Shown: piece by piece, positions 1-64,000 of the stretch | Numbering within the stretch: the first letter of the stretch is position 1 | Layout: each line of letters opens with the position of its first letter | DNA from: an uncultured Bacteroidota bacterium | GTDB lineage: Bacteria > Bacteroidota > Bacteroidia > Flavobacteriales_F > PHOS-HE28 | Length of the DNA: 64,000 bases | NCBI GenBank assembly: GCA_902826215.1 | Contig: CADEDY010000013.1 | Span: 1 to 64,000 of the forward strand | Reading direction: 5' to 3' | Program-made: the position numbers and the translations under genes | The notes under the pieces: model-generated | What the model was told of the DNA's origin: nothing | Database searches by the model: none | Seen by the model: the letters and a program-made list of their open reading frames with translations, nothing else

Positions 1-1
1 G

Positions 2-1855
2 GGCCTCACCGCTTGTGTGGCGGACTGCAACGGCGACTTCGGCGGAACAGCCTTCTTGGACAACTGCGCAACCTGCGTTGGTGGCAACACGGGCTTGACC
101 GCTTGTGTGCAGGATTGTAATGGTGTATTCGGAGGCACAGCCTTCTTGGACAACTGCGCAACCTGCGTAGGCGGCAACACCGGCCTGACGGCATGTGTGG
201 CTGACTGTAACGGTGTATTCGGTGGAACAGCCTTCCTCGACAACTGCGCAACCTGCGTTGGTGGAAACACCGGCCTGACCGCCTGTGTTGCGGACTGCAA
301 CGGCGACTTCGGTGGAACGGCTCAACCGGGAACGCCATGCGACGACAACAACTCAAACACAACAGGTGATGCCTGGGACTCGAACTGCACATGCATCGGG
401 TCCATCGTGAACTGCACCAGTGAAGCAGGTCCATCCCAGGTCTCATGCGACACCTCGGTTACCCTGGCAGCCTTGGGTGTGGGTGTCTGGAGTGGTCCAT
501 CTCCGATCCAATTCTCCGATATCAGCTCCCCGAACGCAACGATAACATGCATGGTTCCGGGCAGCTATGAACTGACATGGACCGTTAGCATCCCCGGATG
601 CGTATCAACGGATCAGGTCGTCGTGAACTTTCTGGAAACACCGGACGCCTCTTTCAACTTCGCTGAAACGGTGTTCTGCGTGGATGGCGAACCAATGCTC
701 CCGACCACTTCCAGTTCCGGCGGTGAATTCAGCGCGCCGGTCGGCCTGAACATCAACAACGAAACAGGGCAGATCGCTCCAAGTGGAAGTGCACTTGGCA
801 CGTATCTCATCACGCATTCTTTCAATGGAAGCTGCCCTACCAGCGCTTCCCAAACCGTGGTCATTTCCGAAACAATGGACCCGAGTTGGTCCCAGCCAGC
901 GGCCATGTGCGCCAATGAGGCACCCATTCAACTATCCTCGTTGGTTTCTGGAGACCAAGGTGGCATCTGGTCCGGAACAGGTGTTTCGGGAACCACATTC
1001 GACCCCGCTCTTGTTTCGGGATCAACTGAACTGACCTACACCGTCGGTTCAGGGACATGTACCCGCAGTCTTACAGCTAGTTTGCAAGTCATGGACCTTC
1101 CCGTTGCTGATGCTGGTCCGGATACGGCCGTTTGCGGGTTGTCCTATTCGATGGAGGGCGTTCTCGTAGTTGGAACCGGTCTATGGACTTCCTTATCGCC
1201 GATCGTTGTGGAGCCAGATGCGTCGTTGCCGAATGCCCTGATAAGCACGACCGTACCGGGCACCTTCGAACTCGTGTGGACAGTCACACACGAGGGTTGT
1301 ACCGCTCGCGATTCGACCGTCATCACCTTAAGTGATCCCGGCAATAGCCTCACCGTAGATGCAGGACCTGACCAGGACCTGGAGGTGGATCCGAGCACGA
1401 CCCTGAACGCCATTACAAGTGAGGGTGCAAGCATTCAATGGAGCCTGATACAAGGGTCAGGGAATATCGAACAACCCAACTCGGGATCGACCACCGTCGA
1501 CGGACTCGATATCGGCACCAACATCTTCATAGCTACCGTCTCCATCGGCCAATGCATCGGCGCATCAGATACCGTGATGGTTCGCGTCAAGGACTTCTTC
1601 ATCCCACAAGGCTTCTCACCCAATGGTGATGGTGACAATGACCGATTCGAGATCACGGGGATCAGCGCGTACCCGAACAGCGAACTCGTGATCTTCAATC
1701 GCTGGGGCCAGCAGGTGTACGTCTCCCCGGATTACACCAACGATTGGCATGGCCAGTCCAACAATGGTCGCTTGCTTGAGAATGACACCTACTTCTACGT
1801 CCTGAACCTATCTGACGGAACCGCGTACAACGGTTTCGTGGTGATCAAACGATGA
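2..1855 (+). CDS. T9SS-secreted cysteine-rich repeat protein with type B (gliding-motility) C-terminal domain, 5' partial
   Basis: The reading frame is open through the left edge (codons GLTACV at 2-19), so the start lies outside the window; the GTG at 17 is internal to a repeat. The N-terminal visible part is a run of 30-residue Cys/Asp/Gly repeats (core DNCATCVGGNTG) resembling calcium-binding-type repeats of surface proteins. Then come Ig-like or Sec-targeted adhesin-type domains (about residues 130-510), and a C-terminal type B T9SS sorting domain beginning near FSPNGDGDNDRF with the typical FNRWGQQVY and YVLNL motifs. Proteins of this class are exported by the type IX system and often depend on a neighbouring PorP/SprF protein. 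Its stop overlaps the start of exactly such a gene. The cargo's ligand or function cannot be told from sequence. Confidence 0.88.
   Translation, partial: GLTACVADCNGDFGGTAFLDNCATCVGGNTGLTACVQDCNGVFGGTAFLDNCATCVGGNTGLTACVADCNGVFGGTAFLDNCATCVGGNTGLTACVADCNGDFGGTAQPGTPCDDNNSNTTGDAWDSNCTCIGSIVNCTSEAGPSQVSCDTSVTLAALGVGVWSGPSPIQFSDISSPNATITCMVPGSYELTWTVSIPGCVSTDQVVVNFLETPDASFNFAETVFCVDGEPMLPTTSSSGGEFSAPVGLNINNETGQIAPSGSALGTYLITHSFNGSCPTSASQTVVISETMDPSWSQPAAMCANEAPIQLSSLVSGDQGGIWSGTGVSGTTFDPALVSGSTELTYTVGSGTCTRSLTASLQVMDLPVADAGPDTAVCGLSYSMEGVLVVGTGLWTSLSPIVVEPDASLPNALISTTVPGTFELVWTVTHEGCTARDSTVITLSDPGNSLTVDAGPDQDLEVDPSTTLNAITSEGASIQWSLIQGSGNIEQPNSGSTTVDGLDIGTNIFIATVSIGQCIGASDTVMVRVKDFFIPQGFSPNGDGDNDRFEITGISAYPNSELVIFNRWGQQVYVSPDYTNDWHGQSNNGRLLENDTYFYVLNLSDGTAYNGFVVIKR
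20..322 (+). repeat. In-frame 90-bp tandem repeats encoding 30-aa Cys-rich units
   Basis: Near-identical 90-bp units occupy 20-109, 110-199 and 200-289, with a truncated fourth unit at 290-322 and the end of a further unit at 2-19. Differences are few (ADCNGD, QDCNGV, ADCNGV variants). The array continues out of the window to the left. Such near-identity suggests recent expansion or homogenisation, and copy number could vary between strains. Confidence 0.9.
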
Positions 1856-2775
1856 GGAAAACCGGACATATCCTCCTTGTCGTTGCCATGCTCTTTGTGC
1901 AACACCTGATGGGTCAACACTCCCCATTGACAAGCCAATATCTGTTCAACGGGTTGTTGATCAACCCTGCGTATGCGGGAAGTCGTGATGCACTCGCTGC
2001 GAACCTGACCAGTCGACATCAATGGGTCGGGTTAGAAGGAGCACCTGTAACCCAATTCCTGAGCGCTCATGCCCCCATCGCTCGCAGAAAGATCGGATTG
2101 GGCATGATCATCTACAATGACCGTATCGGAGTGAGCCAAGAAACCGGTGTCTTCTCCAACTACGCGTACCGCGTTCGCTTCAAAAAAGGCAAGCTCTCCT
2201 TCGGGATCGGTGCAGGCTTCACCATGTTGCGCAGTCAACTGACCACATTGAACTTGCAACAGAGCACGGACATCTCCTTCTCAGCGAATACACTGAACGC
2301 ACTCCGACCAAACTTCAGCACTGGGGCATACTATTACACCAAGGATTGGTTCGTTGGACTGTCTTCACCATTCCTCATCATCAATCGATACACACCGTCG
2401 AATGATGGATGGTCTATCTCCCAAAGCAAAGGCGACCTTCAGCCCATGCTGACCGGCGGATACGTGTTCAAGCTGTCACACGACGTTAAACTGAAACCCA
2501 CCACCCTGATCCGCTATCGATTGAACAGTGGTATTCAAGCTGACTTGAGCACTAACCTCATCCTGAAGGAAAAGCTCTGGATCGGTGCATCGTACAGAAC
2601 GGGTGATGCGTTCGTAGCTTCATTGGAAGTATTGCCGAGCCCTCAGTGGAGGATCGGATATGCCTACGATATGGGGCTTTCCCGACTTCGCGCATCGCAC
2701 ATGGGTTCGCATGAAGTGATGTTACAATATGAGTTCGGATACCGGATCCGCGTAAAGGACCCACGCTTCTTCTGA
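1852..2775 (+). CDS. PorP/SprF family T9SS outer-membrane protein
   Basis: This 307-residue protein begins with a signal peptide ending near LMGQ and then shows the family opening (SQYLFNGLLINPAYAG), followed by beta-strand-rich repeats ending in an aromatic C-terminus. PorP/SprF proteins are outer-membrane proteins that assist secretion or surface anchoring of type B T9SS cargo; SprF is needed for SprB in Flavobacterium johnsoniae. The ATG overlaps the stop of the upstream cargo gene (ATGA at 1852-1855), so the two are translationally coupled. The downstream gene overlaps in turn. The specific pairing with the upstream cargo is inferred from position. Confidence 0.92.
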   Translation: MRKTGHILLVVAMLFVQHLMGQHSPLTSQYLFNGLLINPAYAGSRDALAANLTSRHQWVGLEGAPVTQFLSAHAPIARRKIGLGMIIYNDRIGVSQETGVFSNYAYRVRFKKGKLSFGIGAGFTMLRSQLTTLNLQQSTDISFSANTLNALRPNFSTGAYYYTKDWFVGLSSPFLIINRYTPSNDGWSISQSKGDLQPMLTGGYVFKLSHDVKLKPTTLIRYRLNSGIQADLSTNLILKEKLWIGASYRTGDAFVASLEVLPSPQWRIGYAYDMGLSRLRASHMGSHEVMLQYEFGYRIRVKDPRFF

Positions 2776-4967
2776 TGCTAAGAAACGCGATCATAGCACT
2801 CTTTCTAGGCCTCGCCTCCTCTACTTTGGGGCAGCTGATCCATGAGGTGACCCCGATCAACCTGGGCGACCAAGCGGAGGATTACGCCCCCGTTCTGCTC
2901 GACTCCGGGTTCGTGATGTGTTCGATCCGTGAAACGGATGCCACCATCGCGTTCAAGAATGCCGACACTGGAAAACCACTTGCCGATCTCTATTGGGTTC
3001 CGCTCAAGAATGACATGCCTGGAACTCCAGTGCTATTGAGCGCGAACTTGGCAACGCCGGTGAACGAAGGGCCTGCGACATTCACGGAAAATGGTCGAAC
3101 GATCTGCTTCACACGCAACGTCGTACTTCCAAAGAAACTTTCGAACCTCAAGGCTTCGAATTCTCAATTGGGCCTTTTCTTCTCAACGTTGGAGAATGAT
3201 GTGTGGTCCTTACCCCAGCCATTCGAACACAATTCCACCAAATTCTCGATGATGCATCCGGCATTCAGCTCGGACGGCAACATCTTGATCTTCGCCAGTG
3301 ACATGCCCGGCGGCGAAGGTGGTGTTGACCTCTACCGTAGTGAACGAACAGCGAGCGGCTGGAGCCAACCAACCAATCTCGGACCATCGATCAACAGCCC
3401 ATCGAACGAGGCATTCCCAACCTTCGGTCCGAACGAATTGCTCTACTTCTCCAGCGACCGGTCAGGTGGAATGGGAAAACTGGACATCTATGTTTCTGAA
3501 TCGACCAAGGGCGATTGGACCTCCCCTACCGCTTTGCCGACACCGATCAACTCAACCGGGAATGATCTTGGGCTGACGGCTCGTGGCGATGGCTACTCGG
3601 GATACTTCAGCACGAACAGAACAGGCGTCGACCGCATCTTCTTTTGGAAGAAGACCGTGCCGAAGTTCCGCGAATGCACACCACAAGAGCCCAACAACTA
3701 TTGCTACAGCTTCAAGGCCAAACCCCATGCCGCAACCTCATCACTCCCACTCGACCACGTTTGGGAATTGGGTGATGGTGAACGGGTTGTCGGTGGTCGA
3801 GTTGATCATTGCTACACCGAACCAGGGACGTATACCGTTAGGTCCCTGCTCGTTGACCGCAAGACCGGTGCGGTGTTCTACGAACTGAAGAAGCAGGAAC
3901 TGATCATCGCGGACAACAGACAGGCATGGGTGAGTGCGCCCGATACCGTCCGCACGGGCCGGACGCTTGCACTTGACGCATTGCGCAGCCACGTACCCGA
4001 TATGGCCATTGCTGAATACCATTGGGACCTCGGTAACGGAACCACGATGATGGGTGACCGCATCCACTATACCTACAAAGTACCAGGCGTGTATGAAGTG
4101 AAGCTCGACGTGATCTCCCGCCCGAATGAGACCGGGTTGATCACCAATCAATGCAACAGCCGGAAAGTGATCGTGATGGATCGTTTCCGCGACCAAGAAG
4201 ACTTGACGGTCGTTGCGACGTATCAAGACGCCATGGGCCTTACCCACAGCTTCGAGTATCAAGAACTTCCATTCGACGCGAGTGGGCTTGAAGCAGATGG
4301 TTTCGCAGATGCCACTTTCTCCGTGGAACTCTTCGCCTCCAAGGAACGGGTGAGCTTGGACGATCCGAAGTTCACTGAGGTGCGCAAGCTCTACCGTGTG
4401 GTGGAGCATTTCGACCCGGAGCGCGGAGTGTATACCTACTCAGTCGGCGAGACAAGTGATATGGACGAGTTGTACAAGATCTTCAAGAAGGTGAAGGAAT
4501 TGCAGTTCCTTGATGCAGAAGTGCACCAATTGCAGGAGGAGAAACTTATCGATCTGAGCAGGCTCGACTTCACCTCCATCGAAGAATTGAACCACTCCAA
4601 GGTGAGCACCAATGCGATCCACTTCGCATACAACAGTGCTGAGCTGGAAACCGGCACCAATGAGGTCTTGGAGCAGCTCATCGGTCTGCTTCGCCAGCAC
4701 CCCGAATTGAAGCTGATCATCGAAGCACACACGGACGATGTCGGCAGTCGTTCGTACAACTTCGACCTCTCCCAACAGCGTGCGCAAACCGTTCGTGCCT
4801 ACTTGGAAGCTCACGATATCTCAGCGGATCGCTTACTGCCGATCGGTCATGGAAAGAACCAACCCATCGCGTCGAACAAGACGGAAGAAGGTCGGAGCCA
4901 GAACCGTCGCGTGGAGTTCCGAATGACGGTGAACGACGACCAACAGGCGTTCGAGAAGACGCGTTGA
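2775..4967 (+). CDS. OmpA-family protein with PD40 repeats and PKD domains (PorE-like)
   Basis: This 730-residue protein has a signal peptide (to about residue 18), PD40/WD40-like beta-propeller segments around residues 150-290 (DGNILIFASDMPGGEGGVDL, FSSDRSGGMGKLDIY), two PKD-like domains (WELGDGERV and WDLGNGTTM), and a C-terminal OmpA peptidoglycan-binding domain from about residue 615 (EAHTDDVGSRSYNFDLSQQRA and NRRVEFRM). The architecture resembles PorE, the peptidoglycan-tethering component of T9SS, although TPRs are not evident here. The start ATG at 2775 shares an A with the preceding TGA, so it is the third member of a coupled cargo-PorP-OmpA unit. It probably sits in the periplasm and anchors its partner to the cell wall; this is inference. 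Confidence 0.88.
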   Translation: MLRNAIIALFLGLASSTLGQLIHEVTPINLGDQAEDYAPVLLDSGFVMCSIRETDATIAFKNADTGKPLADLYWVPLKNDMPGTPVLLSANLATPVNEGPATFTENGRTICFTRNVVLPKKLSNLKASNSQLGLFFSTLENDVWSLPQPFEHNSTKFSMMHPAFSSDGNILIFASDMPGGEGGVDLYRSERTASGWSQPTNLGPSINSPSNEAFPTFGPNELLYFSSDRSGGMGKLDIYVSESTKGDWTSPTALPTPINSTGNDLGLTARGDGYSGYFSTNRTGVDRIFFWKKTVPKFRECTPQEPNNYCYSFKAKPHAATSSLPLDHVWELGDGERVVGGRVDHCYTEPGTYTVRSLLVDRKTGAVFYELKKQELIIADNRQAWVSAPDTVRTGRTLALDALRSHVPDMAIAEYHWDLGNGTTMMGDRIHYTYKVPGVYEVKLDVISRPNETGLITNQCNSRKVIVMDRFRDQEDLTVVATYQDAMGLTHSFEYQELPFDASGLEADGFADATFSVELFASKERVSLDDPKFTEVRKLYRVVEHFDPERGVYTYSVGETSDMDELYKIFKKVKELQFLDAEVHQLQEEKLIDLSRLDFTSIEELNHSKVSTNAIHFAYNSAELETGTNEVLEQLIGLLRQHPELKLIIEAHTDDVGSRSYNFDLSQQRAQTVRAYLEAHDISADRLLPIGHGKNQPIASNKTEEGRSQNRRVEFRMTVNDDQQAFEKTR

Positions 4968-5003
4968 CCCTCACGCATCGGGCAAAGTGGTTGTCGAGGA
5001 AGC

Positions 5004-5024
5004 TCAGTTAGCTTACCTAACTGA
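5004..5024. promoter_or_regulatory. Perfect 8-bp hairpin between the two T9SS modules
   Basis: TCAGTTAG at 5004-5011 pairs perfectly with CTAACTGA at 5017-5024 around a 5-nt loop. It lies between the stop at 4967 and the GTG at 5081. No T-run follows, so it is not a classic intrinsic terminator. It could attenuate transcription or stabilise an RNA end between the modules. Confidence 0.45.
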
Positions 5025-5080
5025 CATGGTCGGATCTTCAAGCGACAGCGCGAGATCACCCAGTCGATACCTTAGCGTTC

Positions 5081-8000
5081 GTGCAACGCGCTCTCCTCCG
5101 GTCATTTCTTATACTTGCCATCGGCAGTTGCGGATCGCTCGTGCATGCTCAACAGCCACTCTCCTTCATTCAGAACCGTGGGCAATGGCCTCAGCCTGTG
5201 ACCTTCCGGGCTGAAGCATCCGGCGCAACGATCTGGCTCGAAGAAGGAGCCGTTCTGATCGACCGCTTCGATCTTTCAGCGATGCGTTCCATCGCCCATG
5301 CGCACACAGCCACGACAAGAACCAGCCCTTCCCGGTCCGTCGGCCACCACGCATTCCGCTTACGTTTCATCGAGGCCAATAAGCATCCGGTCAATGAACC
5401 CCTCGGAGTGCGACCAGGTGCTTTCAGCTATTTCATAGGAGATGACCCCAAGTACTGGGCGAGCAACGCACATGCCTTCAACGCGGTGTTGCAGAAAGAC
5501 ATCTATGGTGGTATCGACCTGCGCTTACGCGTCACAGGTAACAACTTGAAGTACGACCTCTTGATCGCACCACATGCGGACCCGGAACTGATCCGATTCA
5601 CCTATGATGGAACCGATGGCCTGGACCTTCAACCGGACCGACTGAGCCTCCAAACCTCGCTTGGCATGATAAACGAGCACATACCGCTTGCTTATCAAGA
5701 GATCGATGGAAGGCGTGTGAGTATCCCGTGCACCTATCGCGCAGTCGGAGAACACATCGGATTCCATTTGGGCGAATATGACCGGAACCTGCCCTTGGTG
5801 ATCGACCCAACGCTCAACTTCAGCACCTACTCCGGATCCACGGCCAACAACTTCGGATACACAGCGACATTTGACCGGGATGGCTTCCTGTACAGTGGTA
5901 GCACGGCATTCGGACAAGGCTATCCCATAACGTTGGGTGCATATCAAGTGACGCACGCTGGCGGTGATGGACTCTTCAGCGGAACGGACATCGCGCTGAC
6001 CAAGTACGATACGACGGGGACGTTCCTCATCTGGAGCACCTATCTCGGCGGAAGTAGCGATGAATTGCCGCACAGCTTGGTGGTGAATGAGAACGACGAG
6101 CTCTTCGTTTATGGCACCACGAGCTCACCCAATTTCCCGACAACGGCCAACGCGATCGACGCAACATTCAATGGTGGACCTGCAGTGGATCTCACCAATG
6201 GCCTAGGCGCAGATATGCCGAATGGAGTGGATATGATCGTTGCGAGACTTGGTCAGGACGGATCGCAGTTACTCGCGAGCACGTACTTGGGTGGATCCAA
6301 TACCGATGGGCTCAATACTGCGGCTGGTCTCAAATTCAATTACGCGGACGAGGTGCGCGGGGAGGTCCTTCTGGATGCGAATGACAACGTGTACGTCGCT
6401 AGCTGCACGGCTTCACCGAACATGCCGGTATCCTCGAACGCGCTGCAATCGACCTTCGGAGGAGGAGGACAGGACGGAGTTCTCTTCAAACTTGATGCAT
6501 CGCTCACGACGATCATTTGGGGCACCTACTTCGGTGGTTCCGCAGCAGATGCCGTCTACAACATCGAGTTGAACGATGCCGGTGATATCTACCTCGCCGG
6601 CGGGACGCGCAGCACTGACTTGAGCATCACATCAAATGCACTCCAAACCACGTTCCAAGGTGGAAACGCCGATGGATTCATTGCATTGATAGATGCCAAT
6701 GGGAACACGCTCAACGCGGCGACCTATTTCGGCACTTCCGGCTACGACCAATGCTACTTCACTGATCTGGATCAAGAGGGGAATGTGTACCTCTTCGGCC
6801 AAACAAATGCACCCGGGACCGCTCTGATCCAGAACGCGTCATACAATATCCCGAACTCGGGTCAATTCATCACAAAGCTGGACGCCGGATTGACCACCAC
6901 ACTCATCAGCACCCGGTTCGGGCAAGGTGACGGACAGCCGGATATCTCCCCCACTGCGTTCCTGGTCGACTACTGCGACAAGATCTACGTAAGTGGCTGG
7001 GGCAGCGCCATCCAAGGCGGAACCTTGAGCACGACCGGAATGGCGGTTACCCCTGACGGGTACCAACTCACCACCGATGGCAACGACTTCTACCTCGCCG
7101 TCTTCGATATCGACCTGAGCGCGTTGTACTATGGGACCTATTTCGGCGGGAACATCAGCGCAGAGCATGTGGATGGCGGAACGAGTCGCTTCGACCGACG
7201 AGGGCGCGTTTACCAGAGCGTATGTGCCGGTTGTGGTGGCCATTCCGATTTCCCGATACAACCGGTACCGGGTGCCTGGAGCCCGACGAACAACAGCGGC
7301 TTCTGTAACAATGGTGTTTTCAAGTTCGACTTCGACTTCCCGATCGTGGTCGCTGAATTCAACTCATCGATCGATTGCCTGCCCGACCCTGTGAATTTCA
7401 GCAACACCAGCTTTGGAGCGAGCTCGTACAGTTGGAACTTCGGCGATGGCACCACGAGTTCTGCGACTTCTCCGAGTCACGTATTTCCCGGCCCCGGTGT
7501 GTATACGGTCACACTGATCGCTACCAATGCCATCACGTGCAACCACAGTGATACGACAGCTCGGCAAGTGGTCGTGCTCGGCGCTGGTGAATACGCTCTT
7601 CCTGACACGAGCATCTGTGCGGGCGGAAGTGTCCAGATCGGCGTGCTGCCTATTTCGAGTGCTGGAGTGACCTATCAATGGACCCCAATAGCTGGACTGA
7701 GCAACCCAAGCGTAGCAAACCCGATCGCTACACCGCTGCAAACAATTACGTACACTTTGACGATAAGCAATGGGGCCTGCTCAAGCACCGCTGAACAACT
7801 CGTTTCCCTGGCCGAAGGAACGATCGATGCAGGCCCGGACCAGGTCCTTTGCGGCCCAGCGTCGTCAGGGATCTTGACCGCCACTGGCTTCGGATCGGTG
7901 GAACGTTTCCAATGGTCGACATCGCGCTTATTCAGCGATACGCTCAACGCCCCGCTCACTGATAGCACAGCTCAGATCACCCCTGCATCCAGTGCTTGGT

Positions 8001-8830
8001 ATTACGTCCGTCAGTTGGACAATGCCTGCCCTGTCATGGACAGCGTTCTCATGCAGGTCTCCCTGTCCGCTCCGAGCTTGCTTGCAACGAACCTCATTTG
8101 CTCGAACGACACCGCCCGACTTGAACTTCTGGGGATCGATCTGGGATCGACCATCATCTGGCAACCCGATGAAGACATCCTGATCGGCCAAGGAACTACC
8201 GAGGCTCTGGTAACTCCAACGGAGACCATGACCTACGGCGTTGAAGTGACTTCGCCTTTGGGATGCACATGGTCCGGCACGACGACCGTGACCGTTTCAC
8301 CATTGGATGGGAACACCGTACTGGCTGCTGCAACGCCGACCGTTGTGCTTGCCGGAGAGTCGGTTCAATTGCAAGCGTTCCCCATGAATGCACCCTCGTA
8401 TTCGTGGTCACCTGCGAATCTGCTAGATGACCCACTGATCGACGCCCCTGTTGCGACGGTACAGACCAGCACCACATTCACCGTCACGGTATCGGACGGG
8501 ATCTGCACCAAGGACGCGCAGGTTCCTGTTGAAGTGCATGACCTCCTCTGTGCGGACCCTGACATCTTCGTACCGAATACGTTCACGCCGAATGGCGATG
8601 GGAACAATGATGTGCTCTTCGTTCGCGGTCGGTTAATCGCAACGCTGGACTTCAAGCTCTTCGATCGTTGGGGTGAGTTGATCTTCGAAACCACGGATCC
8701 GAATATTGGATGGGACGGGACCTTCGAAGGTCGAGCGGTGGATCCTGCTGTATTCGTGTACCACCTTACCGCCTACTGTATCGATGGGCAGCGTTATTTC
8801 ACGAAAGGGAACGTGACCGTTGGGCGATGA
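5081..8830 (+). CDS. Large T9SS-secreted protein: DUF7948, SBBP beta-propeller, PKD, type B C-terminal domain
   Basis: This 1249-residue protein starts at a GTG, chosen because it opens a clear signal peptide (LLRSFLILAIGSCGSLVHAQ) and because an in-frame stop lies upstream at 5018. The N-terminal domain (about 25-250) has the FIQNRGQWP and PLVIDPTLNFSTYSG signatures of the DUF7948 family. SBBP-type propeller blades follow, with repeated STYLGGS or TYFGGS motifs to about residue 730. Then comes a PKD domain (WNFGDGTTSSATSPSHVF), Ig-like segments, and a type B T9SS sorting domain at the end (TFTPNGDGNNDV, LFDRWGELIF). It is probably exported to the surface or medium through T9SS. It overlaps a PorP/SprF gene downstream, mirroring the first module. 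Confidence 0.9.
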   Translation: MQRALLRSFLILAIGSCGSLVHAQQPLSFIQNRGQWPQPVTFRAEASGATIWLEEGAVLIDRFDLSAMRSIAHAHTATTRTSPSRSVGHHAFRLRFIEANKHPVNEPLGVRPGAFSYFIGDDPKYWASNAHAFNAVLQKDIYGGIDLRLRVTGNNLKYDLLIAPHADPELIRFTYDGTDGLDLQPDRLSLQTSLGMINEHIPLAYQEIDGRRVSIPCTYRAVGEHIGFHLGEYDRNLPLVIDPTLNFSTYSGSTANNFGYTATFDRDGFLYSGSTAFGQGYPITLGAYQVTHAGGDGLFSGTDIALTKYDTTGTFLIWSTYLGGSSDELPHSLVVNENDELFVYGTTSSPNFPTTANAIDATFNGGPAVDLTNGLGADMPNGVDMIVARLGQDGSQLLASTYLGGSNTDGLNTAAGLKFNYADEVRGEVLLDANDNVYVASCTASPNMPVSSNALQSTFGGGGQDGVLFKLDASLTTIIWGTYFGGSAADAVYNIELNDAGDIYLAGGTRSTDLSITSNALQTTFQGGNADGFIALIDANGNTLNAATYFGTSGYDQCYFTDLDQEGNVYLFGQTNAPGTALIQNASYNIPNSGQFITKLDAGLTTTLISTRFGQGDGQPDISPTAFLVDYCDKIYVSGWGSAIQGGTLSTTGMAVTPDGYQLTTDGNDFYLAVFDIDLSALYYGTYFGGNISAEHVDGGTSRFDRRGRVYQSVCAGCGGHSDFPIQPVPGAWSPTNNSGFCNNGVFKFDFDFPIVVAEFNSSIDCLPDPVNFSNTSFGASSYSWNFGDGTTSSATSPSHVFPGPGVYTVTLIATNAITCNHSDTTARQVVVLGAGEYALPDTSICAGGSVQIGVLPISSAGVTYQWTPIAGLSNPSVANPIATPLQTITYTLTISNGACSSTAEQLVSLAEGTIDAGPDQVLCGPASSGILTATGFGSVERFQWSTSRLFSDTLNAPLTDSTAQITPASSAWYYVRQLDNACPVMDSVLMQVSLSAPSLLATNLICSNDTARLELLGIDLGSTIIWQPDEDILIGQGTTEALVTPTETMTYGVEVTSPLGCTWSGTTTVTVSPLDGNTVLAAATPTVVLAGESVQLQAFPMNAPSYSWSPANLLDDPLIDAPVATVQTSTTFTVTVSDGICTKDAQVPVEVHDLLCADPDIFVPNTFTPNGDGNNDVLFVRGRLIATLDFKLFDRWGELIFETTDPNIGWDGTFEGRAVDPAVFVYHLTAYCIDGQRYFTKGNVTVGR

Positions 8831-9885
8831 GTTTGCCGATCAAGACCGAGCGATCGAAGCGTGCGCACGTTTCCCAGTTCTTGGGAATGATCCACGTCGC
8901 GTTAATGGTTACGTCCTCGCTTCCATTGTTCGCGCAGGACATCCACTTCTCCCAATTCTTCAATGCGCCGCAGGCCTTGGGACCGGGCACCATCGGTGGC
9001 TTCGATGGGGACTACCGTTTCAATGGGATCTACCGGCAACAATGGCGTGCGGTCTCCATTCCCTACCGCACGTTCGCTTTCGGTGCAGATGCTGCGAATG
9101 CGGCTGGCATCAAAGGGCTCGGGTTGGGCGCTTGGCTCTACAACGATCGCGCAGGTGACAGCCGATTGAACCAATTTCATTTCAGTTTCGGGTCCAGCTG
9201 GACCCAGCACTTCGGGGCGGAAAAGGAACACGCACTTACCGGTGGCGCGCAATTCGGTATCACCTCCATCACCCTGGATCCTTCGGCGCTCACCTTCGAC
9301 AGTCAATACAACGGTTTCTACTTCGACCCGGACCTCGGAACCGGTGAACAATTCGCGCGAAGCAGCATGGTGCATCCGGACCTGCACCTGGGTGGGGTGT
9401 ATCGATATCACCCTGAAGCGCGAACCGAGCTGCAGCTGGGCGTGGGCTTGTTCAACTTGACACACCCGGCGATCGGTTTCCTCGGCGGGCCTGGAGTTCC
9501 ACTGGACCAGCGCACCACCGTGCATGCCAAGGCACAGTTCCCGATAGCAACCAAACTGGACCTCTTGCCCATGTTCCAGTACATGACGCAAGGGACATTC
9601 AATGAATTGGACCTTGGTGCGAATCTGCGCTACATCCTGTTGGATCGTTATGGACTCAACCGAGCGCTGCAATTCGGAGCCCATTATCGCGCTGCGGATG
9701 CCGGCTACCTATACGCTGGGGTGGAATACGATGACTGGACATTCGGATTGAGCTACGACATCAACACCAGCGACCTCGTGCCGGCAAGTCGCAATCGGGG
9801 CGCGATCGAATTCACGGCCATCCGGATCCTGCGCAAGCATCCGGCGATCCCGGTCCGCTTCAAAGCTTGTCCAACACAGATCTGA
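8827..9885 (+). CDS. PorP/SprF family T9SS outer-membrane protein (second copy)
   Basis: This 352-residue protein starts at the ATG at 8827, overlapping the upstream stop as ATGA. A longer in-frame ORF from 8710 exists but would lie inside the preceding gene. The signal peptide ends near SSLPLFAQ, and the mature part begins DIHFSQFFNAPQALGPGTIG, the PorP/SprF family opening. The rest alternates hydrophobic beta strands typical of an outer-membrane barrel. It differs considerably from the PorP/SprF at 1852, so the two modules look like ancient paralogues rather than a recent duplication. It probably helps export or anchoring of the protein encoded at 5081. Confidence 0.9.
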   Translation: MSLPIKTERSKRAHVSQFLGMIHVALMVTSSLPLFAQDIHFSQFFNAPQALGPGTIGGFDGDYRFNGIYRQQWRAVSIPYRTFAFGADAANAAGIKGLGLGAWLYNDRAGDSRLNQFHFSFGSSWTQHFGAEKEHALTGGAQFGITSITLDPSALTFDSQYNGFYFDPDLGTGEQFARSSMVHPDLHLGGVYRYHPEARTELQLGVGLFNLTHPAIGFLGGPGVPLDQRTTVHAKAQFPIATKLDLLPMFQYMTQGTFNELDLGANLRYILLDRYGLNRALQFGAHYRAADAGYLYAGVEYDDWTFGLSYDINTSDLVPASRNRGAIEFTAIRILRKHPAIPVRFKACPTQI

Positions 9886-12128
9886 TGTCGCGTTCGATGT
9901 TCCGTTCGTTGGTTCTGGTGGTGGTTCTCGGTAACTACGGAATATCGGTGTTCGCGCAGACCACGCAACAATGGATCATGTGGGGCGATGCTTCAATGGC
10001 GCGTGGCGAATTCTACGGCGCCTCGCGTTTCTACGCCGGTGCGATGGAACTGGAACCCGGAAGGATGAGTCTGCAATGGAAACAAGCCGAAGCTTGCCGC
10101 CTGAGCAACCAGTACGACAAAGCTGTTGACCTGTATGAAGTGGTGTACCACAAGGATGCCGGACGTACCTACCCCGAGGCGCTGCGCTGGTTGGGTGAGA
10201 TGCAACTTTGCGATGGTCGGTACGAGGATGCCGAGCGTACCTGGAACAAAGTTCTTCAGAAGGAGCAGGACAAGGGATCCGTGGTTTCGCAACGAGCGAT
10301 GAACGCATTGAAAGGTTGCGCGATGGCCGCTGAGCCGGACACGGCGAACACCACCCTCACACTTGCGCATTTGCCACAGCCCATCAACACGTATGACAGT
10401 GAATTCGGCGCACGCATCGGACCTGATTCAGCATTGTACTTCACAAGCCTGCGAGGTGAGTTGAACACGGACGAGGAGGTCCAGGACACGTTGACCTACC
10501 ATGCCCGCATCTATCGTTCGCCCTCTTCGAAAGAACCGTGGATCCCAGCCGTACCCATGGAAGATGATCGGTACATGACGAACACCGCCAATGCGACATG
10601 GACGCCGAACGGTCACTGGATCCTATATACCCAGTGTGATAGTGCGAATGACTGTCGGATCTTCTTCAGTCCGTTCAACAGCACGGACCTGTTAGGCACG
10701 CCGATGGCAGGTCTGGGCGAGGAACTGAGCACCCAACCCATGGTGGTGCGATATGGCGGCAAGGACTGGCTCTACTTCGTTAGTGACCGCGCCGGCGGCC
10801 TCGGCGGAACGGACATCTGGCGCGCAGAGATCATTGAAGCACAGGCGATCGACCCTGTACCGCTTCCGCCGCCAGTGAATTCGCCAGGGAATGAATCCGG
10901 ACCGTGGTTCGATACCAGCAACGGAACACTTTGGTTCGCTTCCGATCACCTTCCAGGCTTCGGTGGCTTCGACATCTTCCGATCCACACTCACAGGAACC
11001 AATTTTGTTGAACCTGTGAACGCCGGCAGACCGATCAACTCACCCGCGAACGACCTCTATCCGGTTTTCACTGCTGCCAATGGTGATGGTTGGTTGACCA
11101 GCAACCGGAAAGGCTCGTTCGCAGCAAAAGGTGAAACGTGTTGCAACGACCTGTATCGATCCCAACTTCCGAGATCCCTCACACCCGAAGAACCCTCCTT
11201 ATCAACCGTTGACTCGGCTTCTGCTTCCACCGGGATCAACGCTTCGGTGCTTCGCCTTCGTTCGGAACGACCGCTTCTCTTATACTTCCACAACGATGAG
11301 CCCGAGCCTCGGTCCAGGGCGATCCGGACCGACCAGACCTATGCCAGAACATTTTCCGATTATCGGGATCTCTTTCCGAAGTACGTGAGCGAGAATGCTG
11401 ACCCTTCGGACGTCCAAGCATTCTTCCGCGATGATGTGGAAGGTGGCCGAGCGCGTTTGGACACCATGGTGAGCGACCTGATCATTGCCCTTCAAGCAGG
11501 AATGTGCATCACCTTGGATGTGCGTGGCCATGCCAGTCCCCTCGCACAAAATGAGTACAACATCAACCTTTCTCGACGGCGCATCGCAAGCTTGCGCAAT
11601 CACCTGGCGCGAACGATGAACGGAGCACTGGGCGTGTACCTCGACAGCACAGCCAGCAACGGTGCCATCCTTCGATTGCGCGAACTGCCGTTTGGCGAGG
11701 ATCGAGCAGCCAAGGGTGTCAGCGATGAACTCACGGACCTGAAGCTCTCGGTATACAGTGTGGAAGCTGCGCGCGAACGACGGATCGAAGTAGAACGGAT
11801 ACACCTGGAAGAATCAACAACTTCAGTCGAAGACTGTCCTCAAAAGTTCTCGATCGGGACCGTGAACCGCGATGTTCCACAACACTTTGAAGTACCATTT
11901 CGCAACACCGGAACAACACCCCTTCTCTTGGTCAAAGGGAATGCCGGATGCGAGTGCATACTGGTGGATCATCTACCGCCTGTGATCCCTGCTGGAGGAA
12001 CCGGTGTCGTGAAGATCTCCTACTCCGGTCGATCACGGCCAGGCCCTCTTCAACGAACCATCACATTCACCACGAATGGCACACCTTCGCAACTCGAACT
12101 CCAGATCGAAGGAACCGTTCTGCCCTGA
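9885..12128 (+). CDS. PorE-like protein: TPR, PD40 repeats, OmpA-like domain and C-terminal DUF1573
   Basis: From the ATG at 9885 (sharing A with the preceding TGA) the product is 747 residues. It has a signal peptide, a TPR-like helical region (about 25-150, GDASMARGEFYGASRFYAGAM), PD40 propeller motifs (FVSDRAGGLGGTDIWR, FASDHLPGFGGFDIF), a divergent OmpA-like domain (LDVRGHASPLAQNEYNINLS) and a C-terminal DUF1573 Ig/ASH-like domain with the GCECILVDHLPPVIPAGGTG signature. TPR-propeller-OmpA is the layout of T9SS PorE; the DUF1573 tail is an addition. An in-frame ATG at 9867 is six codons upstream but lies inside the PorP gene. Role as a cell-wall tether is inferred. Confidence 0.86.
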   Translation: MSRSMFRSLVLVVVLGNYGISVFAQTTQQWIMWGDASMARGEFYGASRFYAGAMELEPGRMSLQWKQAEACRLSNQYDKAVDLYEVVYHKDAGRTYPEALRWLGEMQLCDGRYEDAERTWNKVLQKEQDKGSVVSQRAMNALKGCAMAAEPDTANTTLTLAHLPQPINTYDSEFGARIGPDSALYFTSLRGELNTDEEVQDTLTYHARIYRSPSSKEPWIPAVPMEDDRYMTNTANATWTPNGHWILYTQCDSANDCRIFFSPFNSTDLLGTPMAGLGEELSTQPMVVRYGGKDWLYFVSDRAGGLGGTDIWRAEIIEAQAIDPVPLPPPVNSPGNESGPWFDTSNGTLWFASDHLPGFGGFDIFRSTLTGTNFVEPVNAGRPINSPANDLYPVFTAANGDGWLTSNRKGSFAAKGETCCNDLYRSQLPRSLTPEEPSLSTVDSASASTGINASVLRLRSERPLLLYFHNDEPEPRSRAIRTDQTYARTFSDYRDLFPKYVSENADPSDVQAFFRDDVEGGRARLDTMVSDLIIALQAGMCITLDVRGHASPLAQNEYNINLSRRRIASLRNHLARTMNGALGVYLDSTASNGAILRLRELPFGEDRAAKGVSDELTDLKLSVYSVEAARERRIEVERIHLEESTTSVEDCPQKFSIGTVNRDVPQHFEVPFRNTGTTPLLLVKGNAGCECILVDHLPPVIPAGGTGVVKISYSGRSRPGPLQRTITFTTNGTPSQLELQIEGTVLP

Positions 12129-12139
12129 ACCCGATGACC

Positions 12140-12847
12140 ATGGAACTATTGTTGCTTTCGAATTCCACCCTTCCCGGTGAACCTTTCTTTCAATGGCCCA
12201 AGCCGCATGTCAGCACATTCTTACAGGGGAAGAAACGCGTTGCTTTCGTTCCCTTCGCAGCCGTCGACGATCAACAGAACTCTTATGTCGAGCGCATGTC
12301 GTTGGTATTCGGTGAGTGGAATTGTGAAACCGTTGGGCTTCATAGCGAAAGCGATCCGCTGAAGGCACTGGCAACGTGTGAGGCGGTTGCTATTGGCGGC
12401 GGCAACTCATTCCTGCTCATCCGATCACTCTACCGCACGGGCCTCATCAAAGCCATTGCTTCGCGCGTGAGGGAAGGTCTTCCTTATTTGGGCTGGAGCG
12501 CTGGGAGCAATGTGGCCTGCCCGACGATCATGACCACCAACGACATGCCCATTGTGGAGCCACCCTCGCTCCGTGCCATGCACCTGATCCCTTTTCAGAT
12601 CAACCCGCACTACACCGAGGCCACCATACCGGGACACGGTGGCGAAAGTCGCGACCAGCGGATCGCCGAATACCTGGCACTCAATCCTCGGAGTACCGTT
12701 GCTGGCCTGCGCGAGGGTTCCGCTTTGCGCATAGCCTCGGGAAACATGGAACTGCTTGGGAACAACATGAAGGTCTTCCGCCAAGGGAAGGACCCGGTGC
12801 TTGTTGAACCGGGTACGGTTGATCGACAGGTCATTGCAGCGCATTGA
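12140..12847 (+). CDS. pepE: Dipeptidase E (alpha-aspartyl dipeptidase, peptidase S51)
   Basis: The 235-residue product closely follows enterobacterial PepE from its first residues (MELLLLSNSTLPG). It keeps the serine-protease-like triad at the same numbers known for Salmonella PepE: Ser120 in GWSAGSN, Asp135 in NDMPIV and His157 in INPHY. PepE is a cytoplasmic enzyme that cleaves N-terminal Asp-Xaa dipeptides. The start is set at 12140; an ATG two codons earlier (12134) is also possible. It follows the T9SS module by 11 bp and may be cotranscribed, but no functional link is evident. Confidence 0.93.
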   Translation: MELLLLSNSTLPGEPFFQWPKPHVSTFLQGKKRVAFVPFAAVDDQQNSYVERMSLVFGEWNCETVGLHSESDPLKALATCEAVAIGGGNSFLLIRSLYRTGLIKAIASRVREGLPYLGWSAGSNVACPTIMTTNDMPIVEPPSLRAMHLIPFQINPHYTEATIPGHGGESRDQRIAEYLALNPRSTVAGLREGSALRIASGNMELLGNNMKVFRQGKDPVLVEPGTVDRQVIAAH

Positions 12848-12880
12848 CCGAGGCTCCGATCGAATAGCTTTCCGCCATTC

Positions 12881-13942
12881 ATGAAGAAAGTCCGAAAACG
12901 GTCGCAGAAAGCCGGCTTACCGCCGGGTACGCTCATTCGCGTGGGTGATGAGGGGGAAACACGCACGACCATGCGTTCTTTCGAATACGACGCTGAACGC
13001 GTGGAGGAACGACAGTTCGCGACCATCGCGGAGTATTCACCGGGCATGGTCGGCTGCGAGAACCATTGGCTGGATATCGATGGGTTGAACAGCGAACGCA
13101 TGCTCACCAGCATCGGTCAACACTTCGACCTGCACCCCCTCCTGCTCGAGGACATCCTCAACACCGACCATCGACCCAAAGTGGAGGAATACCACGATAC
13201 GCTCTTCGTGGTCGCTAAGATGCTGGCCATGGACCCGGAGACCGGTGGTGTGCAGAGCGAGCAGATCTGTTTCGTGCTGCGCAAAGGCTTGGTGATCTCG
13301 TTCCAAGAACGGCCCGGTGACGTGTTGGATCCGATCCGCGAACGATTGCGCAAGGACCTGGGCCGTGTGCGCCGCGCCGGAGCGGACTATCTGCTCTATG
13401 CCTTGCTCGATGTGATAGTGGACAACTACTTCCTCATCGTGGAGGACCTTGGCAAACGCATCGAGGAGTTGGAACGCAAGGTCATGGTGCGACCCGGGAA
13501 CGAGGACCTGTTGACCATACAGGAACTGCGCTCCTTGTTGATCGGTGTGAACCGATATGTCACCCCGACACGCGAACTGGCGGGCCGGTTGAACAGCATC
13601 GAGAGCCCCTTGATCGACAAGAGCACCCGGCGCTACGTCAACGACCTGCAGGATCACACGGTCTACATCGCGGAAACGATAGGCACCTTCCGGGAAATGC
13701 TCACCAGCTTGGAGAACACCTACCATGCTGGCCAGAACATGCGGATGACACAGGTGATGAAACTCCTGACCGTGATCAGCACCATCTTCATTCCGCTCAC
13801 ATTCGTCGTCGGGGTGTACGGAATGAACTTCGACAATATGCCCGAACTGCGCATGCGTTACGGCTACTTCACCATCATGGGCGTCATGTTCGTGATCGCC
13901 GTGGGCATGCTCCTCTGGTTCCGCAAGAAGCGTTGGCTTTGA
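12881..13942 (+). CDS. corA: CorA family magnesium/cobalt transporter
   Basis: The 353-residue protein has a long cytoplasmic N-terminal domain and two C-terminal membrane helices. The signature YGMNF (Gly-Met-Asn at 314-316) lies at the end of the first helix and forms the selectivity loop of CorA channels; a basic tail FRKKRWL follows the second helix. CorA mediates Mg2+ (and Co2+/Ni2+) uptake in the inner membrane as a pentamer. A TAGCTTTC box at 12865-12872 resembles the -7 promoter element seen elsewhere in the window, but it is only 8 bp from the ATG. The gene may also be read from upstream. Confidence 0.95.
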   Translation: MKKVRKRSQKAGLPPGTLIRVGDEGETRTTMRSFEYDAERVEERQFATIAEYSPGMVGCENHWLDIDGLNSERMLTSIGQHFDLHPLLLEDILNTDHRPKVEEYHDTLFVVAKMLAMDPETGGVQSEQICFVLRKGLVISFQERPGDVLDPIRERLRKDLGRVRRAGADYLLYALLDVIVDNYFLIVEDLGKRIEELERKVMVRPGNEDLLTIQELRSLLIGVNRYVTPTRELAGRLNSIESPLIDKSTRRYVNDLQDHTVYIAETIGTFREMLTSLENTYHAGQNMRMTQVMKLLTVISTIFIPLTFVVGVYGMNFDNMPELRMRYGYFTIMGVMFVIAVGMLLWFRKKRWL

Positions 13943-14290
13943 CCTGTCGCGTTCCATTATCGGGTGCCGCCCACCAGAAAATTCCTCCTCACGTCGTGGC
14001 GCGTTGTCTTGTCCTTTTACTTTGTACACCGTGACGAACCGCAAACGCACCATCGGTATCTGTGACCAAACATGGTCCGCCTTGCTCGTAGCGGTAAGCG
14101 CTGCACCTTTCTTCTCCGCCTTTCGCTGATGAGAGCGCGTGCACTTCGCCACCGGGACATACCTGATCCCATTCGCGACCTCGAACGCACGCTTTCTACC
14201 CGAACCCCGGTTCCTCTCGACGGCGTATCGATCCTCGGTCCGTCAATTCCGTCCATTCCGCGACACTTTCGCGTTACTGCATAACCACGT
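13943..14290. other. 348-bp intergenic region before the arginine decarboxylase gene
   Basis: No protein or RNA gene is supported here. A weak -7-like element (TTTACTTTG, 14016-14024) occurs about 265 bp before the next ATG. If used, it would give a long untranslated leader, which would be unusual in this window. Confidence 0.5.
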
Positions 14291-15706
14291 ATGAAGACCC
14301 GCTACGTCGATCTGATCGAACAGACCTTCGATTTCCCGAAGGACGAGTTCAAACTGGACGATGACCAATTGGTATGGAACGACCTGCCGCTCGTGCAACT
14401 GTTGGAGAAACACGGGACACCATTGCGCATCACCTATCTCCCCAAGATCGGCGAGAAGATCGAAATGGCACGGAACAGTTTCAAGAAGGCCTTCGAGACG
14501 CACAAGTACGGTGGCACATACGAGTACTTCTATTGCACCAAGAGCAATCACTTCCATTACGTGATCGACAAGGTGCTGGACAAAGGCGTGAACCTGGAGA
14601 CCAGCAGCGCGTACGACCTGGAGATGATCGAGCTTCTCATCGAGCGCGGCCGCATCACCAAGGATGCAACTATCCTGTGTAACGGTTTCAAGGACGAACG
14701 CTACATCCGGGGGATCGGGAAACTGGCCAACCGTGGATTCAACGTCGTGCCGATCATCGATAACATGGCCGAGATCTACCAGTTGGATGAAGTGATCGAG
14801 GGCCACTGCGACATCGGGATCCGCATTGCGGCAGAAGAGGCGCCGAAGTTCGAGTTCTACACCAGTCGACTGGGGATCGGGTACAAGGACATCATCCCGT
14901 TCTATATGCGCAACATCAGCAAGCAGAAGAAATTCCGCTTGAAGCTGATGCACTTCTTCATCAATACGGGGATCACGGATACGGCCTATTACTGGAACGA
15001 GTTGAGCAAGTGCGTGAACGTGTACTGCGATCTCTGGAAGCTGTGCCGCACCCTGGATACACTGGACATCGGTGGAGGATTACCGATCAAGAACAGCCTC
15101 AATTTCAGCTTCGACACGGACTACATGATCGGCGAGATCATCGGTCGCATCAAGGATGTGTGCGAGGAGAACAAGGTGCAGGAACCGAACATCTTCAGCG
15201 AATTCGGCAGCTTCACTGTGAGTGATAGCGGTGCGACATTCTTCAGCATCGTCTACCAGAAGAAGCAGAACGAAAAGGAGCGTTGGAACATGATCGATGG
15301 CTCGTTCATGACCACATTGCCCGATACGTGGGCGATCAGCAAACGCTTCATCATGCTTCCGGTGAACAACTGGAACGATGAATACGAGCGTGTCTTCCTC
15401 GGTGGGATGACCTGCGACAGCGACGACTACTACAATAGCGAGCAGCACATCAACGCCATCTACTTGCCCAAGTACAACGAAGAGCGCAAGCAGTACATCG
15501 GTTACTTCAACACTGGGGCCTACCAAGATACTTTGGGTGGTTTCGGAGGGATCCAGCATTGCTTGATCCCTAAACCGAAGCACGTGTTGATCGACCGTTT
15601 GCCTGACGGCTCCCTCACCGACCGCATATTCGCCGAGCAACAGAGTGCGGAGCGGATGCTGCAGTTGTTGGGCTACCTTCCCATGGAGGAGCCGGTGCGA
15701 AAATGA
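14291..15706 (+). CDS. speA: Arginine decarboxylase (PLP-dependent, fold III)
   Basis: This 471-residue protein is of the alanine-racemase-fold decarboxylase type. It has the PLP lysine Lys84 in FYCTKSNHF, an acidic/aromatic barrel region, and the glycine-rich phosphate-binding loop LDIGGGLP (about 259-265). The C-terminal domain contains GGMTCDSDDYY, with the conserved Cys-Asp of the active site. It resembles the shorter arginine decarboxylases common in Bacteroidota rather than E. coli SpeA (about 630-660 residues). It should produce agmatine for polyamine synthesis in the cytoplasm. The deoxyhypusine-synthase-like gene follows after 152 bp. No agmatinase lies between them. Confidence 0.88.
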   Translation: MKTRYVDLIEQTFDFPKDEFKLDDDQLVWNDLPLVQLLEKHGTPLRITYLPKIGEKIEMARNSFKKAFETHKYGGTYEYFYCTKSNHFHYVIDKVLDKGVNLETSSAYDLEMIELLIERGRITKDATILCNGFKDERYIRGIGKLANRGFNVVPIIDNMAEIYQLDEVIEGHCDIGIRIAAEEAPKFEFYTSRLGIGYKDIIPFYMRNISKQKKFRLKLMHFFINTGITDTAYYWNELSKCVNVYCDLWKLCRTLDTLDIGGGLPIKNSLNFSFDTDYMIGEIIGRIKDVCEENKVQEPNIFSEFGSFTVSDSGATFFSIVYQKKQNEKERWNMIDGSFMTTLPDTWAISKRFIMLPVNNWNDEYERVFLGGMTCDSDDYYNSEQHINAIYLPKYNEERKQYIGYFNTGAYQDTLGGFGGIQHCLIPKPKHVLIDRLPDGSLTDRIFAEQQSAERMLQLLGYLPMEEPVRK

Positions 15707-15833
15707 TCATGCAGCCGCGCTGACAGCTCTGCTTGTGGATCGGCAATGACACATCGCCATCCGTTCACTTGTAGTTCGTTACTTGCACCGTCGATCGACC
15801 TCTCCCCTGACACTTCATTCCATTCCCGCCTTC

Positions 15834-15841
15834 TATATTTC
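15834..15841 (+). promoter_or_regulatory. Putative -7 box (TATATTTC) for the deoxyhypusine-synthase-like gene
   Basis: It matches TAnnTTTG except at the last base and ends 17 bp before the ATG at 15859, the same spacing as other boxes in the window. It suggests the gene has its own promoter with a very short leader. Confidence 0.45.
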
Positions 15842-15858
15842 GCCCCACGAGAACAGAC

Positions 15859-16833
15859 ATGAGCAACTCCCGTCCGATATCGGCCTTCATGGAAACGCAT
15901 TACCTGCACTTCAATGCAGCTGCGCTCGTGGATGCCGCCAAAGGCTACAAGGCCCACTTGGCCAAGAACCGCAAGATGATGGTGACCCTCGCGGGCGCCA
16001 TGAGCACCGCCGAGTTGGGCAAGAGCCTCGCCGAGATGATCCGCCAAGGGAAGGTGGACATCATCAGCTGCACCGGTGCGAACTTGGAAGAGGATGTGAT
16101 GAATCTGGTGGCGCACGATCACTACGAACGCGTGCCGAATTACCGCGACCTCACCCCGCAGCAGGAGCGGGACCTCCTGGACCGTGGCATGAACCGCGTT
16201 ACGGATACCTGTATCCCTGAGCACGAGGCGTTCCGTCGTTTGGAGAAGCACGTCGTGGAGTTGTGGACCGCCGATGACAAGAGCGGCAACCGCAGATTCC
16301 CGCACCAGTACTTCTACGAGATGATCAACTCCGGAGTACTGAAGCAGTACTACCAGATCGACCCCAAGGACAGTTGGATGGTGGCTGCCGCGGAACGGAA
16401 CCTGCCCATCATTTGTCCCGGTTGGGAGGACAGCACCTTGGGCAACATCTTCGCAGGCCACTGCATGGTGGGCGATTGCAAACCGGGCATGATGAAGAGC
16501 GGCATCGAATACATGATGTTCCTCGCGGATTGGTACACGAACAATGCCGGCACGGAAGGCATAGGCTTCTTCCAGATCGGTGGCGGCATCGCTGGGGATT
16601 TCCCGATCTGCGTGGTGCCCATGCTGCAGCAGGATCTGGAACGCGAAACCCCGTTCTGGAGCTACTTCTGCCAGATCAGTGATAGCACTACCAGTTACGG
16701 CAGCTACAGCGGTGCCGTGCCCAATGAAAAGATCACTTGGGGAAAACTCGACATCGACACCCCGAAGTACATCATCGAAAGTGATGCTACTATTGTAGCG
16801 CCCCTCATCTTCGCGTACATTCTCGATATGTGA
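15859..16833 (+). CDS. Deoxyhypusine synthase family protein (bacterial polyamine enzyme)
   Basis: The 324-residue protein shows family motifs throughout. These include the NAD-binding segments (TLAGAMSTAELGKSLAEMI, SCTGANLEED), FFQIGGGIAGDFPICVVPML, and the lysine motif WGKL with Lys296, equivalent to the catalytic Lys that carries the butylamine intermediate in eukaryotic enzymes. Bacteria lack eIF5A; characterised bacterial homologues include enzymes making homospermidine or other polyamines, so transfer of an aminobutyl group from spermidine-like donors is the best guess. The arginine decarboxylase immediately upstream supports a polyamine role. The exact substrate is unknown. Confidence 0.88.
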   Translation: MSNSRPISAFMETHYLHFNAAALVDAAKGYKAHLAKNRKMMVTLAGAMSTAELGKSLAEMIRQGKVDIISCTGANLEEDVMNLVAHDHYERVPNYRDLTPQQERDLLDRGMNRVTDTCIPEHEAFRRLEKHVVELWTADDKSGNRRFPHQYFYEMINSGVLKQYYQIDPKDSWMVAAAERNLPIICPGWEDSTLGNIFAGHCMVGDCKPGMMKSGIEYMMFLADWYTNNAGTEGIGFFQIGGGIAGDFPICVVPMLQQDLERETPFWSYFCQISDSTTSYGSYSGAVPNEKITWGKLDIDTPKYIIESDATIVAPLIFAYILDM

Positions 16834-16869
16834 CCACAATGCCATCGCCGGGCTTCGGCGCTTCGAACC

Positions 16870-17250
16870 ATGCAACGTCTGATCCGTTCGTTCAACACCC
16901 TTACCGATCAACTGAAGGAGACGCTCCAAGAGCAGTATCCGGATGGGATCGATGCCACGCACATCAAGACCATCCCCACAGCCAAAGGGGATATGCTCCG
17001 TGTGATCGAGCTGAAGACAGCCGATGCGCTCTACCTGATCAAGATCAATCCGGAAAGCCGCGAAGAGATCGAGCAGTTCCTGGACCAGGACGATAACGCT
17101 GCTGGCGGCGATGACATCGAAGATGGCGCCGAGATCGAAGGGGCCGACGATGTGGAAGGAGATGACGACTCCGATGACGCGGATGATGATGACGGTGGTG
17201 AAGAGGATGCCGGTGGTGTAGATGAGGACGGCGACGACGATGAAGATTGA
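16870..17250 (+). CDS. Small protein with highly acidic C-terminal tail
   Basis: The 126-residue product has a folded-looking N-terminal part (about 1-73, mixed helix/strand, with ALYLIKINPESREEIEQFL) and a tail from about residue 74 that is almost entirely Asp, Glu and Gly. It lies 36 bp after the deoxyhypusine-synthase-like gene and before a strong terminator, so it is probably cotranscribed with it. I do not recognise the family. Acidic tails often bind basic proteins, RNA-binding factors or cations such as polyamines; given its neighbour that is an attractive but unproven idea. Confidence 0.75.
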   Translation: MQRLIRSFNTLTDQLKETLQEQYPDGIDATHIKTIPTAKGDMLRVIELKTADALYLIKINPESREEIEQFLDQDDNAAGGDDIEDGAEIEGADDVEGDDDSDDADDDDGGEEDAGGVDEDGDDDED

Positions 17251-17273
17251 TGTGTTCAATACATGAGCCGATG

Positions 17274-17310
17274 AACGCCTCCGGAAACCCCGGGGGCGTT
17301 CTTACTTTCG
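17274..17310 (+). terminator. Rho-independent terminator after the polyamine cluster
   Basis: An 11-bp stem (17274-17284 with 17290-17300, one T-G pair) encloses the loop AAACC and is followed by CTTACTTT. It closes the transcript carrying the deoxyhypusine-synthase-like and acidic-tail genes. Confidence 0.8.
17303..17310 (+). promoter_or_regulatory. Putative -7 box (TACTTTCG) for the VOC gene
   Basis: It matches the TAnnTT(T/C)G pattern, directly follows the terminator stem and lies 28 bp before the ATG at 17339. The same bases form the pyrimidine tail of the terminator, so terminator and promoter overlap. Confidence 0.4.
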
Positions 17311-17338
17311 AGGCAGCCTACATGGGCGCACCCACAGC

Positions 17339-17755
17339 ATGAACGGCACATTCCACCTGGCTTTCGCCACCACCGATCTGAAACGGATCAAAGCGTTCTA
17401 TGGCAAATTCCTCGGCTGCAAGGAAGGGCGCAGCGCGTCCACGTGGGTGGACTACGATTTCTTCGGCCACCAACTCACGATCCAAGAGGTGCCCAAGCTG
17501 ATCAAGACGGCACGGATCTACAACCCCAAGAGCAGGGTGCCCAGCGACCACTGGGGCATCGTGCTTCCTATGAGCGATTGGAAGAAGCTACGCGACAAAC
17601 TGAAGAAAGTGGGCTACACGTTCTTCATCGAACCGCAGGTGGTGATGAAGGGCGAAGTGGGCGAGCAACATAGCATGTTCATCGAAGACCCGGATGGACA
17701 CGCCATCGAGTTCAAGGCCTTCGAGGACATGGATGACCTGTTCAAGAAGGGATGA
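17339..17755 (+). CDS. VOC (glyoxalase/bleomycin resistance/dioxygenase) superfamily protein
   Basis: The 138-residue protein has paired beta-alpha-beta-beta-beta units: FHLAFATTDLKRIKAFYGKF at the start and HSMFIEDPDGHAIEFKAF at the end. The first His (in FHLAF) and the Glu of IEFKAF are the usual metal ligands in this fold. The WVDYDFFGHQLTIQ segment also fits. VOC proteins are cytoplasmic metalloenzymes of varied reactions; the substrate cannot be predicted. The gene overlaps the next small gene by 4 bp (ATGA). Confidence 0.85.
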   Translation: MNGTFHLAFATTDLKRIKAFYGKFLGCKEGRSASTWVDYDFFGHQLTIQEVPKLIKTARIYNPKSRVPSDHWGIVLPMSDWKKLRDKLKKVGYTFFIEPQVVMKGEVGEQHSMFIEDPDGHAIEFKAFEDMDDLFKKG

Positions 17756-17949
17756 CGGCGAGGCAGGCGATCATGTTATTTCTGGTCGGCGCTGCTTTCG
17801 GCATCCTAGGCGCTTTGTTCAAGATCCAGCATTGGCCGTACGCAGGTGAGTTCTTGATCACTTCGAGCGCTCTGGAAGCCATCGCCGTTATAGTCCTTGT
17901 GTTCAAAGTCGGGCGCTACCCAGGCTTCAAAGACTTTCTGGATCAGTGA
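17752..17949 (+). CDS. Small two-helix membrane protein resembling the GldL N-terminus
   Basis: The 65-residue product is almost entirely two transmembrane helices joined by the motif GALFKIQHWPYAGE. That motif closely resembles the GALFKIxHWPGA hallmark of GldL, the inner-membrane T9SS/gliding motor subunit. Full GldL is about 200 residues or more with a cytoplasmic C-terminal domain, which is absent here. The start overlaps the VOC gene stop as ATGA. It could be a free-standing relative of the GldL membrane domain; no gldM-like gene is nearby, so a motor role is doubtful. Confidence 0.75.
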   Translation: MTARQAIMLFLVGAAFGILGALFKIQHWPYAGEFLITSSALEAIAVIVLVFKVGRYPGFKDFLDQ

Positions 17950-17962
17950 ACGGTCCGCCGGA

Positions 17963-18418
17963 TCAGGGCAGCTTGATCCGTTCTGTGCTTTGGCCGTGGC
18001 ACCGATTGCACGCACCATCGCTGATGGCTTCCGTCATGAATGCGGTATCGCCGGATGCACTGATCACCGCTGGAAAGAGCCCACTTCCGAAAGTGATGTT
18101 CTCGGACGTATAGACGTTACCATTCGCATCCGTTTGCAACTGGTACCTCACCCCTCCAGCTCCCTGCGCAGCTCCGAATAGCCGCACTTGCACACCAGCT
18201 ACCGGCTGCTGACCTTGGCTGTTGTACACCGTGCCTCCGATGTTCCAACAAACCCCGCCTGGCCCATCCGGATGGTGACAGGATCGGCAATTCTGCCCGG
18301 CGTTATGGCTTGATCGGCTCGCAGAACTGGATCCTCCATCCTCGCACTTTCCATGCTTGCATGCTGCAATGCACAGTGTCATTGCCATACATAGGATCGC
18401 AGGTTGCTTTTGAAGCAT
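17963..18418 (-). CDS. Lipoprotein with two CxxCH haem-binding-type motifs
   Basis: Starting at the ATG at 18418 (a longer frame from 18454 lacks a good signal), the 151-residue product has a lipoprotein signal peptide with lipobox LCIAAC (Cys20). It contains two CxxCH motifs, CRSCH (44-48) and CNRCH (137-141), separated by a region resembling a carboxypeptidase-regulatory/Ig-like fold (GTVYNSQGQQPVAGVQVRLF and TDANGNVYT). CxxCH motifs suggest covalent c-type haem, possibly electron transfer at the periplasmic face. Cytochrome assembly genes are not nearby. The gene converges on the GldL-like gene. Confidence 0.75.
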   Translation of the reverse strand: MLQKQPAILCMAMTLCIAACKHGKCEDGGSSSASRSSHNAGQNCRSCHHPDGPGGVCWNIGGTVYNSQGQQPVAGVQVRLFGAAQGAGGVRYQLQTDANGNVYTSENITFGSGLFPAVISASGDTAFMTEAISDGACNRCHGQSTERIKLP

Positions 18419-18517
18419 GGATACAAAGGACGGTGCAAAATGGACCTTTAGCACTAACGTTGGTCATTTGCACCTTGCGATGATCGTTGAGATCACCGTC
18501 GATGCGCCGCCTATGGA

Positions 18518-18913
18518 TCAATAATCACGATGAGCCGTCAACGCACCGATGGCATCGTACTGGTCAGCCGTGGCGAGCAGACCTCCCGCATAGGTCAACC
18601 GGCCCATCGGCTGATCGGCGGTGTTGCGGAATTCCCATATCCCTTGGCGCTGTCCGTTCTGGAAGCCGGCCTGTGCCAGCAATGCGCCTGTATCGCTGTA
18701 TTGCTTCCACACACCCTCACGCCGTCCATTGCGGAAGCAACCGATCTCCTTCACCTGTCCGTTCTCGTAGTAGGTGATGAAATGTTCGCGATCTCCTTCG
18801 CTGTAGCGGGTGGACTTCAAGGCGCCGCTCTCCCAGTGCTCTTGTCCCAATAGCTCTTGTGCCGAGACCACGTTCAGTGTCAGGGCTGCGGAAAGTGCAA
18901 ATAGGAGGCGCAT
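18518..18913 (-). CDS. MORN-repeat/YwqK-type secreted protein
   Basis: The 131-residue protein has a signal peptide ending near NVVSAQ and then repeated MORN-like units: YENGQVKEIGCFRNGRREG, YSDTGALLAQAGFQNGQRQG and further degenerate copies. Such repeats are common in Bacteroidota periplasmic or surface proteins and in YwqK-type proteins; no enzymatic activity is implied. A -7-like box (TACCTTCG) lies 28 bp upstream. It is transcribed towards the haem-motif lipoprotein, about 100 bp away. Confidence 0.8.
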   Translation of the reverse strand: MRLLFALSAALTLNVVSAQELLGQEHWESGALKSTRYSEGDREHFITYYENGQVKEIGCFRNGRREGVWKQYSDTGALLAQAGFQNGQRQGIWEFRNTADQPMGRLTYAGGLLATADQYDAIGALTAHRDY

Positions 18914-18941
18914 GTCGGTCGTATTTCGAACTTGAATACGC

Positions 18942-18949
18942 CGAAGGTA
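18942..18949 (-). promoter_or_regulatory. Putative -7 box (TACCTTCG) for the MORN-type gene
   Basis: On the minus strand it reads TACCTTCG and ends 28 bp before the start at 18913, fitting the TAnnTT(T/C)G pattern. Confidence 0.5.
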
Positions 18950-19073
18950 AGTCTATTTTCACCTTGAGTTAACATGGATCTAACATTGGCTTTTCCACAT
19001 ACCCATGGTCGATCAGGTACGGACCGGCGGATACGGACGCCTCCGGAACAGGCCGTACACGGAACCCTTCCGA

Positions 19074-19901
19074 TCAGAATGTGAGCCTACCCTGCTGTTC
19101 CATGGCCAATCGCAGTTGTCCTACTTCCTTGCGAAGGTCCACTACACTTCGGGCCAACTCATCGCGGCTCAGGTTCGGTTCGGGCAGCTCGGCACTGATG
19201 AAGTGGACGAACTTCCAGATCTCCAGCACGTTGGCGATCTGTACTTCGTACGGTGTATAGAGCGGATTGGTGCTGCACAACAACAGCGTGCCCTTCTCCT
19301 TCACTTGACTGTACACCACTTTGAAAACGATGCCATCATCCTTGGTGACCACGATGTAGGGCTGGCCATCGCGGATGGTCTGCCAGTTCTGCATGTACTC
19401 CCCGGTCACCCACGAGCCCTCTGCAACCGGCGGCATACTGTCGCCACTGATCTGGAAGGTGCGGTACTTGCGGTCGCGCGCCAAGAACGGCATCTGGAAG
19501 GTGGGCAGAATGCTGATGTACTCGGGATCGGCGTAGCCCAACGCGTAGCCGGCCTTGGCCTTCTCGGGCACCAGTTCCACGTTCTCACGATCGTCCTTGT
19601 CCACGGTGGTGGCCAACACGCGCAGACGACGTCCGCTCAGGTCGATGTCGCCGCCTCGTTCCAACACACCGAGTTGGCTTTCGGAGAGCGCCGTGAGGTC
19701 ATCACGTAGCAGCTTGTCGGTACTGACCTTGAAGTACTCGCTCATGCGCACGAGCAGTTCGAAGGATGGCTCTGCGGTACCGTTCTCGTAGCCGCTGTAG
19801 CTGGAACGTTTCACCTCAAGTGCGATGGCGGTCTCTTCCTGCGAGCGACCGCGACGGGTACGGAGGAGCTTGATGTTGGCTCCGAAGACTGGGTTTGCCA
19901 T
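19074..19901 (-). CDS. LexA-like transcriptional regulator: XRE helix-turn-helix plus S24 autoprotease domain
   Basis: The 275-residue protein has an XRE/Cro-type HTH (about 8-62, SQEETAIALEVKRSSYSGYE). The S24 domain has a cleavage-type dipeptide Ala117-Gly118 in EKAKAGYALGYADPEY, the nucleophile Ser155 in GDSMPP and the general base Lys194 in IVFKVVY. A C-terminal helical segment follows (LARSVVDLRKEVGQLRLAMEQQ). These are the features of self-cleaving LexA/CI repressors, so RecA-stimulated derepression under DNA damage is plausible. It is the last gene of an apparent operon with two ORF6N proteins and lies near a Y-family polymerase. Autocleavage is inferred, not shown. Confidence 0.88.
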   Translation of the reverse strand: MANPVFGANIKLLRTRRGRSQEETAIALEVKRSSYSGYENGTAEPSFELLVRMSEYFKVSTDKLLRDDLTALSESQLGVLERGGDIDLSGRRLRVLATTVDKDDRENVELVPEKAKAGYALGYADPEYISILPTFQMPFLARDRKYRTFQISGDSMPPVAEGSWVTGEYMQNWQTIRDGQPYIVVTKDDGIVFKVVYSQVKEKGTLLLCSTNPLYTPYEVQIANVLEIWKFVHFISAELPEPNLSRDELARSVVDLRKEVGQLRLAMEQQGRLTF

Positions 19902-19934
19902 GGTTTGTTGTCTTATGACGGTTGAAGGACTGTC

Positions 19935-20543
19935 CTATGCCGAATGCGGGTCCGTGGCCAAGGCCAGTAGCTGTTCGAGATCCTGAAGAAGGGTTTGGAA
20001 CGCAGCGCTATCACCCCCTGCTCGTTCCGCCATATGATCCAGTCGGAGGAGGATGTCCTGGTTCATAGCGAGCACATCGCGCATGCGTAGAAAGAGGCCC
20101 ACCAGACGAAGGCTTACCGCTATGGCCTGTTCACTGCGCAACACCATGGCAAGCGTGAGTATGCCCCGTTCGTTGAAAGCGAAAATCGGCTGCTTGATGC
20201 GTTGGTCCATGGTAGTATGGCGTGACCGTATCGCTTGCGCTTCCTCGGCGGTCAACGTGAACATGCAGCCTTCGGGGAACCGTTTCGTGCTCCTGCGCAC
20301 GTGCGCTTTGATGTACTTCAACTGCACTCCGTAGAATACTGCCAGATCGCTATCCAGCATCACCTTCTGACCCCGGATCAGGTGGACGTTCTGCGCAAGC
20401 CGTCGATCGGCCAACGCGGAGATGTGGTAATGGCCCGGAGGCTCCTTGACGATGATCCGCGTGAGAGGCTGGTAGCGCTCCACATAGGACACCAATGCCT
20501 GCTGCGATGCCGTGGACGTGGGTGTGATGATCGTGGTGGTCAT
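19935..20543 (-). CDS. ORF6N domain-containing protein (second of tandem pair)
   Basis: The 202-residue protein contains an ORF6N domain (about 52-110): LIRGQKVMLDSDLAVFYGVQ, KYIKAHVRRSTKRFPEGCMF. Its C-terminal half is helical, with a heptad-like region. ORF6N domains are predicted DNA-binding modules first described in phage proteins and widespread in bacterial accessory loci. Its start overlaps the stop of the upstream ORF6N gene (4 bp), and the LexA-like regulator starts 33 bp downstream. The N-terminal 50 residues are unlike its neighbour. Function is unknown. Confidence 0.87.
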   Translation of the reverse strand: MTTTIITPTSTASQQALVSYVERYQPLTRIIVKEPPGHYHISALADRRLAQNVHLIRGQKVMLDSDLAVFYGVQLKYIKAHVRRSTKRFPEGCMFTLTAEEAQAIRSRHTTMDQRIKQPIFAFNERGILTLAMVLRSEQAIAVSLRLVGLFLRMRDVLAMNQDILLRLDHMAERAGGDSAAFQTLLQDLEQLLALATDPHSA

Positions 20544-21142
20544 GTTCGGTCGGGTTTGAAGCCGATGGGCTTGCGGGCTTGTTCCGTTGGTGAGACCAGT
20601 TCCGTGAGGTGATCGAAGATGGCTTGGATCTCCTCGTCGTGACCGGTGATGCGGCCTTCCAATTGCTCCAGCTTCTGCAGGATCTCTTTGTGCGAAAGCA
20701 ACACCTCACGCATACGGGCGAAGACGCGAATAATATGGAGGTTGACAAGGATGGCCTGCTCGCTTCCCAAGACACTGGAAAGCATCGCCACGCCTAGCTC
20801 GGTGAATGCCATGGGTACGTATCGGGTACCACCCCAACTTGAGGTGCCAGATCGGCTCCTCAAGTTTTCGTTCTCTCCTTTCTTTAAGGTGCCAAATTGG
20901 CTCCTTAAAAACTCGTTCTCCTCTTCGGTCAGTTCGAACATGAAATCCTCTGGGAAGCGCCCGAGGTTGCGCCGCACCTGCCGCTTAAGCTGTTTGGTCT
21001 CCACGCCGTAGAGTTCGGCGAGGTCGCGATCCAGCATCACCTTCTGCCCACGGACGTGATGGATCCGGCTGGTGACGAACGTATCCGGCGGTGCTACGGC
21101 CGTGTAGTTCGGGGGCGGCTCCATTGCCAAGGTTTCCATCAC
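20540..21142 (-). CDS. ORF6N domain-containing protein (first of tandem pair)
   Basis: The 200-residue protein has a canonical ORF6N domain: HHVRGQKVMLDRDLAELYGV, then KQLKRQVRRNLGRFPEDF and MFELTEEE. An alanine/leucine-rich helical region follows (TELGVAMLSSVLGSEQAILVN), then a coiled-coil-like segment (LSHKEILQKLEQLEGRI). It is the promoter-proximal gene of the ORF6N-ORF6N-regulator unit, with a good -7 box 25 bp upstream. A central insertion relative to its neighbour carries two similar segments (LRSQFGTLKKG, LRSRSGTSSWG). Probable DNA-binding protein of unknown function. Confidence 0.88.
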   Translation of the reverse strand: MMETLAMEPPPNYTAVAPPDTFVTSRIHHVRGQKVMLDRDLAELYGVETKQLKRQVRRNLGRFPEDFMFELTEEENEFLRSQFGTLKKGENENLRSRSGTSSWGGTRYVPMAFTELGVAMLSSVLGSEQAILVNLHIIRVFARMREVLLSHKEILQKLEQLEGRITGHDEEIQAIFDHLTELVSPTEQARKPIGFKPDRT

Positions 21143-21167
21143 AACGCTGATCGTTTTGTTGACGAAG

Positions 21168-21175
21168 CAAATGTA
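21168..21175 (-). promoter_or_regulatory. -7 promoter box (TACATTTG) for the ORF6N-regulator operon
   Basis: A perfect TAnnTTTG on the minus strand, ending 25 bp before the ATG at 21142. Next to it the minus strand carries two similar 10-mers, GTCAGTAAAT and GTCATTACAT, which could be part of an operator for the LexA-like regulator. Confidence 0.6.
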
Positions 21176-21233
21176 ATGACTAATTTACTGACCCGAACAT
21201 GACGGATATATTGTCAACAGGAAAATATTGGTA

Positions 21234-21265
21234 CCTCACCCCGACCCTCTCCCAAGGAGAGGGAG
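21234..21265. repeat. REP-like palindromic element of the widespread CCTCACCCC...CCTCTCC type
   Basis: CCTCACCCC is followed by an inverted repeat, CCCTCTCC (21245-21252) and GGAGAGGG (21256-21263), around a 3-nt loop. Translated frames give peptides of the LTPTLSQGEGE and PHPDPLPRRGR kind, a familiar artefact of this interspersed element in many bacterial genomes. Confidence 0.7.
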
Positions 21266-21503
21266 AAATGCCTCTACTGCCAAGGGTTGTAGGCTATTGG
21301 CATGCTGCGTCACAACGGGATCTCCGCCAGGGATGGGTGTGGCAGCTTGCCGCTGGACGGGCCTGCGGACGGGTGCAGCGAGGAGGCGACCAACGGAAGC
21401 CCCCACAGCGCCCCGACCGCTGGACCGGACAAGGCAACTACAGCGGACAGCCCGTTAAGGCGGCCAAAGCAACACACCGAACATTACCCATTGCACCCGT
21501 AGC

Positions 21504-21522
21504 GTCGACCCACTGGGTCGAC
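21504..21522. repeat. 19-bp palindrome, copy 1 (GTCGACCCACTGGGTCGAC)
   Basis: Two perfect 9-bp arms around one central base. It lies 62 bp before the Y-family polymerase start. The same sequence occurs at 21547 (inverted centre) and at 32034 inside dnaE. Confidence 0.9.
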
Positions 21523-21546
21523 CTGTTAGCGTGGGGATCACGGTAT

Positions 21547-21565
21547 GTCGACCCAGTGGGTCGAC
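21547..21565. repeat. 19-bp palindrome, copy 2
   Basis: GTCGACCCAGTGGGTCGAC, identical to copy 1 in reverse complement, ending 19 bp before the ATG at 21585. It may be an operator overlapping the promoter or leader of the polymerase gene, or a mobile palindrome. Confidence 0.9.
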
Positions 21566-21584
21566 GCAACAGGAGCGTTGAAGA

Positions 21585-22811
21585 ATGACCAACGGGGAAC
21601 GCACCATCCTGCATCTCGACCTGAACACCTTCTTCGTGAGCGTAGAGCGCCTGCGCGAACCGAAGCTGATCGGAAAGCCCGTGCTGATCGGCAGCGACAG
21701 CGACCGCGGTGTGGTGGCCAGTTGCAGCTACGAGGCCCGCACCTTCGGGGTGCGCAGTGCCATGCCCATGAAGATGGCCAAGCAGTTGTGCCCGGAGGCG
21801 ATCATCCTGCGCGGCGATAGTGGTGCGTATTTGAAGAAGAGCGATGAGGTGACGGAGCTGATCCGCGAAACGGTGCCGATGTTCGAGAAGAGCAGCGTGG
21901 ACGAGTTCTATGTGGACCTGAGCGGCACCGATAAGTTCCACGGTAGTCGGAAGCTGGCGGTGGAACTGCGGCAAAAGATCATCAAGGACAGCGGGCTGCC
22001 CAACAGCTTCGGGCTGAGCATCAACAAGACGGTGAGCAAAGTGGCGACCGGTGAGGCCAAGAACGGTGCGGGCGAGTGGTACGTGGAACGCGGCACCGAG
22101 AAGCCCTTCCTCGCTCCCATGCCGATCGAACGGATCCCCGGCGTGGGCGGCAAGACGGCACACCTGCTGCGCAGCATGGGCGTGGCGAAGATCCTCACCC
22201 TGCAAGAGCTGAAGATGGACCTGCTCCAACGCCTGTTGGGCGAGCACGGCCCGGTGCTGTGGCGCAAGGCGAACGGCATCGATGACAGCCCGGTGATCGC
22301 GTGGCACGAACGCAAGAGCATCAGCACGGAGCGCACCTTCAGCCGCGACACGATCGATGTGGTGAAGCTGCGCGGACTACTGACCGCCATGGCCGAGAGC
22401 CTCACCTTTCAACTGCGCAAGGGCAGCAAGCTCACCAGCTGCATCGCCGTGAAGATCCGCTATGCCGACATGAACACGCACACCAAACAACTGCGCATCG
22501 GCTACACGGCCTGCGACCACATCATACTACCGGCCATCCACGAACTGTTCCGCACGCTGTATGATCGTCGGCAGCGGATCCGCTTGGTGGGCGTGCGCTA
22601 CAGTCACCTCGTGGGCGGCGGGCACCAGATGGACGCCTTCACCGATACCCAAGAAGCCATGGACCTGTACCAGGCGATGGACCGCATTCGCAAGCGCTAC
22701 GGCGACCGCACCGTGATGCGTGCCAGCGGCATGGGCGCTACGAGCATCGGGCGGATGGACAACCCTTTTGATGGGCAGGCGCCGGTGTTGTTGGCGAATA
22801 GGCGGACGTGA
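21585..22811 (+). CDS. dinB: Y-family DNA polymerase (DinB / Pol IV type)
   Basis: The 408-residue protein has the Y-family catalytic motifs: the first metal Asp12 in HLDLNTFFVSVE, the steric-gate region, CSYEARTFGVRSAMPM, and the acidic pair Asp106-Glu107 in SSVDEFYVDL. A helix-hairpin-helix (RIPGVGGKTAHLLRSMGV) and the little-finger domain follow. It performs error-prone translesion synthesis. Bacteroidota commonly encode this type together with a LexA-like regulator and a short DnaE, which are both present in this window. Two copies of a 19-bp palindrome lie immediately upstream. The last 40 residues could hold a clamp-binding motif but I see no clear one. Confidence 0.92.
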   Translation: MTNGERTILHLDLNTFFVSVERLREPKLIGKPVLIGSDSDRGVVASCSYEARTFGVRSAMPMKMAKQLCPEAIILRGDSGAYLKKSDEVTELIRETVPMFEKSSVDEFYVDLSGTDKFHGSRKLAVELRQKIIKDSGLPNSFGLSINKTVSKVATGEAKNGAGEWYVERGTEKPFLAPMPIERIPGVGGKTAHLLRSMGVAKILTLQELKMDLLQRLLGEHGPVLWRKANGIDDSPVIAWHERKSISTERTFSRDTIDVVKLRGLLTAMAESLTFQLRKGSKLTSCIAVKIRYADMNTHTKQLRIGYTACDHIILPAIHELFRTLYDRRQRIRLVGVRYSHLVGGGHQMDAFTDTQEAMDLYQAMDRIRKRYGDRTVMRASGMGATSIGRMDNPFDGQAPVLLANRRT

Positions 22812-22910
22812 GGCCTATGGTGACCAAATTGATCATTGATATGCTTCTGTCCATTGCACAAAATGCTATATTCAATCGTTTTTCCAACCTAGCATTCAAC
22901 CTTATCAGCA

Positions 22911-24893
22911 ATGAGCGCGATACGACACGTCAACAGCCTGTTCTTCATAGCTGTATTGATCATGGGTCGATCCACACATGCACAAATTGCACAACAGAAT
23001 AATGCCTGTCACCTGATCAAAAGTGATACGCACCACAGCGATCCGATCCCTTTCGATCGGATCGGAGCCATAGCCAACCCAAACAGTAATTCCATCGGCA
23101 TCACGGCTACTTCGGATGGGGTGTATTTGCGCACTGGCTTCCAAAAACTTTGCGGCGAGGTAACGCATGATGGCTTCACCTTGACTTCCACTGATGAAGT
23201 TGGCGGCAGTGTTCGCCTAGGTGCTCAAGCTCTTGGGCGCAATGGATCCATGAACATCCTTCCAGCATTCGGTAGCGTTTCAGTCAACAAAGAGCAAGCC
23301 TGCTTCACTCGACCGGGCTTGACCGAGGAATACAGCGTAAGTGCCGACGGCATTCGGCAAGACTTTGTGCTCAATCAGCGTCCAACGGGGAATGGCGACC
23401 TGCTCCTACATCTCGCCCTCCATGGTGCCAAAGCAAGAGTTACAGCACAAGGGGCTTCGCTGACACTGAACGGATCTGGTCGAGAATTGGCGTACACAAG
23501 ACTCTACGTGACCGATGCAACCGGCAAAGAACTGAAGGCCTCCATGGAGGTGAATTCGGATGATCAACTCATCGTGCATGTCGCCGACGCCAACGCCATC
23601 TATCCAGTACGCGTAGACCCCACCTTCACCGATGCAGACTGGTCCGCTTTGGGCGCGGGAACCAACGGTACTGTCTTTGCGCTAGCGGTTATCGGTACTG
23701 ATCTCTATGTCGGAGGCAATTTTAGCCTAGCTGGTGGAGAACCGGCCAGCCGAATCGCCAAATGGGATGGGAGCAGTTGGTCGGCACTTGGTACGGGTGT
23801 CAACGGCGATGTATACGCTCTTACTGCGATCGGAACGGAACTCTACGTCGGCGGAAATTTCACAACAGCGGGTGACTTGGCGGCCAATTTCATCGCCAAA
23901 TGGGACGGCAACAATTGGGTGCCATTGGGCCTTGGCTTGAGCGGCTTTTCCCGTGCATTTGCGGTGATCGGGACGGATCTCTATGTAGGAGGAGGATTCT
24001 CATCCGCAGGCGGGACTACAGCCCATGCTGTCGCCAAATGGGATGGCAGTAATTGGGCACCATTGGGCACCGGATTGAGCAGTACCGGATTGAACAGCAA
24101 TGAGGTCAGTTCGTTGGCGGTGATAGGTACAGACCTTTACGCCGGAGGATGGTTCACTCGAGCGGGCAACTTACAGGTCGATCACATCGCCAAATGGGAC
24201 GGCAGCAATTGGTCGGCCTTGGGTGTCGGAATGACCGACGGCGTTGAATCGTTGGCGGTCATGGGCACGGACCTTTATGTCGGAGGATGGTTCAGCTATC
24301 ATATCGCCAAATGGGATGGTAGCGATTGGTCAACGCCGGGTATAGGGATGAACTACAATGTTGGTGCTCTGGCTTGTATCGGCACGGACCTTTATGCAGG
24401 GGGCTCATTCACCATGGCGGGCGGGATAGCTGCCAACCGTATCGCCAGATGGAACGGAGACACATGGTCTGCATTGGGTACAGGAATGAACAGTCATGTC
24501 ATGGCCCTGGCCTCTATCGGCATGGACCTCTGCGCAGCAGGATACTTCGACACCGTTGGCACAACAGCTTCGGCCCATGTCGCTATAGCAAACTTGGGGA
24601 CCGTAGGTATTGATGACATCGGCCAACCAGAACTCACCAGGTTGGTAAAGGCTAGCGTTATGCCCAATCCGAATCTAGGCAAGTTCCAACTCTTACTGGA
24701 GACCACAACTTCTAGGAACGTACGAGTGGATGTACTGAATGCTCAAGGCAAAGTGGTATGGAAACAGCAAATGCGCGATGTCTACGGGACAATTGCTAAG
24801 GAGATCGACTTACGGGACTGCAGTAAAGGGTTGTATCAAGTACGGATTATTTGTGCCGATCAAATGAGCGGGTACACTGTTGTGCTTCAATGA
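22911..24893 (+). CDS. Secreted beta-propeller repeat protein with type A T9SS sorting domain
   Basis: The 660-residue protein has a signal peptide (to about 24, STHAQ), an N-terminal region of about 200 residues, then seven blade-like repeats carrying GTDLYVGGNF-type and AKWDGSxWSALG motifs between about residues 240 and 560. The C-terminal 80 residues form a type A T9SS sorting domain (VMPNPNLGKFQLLLE, VDVLNAQGKVV, KGLYQVRI). It is exported and probably surface-anchored. Codons look AT-richer than in most neighbours by eye. Together with the gene at 25047 it sits between the polymerase gene and dnaE. Confidence 0.87.
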   Translation: MSAIRHVNSLFFIAVLIMGRSTHAQIAQQNNACHLIKSDTHHSDPIPFDRIGAIANPNSNSIGITATSDGVYLRTGFQKLCGEVTHDGFTLTSTDEVGGSVRLGAQALGRNGSMNILPAFGSVSVNKEQACFTRPGLTEEYSVSADGIRQDFVLNQRPTGNGDLLLHLALHGAKARVTAQGASLTLNGSGRELAYTRLYVTDATGKELKASMEVNSDDQLIVHVADANAIYPVRVDPTFTDADWSALGAGTNGTVFALAVIGTDLYVGGNFSLAGGEPASRIAKWDGSSWSALGTGVNGDVYALTAIGTELYVGGNFTTAGDLAANFIAKWDGNNWVPLGLGLSGFSRAFAVIGTDLYVGGGFSSAGGTTAHAVAKWDGSNWAPLGTGLSSTGLNSNEVSSLAVIGTDLYAGGWFTRAGNLQVDHIAKWDGSNWSALGVGMTDGVESLAVMGTDLYVGGWFSYHIAKWDGSDWSTPGIGMNYNVGALACIGTDLYAGGSFTMAGGIAANRIARWNGDTWSALGTGMNSHVMALASIGMDLCAAGYFDTVGTTASAHVAIANLGTVGIDDIGQPELTRLVKASVMPNPNLGKFQLLLETTTSRNVRVDVLNAQGKVVWKQQMRDVYGTIAKEIDLRDCSKGLYQVRIICADQMSGYTVVLQ

Positions 24894-25046
24894 TTTGATC
24901 GCGACCGCGCGATATGCAAGATCGGAGTATGCATTTTCAGCACCCGGACATTTGAATTGGCCCATGGCATTCTAGGAAGCCATATCTCACACAACAATCG
25001 ACATGGTTGAGCACCAGTATCGTTGGCGAAAAGGAGACGTGAATCC

Positions 25047-27071
25047 CTACTCCACCACTACCCGAACCACTTCACCCCTGACCGACCGCAACACATACAG
25101 CCCAACTTCGACACCGGAAATATCGACTGCATTCACCCCCGGCCGCAGCATCAACGATCGCATCCGTTGTCCAGCGCAATTGATCAGTTCCGCAGGGGTG
25201 TTTCGCGTACCGGGGAATTCAACGTTCAGGACGCCAGCAGCAGGGTTCGGCCATACGCTTATGGTTGCCCCTTGTTGTTCGGCAAGTCCCACGTTCAGCA
25301 CCACGACAACTGGCTCGGTGGTCCAAGCACATCCACCTGCATCGATGTATTCCAACTGATAGGTCCCGTTGCTCTCGGCGATGTGATATGGAGATCCTGC
25401 CGATGCCGGAAGCCCACCGAACAACCACAGCCACTCCTCCCCGCCTTCCACCCAAAGCGAATCGCCTTCCACCTGAATGACCAAAACCGGATCAACCGCT
25501 GCGGATACCTGCACCGTGTCAATGATGGCGTTCCCTTCGGCATCGGTCACCTCCACGATGTACTCTCCCTCACAAACATCCGTGATGAACGCGCTGGTTT
25601 CTCCAGTGCTCCACACGAAAGTGAAGGGTTCAGCACCACTGGCGAAGGCGTATGCCGTGCCGTTGCAAATGATAGGACAACTGGAGGTCCCATACGTGCT
25701 CACATCGAAGGTGGTGTCGGTGGCGGAGATCATCATGGCATCGCCGTTGGCAACATCATCGATGGTGGTATTGCCGTACGTGACGATGCCCCAGTAATAA
25801 CCACCGAAGTACAATTGGTGAGGCTCCTCCGCCTGCCGGTGGATGCAAAGAGGCACATCGCGTTGGTTGCCGCCGGCCTTCTTCGCCCATACCACATCGC
25901 CCTCACTATCCATCTTCAGGATCGCGATGTCCTCACCGCCGGAACTGGAAAGTGATGTGCCGAAGAAATCGACCGTGGCAAGGAACTGTACCGCTACGTA
26001 TGCATTGCCTTGGCCATCGGCAGCGGCGCTCCAACTCAGGTCGCGTTGCGTGGACCCGGTGCTCTTTCCCCATTGGTAGTTCCCGTCCGCATCGAACTTC
26101 AGGATCATGAAGTCATCGTTGCTGCTCACGGAAACAAGCGTGTCATCCGGTAGGTACATACTTCCCCAAAGCCTACCGACCATGAACACATTGCCCAGCG
26201 TATCTGCTGAGATGCCCATGCCTTCGTGGTCCCCGGAACCGTAGCTGTTCGCCCACAATGCGTTGCCGTCGAGGTCGCATGCCATTACGAATGCCTTGCC
26301 CGAGTTCGAGGTGTTGGAGATCGACAACCCGTCGAACTCGCCAACTGCGAAACTGAACTGCCCTGTAACGAACAAGCGATCATTCGCTACGCTGATGGAC
26401 CGCGCCGACTTGCTCTGGCCCAGTCCCGTGCTGATCTTGGCCCAATTCAAGGTTCCGGTGCTATCGTAGCTGGCCACGAATATTTGGCGTTGGTTGTTGT
26501 TCGTGATCTGAAGGGGATCGAAGCGCACGGTGGAACCGCCAACGAATCCTGTGATGAACACATCTCCTTCCGGCGAAACGGCGATACCACGCGCCTCATC
26601 GTTGGAACTGCTTCCGGCACGGCGCGCCCACAGGCATGTGCCATCCACATCATACCGGGCCAGGAAAATATCATCACCGACGTAAGACCCCAGTGTGATA
26701 TCGTCGCTGAAGTCCGCAGTTCCATTGTAACTCCCGGTGATGTAGATCCGGTCCTCCGCATCGATCGCGATGTTATATGCCAAAGCATCATCGAAGGTGA
26801 CCAGCACACTGCGCACCCACAAGCAATTGCCCGCTGGATCATACTTCGCCAACACCCCAGCGGTGTTGCTGCCCGTAGTGATGGTGCCGCAACCGAACTC
26901 GGAAGTCCCCCTCACACTCCCAGCCCAATACGCATTGCCCTGGCTGTCCGTGGCGATGCCATAGCACTGATCGACATTGCTGCCGTCGCCAGCGCTAACA
27001 GCCCAGTTCCATACTTGGGCTTCAAGGTGACCGAAGAGGAACAGACCGAAAAGGAGGACAAAGGATCGCAT
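25047..27071 (-). CDS. Secreted beta-propeller (SBBP-like) protein with SprB-type repeat and type A T9SS domain
   Basis: Starting at 27071 (a longer frame from 27110 adds residues before the signal peptide), the 674-residue product has a signal peptide ending HLEAQ. It has several blades of the SBBP kind (GNAYWAGSVRG, DRIYITGSYNG, GDVFITGFVGG, GNVFMVGRLWG), then a SprB-like repeat (EPFTFVWSTGETS...YIVEVTDAEG) near residue 490. The last 70 residues form a type A sorting domain (VWPNPAAGVLNVEF, VGLYVLRSV). It should be secreted through T9SS. Divergently transcribed from the ABC transporter ATPase gene. Confidence 0.87.
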   Translation of the reverse strand: MRSFVLLFGLFLFGHLEAQVWNWAVSAGDGSNVDQCYGIATDSQGNAYWAGSVRGTSEFGCGTITTGSNTAGVLAKYDPAGNCLWVRSVLVTFDDALAYNIAIDAEDRIYITGSYNGTADFSDDITLGSYVGDDIFLARYDVDGTCLWARRAGSSSNDEARGIAVSPEGDVFITGFVGGSTVRFDPLQITNNNQRQIFVASYDSTGTLNWAKISTGLGQSKSARSISVANDRLFVTGQFSFAVGEFDGLSISNTSNSGKAFVMACDLDGNALWANSYGSGDHEGMGISADTLGNVFMVGRLWGSMYLPDDTLVSVSSNDDFMILKFDADGNYQWGKSTGSTQRDLSWSAAADGQGNAYVAVQFLATVDFFGTSLSSSGGEDIAILKMDSEGDVVWAKKAGGNQRDVPLCIHRQAEEPHQLYFGGYYWGIVTYGNTTIDDVANGDAMMISATDTTFDVSTYGTSSCPIICNGTAYAFASGAEPFTFVWSTGETSAFITDVCEGEYIVEVTDAEGNAIIDTVQVSAAVDPVLVIQVEGDSLWVEGGEEWLWLFGGLPASAGSPYHIAESNGTYQLEYIDAGGCAWTTEPVVVVLNVGLAEQQGATISVWPNPAAGVLNVEFPGTRNTPAELINCAGQRMRSLMLRPGVNAVDISGVEVGLYVLRSVRGEVVRVVVE

Positions 27072-27220
27072 GGTCCAAAGATCGTACTCGCAACTTCGAC
27101 CGAGTAACAAAGAGACTTGCGGGCCGTCCTACCACAGACCCCGAAGTTCCACCGCTCGTGTATTCCGCCCGAGCGCCAACGGACTTTGGTGCATCTTCGT
27201 CGCCATCAACCCACTTCCGC

Positions 27221-28111
27221 ATGGACCTCATCATTTCCGGCCTCAGCAAGACCTACGGCAACGGCGTGAAAGCGCTGGATAACGTCAGCCTCACCATTCC
27301 TACCGGTATGTTCGGCTTGTTGGGTCCGAACGGTGCTGGAAAGAGCACGCTGATGCGGATCCTTGCCACGCTGCAAGAAGCGGATGCAGGAAGTGCCATG
27401 TTGGGAGACCTCGATGTGCTCAACAACAAGGAAGCCGTCCGTAAAGTGCTCGGCTATCTGCCGCAGGAATTCGGGGTGTATCCCCGCGTGAGTGCTTATC
27501 AGATGCTGGACCACATCGCCTTGCTAAAGGGGGTGACAAAAGGTGGTGAGCGCAAGGAACTGGTGGAAGCCCTGTTGCAGAAGGTGAACCTGTGGGAGCA
27601 TCGCAAGCGCCGGATCGCTGGCTTCAGCGGAGGTATGAAACAACGCTTCGGGATCGCGCAATCACTGATCGGCGAACCGAAGCTGATCATCGTGGATGAG
27701 CCCACGGCTGGCTTGGATCCCGGGGAACGCAACCGCTTCTACAACCTGCTCACCGAGATCGGCGAGAACGTGGTGGTGATCCTCAGCACGCACATCGTAC
27801 AGGATGTGCAGGAGCTGTGCAGCAAGATGGCGATCATCAACAAGGGCAAATTGCTCTTCGCCGGTTCGCCAAATGATGCGCTGCGTGAGATCGATGGACG
27901 CGTGTGGGAGAAGACGATCACGAAATCCGAACTGGAGCAATACACCAAAGCACATCAGCTCATCAGCAACAAGCTCGTCGCTGGCAAGCCCGTGATCCAT
28001 GTGCTGGGTGACCACGCACCCGCTGAAGGCTTCTTGAAGACCGCCCCCACCTTGGAGGATGTGTTCTTCACGCACATCTCATCCGACATGACAACTCCTG
28101 TACACGCATGA
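27221..28111 (+). CDS. ABC transporter ATP-binding protein
   Basis: The 296-residue protein begins MDLIISGLSKTYGNG. It has Walker A (GPNGAGKST), Q-loop (YLPQEFG), signature (FSGGMKQR), Walker B (LIIVDEP) and H-loop (STHI) motifs. A C-terminal extension of about 80 residues is typical of ABC-2 type exporter ATPases. The start at 27221 is chosen by homology to the family opening; the upstream in-frame extension from 27158 lacks support. It overlaps the fused permease/peptidase gene by 4 bp (ATGA), so the two form one transporter. Confidence 0.93.
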   Translation: MDLIISGLSKTYGNGVKALDNVSLTIPTGMFGLLGPNGAGKSTLMRILATLQEADAGSAMLGDLDVLNNKEAVRKVLGYLPQEFGVYPRVSAYQMLDHIALLKGVTKGGERKELVEALLQKVNLWEHRKRRIAGFSGGMKQRFGIAQSLIGEPKLIIVDEPTAGLDPGERNRFYNLLTEIGENVVVILSTHIVQDVQELCSKMAIINKGKLLFAGSPNDALREIDGRVWEKTITKSELEQYTKAHQLISNKLVAGKPVIHVLGDHAPAEGFLKTAPTLEDVFFTHISSDMTTPVHA

Positions 28112-31100
28112 TCGGTCGTCTCTTCCTCTTCGAAGTGCGCTATTGGCTGCGTCAGCCGATGGTGTACATCTTCTTCGCGTTGCTCGGGTTGATGTGTGGC
28201 GCGGCGGTTGCCGTGGACAACATTCAGATCGGTGGCAGCATCGGCAGCGTCTACCGCAACGCCCCCGAAGTGATCTACAACTTCAGTGGCGCCATGTCCT
28301 TCTTGGGACTTTTGATGGTGACCGCTTTCGTGAACGGCACTGCGATCCGCGACTTCGCGAGCAATACTCAACAGATCGCCTTCAGCACACCGATCAAGAA
28401 GCACCAATACCTGATCGGCAAGTTCTTGGGCAGCACGTTCATTGCCTTGATCCCGATGCTCGGCATCAACATCGGCATCATCGTGGGCAGCTGGTGGCCT
28501 ACGATCGATCCGGTGCGGTTGGGACCCACGCTCCTGTCCGCGCACGTTTCGGCATTCACAATGATCATCCTGCCGAACGTGCTGTTCACGTCCGCTGTGA
28601 TCTTCGCGGTGGCGATCCTTTTGCGCAGTTCGATCGCTTCGTTCATCAGTGGCATCGTGCTCCTTGTCGGTTACCTCATCGCGCAAAGTTTGATGTCCGG
28701 CTTAGAGAACGAAGTGACCGGAGCGATGCTTGACCCCTTCGGATTGAACGCCCTGGACCAAGTGACGAAATACTGGACCGTGAGCGAGAAGAATGCCCTG
28801 ATGCTTCCTACATCCGGGGTGCTGCTATGGAATCGTCTACTGTGGATCGCCGTGTCCATCGGCATCTTCATTTTCGGCTACCTGCGGTTCAGTTTCCACG
28901 ACCGTAAACAGAAAGCAAAAATGATCTTGGAAGAACGTGCGCAAGCCGTTCAACCCGCAGTCGCATTGCCCGTGGTCTCTAGGACCTACACCGCAGGTGA
29001 TCGTTGGAAACAACTGCGCGACCAGATCGGCATGGACCTCAAACGCATCGTGACCGGTGGCGTGTTCATCATCACCATGTTGCTCGGCTTGGCACAAATG
29101 ATCACGTCGCTGTCCTTCGTGACCAGCATGTACGATAACGTGACCTACCCTGTCACCTACAACGTGGCAGACCTGCTCTCCGGGTCGTTGTTCATCTTCA
29201 TCATCATCATCGTCACCTACTATGCTGGCGACTTGATCTGGAAGGACCGCGAGGCCCGCATCAACGACATCAAGGATGCCCTACCCACGCCAAGCTGGCT
29301 GCCGCTCGTCGGCAACTTCGCAACGATGATGGTGTTGCTGCTCGTGGTCCAGTTGATCGCGATGCTGGCCGGGATCATCACCCAAGCGCTCAATGGGTAC
29401 GCCCACTTCGAAGTGGATGTGTACCTACTGTATCTGATCGTTCCACAATTGCTTCTGTTCGGGTTCTACACCATGCTGGCGTTGTGCATCCACACGCTGG
29501 TTCCGAACAAGTACATGGGCTACTTTGCGTTCATCCTGATGATCGTGCTCAACCTCTTCCTGTGGAGCGGGGTCGACGTCGAAAGCAACTTGGTGAAGCT
29601 GAATGGCACCACCGGCATCCGATATTCCGATATGGCACGTTTCGGACCGTTCATCAAAGGGTGGATCTTCTTCCGCGTGTACTGGTGGATGTTCGGTGCG
29701 ATCTTGCTCTTCATTGCCTTCCTTTTCGCCGTGCGCGGGAGGGAGAGTGGAGCCGGATGGCGCTTACGCATGGCCGGTGCCAAGCTGAAGAAGAATTGGG
29801 CGATCGCGCTTCCGCTGTTGGCAGGTTGGCTGTTGCTGGGTGGTTGGGGCTATTACAACACCAAGGTGCTGAATACCTACAATACCAGCGATCAGCAAGA
29901 GGAATTGCAAGTGCGCTACGAGAAGGACTACAAGCGCTTCGACGGCATTCCGCAGCCACACTACACCGATCTGGACTTCACCATCGATCTGGTGCCGGAA
30001 GAACGCAGCCTCACGTTCAACGTAGCGATCACCACGGTGAACAAGTCCGCTGTGGCCATCGATAGCCTTCACCTGAACTTGCCGGATAAGCACGTGATCA
30101 TTGAGATCCCCGGTGCGGAATTGGTGAAGAATGACGAGGACCTCGACTACCGCATCTACAAACTGGACCCGCCGCTGGCACCGGGGACGGAATTGAAGTT
30201 CATCGCGAAAGGGGCGTACAAGCCAGAGGGCTTTGAGAACTCGGTCTCCTTCGTGCAACTGGTGAACAACGGCACCTTCTTCAACAACATGAACCTGATC
30301 CCGGTGATCGGGTACACCACACAGAACGAACTCAGCGACCGCAACGATCGTCGCAAACATGGGCTTCCGACAAAGGAACAAATGCAGCCCTTGAACGCTG
30401 ATCCAGCCAAACGCATGCACACCTATCTGATGCATAACAGCGATTGGGTGAACGTGCATACGACGATCAGCACAGCGCCGGACCAGATCGCAGTTGCGCC
30501 TGGTTCGCTGAAGAAGGAATGGAAGGAGAATGGCAGGAACTACTTCCAGTACGAACTCGATCACAAGAGCATGAACTTCTACTCGTTCCTGAGCGCACGG
30601 TATGAAGTGGCACGCGAGAAATGGACCTCACCTGCCGGTGGCGATCCGATCGACGTGGAAGTGTATTACCACAAGGCACACGAAGCGAACGTGCCGCGCA
30701 TGCTCAACAGCATGAAGAAGGCCTTGACCTATTACACGGAGAATTTCGGTCCGTACATGCACAAGCAGGTGCGCATCCTGGAGTTCCCGCGCTACTTCAG
30801 TTTCGCGCAAGCCTTCCCCGGCACCATGCCGTACAGCGAGAGCATCGGCTTCATCACGGACCTTTCCGCGGAGGAGGACATCGACATGGTGTTCTACGTG
30901 GTCGCACACGAAATGGGCCACCAATACTGGGCGCACCAAGTGATCGGTGCCGACATGCAGGGCGCTACGCTACTCAGTGAAAGCATGTCCCAATACAGTT
31001 CGTTGATGGTGATGGAAAAGGAATACGGACGCGACAAGATGCGCCAGTTCCTGAAGCTCGAAAGCGATAAGTACCAACGTGCGCGCGGCGGCGAGACGGA

Positions 31101-31692
31101 ACGCGAACAGCCGATCCTGCAGGTGGAGAACCAAGGCTACATCCACTACAACAAAGGCAGCGTGGTGCTCTATGGCATGCGCGAGTTCATCGGAGAGGAT
31201 ACCTTGAACAAGGCCTTCCGGGCCCTTGTGGATTCCTTCGCCTACGGCGCACCACCCTACCCCACTTCGCTGGACATGTACCGCGAGTTGGAGAAGGTGA
31301 CCCCGGACAGCTTGACCTACCTGCTGGAGGATCACTTCAAGTACATCACCCTCTACAACAACCGCATGCTTACCGCCAAAGCGCAAAAGGCCCAGGATGG
31401 CATGTACGATGTGACCATGACTTTCACTTGCGAGAAGAACCACGCCGACAGCCTCGGCAACGAGACGAAGGTGTCCATGAACGACTGGATCGATATCGGT
31501 CTCCTGGCCGAGGAGAAGAGCGATAAGGAGGAAGGTGAGATCCTGGTGCAGCAACGCATGCGGTTGAAGGATGGCGAGAACACGGTCACACTGCGCAGCA
31601 GGGAATTGCCGGTGAAGGCCATGATCGACCCGATGCACTTGTTCTTCGATCGGGTGCCGGATGATAATGGGAAGGATGTGGAGGTTGAGTGA
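28108..31692 (+). CDS. ABC-2 type permease fused to M1-family metallopeptidase
   Basis: The 1194-residue protein has an N-terminal ABC-2 permease half (to about residue 600, around twelve hydrophobic helices including two six-helix blocks). An extracytoplasmic M1 aminopeptidase-like domain follows. The zinc site is HEMGH (934-938) with a further Glu at 958 in LLSESMSQ, giving 19 residues between where classical M1 enzymes have 18. This fusion is known in Bacteroidota as 'ABC transporter permease/M1 family aminopeptidase'. The ATPase gene directly upstream supplies energy. The transported substrate is unknown, possibly a peptide trimmed outside the membrane. Confidence 0.9.
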   Translation: MIGRLFLFEVRYWLRQPMVYIFFALLGLMCGAAVAVDNIQIGGSIGSVYRNAPEVIYNFSGAMSFLGLLMVTAFVNGTAIRDFASNTQQIAFSTPIKKHQYLIGKFLGSTFIALIPMLGINIGIIVGSWWPTIDPVRLGPTLLSAHVSAFTMIILPNVLFTSAVIFAVAILLRSSIASFISGIVLLVGYLIAQSLMSGLENEVTGAMLDPFGLNALDQVTKYWTVSEKNALMLPTSGVLLWNRLLWIAVSIGIFIFGYLRFSFHDRKQKAKMILEERAQAVQPAVALPVVSRTYTAGDRWKQLRDQIGMDLKRIVTGGVFIITMLLGLAQMITSLSFVTSMYDNVTYPVTYNVADLLSGSLFIFIIIIVTYYAGDLIWKDREARINDIKDALPTPSWLPLVGNFATMMVLLLVVQLIAMLAGIITQALNGYAHFEVDVYLLYLIVPQLLLFGFYTMLALCIHTLVPNKYMGYFAFILMIVLNLFLWSGVDVESNLVKLNGTTGIRYSDMARFGPFIKGWIFFRVYWWMFGAILLFIAFLFAVRGRESGAGWRLRMAGAKLKKNWAIALPLLAGWLLLGGWGYYNTKVLNTYNTSDQQEELQVRYEKDYKRFDGIPQPHYTDLDFTIDLVPEERSLTFNVAITTVNKSAVAIDSLHLNLPDKHVIIEIPGAELVKNDEDLDYRIYKLDPPLAPGTELKFIAKGAYKPEGFENSVSFVQLVNNGTFFNNMNLIPVIGYTTQNELSDRNDRRKHGLPTKEQMQPLNADPAKRMHTYLMHNSDWVNVHTTISTAPDQIAVAPGSLKKEWKENGRNYFQYELDHKSMNFYSFLSARYEVAREKWTSPAGGDPIDVEVYYHKAHEANVPRMLNSMKKALTYYTENFGPYMHKQVRILEFPRYFSFAQAFPGTMPYSESIGFITDLSAEEDIDMVFYVVAHEMGHQYWAHQVIGADMQGATLLSESMSQYSSLMVMEKEYGRDKMRQFLKLESDKYQRARGGETEREQPILQVENQGYIHYNKGSVVLYGMREFIGEDTLNKAFRALVDSFAYGAPPYPTSLDMYRELEKVTPDSLTYLLEDHFKYITLYNNRMLTAKAQKAQDGMYDVTMTFTCEKNHADSLGNETKVSMNDWIDIGLLAEEKSDKEEGEILVQQRMRLKDGENTVTLRSRELPVKAMIDPMHLFFDRVPDDNGKDVEVE

Positions 31693-31694
31693 CA

Positions 31695-31730
31695 GGGAGT
31701 AAGTGCGACGCATGCATCGCCCTTACTCCC
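31695..31730. terminator. Hairpin between convergent permease/peptidase and dnaE genes
   Basis: GGGAGTAAG (31695-31703) pairs with CTTACTCCC (31722-31730), extended after one mismatch by GCGA/TCGC. It lies at the junction of convergent genes and overlaps the end of dnaE. It lacks a T-run, so its efficiency as a terminator is uncertain. Confidence 0.5.
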
Positions 31731-34700
31731 CATACCGCGGATCCGGCTTCCACGGTAGCTTCTCCACGTATTGCGTGCGCAACGAGTAGTGCCCGAACTC
31801 CTCTTCCACGTAGCCCTTCAGAATGTACACGCCGCGTCCACGGAACGGGTACTGCGCCGCCACCGATGGGAACTGCGTACTGTCCCAAAAGTCGCCGGCC
31901 GGATCGATGAAGGAACCGAAGCTCATGTACGATCCGCTGTTCGTGGTGGTGGTCTTCACGTGGATCATGTAGCCGAGCATGGTCACGCGTTGGCCTTTGT
32001 GGGCGGGCATCTCCTTGGCGGCGATCACTGATAGTCGACCCAGTGGGTCGACGGTACAGGTACCCGGGGTGACGTTATCAGGTGACAGCTTACCCATCAA
32101 ACGACCATCGCGCCCCACCATCGGGAAGCGGTTGCCGACAGCGGGCACCTGATCCACCAACGTGAATGGATCACGCAGTGGGAAGCCGAGCAACTCCAAC
32201 TCATCGTAGGCATCGGCCAGCGGGTAGTGCTTCAGTTCGGGCAACTTCGGTTCTTCGACTTTTGTGACGAAGAGGTCACCGTCGGTGGATGCGTTCGATG
32301 GTCCCCGGTGCATCAGGGTGAGGTCCCAGAGCAGGCCCGGCTTGCTTTTACCGGTGAAGCGCAAGGCCCCCACGCGGATGAGGATGCGCGCCTGCTCCAC
32401 GTGCAAAGGCACACGACGGATCAGGTCCTGTAGATCATGATAAAGTCCGTTGCGACGGCGCTCGTTGAGGACCAATTGCACCACTTCGCTGTTGAGGCTT
32501 TTGATGTTTCCGAGGCCCAATACGATATATGCCTTTGGCTTCTGGCTACTGGCCACTGGCTGCTCTGTGCATTGGCTAGAGGCCAGCAGCCAAGGGCCAG
32601 GAGCGTGCAACGAACACAACTCCTCGCTGCGATTGATGCACGGTGCCTCGACCACCGCTCCTGCGCGTTTCGCCTCGTGCAGGTAGAACTCCGTGCGGTA
32701 GAATCCGCCGAAATTGTTCGCCACGGCCACCATGAATTCCAGCGGGTAGTGTGCTTTCAAGTAAAGGCTCTGGTAGCTCTCCACGGCATAGCTCGCGCTG
32801 TGACCTTTCGCGAAACTGAAGCTGGCGAAGCTTTCGATCTGCCGCCATACTTCTTCCGGCTGGCCCGCCGGATAGCCCTTCGTGCTGCAGTTGGCGAAGA
32901 ACTGCTTCTTCACCAGTTTGAATTCCGGACGATCGCGGTAACGGATGTTCATGCCCCGGCGCACCTGGTCCGCTTCTTCCAGATCGAGTCCTGCGTACTG
33001 GCTCACCACGCGCAGCACATCCTCCTGGTACACCATCACGCCGTAGGTCTCGGGCATGATGTCGTACAGTTCCTTCGGCGCCTGCTTGCGACGCTCCAGG
33101 TCGTTGTGGCGCAACAGGTATTCGCGCATCATGCCGCTCTCCGCCACTCCCGGACGAATGATACTGCTCGCCGCGACCAACCCGAGGTAATCGTCCACCT
33201 TCAACTTCTTCAGCAGCATGCGCATGGCCGGGCTCTCCACATAGAAACAGCCGATGGTGTTGCCTTTGCGGATCAATTCCTTGATGGCCGGGTCTTCTTT
33301 GAAAAGGGCGATGTCGTGGATGTCCACCGCCGGCGGGCGTAATTCAGAATTCAGAATTTTGAATGTAGAATTCAGAACCGAATGCGCACTACTAGCGAGC
33401 GCAGCGTTACTTTCTCGTTCCGGTTCTGCAACGATGCTACTACGGTCGGTGCCAGTTGCACAATGCTTGGTGGGGACCGTTCTACATTCTTCATTCTGCA
33501 TTCTACATTCTACATTCCCTTTTGGGCCATTCACCATCTCCACCGCATCGCGTATGTGCCCCAGCCCGCGCTGGCTGAGCAGATCGAACTTGTGCAGGCC
33601 GAGATCCTCCGCTTCCAGCATGCTGAACTGCGTGACCGGAAAGCCTTTCGGCGGACGGTGCAACGCGGTGTAGTGCGTCACCGGCTTGTCCGTGATGACG
33701 ATGCCGCCCGCGTGGATGCCGAAATGGTGCGGCATGCCGATGAGCAACTTGCCGTAACGGATCACCGCTTGCGCCACCTTGTCCAGGTCCGCGCTGGTGG
33801 CATGCGAACTGGGGCGACCGCGCGCGTAGTAGCCGTGGCTGCCTTCGCTCAGCGCATCGATCTCTTCCGGCGGTAAGCCGACCGCCTTGCCCAACTCTCG
33901 GATGGCACCGCGCCATTGAAAGGTGGTGTACGTGGCGATCTGCGCCGCGTGGATGTTGCCGACACCTTCGCCGTTGTACTTGTCGAAGACATACCGGTAC
34001 ACTTCGTCGCGGTCCTTCCAACTGAAGTCGATGTCGAAGTCGGGTGGTTTCTTGCGCGCCGTGCTGATGAAGCGCTCGAAGTAGAGGTCCAACTCGATCG
34101 GGTCCACATCGGTGATGCCCAAGCAGTACGCCACCAAGCTGTTGGCACCACTCCCCCGCCCCACGTGGAAGTAGCCCTTGCTGCGCGCGAAACGAACGAT
34201 GTCCTGGTTGATCAGGAAGTAGCTGATGAAGTTCATGCGTTCGATCACATCCAACTCGTGGTGCATGCGCGCGATCACCTTGGGCGCCGCGTTCGGGTAA
34301 CGGTAACGCAGGCCCACCAAGGTGTCGCTGTGCAGCCGCTCGCGGTCCAATGCTTCGCTCGTGCCGAAGACCTTGCGTGTCTTGTCCGAACTATCGAAGG
34401 TGATGCTGCATTGCTCCAACAAACGCTCGGTGTGCTGCACCAGCTGAGGGAAGTCTTGATACATGCGGTGCACGTCCTCTTCACTGCGGAAGACCTCCTC
34501 CGGTGCGGCGAGTTCCTCCGGCGGCACCATGCTCACCACCGTGTTCTTGGCCATGGTGCGCAACAAGCGGTGCGTGTTGTGGTCACGCTTGTGGCGGAAG
34601 GTGACGGGCAACAAGGCCACGAGATCCTGCGTGCGTTTCGACCACGGACTGAAGGGCAAGCGCGTGAGGTCGCGCGGGGCGATGCCGATGCGTTCGTTCG

Positions 34701-35070
34701 GACGCAGCATCGCCGGTGCACTTCCGAACGGATAGATGAAGAAGGTATCCGCGAGCTCGGGTGCGCGATCGGGCAAGGCCTCGTCATCCAACAAAAGCGG
34801 GCTCAGCAATTCGTTCAGCTGCTGAAAGCCGTCGTTGTTCTTCGCGATGCCGATGTACAACAGCTGCGAGCCGCGACGGAACTCAATGCCCGCGACCGGC
34901 CGCACCTCGAACCGATGTGCATCGCGCACGAAGTCCGGAATGCCCGAGGTGCAGTTGATGTCGGTGAGCGCGATGGTGCGCACGCCCAGCCGTTGCGCTT
35001 CTTCCAAGAGCGCTTCGGGTTTCATCACTCCGTACTGGAAACTGAACCAGCTGTGTGCGTTGAGTACCAT
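31723..35070 (-). CDS. dnaE: DNA polymerase III alpha subunit, short error-prone (DnaE2-like) type, with in-frame repeat insertions
   Basis: The 1115-residue protein has an N-terminal PHP domain (NAHSWFSFQYG, ALTDINCTSG), the polymerase palm with the catalytic aspartates in PPDFDIDF (Asp344, 346, 348), GRGSGANSLVAYCLG, HhH elements and a C-terminal OB-fold. It lacks the usual tau-binding tail length of replicative DnaE. The second, shorter DnaE of Bacteroidota works with a Y-family polymerase in damage tolerance, as does DnaE2 elsewhere. Three stretches not expected in the family map to repeats: residues about 518-578, about 822-845, and about 1007-1013 (the 19-bp palindrome). The frame stays intact, so the gene is probably functional. 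Confidence 0.9.
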   Translation of the reverse strand: MVLNAHSWFSFQYGVMKPEALLEEAQRLGVRTIALTDINCTSGIPDFVRDAHRFEVRPVAGIEFRRGSQLLYIGIAKNNDGFQQLNELLSPLLLDDEALPDRAPELADTFFIYPFGSAPAMLRPNERIGIAPRDLTRLPFSPWSKRTQDLVALLPVTFRHKRDHNTHRLLRTMAKNTVVSMVPPEELAAPEEVFRSEEDVHRMYQDFPQLVQHTERLLEQCSITFDSSDKTRKVFGTSEALDRERLHSDTLVGLRYRYPNAAPKVIARMHHELDVIERMNFISYFLINQDIVRFARSKGYFHVGRGSGANSLVAYCLGITDVDPIELDLYFERFISTARKKPPDFDIDFSWKDRDEVYRYVFDKYNGEGVGNIHAAQIATYTTFQWRGAIRELGKAVGLPPEEIDALSEGSHGYYARGRPSSHATSADLDKVAQAVIRYGKLLIGMPHHFGIHAGGIVITDKPVTHYTALHRPPKGFPVTQFSMLEAEDLGLHKFDLLSQRGLGHIRDAVEMVNGPKGNVECRMQNEECRTVPTKHCATGTDRSSIVAEPERESNAALASSAHSVLNSTFKILNSELRPPAVDIHDIALFKEDPAIKELIRKGNTIGCFYVESPAMRMLLKKLKVDDYLGLVAASSIIRPGVAESGMMREYLLRHNDLERRKQAPKELYDIMPETYGVMVYQEDVLRVVSQYAGLDLEEADQVRRGMNIRYRDRPEFKLVKKQFFANCSTKGYPAGQPEEVWRQIESFASFSFAKGHSASYAVESYQSLYLKAHYPLEFMVAVANNFGGFYRTEFYLHEAKRAGAVVEAPCINRSEELCSLHAPGPWLLASSQCTEQPVASSQKPKAYIVLGLGNIKSLNSEVVQLVLNERRRNGLYHDLQDLIRRVPLHVEQARILIRVGALRFTGKSKPGLLWDLTLMHRGPSNASTDGDLFVTKVEEPKLPELKHYPLADAYDELELLGFPLRDPFTLVDQVPAVGNRFPMVGRDGRLMGKLSPDNVTPGTCTVDPLGRLSVIAAKEMPAHKGQRVTMLGYMIHVKTTTTNSGSYMSFGSFIDPAGDFWDSTQFPSVAAQYPFRGRGVYILKGYVEEEFGHYSLRTQYVEKLPWKPDPRYGE
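32034..32052. repeat. 19-bp palindrome, copy 3, inside dnaE
   Basis: GTCGACCCAGTGGGTCGAC, identical to the copies at 21504 and 21547. On the coding strand it encodes VDPLGR within a loop-like stretch before the C-terminal OB-fold. Its location about 3 kb into the gene argues against an operator for dnaE. Confidence 0.9.
32537..32605. repeat. Inverted arrays of 7-bp repeats inside dnaE (GGCYNCT type)
   Basis: Four direct heptamers (GGCTTCT, GGCTACT, GGCCACT, GGCTGCT) at 32537-32564 face four inverted heptamers at 32578-32605 (AGAGGCC, AGCAGCC, AAGGGCC, AGGAGCG) across 13 bp. It encodes an Ala/Ser/Gln-rich insertion (LLASSQ...PVASSQ) at a point where related DnaE proteins have a short link. 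Confidence 0.75.
33341..33514. repeat. 174-bp element with inverted arrays of 7-bp repeats, inserted in frame in dnaE
   Basis: Five heptamers of AATTCAG type (33341-33375) and five of TTCTNCA type in inverted orientation (33480-33514) flank a unique core of about 104 bp. It adds roughly 60 residues between MVNGPKGN and AVDIHDI, two segments that normally adjoin in DnaE. The frame is preserved. Confidence 0.8.
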
Positions 35071-35133
35071 CGAACGGGGATCGACGGGTATGTCGTCGAT
35101 CTTCCGCCCAATAAGCTAACGATCAGAACCGCT

Positions 35134-36264
35134 TCATTCCAAACCCGCCCACCAACGTTCGCTGGTCGATCGGTCGGCATCCACCACGGTGCGCCCGATG
35201 CGCGGGGTCAGCAGCGGCACACCGAGTACTTCGGCTCTCTTCGTGAGCCGTTCGATGGGCTCCTTCCACGAGTGCATGCCCAAGCTGAACTTGGCCCAGT
35301 GGATCGGCATCAGCACACGGGCCTGCACATCCACGGCGGCCTGCGCGGTCTCCTCGGGCATCATATGGATGTCAGGCCAACGGCGGTCGTAGGCGCCGCA
35401 TTCCAAGAGCGCAAGATCGAACGGACCGAAGCGTTCGCCCACTTCCTTGAAGGTGGGTGAGTAGCCACTGTCGGCACCGAAGTAGATCTTCTTGCCGTTC
35501 GCCTCCATCGCCCATGCACCCCACAAGGTGCTGAAGCGGTTCGTCATGCCACGGCCCGAGAAATGCCGCGAAGGCACCAAGGTCAAATGCACGCCTTTGT
35601 GCTCCGTGCCCTCCCACCACACCTTCTCGGTGATCGCTGCCGCCGGGATGCCCCATTGCTCCAAGTGCGCACCCACACCCATGGGCGCAATGAAGGGCTT
35701 GTCCTTCAGTTGCACGATGGTCTCGTGGTCCAAGTGGTCGTAGTGGTCGTGCGAGAGCAGCACCACATCCACCATCGGAAGCATCGCCACGGTCATGTGC
35801 TGCTCGTAGTTGAAACGTTCAGGCCCTGCGAAAGAGAAAGTGGACGCGCGCTTGCCGAAGACCGGATCCACCAGAAAGGTGATGCCGCCTATCTTGATCA
35901 ACAACGAGGAGTGCCCGAACCAGCACGTGGCGAAGGAGGTGCTCGGCACGGTGTCCCACGCGGCACGGTCGAAGGGAACGGTCGGTAGGGTCTGCTTCGG
36001 TTCGCGCCCTTCTGCGCCCTTCATGAATTCCCATAGTACACCGGCCATCGTGCTCATCGGCATGTCCATGTTGGTGGCGACGGCGTTGTGCAACTTGCCC
36101 TTGTCGTAGTTCGGTAACGCTTGAATGCGCTGAAGACGATCGCCGCTCGGGTTGGAACCGATGCGCGGTGCTAGAGCGAAGTAGAGAACGAGCACTGCGA
36201 ACACGGTGAATACGAGGATCAGGGACCAAACAAAGAACATGTTCGTGATGAAAAGGGACTGCAA
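35134..36264 (-). CDS. MBL-fold metal-dependent hydrolase (NAPE-PLD/UlaG-like), membrane-anchored
   Basis: The 376-residue protein has one N-terminal membrane helix (about 10-32) and then a metallo-beta-lactamase fold. The motifs are CWFGHSSLLIKIGG, the zinc motif HDHYDHLDH, RHFSGRG, FGADSGYSPTF and IHWAKFSLG. This arrangement matches the family of N-acyl-phosphatidylethanolamine phospholipase D-like and lactonase-like hydrolases. The active domain probably faces the periplasm if the helix is a signal anchor. An alternative start is the ATG at 36240. It is divergent from the metallophosphoesterase gene with a 130-bp gap. Confidence 0.87.
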   Translation of the reverse strand: MQSLFITNMFFVWSLILVFTVFAVLVLYFALAPRIGSNPSGDRLQRIQALPNYDKGKLHNAVATNMDMPMSTMAGVLWEFMKGAEGREPKQTLPTVPFDRAAWDTVPSTSFATCWFGHSSLLIKIGGITFLVDPVFGKRASTFSFAGPERFNYEQHMTVAMLPMVDVVLLSHDHYDHLDHETIVQLKDKPFIAPMGVGAHLEQWGIPAAAITEKVWWEGTEHKGVHLTLVPSRHFSGRGMTNRFSTLWGAWAMEANGKKIYFGADSGYSPTFKEVGERFGPFDLALLECGAYDRRWPDIHMMPEETAQAAVDVQARVLMPIHWAKFSLGMHSWKEPIERLTKRAEVLGVPLLTPRIGRTVVDADRSTSERWWAGLE

Positions 36265-36394
36265 AGGTGGTCAACTCACTTGGACAGCAATGACCGGCAA
36301 CAACAATGTCCACTCGACATGTATCAAAGCGCATCGATAGTAGTGCAACGATACCGGGCCGTTGTACCTTTTCAGACATTTTCAAACAAAATCG

Positions 36395-38974
36395 ATGCAA
36401 CGGCTATCCCGCTTTTATGCGCTAATGGCAACCACAGGGCTTCTTGTCGGAGCCTCTGCAGCCGATGTTGCACTGATCCCCTTTGGATCGACATGGAAGT
36501 ACCTCGACAACGGCAGCAACCAAGGCACGGCCTGGCGTACTAACGCCTTCAACGATGCTGGCTGGAACAGTGGTCCCGCAGAGCTGGGCTATGGCGACGG
36601 AGACGAAGCCACCGTGTTGAGCTATGGTCCCAATGCCTCCTCAAAGTACTTGACCACGTACTTCCGCAAGTCCATTGCTGTGCCCAGCGTCAATGCCTAT
36701 GCAGGATTCTCCATGCGGATCAAGCGGGACGATGGCGTTGTGGTGTACCTGAATGGCACCGAAGTGTTGCGCCAGAACATCGGGCAAGGCAGCATCGCAT
36801 ACAACACACTCGCCTATCAGGCCGTAGCCACATCCGAGGAATTCCAACTTCTGCAACTCATCCTCACCCCCTCCCAGTTCATCAACGGAAACAACACCAT
36901 CGCTGTAGAGATCCACCAGAATGCGGTGAATAGTTCCGACATCAGCTTCGACCTTGAACTCATCGGCCTCGACGCACAAGCATCCTTGCACCGTGGCCCT
37001 TACCTGCACGTTGCCACGCCAACCGGCGTTACCGTAGTATGGGCAACGGATGTTCCCACGGATAGTCGCGTTCGTTTCGGTCCCGCGCCGAGCGATCTCT
37101 CCACACAGGTCGATGTGGCTCCAAGCAACTTGCACCACGAAGTGGCCATAACTGGACTTAAGCCCGCAACCCGTTACTACTATGCCATCGGCAGCAGTAC
37201 CCAAGACCTTACCATCGGGGATACGCTCACTTTCTTCGATACGCACCCCGTCCCAGGGGAAGAAGCGCCGCAACGGATCTGGGTGGTTGGCGACGCCGGC
37301 ACCGGATTCGCTTCTCAGGCCAGCGTGCGCAACTCCTTCATCAACTTCATCGCCGGCTCCGCGAAGGCCGATGCTTGGCTCATGCTCGGGGACAATGCAT
37401 ACGCGCACGGTCGAGAGAGTGAATACCAGCTTGGTATCTTCCACGATATGTATGAGGATATCCTTCGAAACACTCCCCTTTGGCCAGCACCGGGGAACCA
37501 CGATTACGGCAGTGGTGCGAACGGGAACGGGAATACCGGTCCATACTACGATCTGTTCGCATTGCCGAAGCAGGCACAAGCAGGTGGCGTGCCCTCCAAC
37601 ACAGAAGCCTATTATTCCTTCGATCTCGGTAACATCCACCTCATCGCGCTCGACAGCTACGGCGTGTCGCGCGCCGTGAACGGAGCCATGGCCAACTGGC
37701 TGCTTGCGGACCTCGCTTACGCGGAAGTGAATTCGAAATGGATCATCGCCTACTGGCACCACCCGCCATACACGAAGGGCTCGCACAACTCGGACGATGC
37801 CGCCGACAGTGGTGGACTCATGCGTGATATGCGGGAGAACATCCTTCCCATCCTTGAAGCACACGGTGTGGATCTCGTCCTCAGTGGACACAGCCATTCC
37901 TACGAGCGTTCATTTCTCATAGACGGGCACTATGGCCTTTCGCCCTCTTTCAACAGCGGCACCATGGGGCTGGACATGACCAGTGGACGTGCCAACGGAA
38001 CAGGCGCTTACACCAAGCCTGCGGTCCCTTCCGCGCACAGTGGAACAGTATATACAGTGTGTGGTGTAAGTGGAAAAAAGGATGCCACCGGAACTTTGGA
38101 TCACCCAGCTATGTACTTGAGCACATACGACCACTATGGATCCATGGTATTGGATGTGCAGGGTGATCAATTGCACGCTCTGTTCTTGAACGATGCCGGA
38201 ACGGTGGTGGACCAATTCGACCTGACGAAACCGGCAAGCACTGTCAAATTAGTGATCAAGGTGTTGTTGCAAGGACCGTATGCAACCGATACCGGACTCA
38301 TGCGGGACGACCTGCGAACCGCTGGCCTCATCCCGCTCCTGCAGCCCTTCAACGGCCTCTTCCCTCTCTTTGGCGGTGGCGGGGAGTCCATCGAACCGTC
38401 CGTTCTATTGACCAATGGGAGTGCAGCCATCGTGGATTGGATCCTAGTTGAATTGCGCTCAAGGACCGATCCGAGCAACGTAGTGGCAACACGAGCGGCG
38501 CTTGTGCGACGCGACGGTCTTGTCGTGGATGTGGATGGCACCTCGCCCGTGGCATTCGGCGTTCCCGTCGGCCCGTACCATGTCGCGGTCCGACATCGGA
38601 ATCATCTCGGTGTCATGACCGCCACGCCCACGCTTATCAACCGTGCGACACCACTGTTGGATCTCACCTCCCCTGCCACTCCAACTTGGGGCACAAACGC
38701 ACAGTACAACAACAACGGAACCCAACTTCTGTGGGGCGGTGACGTGCTTCGCGATGGTGCGGTCATTTACACAGGAACGGACAACGACCGCGATCCGATC
38801 CTCAGCGCCATCGGTGGGGTGGTGCCCACCCAAACAGTAACAGGTTACCGCACTACGGATGTCGACCTGAATGGCGTGACCTTGTACACCGGTGAAGCCA
38901 ATGATCGTGATCGCCTACTCTTCACGATCGGGGGGACGGTCCCGACCAACATCCGCTTCGAACAGATCCCATGA
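36395..38974 (+). CDS. Secreted metallophosphoesterase (purple acid phosphatase-like)
   Basis: From the ATG at 36395 the product is 859 residues with a signal peptide (to about 24). A beta-sandwich domain (residues about 25-195) precedes a fibronectin-like domain (VTVVWATDVPTDSRVRFGP) and the calcineurin-like catalytic domain. That domain has the metal motifs GDAG, GDNAYAHG, GNHDY, WHHPPY and GHSHSYERS. The C-terminal 230 residues lack a recognisable T9SS sorting domain but contain paired YTG-DNDRD/EANDRD-LxxIGG-VPT repeats seen in other Bacteroidota surface proteins. The in-frame TTG at 36362 would be before the signal peptide and is rejected. Confidence 0.88.
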   Translation: MQRLSRFYALMATTGLLVGASAADVALIPFGSTWKYLDNGSNQGTAWRTNAFNDAGWNSGPAELGYGDGDEATVLSYGPNASSKYLTTYFRKSIAVPSVNAYAGFSMRIKRDDGVVVYLNGTEVLRQNIGQGSIAYNTLAYQAVATSEEFQLLQLILTPSQFINGNNTIAVEIHQNAVNSSDISFDLELIGLDAQASLHRGPYLHVATPTGVTVVWATDVPTDSRVRFGPAPSDLSTQVDVAPSNLHHEVAITGLKPATRYYYAIGSSTQDLTIGDTLTFFDTHPVPGEEAPQRIWVVGDAGTGFASQASVRNSFINFIAGSAKADAWLMLGDNAYAHGRESEYQLGIFHDMYEDILRNTPLWPAPGNHDYGSGANGNGNTGPYYDLFALPKQAQAGGVPSNTEAYYSFDLGNIHLIALDSYGVSRAVNGAMANWLLADLAYAEVNSKWIIAYWHHPPYTKGSHNSDDAADSGGLMRDMRENILPILEAHGVDLVLSGHSHSYERSFLIDGHYGLSPSFNSGTMGLDMTSGRANGTGAYTKPAVPSAHSGTVYTVCGVSGKKDATGTLDHPAMYLSTYDHYGSMVLDVQGDQLHALFLNDAGTVVDQFDLTKPASTVKLVIKVLLQGPYATDTGLMRDDLRTAGLIPLLQPFNGLFPLFGGGGESIEPSVLLTNGSAAIVDWILVELRSRTDPSNVVATRAALVRRDGLVVDVDGTSPVAFGVPVGPYHVAVRHRNHLGVMTATPTLINRATPLLDLTSPATPTWGTNAQYNNNGTQLLWGGDVLRDGAVIYTGTDNDRDPILSAIGGVVPTQTVTGYRTTDVDLNGVTLYTGEANDRDRLLFTIGGTVPTNIRFEQIP

Positions 38975-38985
38975 AACGCGAGAAA

Positions 38986-39015
38986 GCCGCACGGACGCCT
39001 AACGGTCCATGCGGC
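38986..39015 (-). terminator. Terminator of the gene at 39054
   Basis: GCCGCA (38986-38991) pairs with TGCGGC (39010-39015), with an inner GGAC/GTCC stem. On the minus strand it is followed by TTTCTC, so it fits the end of the minus-strand gene rather than the phosphoesterase. Confidence 0.6.
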
Positions 39016-39053
39016 CTCCAACGCAGGGCGCACCACTAACGCCCAACGGACGA

Positions 39054-40421
39054 TCAATTCCGATACTTCACCGCGCCTTGCTCCAGCAGGTGTTCGATGT
39101 CGTTGTTAACGCTGAGGATGAGCAACGAGGTGGCCGTGCAGAACACCGGGCTGGTGATGCAATGGTGACCGTTCCAGCTGCCATCCTGGTTCTGGATGTC
39201 CACGAGCTTGCCGGTGGTCTGGCCGTACCAGTTCTTCCAGCTGTTGTCCTTCGCGATCACCAACGATTCGCCTGTCTGCAGGAAGCTGAGGAACTCCTCG
39301 CCGCCGTTGTTGCCGAAGCCACTGGTCACGCGTTCATCCTGCGCCTGTTGCTTGGCCGCTTCATACACTTGGTAGGCGGTGTTCAATTTCTCGGCCTTGT
39401 CCTTCGAAACACCTGCTTTCTCCAAGGTCGCCACGTTCATCGGCGCGTTCTCCGCGACCTTCCCTTCCTTCTTCGCTTGCACCACGATCTCGTTGAGTTC
39501 GCGTGCTTCCACCGCGCTGTTGCGCGTGCTACCGCTGACCGCGTAGAGTGTAACACCGGCAGCGCGCTCTGTAGCAACACTGCCCGAGCTCACATCGAAG
39601 TTGGCCTTCTGGTAGTTGCGTGCCAGATCCAGTGCTTCATCGTCCACTTCGGCACCTTGGTTCTTCGCGCTCTCAAGCGCGCTGGCCGCGAAACTGCTCT
39701 GAAGCACACCCGCCCAGCCATCGCCTTGCACGCTGCCATCGGCCTGTTGCGAACGTTGGATCATGCTCACACAGGTGTTCAGTGCGCGCTTGCTTCGCAG
39801 GTACATGCCGTGTCCCTCGCCGATCTTGGCCATCAGGTTGCTGAGGAATTGCGCCGTGAGTGCCACGTCGATGTTCGCGCCCAGCTTCGATTGGATCTGC
39901 GTGCCTTGCAGTTGCGTCACGTTCACCGCACCCTTGGGCGACTGCTCCACTTGTACCAAGAGGTACTCGGCGGCCTTCTTCAGTTGTTGGGCGTAGTTGC
40001 CCTTATCCAAAGTGCTGCCCATGCGCAACAAGGCCATGCCCACCATCGCTGTGGTGGCCGGGTCGGTGCTTACCGCATGCGGATCGATGATGTCCTGCCG
40101 GGCGTGGGTGCCCGATCCGAAGCCACCATCGTTGGCCTGTGCCTTCACCAACCAATCGAGGCCGCGCTGCTCGGCGCGTACCACATTCTGCGGTGTCACC
40201 AACGCGAAGGAGGGGTCAAGGCCTTCACCTTCGTACACGGTCTTGAAGACGCAGCCCTTCGGTTCGGGCTTCGCATCTGCGATCATCAAGTCAGGGTCCG
40301 CAGCGGGCACATGGCAAAGTGGTGCTTCGGCCGTGTTGTCGGCCTGGCGGAAGGATACCAGCACGATGATCGCGCTGGTCGCAACGAGTAAAGCGGCGGG
40401 GATGTACAAGGTCCTTTTCAT
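39054..40421 (-). CDS. Terpenoid cyclase/prenyltransferase-fold (alpha-toroid) repeat protein
   Basis: The 455-residue protein has an N-terminal signal anchor (about 6-25) and helical repeats resembling squalene-cyclase-type alpha/alpha toroids. The repeats include GLDWLVKAQANDGGFGSGTH, IQRSQQADGSVQGDGW and IQNQDGSWNGHHC. It also has a long charged helical insert in the middle. The catalytic DxDD-type cyclase motif is not evident, so it may be a non-enzymatic relative, as in prenyltransferase-fold proteins of the periplasm. No partner gene is obvious. Upstream lies a 344-bp intergenic stretch. Confidence 0.7.
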   Translation of the reverse strand: MKRTLYIPAALLVATSAIIVLVSFRQADNTAEAPLCHVPAADPDLMIADAKPEPKGCVFKTVYEGEGLDPSFALVTPQNVVRAEQRGLDWLVKAQANDGGFGSGTHARQDIIDPHAVSTDPATTAMVGMALLRMGSTLDKGNYAQQLKKAAEYLLVQVEQSPKGAVNVTQLQGTQIQSKLGANIDVALTAQFLSNLMAKIGEGHGMYLRSKRALNTCVSMIQRSQQADGSVQGDGWAGVLQSSFAASALESAKNQGAEVDDEALDLARNYQKANFDVSSGSVATERAAGVTLYAVSGSTRNSAVEARELNEIVVQAKKEGKVAENAPMNVATLEKAGVSKDKAEKLNTAYQVYEAAKQQAQDERVTSGFGNNGGEEFLSFLQTGESLVIAKDNSWKNWYGQTTGKLVDIQNQDGSWNGHHCITSPVFCTATSLLILSVNNDIEHLLEQGAVKYRN

Positions 40422-40765
40422 GGTCGTGGATCTAAGGGTTTCTAGTAGGTGATGCGGATCGGATCCGAATTACACAATGCGGTACACGCCATTGGGGAAC
40501 AGGTTCGATCGTACCGGTGGAATGAGCAACGGGCTCGTCCATTCGGTGAGCGCACGCGTGATCGATCGCGCCACACGGATCGTGGATGGAACTGCATGGG
40601 ATTGCACAGTACGGGGTGATGCTTCCTCACCTCCAGAACGCGCCTTCGCAACCGTGTGAAAGGACCAGCCCTAGAAAGACAAGGGCTCCACGTCGAACGA
40701 CCCAGTACCGTTCAACGTGGTACAGGGTATGCCTTGTATTCAACGAACCTCAAAAACAAACATCA
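40422..40765. other. 344-bp divergent intergenic region
   Basis: No convincing gene; a 60-codon frame at 40477 has no recognisable features. It holds an imperfect inverted repeat near its right end. Confidence 0.5.
40688..40720. promoter_or_regulatory. 12-bp imperfect inverted repeat upstream of the YtxH gene
   Basis: CCACGTCGAACG (40688-40699) pairs with CGTTCAACGTGG (40709-40720) with one mismatch around a 9-nt loop, ending 45 bp before the ATG at 40766. It could be a stress-regulator operator or a leader hairpin. Confidence 0.5.
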
Positions 40766-41059
40766 ATGTCAACCAAGACCGCACTTATCGCACTGGCTGC
40801 TGGAGCAGCACTCGGTGCCATCTCAGGTATCCTTCTCGCACCTGCATCAGGCAAGGACACCCGCAAGAAGATCATGAAGAAAGGAGAAGAACTCCGTGAT
40901 CAGCTCGCGGATCTCGTGGACCAAGGCAAGGACCTCGTGGACGAAGCCAAAGGACAAGCGAAGAGCGCTGCAGCACAAGCCAGCAGTAAAGCGCAAGAAG
41001 CGGCCGATAAGGCCAAGAGCGCATACAGCAACGGCAAGACCGCCGCGCAGAACGCCTGA
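40766..41059 (+). CDS. YtxH domain-containing membrane protein
   Basis: The 97-residue protein has one N-terminal glycine/alanine-rich helix (LIALAAGAALGAISGILLAP) followed by SGKDTRKKI and a long amphipathic Lys/Ala/Glu-rich helix, the typical YtxH layout. Such proteins are general-stress or stationary-phase membrane proteins in many bacteria. It is the first gene of a three-gene run with an Act_Holin-X-type protein. The long upstream in-frame extension (from 40586) has no coding character. Confidence 0.85.
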   Translation: MSTKTALIALAAGAALGAISGILLAPASGKDTRKKIMKKGEELRDQLADLVDQGKDLVDEAKGQAKSAAAQASSKAQEAADKAKSAYSNGKTAAQNA

Positions 41060-41067
41060 TCGCTGTG

Positions 41068-41463
41068 ATGGAGCCCAACGGGACCGAACAGGACATTCCG
41101 GTAATTGATCCCCGGAGCATCACCGATCTGGGTGAGTTCATGGATTCGTTCATGGGCACCACCAAAACCTTGATCAGGGCCGAGCGCGAACACATCACCT
41201 TCCTCGTCACCAAGCGCACTTCGGAAGCGGCGCGCAAGGTGACGGGGTCGTTGGCGGCCTTCGTGCTCTATGGCGTGGCCGTGCTTCTCGTCTCTTTCGG
41301 TGGAGCCATTTGGGTAGGCCGTGAATTGGACAATGTGGTGCTTGGCTTCGGCATCGTCGCTGTGGGCTATGTCATCGCCGGGGTCTTCTTCGGTATCTTC
41401 TGGAAAGGCTCCCTCGGTGAGCGTTTCGTCACCAACGTCATGAACAGTTTCCATGGACATTGA
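41068..41463 (+). CDS. Phage-holin superfamily III / YqjE-like membrane protein
   Basis: The 131-residue protein has a cytoplasmic N-terminal part with an amphipathic helix and two transmembrane helices (about 63-86 and 92-112), matching the Act_Holin-X (DUF1469/YqjE) family. The annotation as a holin is historical; YqjE-type proteins are linked to envelope stress. It starts 8 bp after the YtxH stop and overlaps the next gene by 11 bp, so the three are likely an operon. A GTG at 41065 is an alternative start. Confidence 0.8.
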   Translation: MEPNGTEQDIPVIDPRSITDLGEFMDSFMGTTKTLIRAEREHITFLVTKRTSEAARKVTGSLAAFVLYGVAVLLVSFGGAIWVGRELDNVVLGFGIVAVGYVIAGVFFGIFWKGSLGERFVTNVMNSFHGH

Positions 41464-41881
41464 AACACCCTTCGCCAACTACGCCGAGCTGGAAACGCAC
41501 GGTGTGAAACTGCGTCTTCGCAGCGAAAAGGCTGCCCTGCGCTTCGGTATCCACTGCCACGCACTGGCCCATAAGGAGGTGCGCGCCGTGCTTCTGAAGG
41601 ATGCTGTCGAAGACGCGATCCACGGGATCAAACCCTTGCATGTGGCAGCCGATCTCGTCACCAGCGGTGGTGTTGCTTCCCAAGTGGTCATGGGACTCTT
41701 GACCCGCACAGGCGGCGTCGAACGGCGTATGCTCTCTTCCGTGGCGGCTCTTGTGCTGCCGAACCTCTTGTCCGAATTGCCTTGGAGCAACTGGCTGGGC
41801 AAGTTGAGCTCCGCCTTGCATACCAAGGAACCTGTTTCGAACGACAACGGTATGCATGTGATGCACGACAAGCACGCTTGA
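41453..41881 (+). CDS. Hypothetical protein, third gene of the YtxH operon
   Basis: The 142-residue product starts inside the previous gene (11-bp overlap). It has an N-terminal soluble region, a moderately hydrophobic stretch (GGVERRMLSSVAALVLPNLLSEL) and a polar C-terminus. I do not recognise it. Position suggests a role parallel to YqjK in the enterobacterial yqjDEK set, though no sequence similarity is claimed. Confidence 0.7.
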   Translation: MDIETPFANYAELETHGVKLRLRSEKAALRFGIHCHALAHKEVRAVLLKDAVEDAIHGIKPLHVAADLVTSGGVASQVVMGLLTRTGGVERRMLSSVAALVLPNLLSELPWSNWLGKLSSALHTKEPVSNDNGMHVMHDKHA

Positions 41882-41925
41882 GCTTCGCTTGCTCCTCCTC
41901 TATTCCTCGCGCAGTACCTTGCAGG

Positions 41926-42945
41926 ATGCGCTATCTACTTCTCGTGCTATCCGGCTTCGTGCTGGGGAACGCCTCGGCTCAACGGATCCTGCACTTCACC
42001 AAGACCTCCGGCTTCGACCACAACACACGTGTGGTCTCCTTTGCTATGCTCCTAAGCATCGCCGATGAACTCGGTGCGACCGTGGATGATGATGCTACGG
42101 GAGACACCTTCACCAGCTTGATCGATCTGCTCGCGTACGACGTCGTCGTGTTCTCCAACACCTCCGGTGCCGACCTCCTCGATCCGCAACAACGCGCCAA
42201 CTTCGAACAGTACATCGCCAACGGTGGGCATCTGCTCGGGATGCACGCCGCCAGCGATACGTACCGCCACAGCACCGCCAACGGCAGCAGCACCGGCGTG
42301 TGGGACTACTACGCCGAACTGATCGGGGCCAGCGTTCAGGAGAACCCGAACCATGTGAATGGCACACCGTCGTACAGCATGCAGCACACCGGCGAGCACG
42401 CGTCCACCGCCAACCTGCCCGACCCGTGGGTGAAGAACGAGGAATACTACTACTGGGAAGGCGGCTACTACGGCCCCGACAATGCTGTTGTGCTCGAAGT
42501 GGAAGAGACGGTCGGACCCAACGGCCAAGTGAACAGCTACGACGCAGCGCGCCCTATGAGCTGGTACCGCGAATTACCCTCCAACAGCAAGGTGTTCTAT
42601 ACGGCACTCGGCCATGCCCAAAGCAACTTCACCAACGATGCCAACTTCCGCACGCACATCGCCGATGCCTTGGCGTGGATGCTCGACGTTACCACAGGCA
42701 TGCGGGAGCCGGACGAGAATCGTGCGTTCGTCTTTCCGAACCCAGCGCATGAAACCCTGACCGTCCACTCCGCCCAGACTGGAGCGGGCTCCTTACTTGC
42801 CCTGACGGATGGTTCCGGGCGCACGATCCATCGCCAGCGTGTGGCTGCATTCCCCTTTGTCATGGATGTGCATGCGTTCCCGCCCGGACCTTACGTGATC
42901 TCCATCAACGGCCTGCCCCTAACACGTGTCATGATCATGCATTAG
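41926..42945 (+). CDS. Secreted ThuA-domain protein with type A T9SS sorting domain
   Basis: From the ATG at 41926 the 339-residue product has a signal peptide (to about 19, GNASAQ) and a ThuA-like class I glutamine-amidotransferase-type fold. The motifs are ILHFTKTSGFDHNT, YDVVVFSNTSGADLLDP, GGHLLGMHAASDTY, PMSWYRELPSNSKVFYTALGH. ThuA proteins are linked to sugar metabolism but lack a proven reaction in most cases. The last 70 residues form a type A sorting domain (VFPNPAHETLTVHSAQ, GPYVISINGLPL), so it is exported. The preceding 44-bp gap contains no clear promoter. Confidence 0.87.
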   Translation: MRYLLLVLSGFVLGNASAQRILHFTKTSGFDHNTRVVSFAMLLSIADELGATVDDDATGDTFTSLIDLLAYDVVVFSNTSGADLLDPQQRANFEQYIANGGHLLGMHAASDTYRHSTANGSSTGVWDYYAELIGASVQENPNHVNGTPSYSMQHTGEHASTANLPDPWVKNEEYYYWEGGYYGPDNAVVLEVEETVGPNGQVNSYDAARPMSWYRELPSNSKVFYTALGHAQSNFTNDANFRTHIADALAWMLDVTTGMREPDENRAFVFPNPAHETLTVHSAQTGAGSLLALTDGSGRTIHRQRVAAFPFVMDVHAFPPGPYVISINGLPLTRVMIMH

Positions 42946-43050
42946 GAACCACACCGCTACATTCGCTTCGCTCCGACCAACCTTCCACACACTTTCGCCC
43001 TTCGGACCGATCGTTCGGTTCCAAGGCGAATGCCATCTTCAATTCGAACC

Positions 43051-44412
43051 ATGACCCTCTTGATCAAAAGGACGCTCCTACTTCTTGTGCTGGCGACAAC
43101 GCTGCATGCCTCGGCACAAACCACCATCACGGTCATGGAAGGTGTGATCTTCCACGATGGCTATGCAGGCCTGGTGCCCGATGTAGCTCCGCAGCCGGGC
43201 ATCATCAAACTCCGGAACGACCTCTTCACGCGGAAGCTCTCGGCCGATGAACTGGCATCCATCGGCACCACCTTGCAGATGCGCGTGGTGATCGGAGCCT
43301 TGTGCGACAACTATGATCGGATCGGCAATGTGAACATGGCCTTGGTGCCACCCGGAGCGGAGACCTACGACCCCGCAACGGTGGAACATATCGAACTCGG
43401 GCGTTTCATCACACCGTTCATGAACAAGAACATCCAACCCGATTCGGTGCCTTACCTGTTCAACGTGGACAATGTGGCGCTGCTGCTGAAGGATAGCGAA
43501 CTGACCAGCTCCTATGACATTTGGATCGAACTGGCGGTGTTCGGTGTGCCGTACGCCGCGAATACCCAAGTGTCGGGATGCGCGGGCCGTAACGATGTGT
43601 TCACCGGAAAGCTGACCTTCCAAACCAACGATCCCGTACCTGAAGATGACACCAACGTGCTGATCCCGCTCTTCTTCAACTCCACCATGAACAATTACCA
43701 AGTGGGCGCCACCGATACCCTCGGCCAGACCACCCGGAGCATCACCTTCAACGTGGCCGAAGACCTTACCGATGCAGCGTTCTTCCTGATCACCTCCAAC
43801 CACGGCGCCAACACCGGTGGCGAGGAGTACAACCGTCGATTCCACTACGCCTATTACGACGGCAACTTAGCACTCACCTACAAGCCCGGGCGCCTTACCT
43901 GCGAGCCCTTCCGCCAGTACAACACGCAAGGGAACGGGATCTACGGGGCATCGCCACGAACCCCGGCGCAGTGGCAATCCTTCAGCAACTGGTGCCCCGG
44001 CGATGTGATCGACATACGCCGCATCGACCTCGGACCCGTCACCGCCGGCGAACACACCTTCCTGCTCCGCGTGCCCACGGCGGTCTTCGCGAACGGTGAA
44101 GGCTACTTCCCGCTCTCGCTCTATTTCCAAGGCAAGACCTCCGGCTCCATTTCCGGTGTCGGCATCGGCGAATTGGACCAAGCGGAAGTGCCCTTCGCCA
44201 TCTACCCCAACCCGACCAACGGTTCGTTCACCGTGGAGCTTCCCACTGAGAACGCCCACATCACCGTGACGAACGTCCTTGGCGAAGTGGTGCTGCAAAC
44301 ACGCGCCACCAGCAAGTGGACGCAACTTCAACTCGATCGCAGCGGACTGTACATGGTGCGCTTGAGCAATGGATCAGGGACTTCTTCACAGCGCTTGGTC
44401 GTTGATCGATAG
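43051..44412 (+). CDS. Secreted PNGase F-like glycoamidase-family protein with type A T9SS domain
   Basis: From the ATG at 43051 the 453-residue product has a signal peptide ending HASAQ and two domains resembling peptide-N-glycosidase F. LCDNYDRIGNVN matches the region around PNGase F Asp60, HIELGRFITPF matches its GRFITPY strand, GEEYNRRFHYAYY aligns with the segment carrying Glu206, and SNWCPGD with its late WCPG motif. PNGase F removes N-linked glycans from glycoproteins. The C-terminal 80 residues form a type A sorting domain (IYPNPTNGSFTVELP). An ATG seven codons upstream (43030) is possible. Activity is uncertain because only some catalytic positions can be aligned by eye. Confidence 0.75.
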   Translation: MTLLIKRTLLLLVLATTLHASAQTTITVMEGVIFHDGYAGLVPDVAPQPGIIKLRNDLFTRKLSADELASIGTTLQMRVVIGALCDNYDRIGNVNMALVPPGAETYDPATVEHIELGRFITPFMNKNIQPDSVPYLFNVDNVALLLKDSELTSSYDIWIELAVFGVPYAANTQVSGCAGRNDVFTGKLTFQTNDPVPEDDTNVLIPLFFNSTMNNYQVGATDTLGQTTRSITFNVAEDLTDAAFFLITSNHGANTGGEEYNRRFHYAYYDGNLALTYKPGRLTCEPFRQYNTQGNGIYGASPRTPAQWQSFSNWCPGDVIDIRRIDLGPVTAGEHTFLLRVPTAVFANGEGYFPLSLYFQGKTSGSISGVGIGELDQAEVPFAIYPNPTNGSFTVELPTENAHITVTNVLGEVVLQTRATSKWTQLQLDRSGLYMVRLSNGSGTSSQRLVVDR

Positions 44413-44452
44413 GCACTTTTCGGATGTCCACTAGTTGGAATGGACCCATTAT

Positions 44453-44480
44453 AAAAGCCCCGCGATGAAGCGGGACTTTT
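44453..44480 (+). terminator. Rho-independent terminator after the PNGase F-like gene
   Basis: AAAAG-C-CCCGC pairs with GCGGG-A-CTTTT around the loop GATGAA; the 3' arm ends in TTTT. Confidence 0.75.
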
Positions 44481-44594
44481 ATGTGATATGATCCACTTTG
44501 ACCGATCGGTTCGAGAACTTCATGCCCCGGGTTCTTCCATGTGAAGATGCCGTAGGAACTTGATGGCCAAGAGGTCTGCTTGTCGCCCCACAGC

Positions 44595-44759
44595 TCACAA
44601 GCTCGCCTTGCGCCCACCGATCAGGCGGAAGGCGAGGAGGACGACGGCCACCACCAAGAGGATGTGGATGAGGCTGCCGACCATGCTGGCGAAGCCGATG
44701 AAGCCGACGAGCCATCCGATGATGAGCAGTGCGATGATGATATTGAGGATGCTATTCAT
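44595..44759 (-). CDS. Small membrane protein, lmo0937/DUF5670-like
   Basis: A 54-residue frame begins MNSILNIIIALLIIGWLVGF and ends with RLIGGRKASL. It has two closely spaced hydrophobic helices and a basic tail, the pattern of the lmo0937 family of tiny membrane proteins common in Bacteroidota and Firmicutes. It is below common ORF length cut-offs. Function is unknown. Confidence 0.75.
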   Translation of the reverse strand: MNSILNIIIALLIIGWLVGFIGFASMVGSLIHILLVVAVVLLAFRLIGGRKASL

Positions 44760-45184
44760 GATAGATGGTTTTGAGACCTACCATGCATGTCGCGTGCCTT
44801 CGTTTCGCTCAAGCAGGATCAAGCATGAAACCAGGCGATCCATGGGGCCGAACTGACGCAGGTGATCTTCAAATGGGAATTACTTTTCCCAATGAGCAGC
44901 GAGCTTGAATGTCGATGGTAAAAGCTTGCTGTTCCGACGCCATGGACCAACGCCCATGGACAGGCATGGGGTCGAGATGCGCTGTGACAAAGCCCTGTGA
45001 ACAAATGCATAGGCCGAAGTACTGTCGATCGACCGCAGTTGGATCCTATCAAAGACCAGTACCACAACAACGCAGTGCGCAGGCATTGGGACCAACTAGC
45101 ACGCACTATCGGACGAAAAGATCCTGGGATGTTCCGCTGGCCGCGGCGGTGTAGTTCTTGCTTGTTCCCTCGACCATAGAACCC
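44760..45184. other. 425-bp region without a supported gene
   Basis: Frames on both strands are unconvincing and show no recognisable motifs. The region precedes a decayed hydrolase gene and may itself be eroded sequence. Confidence 0.5.
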
Positions 45185-45964
45185 ATGGAACTCAACCTCG
45201 CTCTGGTCCAAATGCGGATCGCTCCTTCGGACCCCATCCTGAACATGCGACGCATGGAGGAATTCATCAGGAAGGCTAAAGCGAAAGGTGCGGACCTGGT
45301 GATACTCCCGTAGGATGTCATCTGCGGGCCGCTGAACGGTCAAACAGCGTTCGTGCAACACGCATTGGCGTACTTGGCGCGGATGCAAGTCCTTGCTCAC
45401 CAGTACAAGGTGGATCTCGTCCCCGGACCCTGGACCGTGGCCGAGGCAGTCCTGCTCTACAACCAAGCAGTATACCTTGCATCCGATGGATCCGTGATCG
45501 GCAGCTACCGCAAGATCAACCTGTGGGAAACGGAGAAAGGGGCGATCACCCCGGGACCTGCCGTGTCCGTATTCCCCTCGCGCTTCGGCAAGGTCGGTCT
45601 CATCATCTGTTGGGACCTCGCCTTCCCGGCCATGTTCGCTCCGATGGTGGCCCAAGGCGTGGAACTCATCGTATCGCCCACCTATTGGTCCTTCCCCCCC
45701 CCCCGCGCAACCAGCGTGGAGGATGTACGTGAGGACGAGTTCCTCCTGATCGATTCGTTGTGCACGGCGCGTGCATTCGAGAACAACGTGCTGCTCGCCT
45801 ATTGAAACGCTGCAGGCTCCATCGAAGTGAATGGTTCCACCAGCCTGCTTTCAGGACGTTCGAAGGTCACCAATCCCTTGGACAAAGTGGTAGTGAAGAG
45901 TCTTGGGAACAAGGAAGAATCGTTGGTTACGAAAGTGGAACTGACCCGCCAAATGCTCCAGTAG
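45185..45964 (+). pseudogene. Carbon-nitrogen hydrolase (nitrilase superfamily) pseudogene with two in-frame stops
   Basis: One frame from the ATG at 45185 to the TAG at 45962 encodes a full nitrilase-like protein of about 259 codons, interrupted by TAG at 45311 and TGA at 45803. The opening is NLALVQMRIAPSDPILNM, and ADLVILP is followed by the first stop exactly where the catalytic Glu is expected. The catalytic Lys (YRKINLWETEKG) and Cys (IICWDLAFPAMF) remain. After the second stop, NAAGSIEVNGSTSLLSG continues the family. An 11-C run at 45694-45704 does not break the frame. Both stops are single-base changes from plausible sense codons, indicating recent decay or, less likely, readthrough. 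Confidence 0.8.
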
Positions 45965-46034
45965 AACTGAGCGATGGCCGAGGGTAACGCCTTCAAAAAC
46001 CATGACCCGTCCATGGTGACAGCACCCAACGCAC

Positions 46035-46069
46035 GAACGCCGGCCCCAAAAAGGACCGGCGTTCTCTTT
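46035..46069. terminator. Intrinsic terminator between the pseudogene and typA
   Basis: GAACGCCGG (46035-46043) pairs with CCGGCGTTC (46056-46064), followed on the plus strand by TCTTTC. It can serve the pseudogene transcript and possibly the convergent typA. Confidence 0.7.
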
Positions 46070-46082
46070 CCGTTCGAATGGA

Positions 46083-47906
46083 TCAGATGCTATAGGCCTC
46101 GATGGACTTGCCCGCCTTCTTGCGGTCGTTCTCATCGAGCAGGATCTTGCGGATGCGCAGGCTCTTGGGGGTCACCTCCAGGTATTCGTCGGCGGCGATG
46201 TACTCCATGCATTCTTCGAGCGAGAACTTCACCGCTGGGGCGATGCTCTCCTTGCTGTCGCTGCCGCTGGCGCGCATATTGGTAAGCTGCTTGCCCTTGA
46301 GGACGTTCACCACGAGGTCGTCGGTCTTCGGGTTCTCGCCGATCACTTGGCCGCCGTACACGTCTTCGCCTGGATCCACGAAGAACTTACCGCGGTCCTG
46401 CAGCTTGTTGATGCTGAAGGCGATGGCGGTGCCGGTGCCTTGGCTGATGATGCTGGCCGCGCGACGCACGCCGAGCTCGCCCTTATAAGGCTCGTAGCCC
46501 TTGAAGCGGTGGGCGATGATCGCCTCCCCTTCGGTAGCGGTGAGCAACGGGTTGCGCAGGCCGATGATGCCGCGCGCAGGGATGTTGAATTCGATGTGGA
46601 CACGGTCGCCCTTCAGTTCCACGCTGGTGAGTTCGCCCTTGCGACGGCTCACGAGGTCGATGACCTTGCTGCTGAATTCCTCGGGCACTTGCACGGTGAG
46701 CATCTCGATCGGTTCGCAACGCTCGCCGTCGATCTCCTTGTAGATCACCTGCGGCTGGCCGAGCTGGAACTCGTAGCCTTCGCGGCGCATGGTCTCCACG
46801 AGGATGCCGATGTGCAGGATGCCTCGCCCGTACACGAGCAGCTTATCGGGGCTGTTGGTCTCCTCCACGCGCATAGCGAGGTTCTTCTCGATCTCCTTGA
46901 ACAAGCGGTCGCGCAGGTGGCGGCTGGTCACATACTCGCCTTCTTTGCCGAAGAACGGCGAGGTGTTGATGGTGAAGAGCATGCTCATGGTGGGCTCGTC
47001 CACCTTGAAACCGGGCAGGCCTTCCGGGTTCTCGAAGTCGGCCACGGTGTCTCCGATGTCGAAGCCTTCCAGACCCATGATCGCGCAGAGCTCGCCGCTG
47101 TACAATTCGCGGTCCTTCACCTTCTCCTTGCCGAGGCCTTCGAAGACCATCAGTTCGGCCACCTTGCCCTTGGTGATCCGGCCATCGTTCTTCACGAGGC
47201 TCACGTTCTGGCCGGACTTGATGGAACCGCGACGCACGCGGCCCACGGCGATCCGGCCTTGGAAGCTGCTGTAGTCGAGGCTGGTGATGCGCATCTGCAG
47301 GCTGCCTTCCTCCTTCTTCGGCGCTGGGATGTGCTTCAGGATGGTATCGAGCAGATAGCTCACGTCCTCGGTCGGGGTCTTCCAATCGGGTCCCATCCAA
47401 CCTTGCTTGCTGCTGCCGTACACCACGGGGAAGTCGAGCTGGTCTTCGTTGGCCTCGAGGGTGAACATGAGGTCGAACACCTGCTCGTGCACTTCTTCGG
47501 GTGTGCAGTTCGGCTTGTCCACTTTGTTGATCACCACGATCGGCTTCAGACCCAAGGCGATGGCCTTGCCCAGCACGAACCGGGTCTGCGGCATGGCGCC
47601 CTCGAAAGCATCCACCAGCAGGATCACGCCGTCGGCCATGTTGAGCACGCGCTCCACTTCGCCGCCGAAGTCACTGTGGCCGGGGGTGTCGATCACGTTG
47701 ATCTTCACATCCTTGTAGCGCACGCTCACGTTCTTGGAGAGGATGGTGATGCCACGCTCGCGCTCCAGGTCGTTGTTGTCCAGCAGCAGGTCGGCCGTGG
47801 CTTGGTTCTCGCGGAACAGCTGGCACTGGTGGAGGATCTTGTCCACCAAGGTGGTCTTACCGTGGTCGACGTGGGCGATGATGGCGATGTTGCGTAGCTC
47901 GGTCAT
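46083..47906 (-). CDS. typA: Translational GTPase TypA/BipA
   Basis: The 607-residue protein has all G motifs of translational GTPases: [12 protein letters not shown] (G1), RERGITI (G2), DTPGHSDF (G3), NKVDKP (G4) and a GSS G5 segment. EF-G-like domains and the TypA-specific C-terminal domain follow ([30 protein letters not shown]). BipA acts on the ribosome, including in 50S assembly and stress adaptation. A perfect -7 box lies 28 bp upstream of the ATG. Length matches family members. Confidence 0.97.
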
Positions 47907-47934
47907 TTGCGCTATGGGGTCCTGAAAAGGCCCG

Positions 47935-47942
47935 CAAAGGTA
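47935..47942 (-). promoter_or_regulatory. -7 promoter box (TACCTTTG) for typA
   Basis: A perfect TAnnTTTG on the minus strand, 28 bp from the typA ATG at 47906. Confidence 0.65.
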
Positions 47943-47972
47943 GGCTTTCTATACCGATCTGGATACGTGCAC

Positions 47973-47980
47973 TATCTTCG
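47973..47980 (+). promoter_or_regulatory. Putative -7 box (TATCTTCG) for tRNA-Arg
   Basis: A TAnnTTCG-type box 30 bp before the tRNA 5' end, divergent from the typA box. Confidence 0.5.
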
Positions 47981-48010
47981 CGGCCCCATTGGCCCATTTC
48001 CGTGGGAAAT

Positions 48011-48084
48011 GGCCCCGTAGTTCAACTGGATAGAATGGCAGATTCCGGTTCTGTTGGTTAGAGGTTCGAATCCTCTCGGGGTCA
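48011..48084 (+). tRNA. tRNA-Arg (anticodon CCG)
   Basis: The cloverleaf folds by eye. Acceptor GGCCCCG pairs with CGGGGTC (one G-T), the anticodon stem GCAGA pairs with TCTGT around TTCCGGT (anticodon CCG), and the T arm is AGAGG-TTCGAAT-CCTCT. The 3' CCA is not encoded. It reads the CGG codon. Confidence 0.93.
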
Positions 48085-48088
48085 CTTG

Positions 48089-48116
48089 AGCGGCGCGAAA
48101 GCGCCGCTTTTGCTTT
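48089..48116 (+). terminator. Terminator after tRNA-Arg
   Basis: AGCGGCGC and GCGCCGCT form an 8-bp stem with a GAAA loop, followed by TTTTGCTTT. Confidence 0.85.
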
Positions 48117-48160
48117 GGTACAGGTGGGCCTGTGCACGCTCACAAAGGTGTGGTCCTTGA

Positions 48161-48916
48161 TCACTTCCGCACCCTGAGGTACACCACCAGATCATCCCAC
48201 GTGGGCAAGGCTGCCACGATGATCAGCACCAAGGCCAGTGGAAGGCTGAAGATGTAGCCGAAGAACTTGAAGCCTAAGGCACCGCTGACACCGCCAACGA
48301 AGAAGGACACGAAGAGGATCATCAAGGTGCGCAACCGCTCGAGGTCGGCTCCTACTCTAGGTAGTCCGCTCCGAGAGGGTGCATTCCAATAGGCCATGCG
48401 ACCAAGTTGGATCCCAAGGTCAGTGATGATGCCGGTGACGTGCGTGGTGCGGATGACGGCGTTGGACAACTTGGTGATCACCGCGTTCTGCAGCCCCATC
48501 ATGAAGCTGAGCAACATCACCAGTCCGGTAATGACCCAATCGCCGTGGTGACCCTCCCGCGCACCCACCACGCCGAACACCAGCAACAAGGTGGCTTCGA
48601 GCAACAGTGGCAACGCATACTCGCTGTGCATGTGCCGGCGTCGCGAGAAGTTGATGAGGATGGCCGAGCATGCCGCACCGACGAGGAAGGAGAGCACCGC
48701 CCCCGCTCCGGTGATGAGGAAGCGGATCTCGCCAACGGCGATGTCGTCCGCCATGGACGATACGATGCCGGTCATATGCGATGTGTACTGCTTCACGGCC
48801 AAGAAACCACCTGCGTTGATGGCACCTGCGACGAAGGCCAGCACATAACCGAGTTGACGATCCGCTTCCACCGTGCGTTTCCGTCCAGTGAGCTTGCGGG
48901 AGATCCGTCTGAGCAT
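48161..48916 (-). CDS. YoaK family (DUF1275) membrane protein
   Basis: The 251-residue protein has about six or seven hydrophobic helices and the family motifs GYVLAFVAGAINAGGFLAV near the start, HMTGIVSSMADDIA, LLSFMMGLQNAVIT and TTHVTGIITDLGI. DUF1275/YoaK proteins are inner-membrane proteins without a firmly assigned substrate. It is convergent with the tRNA-Arg and divergent from the S4-domain gene. Confidence 0.9.
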   Translation of the reverse strand: MLRRISRKLTGRKRTVEADRQLGYVLAFVAGAINAGGFLAVKQYTSHMTGIVSSMADDIAVGEIRFLITGAGAVLSFLVGAACSAILINFSRRRHMHSEYALPLLLEATLLLVFGVVGAREGHHGDWVITGLVMLLSFMMGLQNAVITKLSNAVIRTTHVTGIITDLGIQLGRMAYWNAPSRSGLPRVGADLERLRTLMILFVSFFVGGVSGALGFKFFGYIFSLPLALVLIIVAALPTWDDLVVYLRVRK

Positions 48917-49095
48917 GGTGCGTGTCGATCACAAGGAGACGAGGACGTCGGGTACGGACATCGGTCAAGATCGGGATCAGCCTCAAAGGTCGCATAGTAC
49001 TCGGCACTTGGCAAAGGAGCAGATCAGCAATGGCAGATAACTTGGTCGCCAGCAACGTGCTGCATTCTCCGACCAAGGAGGCATTCCATGACCAC

Positions 49096-49479
49096 ATGAG
49101 CATTCAACCTCCAATGCGCATCGACAAATTCCTCTGGTGCATCCGCCTCTTCAAAACGCGCAGCCTCGCTACCGATGCCGTAAAGCGCGAGCAGGTCCGG
49201 ATCAACGAGCGCACGGTGAAGGCCTCTGCGGAAGTGAAGCCCGGTGATGTGATCGCCCTGCGCGAACCACCGATCTGGCGCAGCTGGGCGATCGTGGCCC
49301 TACCGGTCTCTCGTGTTGGTGCCAAGTTGGTGCCGGAGCTGATCACCGAACGCACGGCCTTCGAGGACCTTGAGAAGTTGGAACTCGCACGACTGGCGAA
49401 AGCCCAACACCGCATCCCCGGCGAAGGCCGACCCACGAAGCGCGACCGACGCGATATGGAACGATTCACCCACGAGTGA
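49096..49479 (+). CDS. S4 RNA-binding domain protein, Hsp15-like
   Basis: From the ATG at 49096 the 127-residue product has an S4 domain right at the start (MRIDKFLWCIRLFKTRSLAT, REQVRINERTVKASAEVKPG) and a basic C-terminal tail (GRPTKRDRRDMERF). This matches Hsp15 (HslR)-type proteins, which bind stalled 50S subunits carrying peptidyl-tRNA and aid recycling. The in-frame extension to 48922 is rejected because the S4 fold begins at the chosen start. Confidence 0.9.
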   Translation: MSIQPPMRIDKFLWCIRLFKTRSLATDAVKREQVRINERTVKASAEVKPGDVIALREPPIWRSWAIVALPVSRVGAKLVPELITERTAFEDLEKLELARLAKAQHRIPGEGRPTKRDRRDMERFTHE

Positions 49480-49543
49480 ACGGCTCATCCCACGCTTAAC
49501 ACTTGTTCGCATACGTTAACGCTGCATCCCGAAAAGTGTGGGA

Positions 49544-49551
49544 TAGTTTCG
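49544..49551 (+). promoter_or_regulatory. Putative -7 box (TAGTTTCG) for the PDZ gene
   Basis: TAnnTTCG-type box, 20 bp before the ATG at 49572. Confidence 0.45.
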
Positions 49552-49571
49552 GACCACTAAACCGAACCACC

Positions 49572-51125
49572 ATGTTCAAGACCATCCTCCTCATGCCCCT
49601 GGCCGCGGTGTTCCAGGGAGGTGTCGCCCAAGAACCGGTCGCACCACAAGAACCCGATCAGCGCAAAGTGCGCATCGAGATCGTGACCACCGAGAACGGC
49701 GAGACCAAGCGCGTCACCAAGGAGTTCGATGCCTCCAACGAACAAGAGGTTCAGGATGCCCTGAAGGAACTCGGGGTGCTGGACAACATCAACTTCAATG
49801 GCGATGGCGAGAACGTGACCATCGACATCCGGCGATCGGGAGGCGATGCGAACGATGACATATTCCTGCACATGGCGCCCATGCCTCCGATGGCGCCCAT
49901 GGAACCGATGGCACCGATGACACCAATCGCGCGCGGCCTTGCTGCATGCGAACCCACAGCCTATCTTGGGGTGAGCACACGTTCAGTGGATGCCGCGCAA
50001 GCCAAGGAGTTGAAGCTGCCGGTGAAGGCCGGTGTGCTCGTGGAGCAGGTGATCGAAGGATCGGCCGCCGAGAAAGCCGGTTTGAAAGAAGGCGATGTGA
50101 TCACCGAACTGGATGGCAAGGCTGTGACGGCATCGCAGGAACTCACCGAGCTGATCCGCGCACAGGATGTGGGCGACAAGGTGAAGTTGACCTGGTACCA
50201 CGAGGGCAAGAAGAAGAGCGCCAATGTGGAACTCGGCGAGCGCAGCGCACGCTCCTATTCCTTCGCGTACGGTCCCGAGCACGGCAGCGCCGAGCAGGAC
50301 TGGGAGAGCTACCTCGGCGATGGCGAATGGACCATGGCCTCGCGTGCCTTCCTCGGAGTGACGCCCGGCAATGACGATGGACCCGGTGCGGAGATCGGTT
50401 CTGTGGAAGAAGGCACCGCGGCCGCCAAGATGGGCTTGCAGGAAGGAGACCGCATCACCCGCATCGATGACGAGACGATCGAGGATTTCGCTGATCTCTC
50501 CGCAACCATCAAGTCGAAGCAACCCGGTGATGAAGTGGCGATCACCTTGCAACGCGACGGCGAGCAACTGATCATCGCCGGTGAACTCGGGGAGCGCAGC
50601 GTGAACCGCTCCTTCAACTTCGACATGAACGGCGATGAGAGCGATGAGGTGCGCGAGCGCTTGCTTCAATTCAAAGGGCTGGCGCCTGAGGATCGGGAAG
50701 AACTGCGCCGTGATATGGACGAGCTGCGCAGGGAAATGAGCGACCTGCGCCGCGAGCTCGGCACCGAGCTGCGCACCGAGACCCGCATCACCATCGAGTC
50801 GATGCCCCTGAGTGCCGACGAGAAAGCACTGCTGAAGAGCAAGGGCGTGGAGCACTTGGATGCGACCTTGAAGGTGGGCGACATGCGCGTGTTCCCCAAC
50901 CCGAGCAACGGTTTCTTCCGCATCCAGTTCGATGTACCGAACAGCGGCGACCTCTTCGTGAATGTGCACGATGCCAGTGGCGAGAAGGTCTACGAGGAAC
51001 GCATCACCGGTTTCAAAGGACGCTACGAACGCACCCTCGACCTCACCGACAAGGCCACCGGCACCTACTACTTGGTGATCGACCAGAACGGCAAGAGCAC
51101 GGCGCAGAAGTTGGTGAAGCAGTAG
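49572..51125 (+). CDS. Secreted protein with two PDZ domains and type A T9SS sorting domain
   Basis: From the ATG at 49572 the 517-residue product has a signal peptide (to about 20), a charged region, a Met/Pro-rich low-complexity stretch (PMPPMAPMEPMAPM) and two PDZ domains with carboxylate-binding loops YLGVST and FLGVTP. Each has an AAxKxGLxEGDxIT-type segment (AAEKAGLKEGDVITELDG, AAAKMGLQEGDRITRIDD). A coiled-coil of heptads follows (EELRRDMDELRREMSDLRRE). The end is a type A sorting domain (VFPNPSNGFFRIQF, ATGTYYLVI). No protease domain is attached, so it may scaffold or sense proteins outside the cell. Confidence 0.87.
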   Translation: MFKTILLMPLAAVFQGGVAQEPVAPQEPDQRKVRIEIVTTENGETKRVTKEFDASNEQEVQDALKELGVLDNINFNGDGENVTIDIRRSGGDANDDIFLHMAPMPPMAPMEPMAPMTPIARGLAACEPTAYLGVSTRSVDAAQAKELKLPVKAGVLVEQVIEGSAAEKAGLKEGDVITELDGKAVTASQELTELIRAQDVGDKVKLTWYHEGKKKSANVELGERSARSYSFAYGPEHGSAEQDWESYLGDGEWTMASRAFLGVTPGNDDGPGAEIGSVEEGTAAAKMGLQEGDRITRIDDETIEDFADLSATIKSKQPGDEVAITLQRDGEQLIIAGELGERSVNRSFNFDMNGDESDEVRERLLQFKGLAPEDREELRRDMDELRREMSDLRRELGTELRTETRITIESMPLSADEKALLKSKGVEHLDATLKVGDMRVFPNPSNGFFRIQFDVPNSGDLFVNVHDASGEKVYEERITGFKGRYERTLDLTDKATGTYYLVIDQNGKSTAQKLVKQ

Positions 51126-51218
51126 ATCACCGAACACGGATCGTTTTGTTGTGAAAGGAGTGTCGTGGGTGCGAGAGCATCACCGGCACTCCTTACTCTT
51201 TTGCACCTTTACGGCACC

Positions 51219-51593
51219 ATGAAGATCCTCATCAACCTCATCATCTCCGCGATCGCGGTGCTCCTCACCGACCTCTTGCTCCCGGGCGTCAGCCTCGGTG
51301 ATCTCGGCGAAACGAATGGTCTGATCACCGCCCTGCTCACCGCTGCCGTGCTAGGTCTGTTGAATGCGGTGCTCAAGCCCATCCTCATCTTCTTCACCTT
51401 ACCGGTGACCGTGGTGACCTTGGGCCTCTTCCTATTGGTGATCAACGCCGTGATCGTGCTTATCGCTGCTCTGCTCGTTCCGGGCTTCACGGTGGACAGC
51501 TTCTGGTGGGCACTCGGCTTCAGCTTGGTGCTCTCGATCGTGCAGGGGATCCTGAATGCCTTCGACGGTGGTAAGCAGCGCGAGGCGCGGTGA
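51219..51593 (+). CDS. Phage holin family 4 (DUF360/Mycobacterial-type) membrane protein
   Basis: The 124-residue protein consists of four hydrophobic helices (LINLIISAIAVLLTDLLLPG, LITALLTAAVLGLLNAVLKP, PVTVVTLGLFLLVINAVIVL, FWWALGFSLVLSIVQGILNA), the pattern of the phage_holin_4_2 family, a common chromosomal membrane protein of unknown role. No phage genes are nearby. The start at 51219 is chosen over a longer frame from 51165. Confidence 0.88.
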   Translation: MKILINLIISAIAVLLTDLLLPGVSLGDLGETNGLITALLTAAVLGLLNAVLKPILIFFTLPVTVVTLGLFLLVINAVIVLIAALLVPGFTVDSFWWALGFSLVLSIVQGILNAFDGGKQREAR

Positions 51594-51599
51594 GGTAGG

Positions 51600-51697
51600 C
51601 TCAACCGGCAGGTGGCAGATGCCGGAGGCAAATGCCTAGTGCCCTTGCTCTTGCCTCCTGCTCTTGCTCTTGCTCCTACTCTGCACCTACCCCCTGC
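51600..51697. repeat. Short-period repeat tract between convergent genes
   Basis: GGCAGGT-GGCAGAT-type units on the left and CTTGCT-type hexamer/heptamer units on the right (51650-51690) form a low-complexity tract. It might be a decayed relative of the heptamer arrays seen in dnaE; the match is weak. Confidence 0.4.
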
Positions 51698-52498
51698 TCA
51701 GTTATCCCCATCCAGCAATCTGCCCAATCCTCCGAGGATACTTCCCTCTTCTTTGCCTTTGCCGCCGGCGCGCGGCGCAGCAGCGATGATGTTATCCGCC
51801 AAGCGACTGAACGGTAGGCTCTGGATCCAGACGTGACCCGGTCCGCGCAGGTGTGCGAGGAAGAGGCCTTCGCCGCCGAAGATCGTGTTCTTGATGCCGC
51901 CGATGAGCTTGATGTCGTAATCGATGGTCTGCGTCATGGCCACGAGGCAGCCGGTATCCACGCGGAGCGTTTCGCCCGGGGCGAGTTCCTTTTGCACCGT
52001 GGTGCCTCCGGCATGGATGTATACCTGGCCATCGCCTTCGAGCTTCTGCATGATGAAGCCTTCGCCGCCGAAGAGACCAACGCCCAGGCGCTTCTGGAAG
52101 GCGATGCCGATGCTGACACCCTTCGCAGCGCAGAGAAAGCTATCCTTCTGGCAGATGAGTTTGCCCTGATAGTCCAGCAGATCCAACGGCATGATCTTGC
52201 CGGGATACGATGCCGCGAACCACACCGTGCGGCGCGCCGATGAGACGTTGGTGTAGGTGGTCATGAACAGGCTCTCCCCGGTAAGCACCCGCTTGCCCGC
52301 GCCCAACAGCTTGTCCATGAAGCCTTGCTCCCTTCCATCGCCGCTGCCGAAAATGGTCTTCATCTCGATGCCATCGTCCATCATCATCATCGTGCCCGCC
52401 TCGGCGATAACGGTCTCCTGCGGGTCCAGCGTGATCTCCACGCATTGCATATCGTCACCGACGATGCAGTGATCCAGTTCGTGTGCTTGACGGCTCAT
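51698..52498 (-). CDS. AIM24 / TIGR00266 family protein
   Basis: From the ATG at 52498 the 266-residue product shows the family pattern of repeated glycine-rich beta strands: [64 protein letters not shown] and [25 protein letters not shown]24-type proteins form a beta-roll; their molecular role is unclear. The C-terminal tail is Gly/Lys-rich. The longer in-frame ORF to 52861 runs into the divergent gene and is not supported. Confidence 0.88.
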
Positions 52499-52663
52499 GG
52501 CAACAAGGATTCGGTTGCTCAAAGAAATGTCCACCAGCGGTTTCCACTTTCTGGATCCGGATGAACGCCACACGGACGACTGGCAGCGGTCCGATGAACG
52601 GATGAGCGGAGCCGACTTGCCGCAGGAACGTAACTTGCTCCTCCAAATCCAGTGACCGTACGC

Positions 52664-54778
52664 ATGTCCCTCACCGCCACACAGAAAGGAACGCCTACAA
52701 GCCGCACACCCGACCAGGAAACCCTCCTCAAGACGTGGGAACTGATGTGCACGGCCAAGGCGATGACCGAGTTGTACGAGGCGAACGCCAAGCTTACCGC
52801 GAAGTATGTGCATGCCACCAGCCGCGGTCATGAGGCCATTCAACTCGCGCTCGGCCTGCAATTGAAGCCCCAGGATTTCGTTGCGCCCTATTACCGCGAT
52901 GACAGCATCCTGCTCGGTATCGGCATGGAGCCCTATGAACTGATGTTGCAGTTGCTAGCGAAGCGGGACGACCCCTTCAGCGGAGGGCGCACCTACTACG
53001 GGCACCCGAGCTTGAAGCGCGAGGGCATGCCACGCATACCGCACCAGAGCAGCGCCACAGGCATGCAGGCGATCCCTACAACGGGCATCGCACTCGGCCT
53101 GTGGTACAAGGAACAAGCAGGCATTGCGCACGACTACAACGGGGCCATCGGGGATGAAGCTCCGATCGTGGTCTGTTCCTTGGGCGATGCATCGATCACC
53201 GAGGGAGAAGTGGCGGAAGCGTTCCAGATGGCGGTACTGAAGAAGTTGCCGATCATCTACCTGGTGCAGGACAACGAATGGGACATCAGCGCAAGTGCCG
53301 ATGAGATCCGTGTAGGCGATGCAAGCGATTATGCGAAAGGCTTCAAAGGTTTGGAGGTTCGTCAAGTGGATGGCGCGGACCTCCTCGCCAGCTACGCGGT
53401 ATTGCAAGAGGTGATCGCTACCGTGCGCAAGGAGCGCCGGCCTTTCTTGGTGCATGCCAAGGTGCCCTTGCTCAACCACCACACGAGCGGTGTGCGCATG
53501 GAATTCTACCGCAGCGCCGAGAACCTCGCCGAACACAAGAAGCGCGATCCGTTCCCGCGATTCCTGCAACAGTTGTTGGATCAACGGATCCAACTCGATG
53601 GACTGAAGCAGTTGGAGCAGAAGGCCATCGCCCGCGTGAAAGCGGACTTCGATCGCGCATGCGCCGCCGAGGACCCAACGCCCGAGGATCTGACGACGCA
53701 CATGTTCGCACCAACACCTATCACGGAGGAAAAAGGTGAGCGTTCCCCTTCGGACCGTGAACCCACGGTGATGGTGGACAGTGCGCTCTTCGCCATCCGC
53801 GAGTTGATGCAAGAGGATCCGCGCTGCCTTCTCTATGGGCAGGATGTGGGTGCACGTCTCGGCGGTGTGTTCCGCGAGGCCGCAACATTGGCACGTGACT
53901 TCGGTGGTCACCGCGTATTCAATACCCCGATACAAGAAGCCTTCATCATCGGGAGCACTGTTGGTATGAGCGCCGCAGGTTTGAAGCCCATCGTGGAGGT
54001 GCAGTTCGCCGATTACATCTGGCCGGGCTTGAACCAGCTCTTCACTGAAGTGGCGCGCTCATGCTACCTCACGGTGGGCAAATTCCCGGTGGGTTGCATA
54101 CTGCGTGTGCCCATCGGCGCATACGGTAGCGGTGGTCCCTACCACAGCAGCAGTGTGGAAAGCGTGCTCTGCAACATCAAGGGCATCAAGATCGCCTACC
54201 CCAGTACCGGAGCGGATCTGAAAGGACTGATCAAGGCTGCGTACCACGATCCCAATCCGGTGGTGATGCTGGAGCACAAAGGTCTCTACTGGAGCAAATT
54301 GAAAGGCACCGAGGATGCCAAGACCATCGAACCTTCCGCGGATTATGTGATCCCGTTCGGCAGGGCGCGTATCGTGCAAGAAGCCGATCCTGCTTCGGTT
54401 GACAACGGACAAGCAGCCGTGGTGGTGACCTATGGCATGGGTGTCTACTGGGCCAAGGCGGCTGCGAAGAACTACCCCGGTCGCATCACCATCATCGACC
54501 TGCGCACCTTGGTCCCGTTGGATGAAGAGACGGTGATGAACGCAGCCCGATCCCATGGCCGTTGTTTGGTGGTTACGGAAGAGCAACTCACGAATTCCTT
54601 CGCACAAGCCCTTGCCGCGCGCATCAGTGATGCCTGTTTCGAGAAGCTTGATGCACCCGTGCGTAGCATCGGCGCTGTGGACATGCCTGCCATTCCACTG
54701 AACAGCACCCTGGAAGCCACCATGATCCCGAGTGCGGAAAAGGTGACCACAGCGATCGACGAACTCCTTGCATACTGA
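52664..54778 (+). CDS. Fused 2-oxoacid dehydrogenase E1 alpha/beta subunit (TPP-dependent)
   Basis: The 704-residue protein joins an E1-alpha half (to about 340; [18 protein letters not shown]-binding [14 protein letters not shown] ending in DNEWDIS) to an E1-beta half (from about 380; [67 protein letters not shown]). Such fusions act as branched-chain or pyruvate-type E1 components decarboxylating 2-oxoacids with thiamine diphosphate. No E2 or E3 gene lies in the window, so it must use ones encoded elsewhere. The ATG at 52664 is preferred; a GTG at 52652 is in frame. Confidence 0.92.
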
Positions 54779-54780
54779 CC

Positions 54781-55425
54781 GTGACCGAACGACACCTCAA
54801 GGTCCAACGCACCGCGCGCTATCACCAACTCGGTGATCCCGCCACGGCGCGTGCCATCTGGATAGTGGTGCATGGCTACGGTCAACTGGCCCGCTTCTTC
54901 TTGAACAGCTTCAACGAGCTGGCGAACGATCGATTGATCGTTGCACCTGAAGGTCTTTCCCGGTTCTACACGGATGCCGCCCATCAGCGCGTAGGTGCCA
55001 CCTGGATGACGCGCGAGGATCGGGAAGAGGAGATCGCCGACCACGTCGCCTACCTTGATGCGTTGCACGGGCTGTTGATGCTGGAGGTCGGGAACAAACC
55101 GTTGCATGTGCTTGGTTTCTCGCAAGGCGTCGCCACCGTATCCCGCTGGATCGCAATGGGTAAAGCACGACCTGCACGGATCGTTCTGTGGGGTGGTAGC
55201 CTCCCGCCGGAATTGACCGCAGCGCAACTGCAACTGGCCTTCTCCGAGTGCGCAGTGGATCTCGTCCATGGCAAACAGGATGAACTGGTACCGGAAGCTG
55301 CCTTCCGCAACAACGAAGAGCGGTTGCGCCTTGCCGGGATCACCAGCCGCAGCTTGGTATTTCCCGGTGGACACACACTGGATCCCGTGATCCTCGGTCG
55401 TTGCTTCAACAGTGCGGGCGCTTAG
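54781..55425 (+). CDS. Alpha/beta hydrolase (phospholipase/carboxylesterase-like)
   Basis: The 214-residue protein starts at GTG, 2 bp after the E1 stop, so the two are probably cotranscribed. It has the oxyanion-region motif VVHGYGQ, the nucleophile elbow GFSQG (Ser114), Asp167 in HGKQDELVP and His198 in FPGGHTL, a complete catalytic triad. The size and motifs match the small carboxylesterase/phospholipase family. Substrate unknown; cytoplasmic, no signal peptide. Confidence 0.87.
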   Translation: MTERHLKVQRTARYHQLGDPATARAIWIVVHGYGQLARFFLNSFNELANDRLIVAPEGLSRFYTDAAHQRVGATWMTREDREEEIADHVAYLDALHGLLMLEVGNKPLHVLGFSQGVATVSRWIAMGKARPARIVLWGGSLPPELTAAQLQLAFSECAVDLVHGKQDELVPEAAFRNNEERLRLAGITSRSLVFPGGHTLDPVILGRCFNSAGA

Positions 55426-55474
55426 GAAAACCATCTGAAGAGATAAAGTGACCTCGATACGGATCCGATCCTTC

Positions 55475-55482
55475 TAGATTCG
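55475..55482 (+). promoter_or_regulatory. Putative -7 box (TAGATTCG) for the TlpA-like gene
   Basis: TAnnTTCG-type box 16 bp before the ATG at 55499. Confidence 0.45.
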
Positions 55483-55498
55483 CTTCAAACCAAAGCCC

Positions 55499-56320
55499 AT
55501 GAAACACGCTTACGCTGGAATTCTAGCCCTCGCATTGCCTCTCGGACTGGCCGCCCAGACCAATAATTACCCGAACGGATCCACGGTGTCCGACTTCACT
55601 GTCACCGATACCCATGGTGTGGTCCATAACCTGAACACGTATGCAGCCGAAGGCAAATACGTGCTGCTCGACTTCTTCTTCTACGGTTGTCCACCGTGCC
55701 AAGCGAACGCCCCGTACTACAGCCAATTGTACCAGACCTATGGCTGCAACGGCGGCGATCTGATCTGCATCGAGATCAACAACGGCGACGACACCGATGC
55801 GGAGAGCGAAGCATTCTCCGAGGACTTCGCGCCGAATTTCGCTCACCCACCGGTGGTCGGTGGCCCGAACGGAGATCCGCTTACCGCCGTCTTTGGCGTG
55901 AGTGCCTTCCCCACCTTCGCCTTGATCTCGCCGGAGAAGATCATGATCAACCACGACATCTATCCGATCTCGAACATGAACACCTTCGTCAACGCGTTCC
56001 CACAAGGCAGTGGCATTCAACCCATGGCCTGCGCGGTCGGCATCGGCGAGAACACCGCTCGTTTCAGCACGTCGGTCTACCCTAGCCCGACCACAGGCCA
56101 GCTCTACATGAACCTCGGACTCGAGCAAGCTTCCGAAGTGCAGGTGAGCGTGATCGACGGTCTCGGTCAAGTGGTGTACAGTAGCAACTTGGGGCGCATT
56201 GCCGCAGGTGGCTTGGTACGCACCTTGGACCTGAGCGCTTTAGCCGATGGCGCATACCTCCTGCGCATCACCACACCGAAATTCGGTGCGAGCACCCAAC
56301 GGATCATCCTCGCGCGTTGA
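55499..56320 (+). CDS. Secreted TlpA-like thioredoxin-fold protein with type A T9SS domain
   Basis: The 273-residue protein has a signal peptide ending LAAQ, a TlpA/ResA-like redox domain with active-site Cys64-Pro-Pro-Cys67 in FYGCPPCQAN, the cis-Pro loop FPTFALI, and a C-terminal type A sorting domain (VYPSPTTGQLYMNL, DGAYLLRIT). This indicates an extracellular or surface-bound thiol oxidoreductase, unusual because TlpA proteins are normally periplasmic. Partner substrates are unknown. Confidence 0.87.
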   Translation: MKHAYAGILALALPLGLAAQTNNYPNGSTVSDFTVTDTHGVVHNLNTYAAEGKYVLLDFFFYGCPPCQANAPYYSQLYQTYGCNGGDLICIEINNGDDTDAESEAFSEDFAPNFAHPPVVGGPNGDPLTAVFGVSAFPTFALISPEKIMINHDIYPISNMNTFVNAFPQGSGIQPMACAVGIGENTARFSTSVYPSPTTGQLYMNLGLEQASEVQVSVIDGLGQVVYSSNLGRIAAGGLVRTLDLSALADGAYLLRITTPKFGASTQRIILAR

Positions 56321-56336
56321 ACGAAGATCCCACCCC

Positions 56337-56381
56337 TGAAAAGCAAGAAGCCCTCCGGATCGGAGGGCTTCTTGCTTTTCA
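56337..56381. terminator. Bidirectional intrinsic terminator with 21-bp perfect stem
   Basis: Positions 56337-56357 pair perfectly with 56361-56381 around a GAT loop; both strands end in runs of T (CTTTTCA). It separates the convergent TlpA-like and M1 lipoprotein genes and serves both. Confidence 0.9.
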
Positions 56382-56396
56382 GGCACCGTGTCATTC

Positions 56397-58301
56397 TTAG
56401 AACGTCACCGGAGGATGGTTGTCCTTCCAGGCTAGAATATCATCGAGGGTGCGAACAGAGACAGAATGGTAGTTGGGCCTTGCATTCCGATAAATGGTCT
56501 GTGCCATGAGTCGTCCTTTCTCGGAATCCAACATGGCCGTGTACAGTGGCACAAGAAACTTGCGGCGACCGACGGTATTGAGGAATTCATCCATGCGTGC
56601 GAAAGCAGGATCATGATCGCTGCGGATGCATTGCTCGAACCAAGCGGCAAGCACCTCGGCATTGCCGCTCTTGGTGAAACCGAATGCCGCATCGAGCTCG
56701 TTCATCTGTTGTTCGGAAAGATCCGCGGGCAGGTGGCGCAGGAAATGCATCCACTCGAACGTGCTCCAGGCCTTGGTATCCAGTTGCATGGCAGGCTTGC
56801 CGGCGACCCATTGCTCGATCTGGCCTTCCACCTTGGTGAACCGATCGCTCTCTGGAATGGGCGCATCGGCAGGCAGTCCTTTGCCATCCACCCAGGCATC
56901 TACATCCAAGGTCACGTGGTTCGGCTCCAAAAGATGATCGTTCAAGTGAGCCAAGAACCGGTCGGTGGTCATGCTCTGGAATGCGAACCGATCGAAGTAA
57001 TCGCGCAGAAAAGCATCGAACTTGTCCCTGCCCACTTTCGATTCCAGCAGACGAAGGAAGGCAGCGCCCTTCTCGTAGGCGACCTCGGTCATTCCATCGT
57101 CCGGATCCCGACCGGAGAGGTCAAGGCGGAGCTTGGAGTCCTCCGGATGCTTGCCTTTTGCGATATCGTCCAAGGTCGCCAGCAGGTCTTGACGCCCCAA
57201 TTGCTGCAACATGCCAGCGTACTCCTCGCCATATAACGCCTCGGAGATCCTGCTTTCGAAATAGACCGTGAAGCCCTCGTTCAACCAGAAGTCGTTCCAG
57301 GTCGCGTTGGTCACCAGGTTGCCGCTCCAGCTGTGTGCCAGTTCGTGTGCCACGAGAGCGGTAAGGGAGCGATCCCCTGCGATGATGGTGGGTGTCGCAA
57401 AGGTCAAGCAGGGATTCTCCATGCCGCCGAACGGGAAGCTCGGTGGAAGTACGATGAGGTCATACCGCCCCCAGCGATACGGGCCGTAGAGCGCCTCGGC
57501 CGCTTTCAGCATGTTCCCGGTGTCCTCGAACTCCCAAGCGGCGCGCTTCAGCATGCCGCGTTCTGCATACACTCCGGTGCGATCATCGATGGGTGCGAAG
57601 TCCAGGTCACCCACGGCAAGCGCGATCAAGTAGGCCGGTATCGGATGCTCCATGTGGAAGCTGTAGTTGCCATCGGCACTGCGTTCTTGCGGATTGATGG
57701 CGCTCATCACAGCCATCAATTCGGTGGGTACGTTCACCTTCGCATCGTAAGTAAAACGGATCCCCGGGCTATCCTGGATCGGGATCCATGTGCGCGATAG
57801 AATGGCTTCTCCTTGGGTGAACAGGAAGGGATGGATCTTGTCCGCCGTTTGCTCTGGCCCCAACCATTGCAAAGCCTTTGCATTCGGACCGGTCCGATAC
57901 TGAACCGTGATCCGATCGGTGCCCTTCGGGAGTTCAATGGTCAATGCGCGACCGATACGCGTGCTGTCACCCATATTGAACTTCAATTCCTGTGTCGAGC
58001 CGTCGGTCACCTTCTCCACTTCGAGATCGTCGGTGTCGAGAATGATCCGATCACCGTGCGGAACTGCGATGTCGTAGCTCGCAGTACCGGATATCCGCTT
58101 GGCGTTCATGTCCACCTTGATATCGAGATCCAGATGGGTGATCACCGCATCGGATGGGCGGGCGTGGCTGTGTGTATCCATGACGATCGAAGAACGTTCG
58201 GGTCCATCAACTTGCTCCTCAGACCCATCTGACGGTTCAGTTCCGCAGGACATCAAGGACGAAATGAGAATGGCGAACGCTGGCGTAAGAGGCTTGAACA
58301 T
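56397..58301 (-). CDS. M1-family metallopeptidase lipoprotein
   Basis: From the ATG at 58301 the 634-residue product has a lipoprotein signal with lipobox LMSC (Cys19). It then has the M1 layout: substrate motif GGMEN (292-296), zinc motif HELAHSW (His319, His323) and the third ligand Glu342 in LNEGF, with the classical 18-residue spacing, plus a helical C-terminal domain. It resembles leukotriene A4 hydrolase/aminopeptidase-type proteins. It is probably anchored in the outer or inner membrane facing the periplasm and trims peptides. A perfect -7 box lies 22 bp upstream. The longer frame to 58397 precedes the signal peptide. Confidence 0.92.
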   Translation of the reverse strand: MFKPLTPAFAILISSLMSCGTEPSDGSEEQVDGPERSSIVMDTHSHARPSDAVITHLDLDIKVDMNAKRISGTASYDIAVPHGDRIILDTDDLEVEKVTDGSTQELKFNMGDSTRIGRALTIELPKGTDRITVQYRTGPNAKALQWLGPEQTADKIHPFLFTQGEAILSRTWIPIQDSPGIRFTYDAKVNVPTELMAVMSAINPQERSADGNYSFHMEHPIPAYLIALAVGDLDFAPIDDRTGVYAERGMLKRAAWEFEDTGNMLKAAEALYGPYRWGRYDLIVLPPSFPFGGMENPCLTFATPTIIAGDRSLTALVAHELAHSWSGNLVTNATWNDFWLNEGFTVYFESRISEALYGEEYAGMLQQLGRQDLLATLDDIAKGKHPEDSKLRLDLSGRDPDDGMTEVAYEKGAAFLRLLESKVGRDKFDAFLRDYFDRFAFQSMTTDRFLAHLNDHLLEPNHVTLDVDAWVDGKGLPADAPIPESDRFTKVEGQIEQWVAGKPAMQLDTKAWSTFEWMHFLRHLPADLSEQQMNELDAAFGFTKSGNAEVLAAWFEQCIRSDHDPAFARMDEFLNTVGRRKFLVPLYTAMLDSEKGRLMAQTIYRNARPNYHSVSVRTLDDILAWKDNHPPVTF

Positions 58302-58323
58302 TTCAATTCGGGAGAGCGGTGCG

Positions 58324-58331
58324 CAAATGTA
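58324..58331 (-). promoter_or_regulatory. -7 promoter box (TACATTTG) for the M1 lipoprotein gene
   Basis: Perfect TAnnTTTG on the minus strand, 22 bp before the start at 58301. Confidence 0.6.
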
Positions 58332-58455
58332 GGCCGCATGAAAAGACGAGACCTGCTCGGGATCCTGGATAATGCAGTGCCCGACCGTGCCACTCAACGA
58401 GCGATCGCTAACGATCTTCGAAGGATTCTTCCAATTCCGGTGTTCTTCCCTTTGT

Positions 58456-58463
58456 TACATTTG
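58456..58463 (+). promoter_or_regulatory. -7 promoter box (TACATTTG) for tRNA-Pro
   Basis: Perfect TAnnTTTG followed by a C-rich start region, 67 bp before the tRNA. Confidence 0.6.
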
Positions 58464-58530
58464 CCGCCCCTAGGGTTGAACGCAGACCCGGTTGAACAAC
58501 AAGTTCATCGAATTGCGGGACAAGGAATTT

Positions 58531-58604
58531 CGGGGTGTAGCGCAGCCCGGTAGCGCACTTGCATGGGGTGCAAGGGGTCGCTGGTTCGAGTCCAGTCACC
58601 CCGA
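58531..58604 (+). tRNA. tRNA-Pro (anticodon GGG)
   Basis: Acceptor CGGGGTG pairs with CACCCCG, the D arm is GCGC...GCGC, the anticodon stem CTTGC/GCAAG encloses ATGGGGT (anticodon GGG), and the T arm is CTGG-TTCGAGT-CCAG. The 3' CCA is not encoded. Confidence 0.93.
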
Positions 58605-58613
58605 CTGGTAAAT

Positions 58614-58650
58614 GAAGCCGTCTCCAACTGGGACGGCTTCTTCAGTTTCC
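58614..58650 (+). terminator. Terminator after tRNA-Pro
   Basis: GAAGCCGTC (58614-58622) pairs with GACGGCTTC (58632-58640), followed by TTCAGTTTCC. Confidence 0.8.
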
Positions 58651-58668
58651 GTCCTTGGATCGCCTGCG

Positions 58669-58770
58669 CTACTTGCCGGCGAACGTGCAAATGATCGCGA
58701 AGAGCAGAATTCCTGCGTAAATGGCGATGGTCATGAGACCTGGGCTGTACTTGCGTAGAATGGTTTGCAT
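58669..58770 (-). CDS. Possible 33-residue single-helix membrane protein
   Basis: The frame MQTILRKYSPGLMTIAIYAG continues into a hydrophobic helix and ends IICTFAGK. A near-match -7 element (GATCTTTG, minus strand, 58789-58796) lies 18 bp upstream. It resembles tiny membrane proteins but no family is recognised; only length and hydrophobicity support it. Confidence 0.4.
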   Translation of the reverse strand: MQTILRKYSPGLMTIAIYAGILLFAIICTFAGK

Positions 58771-58935
58771 GGCTGGTAAGAGTTGCAACAAAGATCCAGC
58801 GCGAACGCTACGACAACTTCACGCGAATGCGAATTCCAGTGACATTCGATCAACATGCGAATGTGGAAGGCACGCACATGGGACGAACGGCTGAACCAAT
58901 TGGACGAACGGCGTGTTCCACCCATTCTTGACCGA

Positions 58936-58943
58936 TAGTTTTG
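58936..58943 (+). promoter_or_regulatory. -7 promoter box (TAGTTTTG) for the TonB receptor gene
   Basis: Perfect TAnnTTTG, 17 bp before the ATG at 58961. Confidence 0.6.
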
Positions 58944-58960
58944 CCGCCCGAACACCATCG

Positions 58961-61363
58961 ATGCTGCGCCCACTCCTCTTTCTCTTCGCCTTCTTCTCGT
59001 TTGCCTTGCTAAACGGACAGGGAAATCTCACCGTGAGCGGTTACGTGAAGGATGCCGCTACCGGCGAGACGTTGATCGGTGCCAACGTGTATGTGAAGGA
59101 GACCATGAAGGGCACGGCCACCAACACCTTCGGCTACTTCGCACTGAACCTGTCACCCGGTCCGCACACTGTTGTGATGAGCTTCATCGGATATGAGGAT
59201 GATGAGCGCGTGATCGACCTGACGAAGGATATGGTGATCACCTTCGAGGCCCGCACCAAGGCGATCGTGGCCAAGGAGTTCGAAGTGCTGGGAAAAAAGG
59301 CAGCCAACACCGAAAGCACTCAGATGGGTGTGATGGACATTGATGTGCAGAAATTGAGCACGCTCCCTGCACTGCTCGGCGAGGTGGATATCCTGAAGAC
59401 GCTCCAGTTCCTGCCCGGTGTGGCCAGCAACGGCGAAGGGAACAGTGGTTTCTACGTGCGCGGCGGCGGCCCGGACCAGAACTTGATCCTCTTGGACAAC
59501 GCAACCGTTTACAACGCGAGCCACCTCTTCGGCTTCTTCAGCGTTTTCAACGCCGATGCGGTGAAGAACATCGAATTGATCAAAGGAGGTATGCCTGCGC
59601 TTTATGGTGGTCGCGCGAGCAGCGTGCTGGACATCACCATGAAGGACGGCAACAACAAAGGACTGCACGGTCAAGGTGGCATTGGTCTCATCAGCAGTCG
59701 ACTTACGCTGGAAGGACCGATCATCAAGGATAAGGGCTCCTTCATCCTGAGCGCGCGCCGCACTTACATCGACGTGCTCACCAAACCCTTTCTCAACCCG
59801 GAAGGTGCTTTCGCGGGCAGCGGCTACTATTTCTATGACGTCAATGCCAAAGCCAACTACCGCCTCAGCGACAAAGACCGTTTCTTCCTGAGCGGCTACT
59901 TCGGTCGCGATGTATTTACCCTGTCGGGAAGTGAACCCGGCAGCCCGGACTTCCGCATTCCTTGGGGCAATGCCACCTTGAGCGCGCGTTGGAATCACGT
60001 CTTCGGCCCCAAGCTGTTCCTAAACACCACGGCCATCTACAGTGATTATCAGTTCAGCTTCAAGGGCGGCCAGGACGATTTCAAATTCGGCTTGAGCAGC
60101 GGTATCAAGGACTATGGCCTCAAGGTGGACTTCAGCCAGTACCCGCACATCCGCCACGAGTTGAAGTACGGGCTTCAATACACCTACCACATCTACACAC
60201 CAAGTACCGTGGACGTGGAGAGTGGCGACACCGAGTTCGCGATCGACACACCGTCGAAACTGAATGCGCACGAAGGTGCACTCTACTTCCAGGATGACTA
60301 CAGCGTGACGGATCGGTTGCGTGTGAACCTTGGCGTGCGCCTCTCCTACTTCGCTCATGTGGGTTCGTTCAAAGAATACCTGCTGGATGAGAATGGCAAT
60401 TCCATTGGAACGAAGGACATCCCTGCAGGTAAGAAGATCAAGGATTACGCTGGTTTGGAACCACGCATCTCCGCACGCTACACCCTTGGACCGAACAGCA
60501 GCGTGAAGGCCAGCTTCAACCGGAACATGCAGTACGTGCACCTCGCTAGTTTCAGTTCTGTCGGCCTCCCCACCGATGTATGGATACCGAGCGGCACCAA
60601 TGTGAAACCCCAGATCGGCCTGCAATATGCCGTAGGCTACTTCCGCGACTTCTTCGACCGCAAATACGAGGGTAGCGTCGAAGTGTACTACAAGGACATG
60701 CTCAACCAGATCGAGTATGCCGAGGGCACACAGCCACAGGATGGTGGTAACACGAACTACGATGCCAACCTCGTCTTCGGCAAGGGCTGGAGCTACGGTG
60801 CGGAATTCTTCCTGAAACGTCGCTTGGGCAAGTTCACCGGATGGGTGGGTTATACATGGAGCAAGACCATGCGCCAATTCCCCGATGTGAACCAAGGCCG
60901 GGAATTCCCGAGCCGCTGGGACCGTCGCCACGACCTTAGCTTGGTGGGCGGCTATGATCTCAACGACCGTTGGACCTTCGGTGCCACTTTCGTGTACAGC
61001 ACCGGCCAAGCCACCACCCTGCCTGTGCAACGGTACTGGATCGAAGGACGCGTCGTCAGCCAGTTCAGTGAGCGCAACGGCTTCCGCATGGCGCCGTACC
61101 ATCGCTTGGACTTCGCTGCAACCTTGAAGAACAAACCGACCAAGCAGGTCACGAACAAGGGCACGGGCGAGACCACCACCGTGGAGCGCAAGTACCGCAG
61201 CAGTTGGACCTTCGCTGTGTACAACGCCTACAACCGGGCCAACCCGTACTTCTATTACTTCACCACGGAAGGCACGGCCGGCGGGGGCGATCTGCGGCCC
61301 GTGGCCAAGCAAGTATCGTTGTTCAGCATTCTACCTTCCGTTACATGGAACTTCCACTTCTGA
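58961..61363 (+). CDS. TonB-dependent receptor with CarboxypepD_reg-like domain
   Basis: From the ATG at 58961 the 800-residue product has a signal peptide (to about 20). A CarboxypepD_reg-like domain follows (GYVKDAATGETLIGANVYVKE, NTFGYFALNL), then a plug domain (NSGFYVRGGGPDQNLILLDN, GGMPALYGGRASSVLDI) and a large outer-membrane barrel ending in an aromatic residue. It imports substrates through TonB/ExbBD. The DUF4249 lipoprotein gene begins on its stop codon, a typical Bacteroidota pairing, so the two probably work together. The ligand is unknown; the receptor does not look like a full SusC. Confidence 0.93.
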   Translation: MLRPLLFLFAFFSFALLNGQGNLTVSGYVKDAATGETLIGANVYVKETMKGTATNTFGYFALNLSPGPHTVVMSFIGYEDDERVIDLTKDMVITFEARTKAIVAKEFEVLGKKAANTESTQMGVMDIDVQKLSTLPALLGEVDILKTLQFLPGVASNGEGNSGFYVRGGGPDQNLILLDNATVYNASHLFGFFSVFNADAVKNIELIKGGMPALYGGRASSVLDITMKDGNNKGLHGQGGIGLISSRLTLEGPIIKDKGSFILSARRTYIDVLTKPFLNPEGAFAGSGYYFYDVNAKANYRLSDKDRFFLSGYFGRDVFTLSGSEPGSPDFRIPWGNATLSARWNHVFGPKLFLNTTAIYSDYQFSFKGGQDDFKFGLSSGIKDYGLKVDFSQYPHIRHELKYGLQYTYHIYTPSTVDVESGDTEFAIDTPSKLNAHEGALYFQDDYSVTDRLRVNLGVRLSYFAHVGSFKEYLLDENGNSIGTKDIPAGKKIKDYAGLEPRISARYTLGPNSSVKASFNRNMQYVHLASFSSVGLPTDVWIPSGTNVKPQIGLQYAVGYFRDFFDRKYEGSVEVYYKDMLNQIEYAEGTQPQDGGNTNYDANLVFGKGWSYGAEFFLKRRLGKFTGWVGYTWSKTMRQFPDVNQGREFPSRWDRRHDLSLVGGYDLNDRWTFGATFVYSTGQATTLPVQRYWIEGRVVSQFSERNGFRMAPYHRLDFAATLKNKPTKQVTNKGTGETTTVERKYRSSWTFAVYNAYNRANPYFYYFTTEGTAGGGDLRPVAKQVSLFSILPSVTWNFHF

Positions 61364-62328
61364 TGGTACGTCGAACTTCCCTTTTCGTCCTCTTCGCCAC
61401 TGTGCTGCTCACAGCCTGCGAGAAGGAGATCACCGTGGACCTGCCGGATGTCCCTGAACGCTTGGTGGTGGAGGGCTCCATCGAACCAGGACTGCCTCCC
61501 TTCGTGATCCTTACGCGCACCCAAGGCTATTTCGAGTCGGCCGACTACAGCTCGCTTTCCAGCATCTACGTGCGCAACGCTGTCGTTACGGTGGACAATG
61601 GCAGCGGTCCCATCCCGCTCGACCTGCTTTGCACCGATGCGCTCACAGACGAACAGCGTGCGCTCTTTGCCGAGATCACCGGACTGGACCCCGAACTGCT
61701 GAGCAACGTGGATATTTGCGTGTATACCACGGCCAATACTGCACTCTTCGGCGAAGTGGGCCGGACGTACGGTCTCCGCATCGAAGCGGAAGGCAAGGTG
61801 CTCACCAGTGTTACCACGATACCCAACCCGGTGCCTTTGGATTCCGTTTGGTTCAAACTCGCCTTGCAGCGGCCGGATGACGACTCCTTGGGATTCGCAT
61901 GGGCACGCATCAGCGACCCGGATACCATGGGAAACTACTACCGTTGGATGGCCCGCCGCATCAGCCACGACGCAGATGGCAATGTCGAAGACCCCACTTT
62001 CATTTCACCACTAGGCACCACCTTCGCCGACAAGTATGTGAACGGACTCACTTTTGACTTCAATGTGATACGAGGTCGGCAGTTCTACAGCGATGCACCG
62101 GAGGACAACAACGAAGAAGCAGGCTTCTTCAAGGTCGGTGATACCATCGCTGTGAAGTTCGTGAGCATCGGGTTCAACGAGCATGAGTTCTACACCAGCT
62201 ACGATGAGAATGTCGGCAGCGGTGGCGACCTCTTCGGCACACCCGTGAATGCGCGCTCCAACATCGAAGGTGGCCTCGGTATCTGGGCCGGCTGGGGGGT
62301 GTATGCCGATACGATCGTTTGCCAGTAG
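61363..62328 (+). CDS. DUF4249 family lipoprotein
   Basis: The 321-residue protein has a lipoprotein signal (lipobox LLTAC) and the DUF4249 features: an Ig-like N-terminal portion (VVEGSIEPGLPPFVILTRTQGYF) and a beta-rich remainder ending VYADTIVCQ. Its ATG at 61363 shares a base with the receptor's stop (TGATG), showing translational coupling. DUF4249 proteins accompany TonB receptors and are probably surface lipoproteins that assist uptake. An in-frame ATG at 61345 is possible. Confidence 0.88.
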   Translation: MVRRTSLFVLFATVLLTACEKEITVDLPDVPERLVVEGSIEPGLPPFVILTRTQGYFESADYSSLSSIYVRNAVVTVDNGSGPIPLDLLCTDALTDEQRALFAEITGLDPELLSNVDICVYTTANTALFGEVGRTYGLRIEAEGKVLTSVTTIPNPVPLDSVWFKLALQRPDDDSLGFAWARISDPDTMGNYYRWMARRISHDADGNVEDPTFISPLGTTFADKYVNGLTFDFNVIRGRQFYSDAPEDNNEEAGFFKVGDTIAVKFVSIGFNEHEFYTSYDENVGSGGDLFGTPVNARSNIEGGLGIWAGWGVYADTIVCQ

Positions 62329-62480
62329 GGTCCTTTGGCTTTCAGGCCTGTTTCGGATCGTGAAGCGTTGATCTCCATGTCGGGGTCATCCGATCACGGG
62401 TACGCACTAGGCATGCCCTATTGGAAATGATTTCTGACGAACGTCAGGCCATGAGGTTCTGAGCGACCAGTCGCGCACGG

Positions 62481-62488
62481 TACCTTTG
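62481..62488 (+). promoter_or_regulatory. -7 promoter box (TACCTTTG) for trxB
   Basis: Perfect TAnnTTTG, 14 bp before the ATG at 62503, implying an extremely short leader. Confidence 0.65.
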
Positions 62489-62502
62489 CGACCTTCAAAA
62501 AC

Positions 62503-63453
62503 ATGAGCACTACACCTGAACACGTCAAGTGCCTGATCATCGGATCAGGTCCTGCTGGATATTCTGCTGCCATCTACGCCGCACGCGCGGACATGAAACC
62601 CTTGATGATCGAAGGCCCATTGCCCGGTGGCCAGTTGACGCAGACCACCGAAGTGGACAACTATCCCGGTTATCCGAAAGGTCGCACCGGTCCCGACATG
62701 ATGAACGACCTGCGCGAGCAGGCCTTGCGATTCGAGACGGACGTGCGCCACGGCTGGGTCACCAAGGTTGATCTCAGTGGCCCTGTTCATAAGGTGTGGG
62801 TGGATGAGAAGACCGAGATCCATGCCGATACCGTGATCATCAGTACGGGTGCCAGCGCGAAATGGCTGGGGCTTCCCAACGAGATCCGCCTGCGCGATAT
62901 CGGTGGTGGTGTGACCGCTTGCGCCGTATGTGATGGCTTCTTCTACAAAGGACAGAATGTGGTGCTCGTTGGAGCCGGTGATTCCGCCTGCGAAGAGGCC
63001 ACCTACCTCGCGAAGCTTTGCCCCAAAGTGTACATGCTCGTGCGCAAGGATGAGTTCCGCGCCAGCAAGGCCATGGTGCACCGTGTGCAGAACACGCCCA
63101 ACATCGAAGTGCTTTTCAACACAGAGGTCAAGGATGTGCTCGGCGCGAACACCGTGGAAGCCGTGCTCACCGTGAACAATAAGACCAGCGAAGAGCGCAA
63201 GCTGGATGTCACCGGCCTCTTCATCGCCATCGGCCACACGCCTGCCACCGAGATCTTCAAAGGACAGTTGGATATGGATGATGCCGGCTACTTGAAGCAC
63301 GATGCGGATCGCACAAGCACCAAGATCCCAGGTGTATTCGTTGCTGGCGATGCCGCAGACAAGGTGTACCGCCAAGCCGTCACCAGTGCGGGTAGCGGTT
63401 GCATGGCTGCTTTGGATGCGGAACGGTGGCTGGCCGCGCAGGGGAAGCATTGA
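62503..63453 (+). CDS. trxB: Thioredoxin-disulfide reductase
   Basis: The 316-residue protein has an N-terminal FAD-binding motif (IIGSGPAGYSAAIYAARA), the redox-active Cys140-Ala-Val-Cys143 in CAVCDGFF (CATC in the E. coli enzyme), the NADPH-binding GAGDSACEEATYL and the C-terminal FAD motif GVFVAGDA. It reduces thioredoxin with NADPH in the cytoplasm. Length matches the low-molecular-weight TrxB family. It has its own strong promoter box. Confidence 0.96.
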   Translation: MSTTPEHVKCLIIGSGPAGYSAAIYAARADMKPLMIEGPLPGGQLTQTTEVDNYPGYPKGRTGPDMMNDLREQALRFETDVRHGWVTKVDLSGPVHKVWVDEKTEIHADTVIISTGASAKWLGLPNEIRLRDIGGGVTACAVCDGFFYKGQNVVLVGAGDSACEEATYLAKLCPKVYMLVRKDEFRASKAMVHRVQNTPNIEVLFNTEVKDVLGANTVEAVLTVNNKTSEERKLDVTGLFIAIGHTPATEIFKGQLDMDDAGYLKHDADRTSTKIPGVFVAGDAADKVYRQAVTSAGSGCMAALDAERWLAAQGKH

Positions 63454-63729
63454 TGTGACCTCGGCTGGTCAAAGCGCCCGTTCATCCTTGCTTGATCGAG
63501 CTCCTTGCCTTATCAATTGCTTGGACAAGTGATCGTCATCGCTATTGTCAGGAGCGGCCTGTTATGAATGGAACGGCTGGTTCGGATCGCCGCAACAACC
63601 TATGATTGCGCATTGGCTGTAGGGCTCGCGCCATGGTCTCTCCACGTATCATGCAACTGATGATCGACAGTTACTTGTCAGAAGCTGATCGTAACTTGTA
63701 CCATCACCTTGCCCGGACCATTGAGCCCA

Positions 63730-64000
63730 ATGCAACGCCACTTCAAGAAGTTACTGATCGGCAAGGGGCGCACCGAGGATGTGCCGCGAAGGAGCGTGAT
63801 AGAACGACGTTGGGAGAACATCACCGCGATCTGGAACAATGAGTTCGACGAGGACTCGGGGCTGGAGAAAGTGGTGCGGTTGGCACTCGCTGCCTCACAA
63901 TTCCTCTTTCCGGGCATGTACATCCGGCAGCTGTTCTGGCGCCGCGGTCCACAATCCCAGGACCTCGCCACGGAAGTATTCGTTCTATTGAAGACGACCT
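63730..64000 (+). CDS. Hypothetical protein, 3' partial
   Basis: A frame opening MQRHFKKLLIGKGRTEDVPR runs 90 codons to the right edge without a stop and continues beyond it. It is rich in basic and aromatic residues (FFPGMYIRQLFW-like stretch, YIRQLFWRRGPQSQDLATEV). Start choice is tentative. I do not recognise the family. The 276 bp upstream of it show no other gene. Confidence 0.5.
   Translation, partial: MQRHFKKLLIGKGRTEDVPRRSVIERRWENITAIWNNEFDEDSGLEKVVRLALAASQFLFPGMYIRQLFWRRGPQSQDLATEVFVLLKTT

Follow-up and report, generated by a model that had tools for sequence, protein, structure and literature searches.

Inverted heptamer arrays in a Bacteroidota dnaE gene: a probable ORF-less relative of elements that carry four-helix-bundle genes

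The intervening sequence (IVS) in the 23S rRNA of Coxiella burnetii has tandem GACAGAT heptamers just before the start of its S23p ORF, and their copy number varies between strains (PMC4990558). For the four-helix-bundle proteins, the solved relative 2gsc has been described as a ring-shaped pentamer of four-helix bundles, and homology links PF05635 with Avd of diversity-generating retroelements (PMC4990558, PMC10053308). Heptamer and octamer arrays are also known from Geobacter metallireducens, where they are paired on opposite strands at variable distance, within and between genes, one class having the consensus MTYCTGA (PMC2700814), and the TAACTGA direct repeats of Beggiatoaceae, Cyanobacteria and Bacteroidetes form heptamer arrays of patchy distribution (PMC4679880). 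Palindromes within coding sequence are exemplified by the Rickettsia palindromic elements (RPE), which are about 100-150 bp long, lie in frame in protein genes and are tolerated as an extra peptide (PMC10969869). Here we describe an insert in a dnaE gene, bounded by inverted heptamer arrays, within a stretch of 64,000 nucleotides (the window), and compare it with these systems.

The dnaE insert and its host gene

The insert lies in a gene for a second DnaE-type polymerase with the Pfam domains DNA_pol3_alpha, finger, HHH_6 and PHP; a separate, longer DnaE of ~1214 aa is encoded on contig C8 of the same genome. Three findings go beyond the initial annotation: two more insertion sites in this gene and, described below, the replacement of inserts from species to species while the sites stay fixed, and a link with four-helix-bundle genes. 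The features are as follows.

31723-35070, minus strand: host gene, second DnaE-type DNA polymerase III alpha subunit (dnaE2-like), intact 1115-aa ORF.
33341-33377, minus strand: site S1, arm 1, five AATTCAG/AATGTAG-type heptamers (TRF period 7, 5.3 copies; inverted partner at 33480-33517).
33376-33479, minus strand: S1 core of 104 bp, flanked by the five-heptamer blocks and overlapping the end of arm 1 by two bases.
33480-33517, minus strand: S1 arm 2, five TTCTNCA heptamers (TRF period 7; 95% identity over 38 bp to an array on contig C3).
32530-32606, minus strand: S2, second element, in frame, TGGCTNC heptamers in inverted orientation around a short loop (hairpin of -42.2 kcal/mol, z -3.5).
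32034-32052, minus strand: S3, palindrome GTCGACCCAGTGGGTCGAC of an unrelated repeat family, found at 17 places in the genome.
Positions in the host polymerase: S1, aa 514-582; S2, aa 822-846; S3, aa 973-1016.

The initial annotation had described the S1 element (33341-33514) as inverted heptamer arrays around a 104-bp core, and this anatomy is indeed present, with five heptamers on each side. The left arm (33341-33377) reads AATTCAG AATTCAG AATTTTG AATGTAG AATTCAG AA and the right arm (33480-33517) TTCTACA TTCTTCA TTCTGCA TTCTACA TTCTACA TTC, with 80-88% complementarity between them. Only three period-7 arrays were detected in the 64-kb window, all in the dnaE gene, and two of these are the S1 arms. 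A 16-bp pattern had 13 matches in the window, where 3.8 were expected and no more than 8 were seen in any of 100 shuffles; the S1 element accounts for 9 of these matches. As RNA, the element folds far more stably than its shuffles (z -4.0), the complementary ends forming a stem. A search of the genome for inverted heptamer pairs and related cores had been suggested as a check; array pairs were found, but a search of this genome and of the genus for the S1 core returned no relative, the arms alone giving matches.

The 174 bp of the element are a multiple of three and are read in frame in dnaE as 58 codons, where roughly 60 added residues had been claimed previously, and both peptides quoted at that time occur in the translation of the DnaE ORF. 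The whole variable segment at S1 comprises 69 residues, compared with 7-8 in insert-free relatives, a difference of about +61. A further proposal, that the arrays could expand in threes without loss of frame, holds as arithmetic, three heptamers being seven codons, but not as a rule of growth. A perfect AATGTAG or TTCTGAA array passes through all three frames and so contains one stop per 21 bp; free expansion in threes would therefore not be tolerated. In S1, the variant units AATGCAG, AATGAAG and CATTCAA remove exactly those stops.

Alignment with E. coli Pol III alpha places S1 in the 575-582 gap, at the palm/fingers boundary, which answers in part the suggested check for a surface loop; the AlphaFold model of the host polymerase is weak (mean pLDDT 57), and loop placement therefore rests on the alignment. 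In this weak model the S1-S3 segments are all coil and of lowest confidence, as are parts of the core. We infer that the dnaE insert would be translated as a disordered insertion in a tolerant loop.

Other repeats are present in the window. The palindrome family GTCGACCCANTGGGTCGAC occurs at 32034-32052, 21504-21522 and 21547-21565, at 17 places in the genome as a whole and also in dnaE inserts of sister species. Its members are similar to the GACCCCGCTGGGGTC palindromes that adjoin the one full-length Y1 (IS200-like) transposase gene in this genome, and on this likeness the family is possibly a REP-type repeat of the Y1 gene. At 2-318 there is a 90-bp tandem repeat of 3.5 copies that probably codes for a Cys-rich repeat.

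Replacement of inserts at persistent sites

When DnaE was aligned with its relatives, the same places were found to hold either different inserts or 7-8 residues, the latter in some species of the genus and in outgroups; a 60-residue segment conserved in DnaE of distant relatives without heptamer structure was not found among them. In ~15 species of the genus, S1-S3 contain differing inserts that are in frame, stop-free and mostly hairpin-forming, built of AGTTGTC, ATTGGTG, AGTGGCG, CAAGACA or GGGCCAC heptamers, of GATCAGAN octamers or of other palindromes. Octamer arrays take the place of heptamers in dnaE of G002 and G016-G019, and some inserts have mixed ends (G013, G022 S2). S2 is occupied by three different elements in G004, G006 and G019, whose proteins are otherwise 87-90% identical.

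We compared 42 inserts, each of at least 60 nt, with 42 control segments of the same genes. A period-7 or period-8 array was present in 30/42 inserts and in none of the controls (0/42), and folding with z below -2.5 was seen in 24/42 and 1/42 respectively. The inserted codons contain no stop in the frame of the gene (0/2048), against 34-107 in each of the other five frames; we conclude that the dnaE inserts are kept translatable. In G003, S1 contains a ~120-bp unit, consisting of a heptamer element and a short piece of dnaE, in about four tandem in-frame copies that add ~145 residues (L063). Neither a target-site duplication nor a clean empty/filled pair could be read at the dnaE sites, because close relatives hold other inserts at the same sites.

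These observations support the earlier suggestion of an interspersed palindromic element that uses coding genes as harbours, the corresponding place in orthologues being either occupied by a different insert or empty. Elements of the same build also lie in frame in other genes of this genome.

L313, ~1178-1248: in-frame heptamer-array hairpin in icmF.
L314, ~1067-1123: in-frame heptamer-array hairpin in the inter-domain linker of a fused pyruvate dehydrogenase E1 gene.
L243, ~1000-1085: in-frame heptamer-array hairpin in mfd, a TGGCTNC pair.

Protein-gene harbours are therefore recurrent in this genome. The icmF and pyruvate dehydrogenase inserts are two of the three ORF-less inverted pairs formed by the GAGCYNY family, which in the same genome also brackets a four-helix-bundle gene on contig C1.

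Inverted heptamer arrays on either side of four-helix-bundle genes

The best match of the S1 arm in its own genome is the contig C3 array (95% over 38 bp). At 43.33-43.85 kb of this contig, TTCTNCA-type arrays flank both sides of a 126-aa gene, and a genome search for the heptamers identified these as the only other clear array of the type. The 126-aa product scores above the cut-offs of both NCBIfam TIGR02436 ('four helix bundle protein') and Pfam 23S_rRNA_IVP. Relatives have 1-12 four-helix-bundle genes per genome.

This arrangement extends over many phyla. With a profile search based on a narrow alignment, 80 TIGR02436-type loci were sampled, of which 76 were scored for period-7 arrays within 250 bp of the gene, the thresholds being our own. 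Arrays were present upstream at 39/76 loci, downstream at 47/76, on both sides at 35/76 and on at least one side at 51/76. In the controls, other periods gave 0-3 loci, and distant flanks had an array on one side at 0-5 loci and on both sides at none. Paired arrays at one locus are inverted copies of each other: in 24 of 38 loci the units are at most one mismatch from reverse complementarity, compared with 3.6% for mismatched loci. The heptamer itself differs between elements, with 33 distinct units in these 38 loci. Octamer arrays were seen at three loci of other phyla (L142, L160 and L191), inverted on both sides in two of them. Within the genus, an array was present at 48/70 four-helix-bundle genes, and on both sides at 30/70. 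About one-third of the genes have no array that reaches our threshold, and there are also arrays far from any such gene; overall they are rare, with three in a 400-kb genome sample, one of which adjoins a four-helix-bundle gene.

The heptamers of dnaE inserts and four-helix-bundle arrays are matched within genomes. In 7 of 11 species, the heptamer of the dnaE insert was exactly that of a four-helix-bundle array of its own genome, against a mean of 2.1 when genomes were shuffled (P = 0.0005); the 11 species are not fully independent, and some of the matches have a weak array behind them (ACACCTC in G016, for example). The count was restricted to exact matches: with one mismatch allowed, a random heptamer finds a partner in the pool in 83% of cases, which makes such matches uninformative.

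The intergenic site on C3, between putative symporter and deacetylase-like genes (named from sequence), also differs between species. Three species have a gene-carrying element with AATGTAG-type ends there, two have a gene-carrying element with CAAGACT-type ends, and two others have an ORF-less GAATGGT inverted pair. The sites are therefore persistent but their heptamers and contents vary, which is also the pattern at S1-S3 of dnaE.

Interpretation and relation to known systems

We consider it likely that the dnaE insert is an ORF-less relative of the four-helix-bundle heptamer elements. With slightly less assurance, we assign it to a group of small elements with inverted heptamer (sometimes octamer) ends, whose full-length members carry a single TIGR02436 gene; this remains, on balance, the reading that we favour. 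Such elements could work as follows. The four-helix-bundle protein would recognize the arrays, either as DNA or as the RNA or DNA hairpin that they form, and would help to copy or exchange the elements, ORF-less ones being served in trans. The elements would then land at persistent sites, or replace one another there, and in dnaE only those copies would survive whose frame stays open and whose position is a loop that tolerates them. Mobilization of ORF-less elements in trans by this protein is the more tentative part, to which we give somewhat less than even weight. We know of no nuclease or transposase activity of the four-helix-bundle protein, and the sharing of heptamers within a genome could stem from gene conversion between arrays rather than from transposition. 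Also counting against the favoured reading are the genes without an array, the arrays remote from such genes, the dnaE inserts that have mixed ends or are other palindromes, and the lack of a readable target-site duplication or empty/filled pair. A route by reverse transcription, as for Avd, was set aside: no RVT_1 gene is present in this genome (3/16 of the genus have one), and an Avd-like retro route is therefore not required.

The most serious alternative, which we nevertheless regard as unlikely, is local expansion without mobility, in which replication slippage multiplies the heptamers, hairpin-primed template switching writes the inverted copy and the gene is mere cargo or a neighbour. 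It would account for the degeneracy of units inside one array, the occurrence of period 8, the persistence of sites whose contents change and the failure to see target duplication. It does not account for the strong enrichment of arrays beside one protein family in many phyla, for an exact heptamer common to separate loci of one genome or for the rarity of arrays elsewhere. We give about half as much credence to the possibility that the arrays are binding sites of a DNA- or RNA-binding regulator, possibly the four-helix-bundle protein itself. The paired opposite-strand arrays of G. metallireducens, one class of which consists of five MTYCTGA heptamers, have been called putative global regulator binding sites (PMC2700814), but many of the present arrays lie within coding sequence and are read in frame, and orthologous sites of different species have different heptamers, unlike a conserved regulon.

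Movement as REP/REPIN-type elements by a Y1 (IS200-like) transposase appears very improbable. Y1 genes are present in most complete genomes of the genus, including one in this genome, but that gene is adjoined by the palindrome pair GACCCCGCTGGGGTC without heptamer arrays, and this palindrome resembles the S3 element instead. We attach least weight of all to a functional, selected polymerase loop that is repetitive by chance: in its favour the frame is open in all species, yet sequence and length differ even between species whose polymerase is otherwise 87-90% identical, and other species have no insert or 7-8 residues.

More broadly, S23p/IVP genes across bacteria may lie at the heart of a separate class of mobile element with hypervariable inverted heptamer ends, the heptamer being matched to the protein lineage, ORF-less copies being mobilized in trans and settling in frame in essential and repair genes, and the 23S rRNA IVSs being a special rRNA case; we put this forward tentatively, as somewhat less probable than its negation. 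The results suggest a little-noticed class of selfish elements able to hide inside genes. TIGR02436/PF05635 proteins are widespread; action on the bracketing arrays, if true, would give them a testable substrate, and would tie together rRNA intervening sequences, the heptamer and octamer arrays known from several genomes and in-frame palindromic inserts in protein genes. Ends that are matched yet fast-changing pose a question of co-evolution that is directly testable, and for annotation the elements explain odd, species-specific peptide insertions built of heptamer arrays. We found no description of inverted heptamer arrays linked to four-helix-bundle genes in the open-access literature, where searches for such arrays led only to the papers on Coxiella, Geobacter and Beggiatoaceae; this is not proof of novelty.

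Among described systems, the TAACTGA repeats differ in having one fixed heptamer, in direct orientation, mostly intergenic near start codons and hardly ever inverted. MITEs and REPIN/RAYT systems resemble the elements described here in that they are short and non-autonomous, have inverted repeats and rely on a partner gene at another locus; here, however, the partner is not a transposase and the ends are hypervariable tandem arrays, and in this genome the heptamer arrays do not flank the Y1 transposase gene, as they would in a REP/REPIN-RAYT system. The Geobacter consensus MTYCTGA is close to the present heptamer, although it was read there as a regulator site and without a link to four-helix-bundle genes. 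The 23S rRNA IVSs share with our elements both inverted-repeat ends that form a stem and an S23p/four-helix-bundle ORF, and the GACAGAT heptamers of Coxiella are an independent published instance of heptamers at an S23p ORF. IVSs, however, sit in 23S rRNA genes and are cut from the RNA by RNase III, whereas the dnaE insert lies in a protein gene, has no ORF and would be translated; the frame that is open through all inserts argues for translation rather than for IVS-like excision by RNase III. The closest precedent for in-frame palindromes is provided by the RPE, with which in-frame coding insertion is shared. RPE families have a conserved consensus and peptide, whereas in the elements described here the core is unique and the arms alone are shared, with hypervariable arm sequences and ends composed of tandem heptamers.
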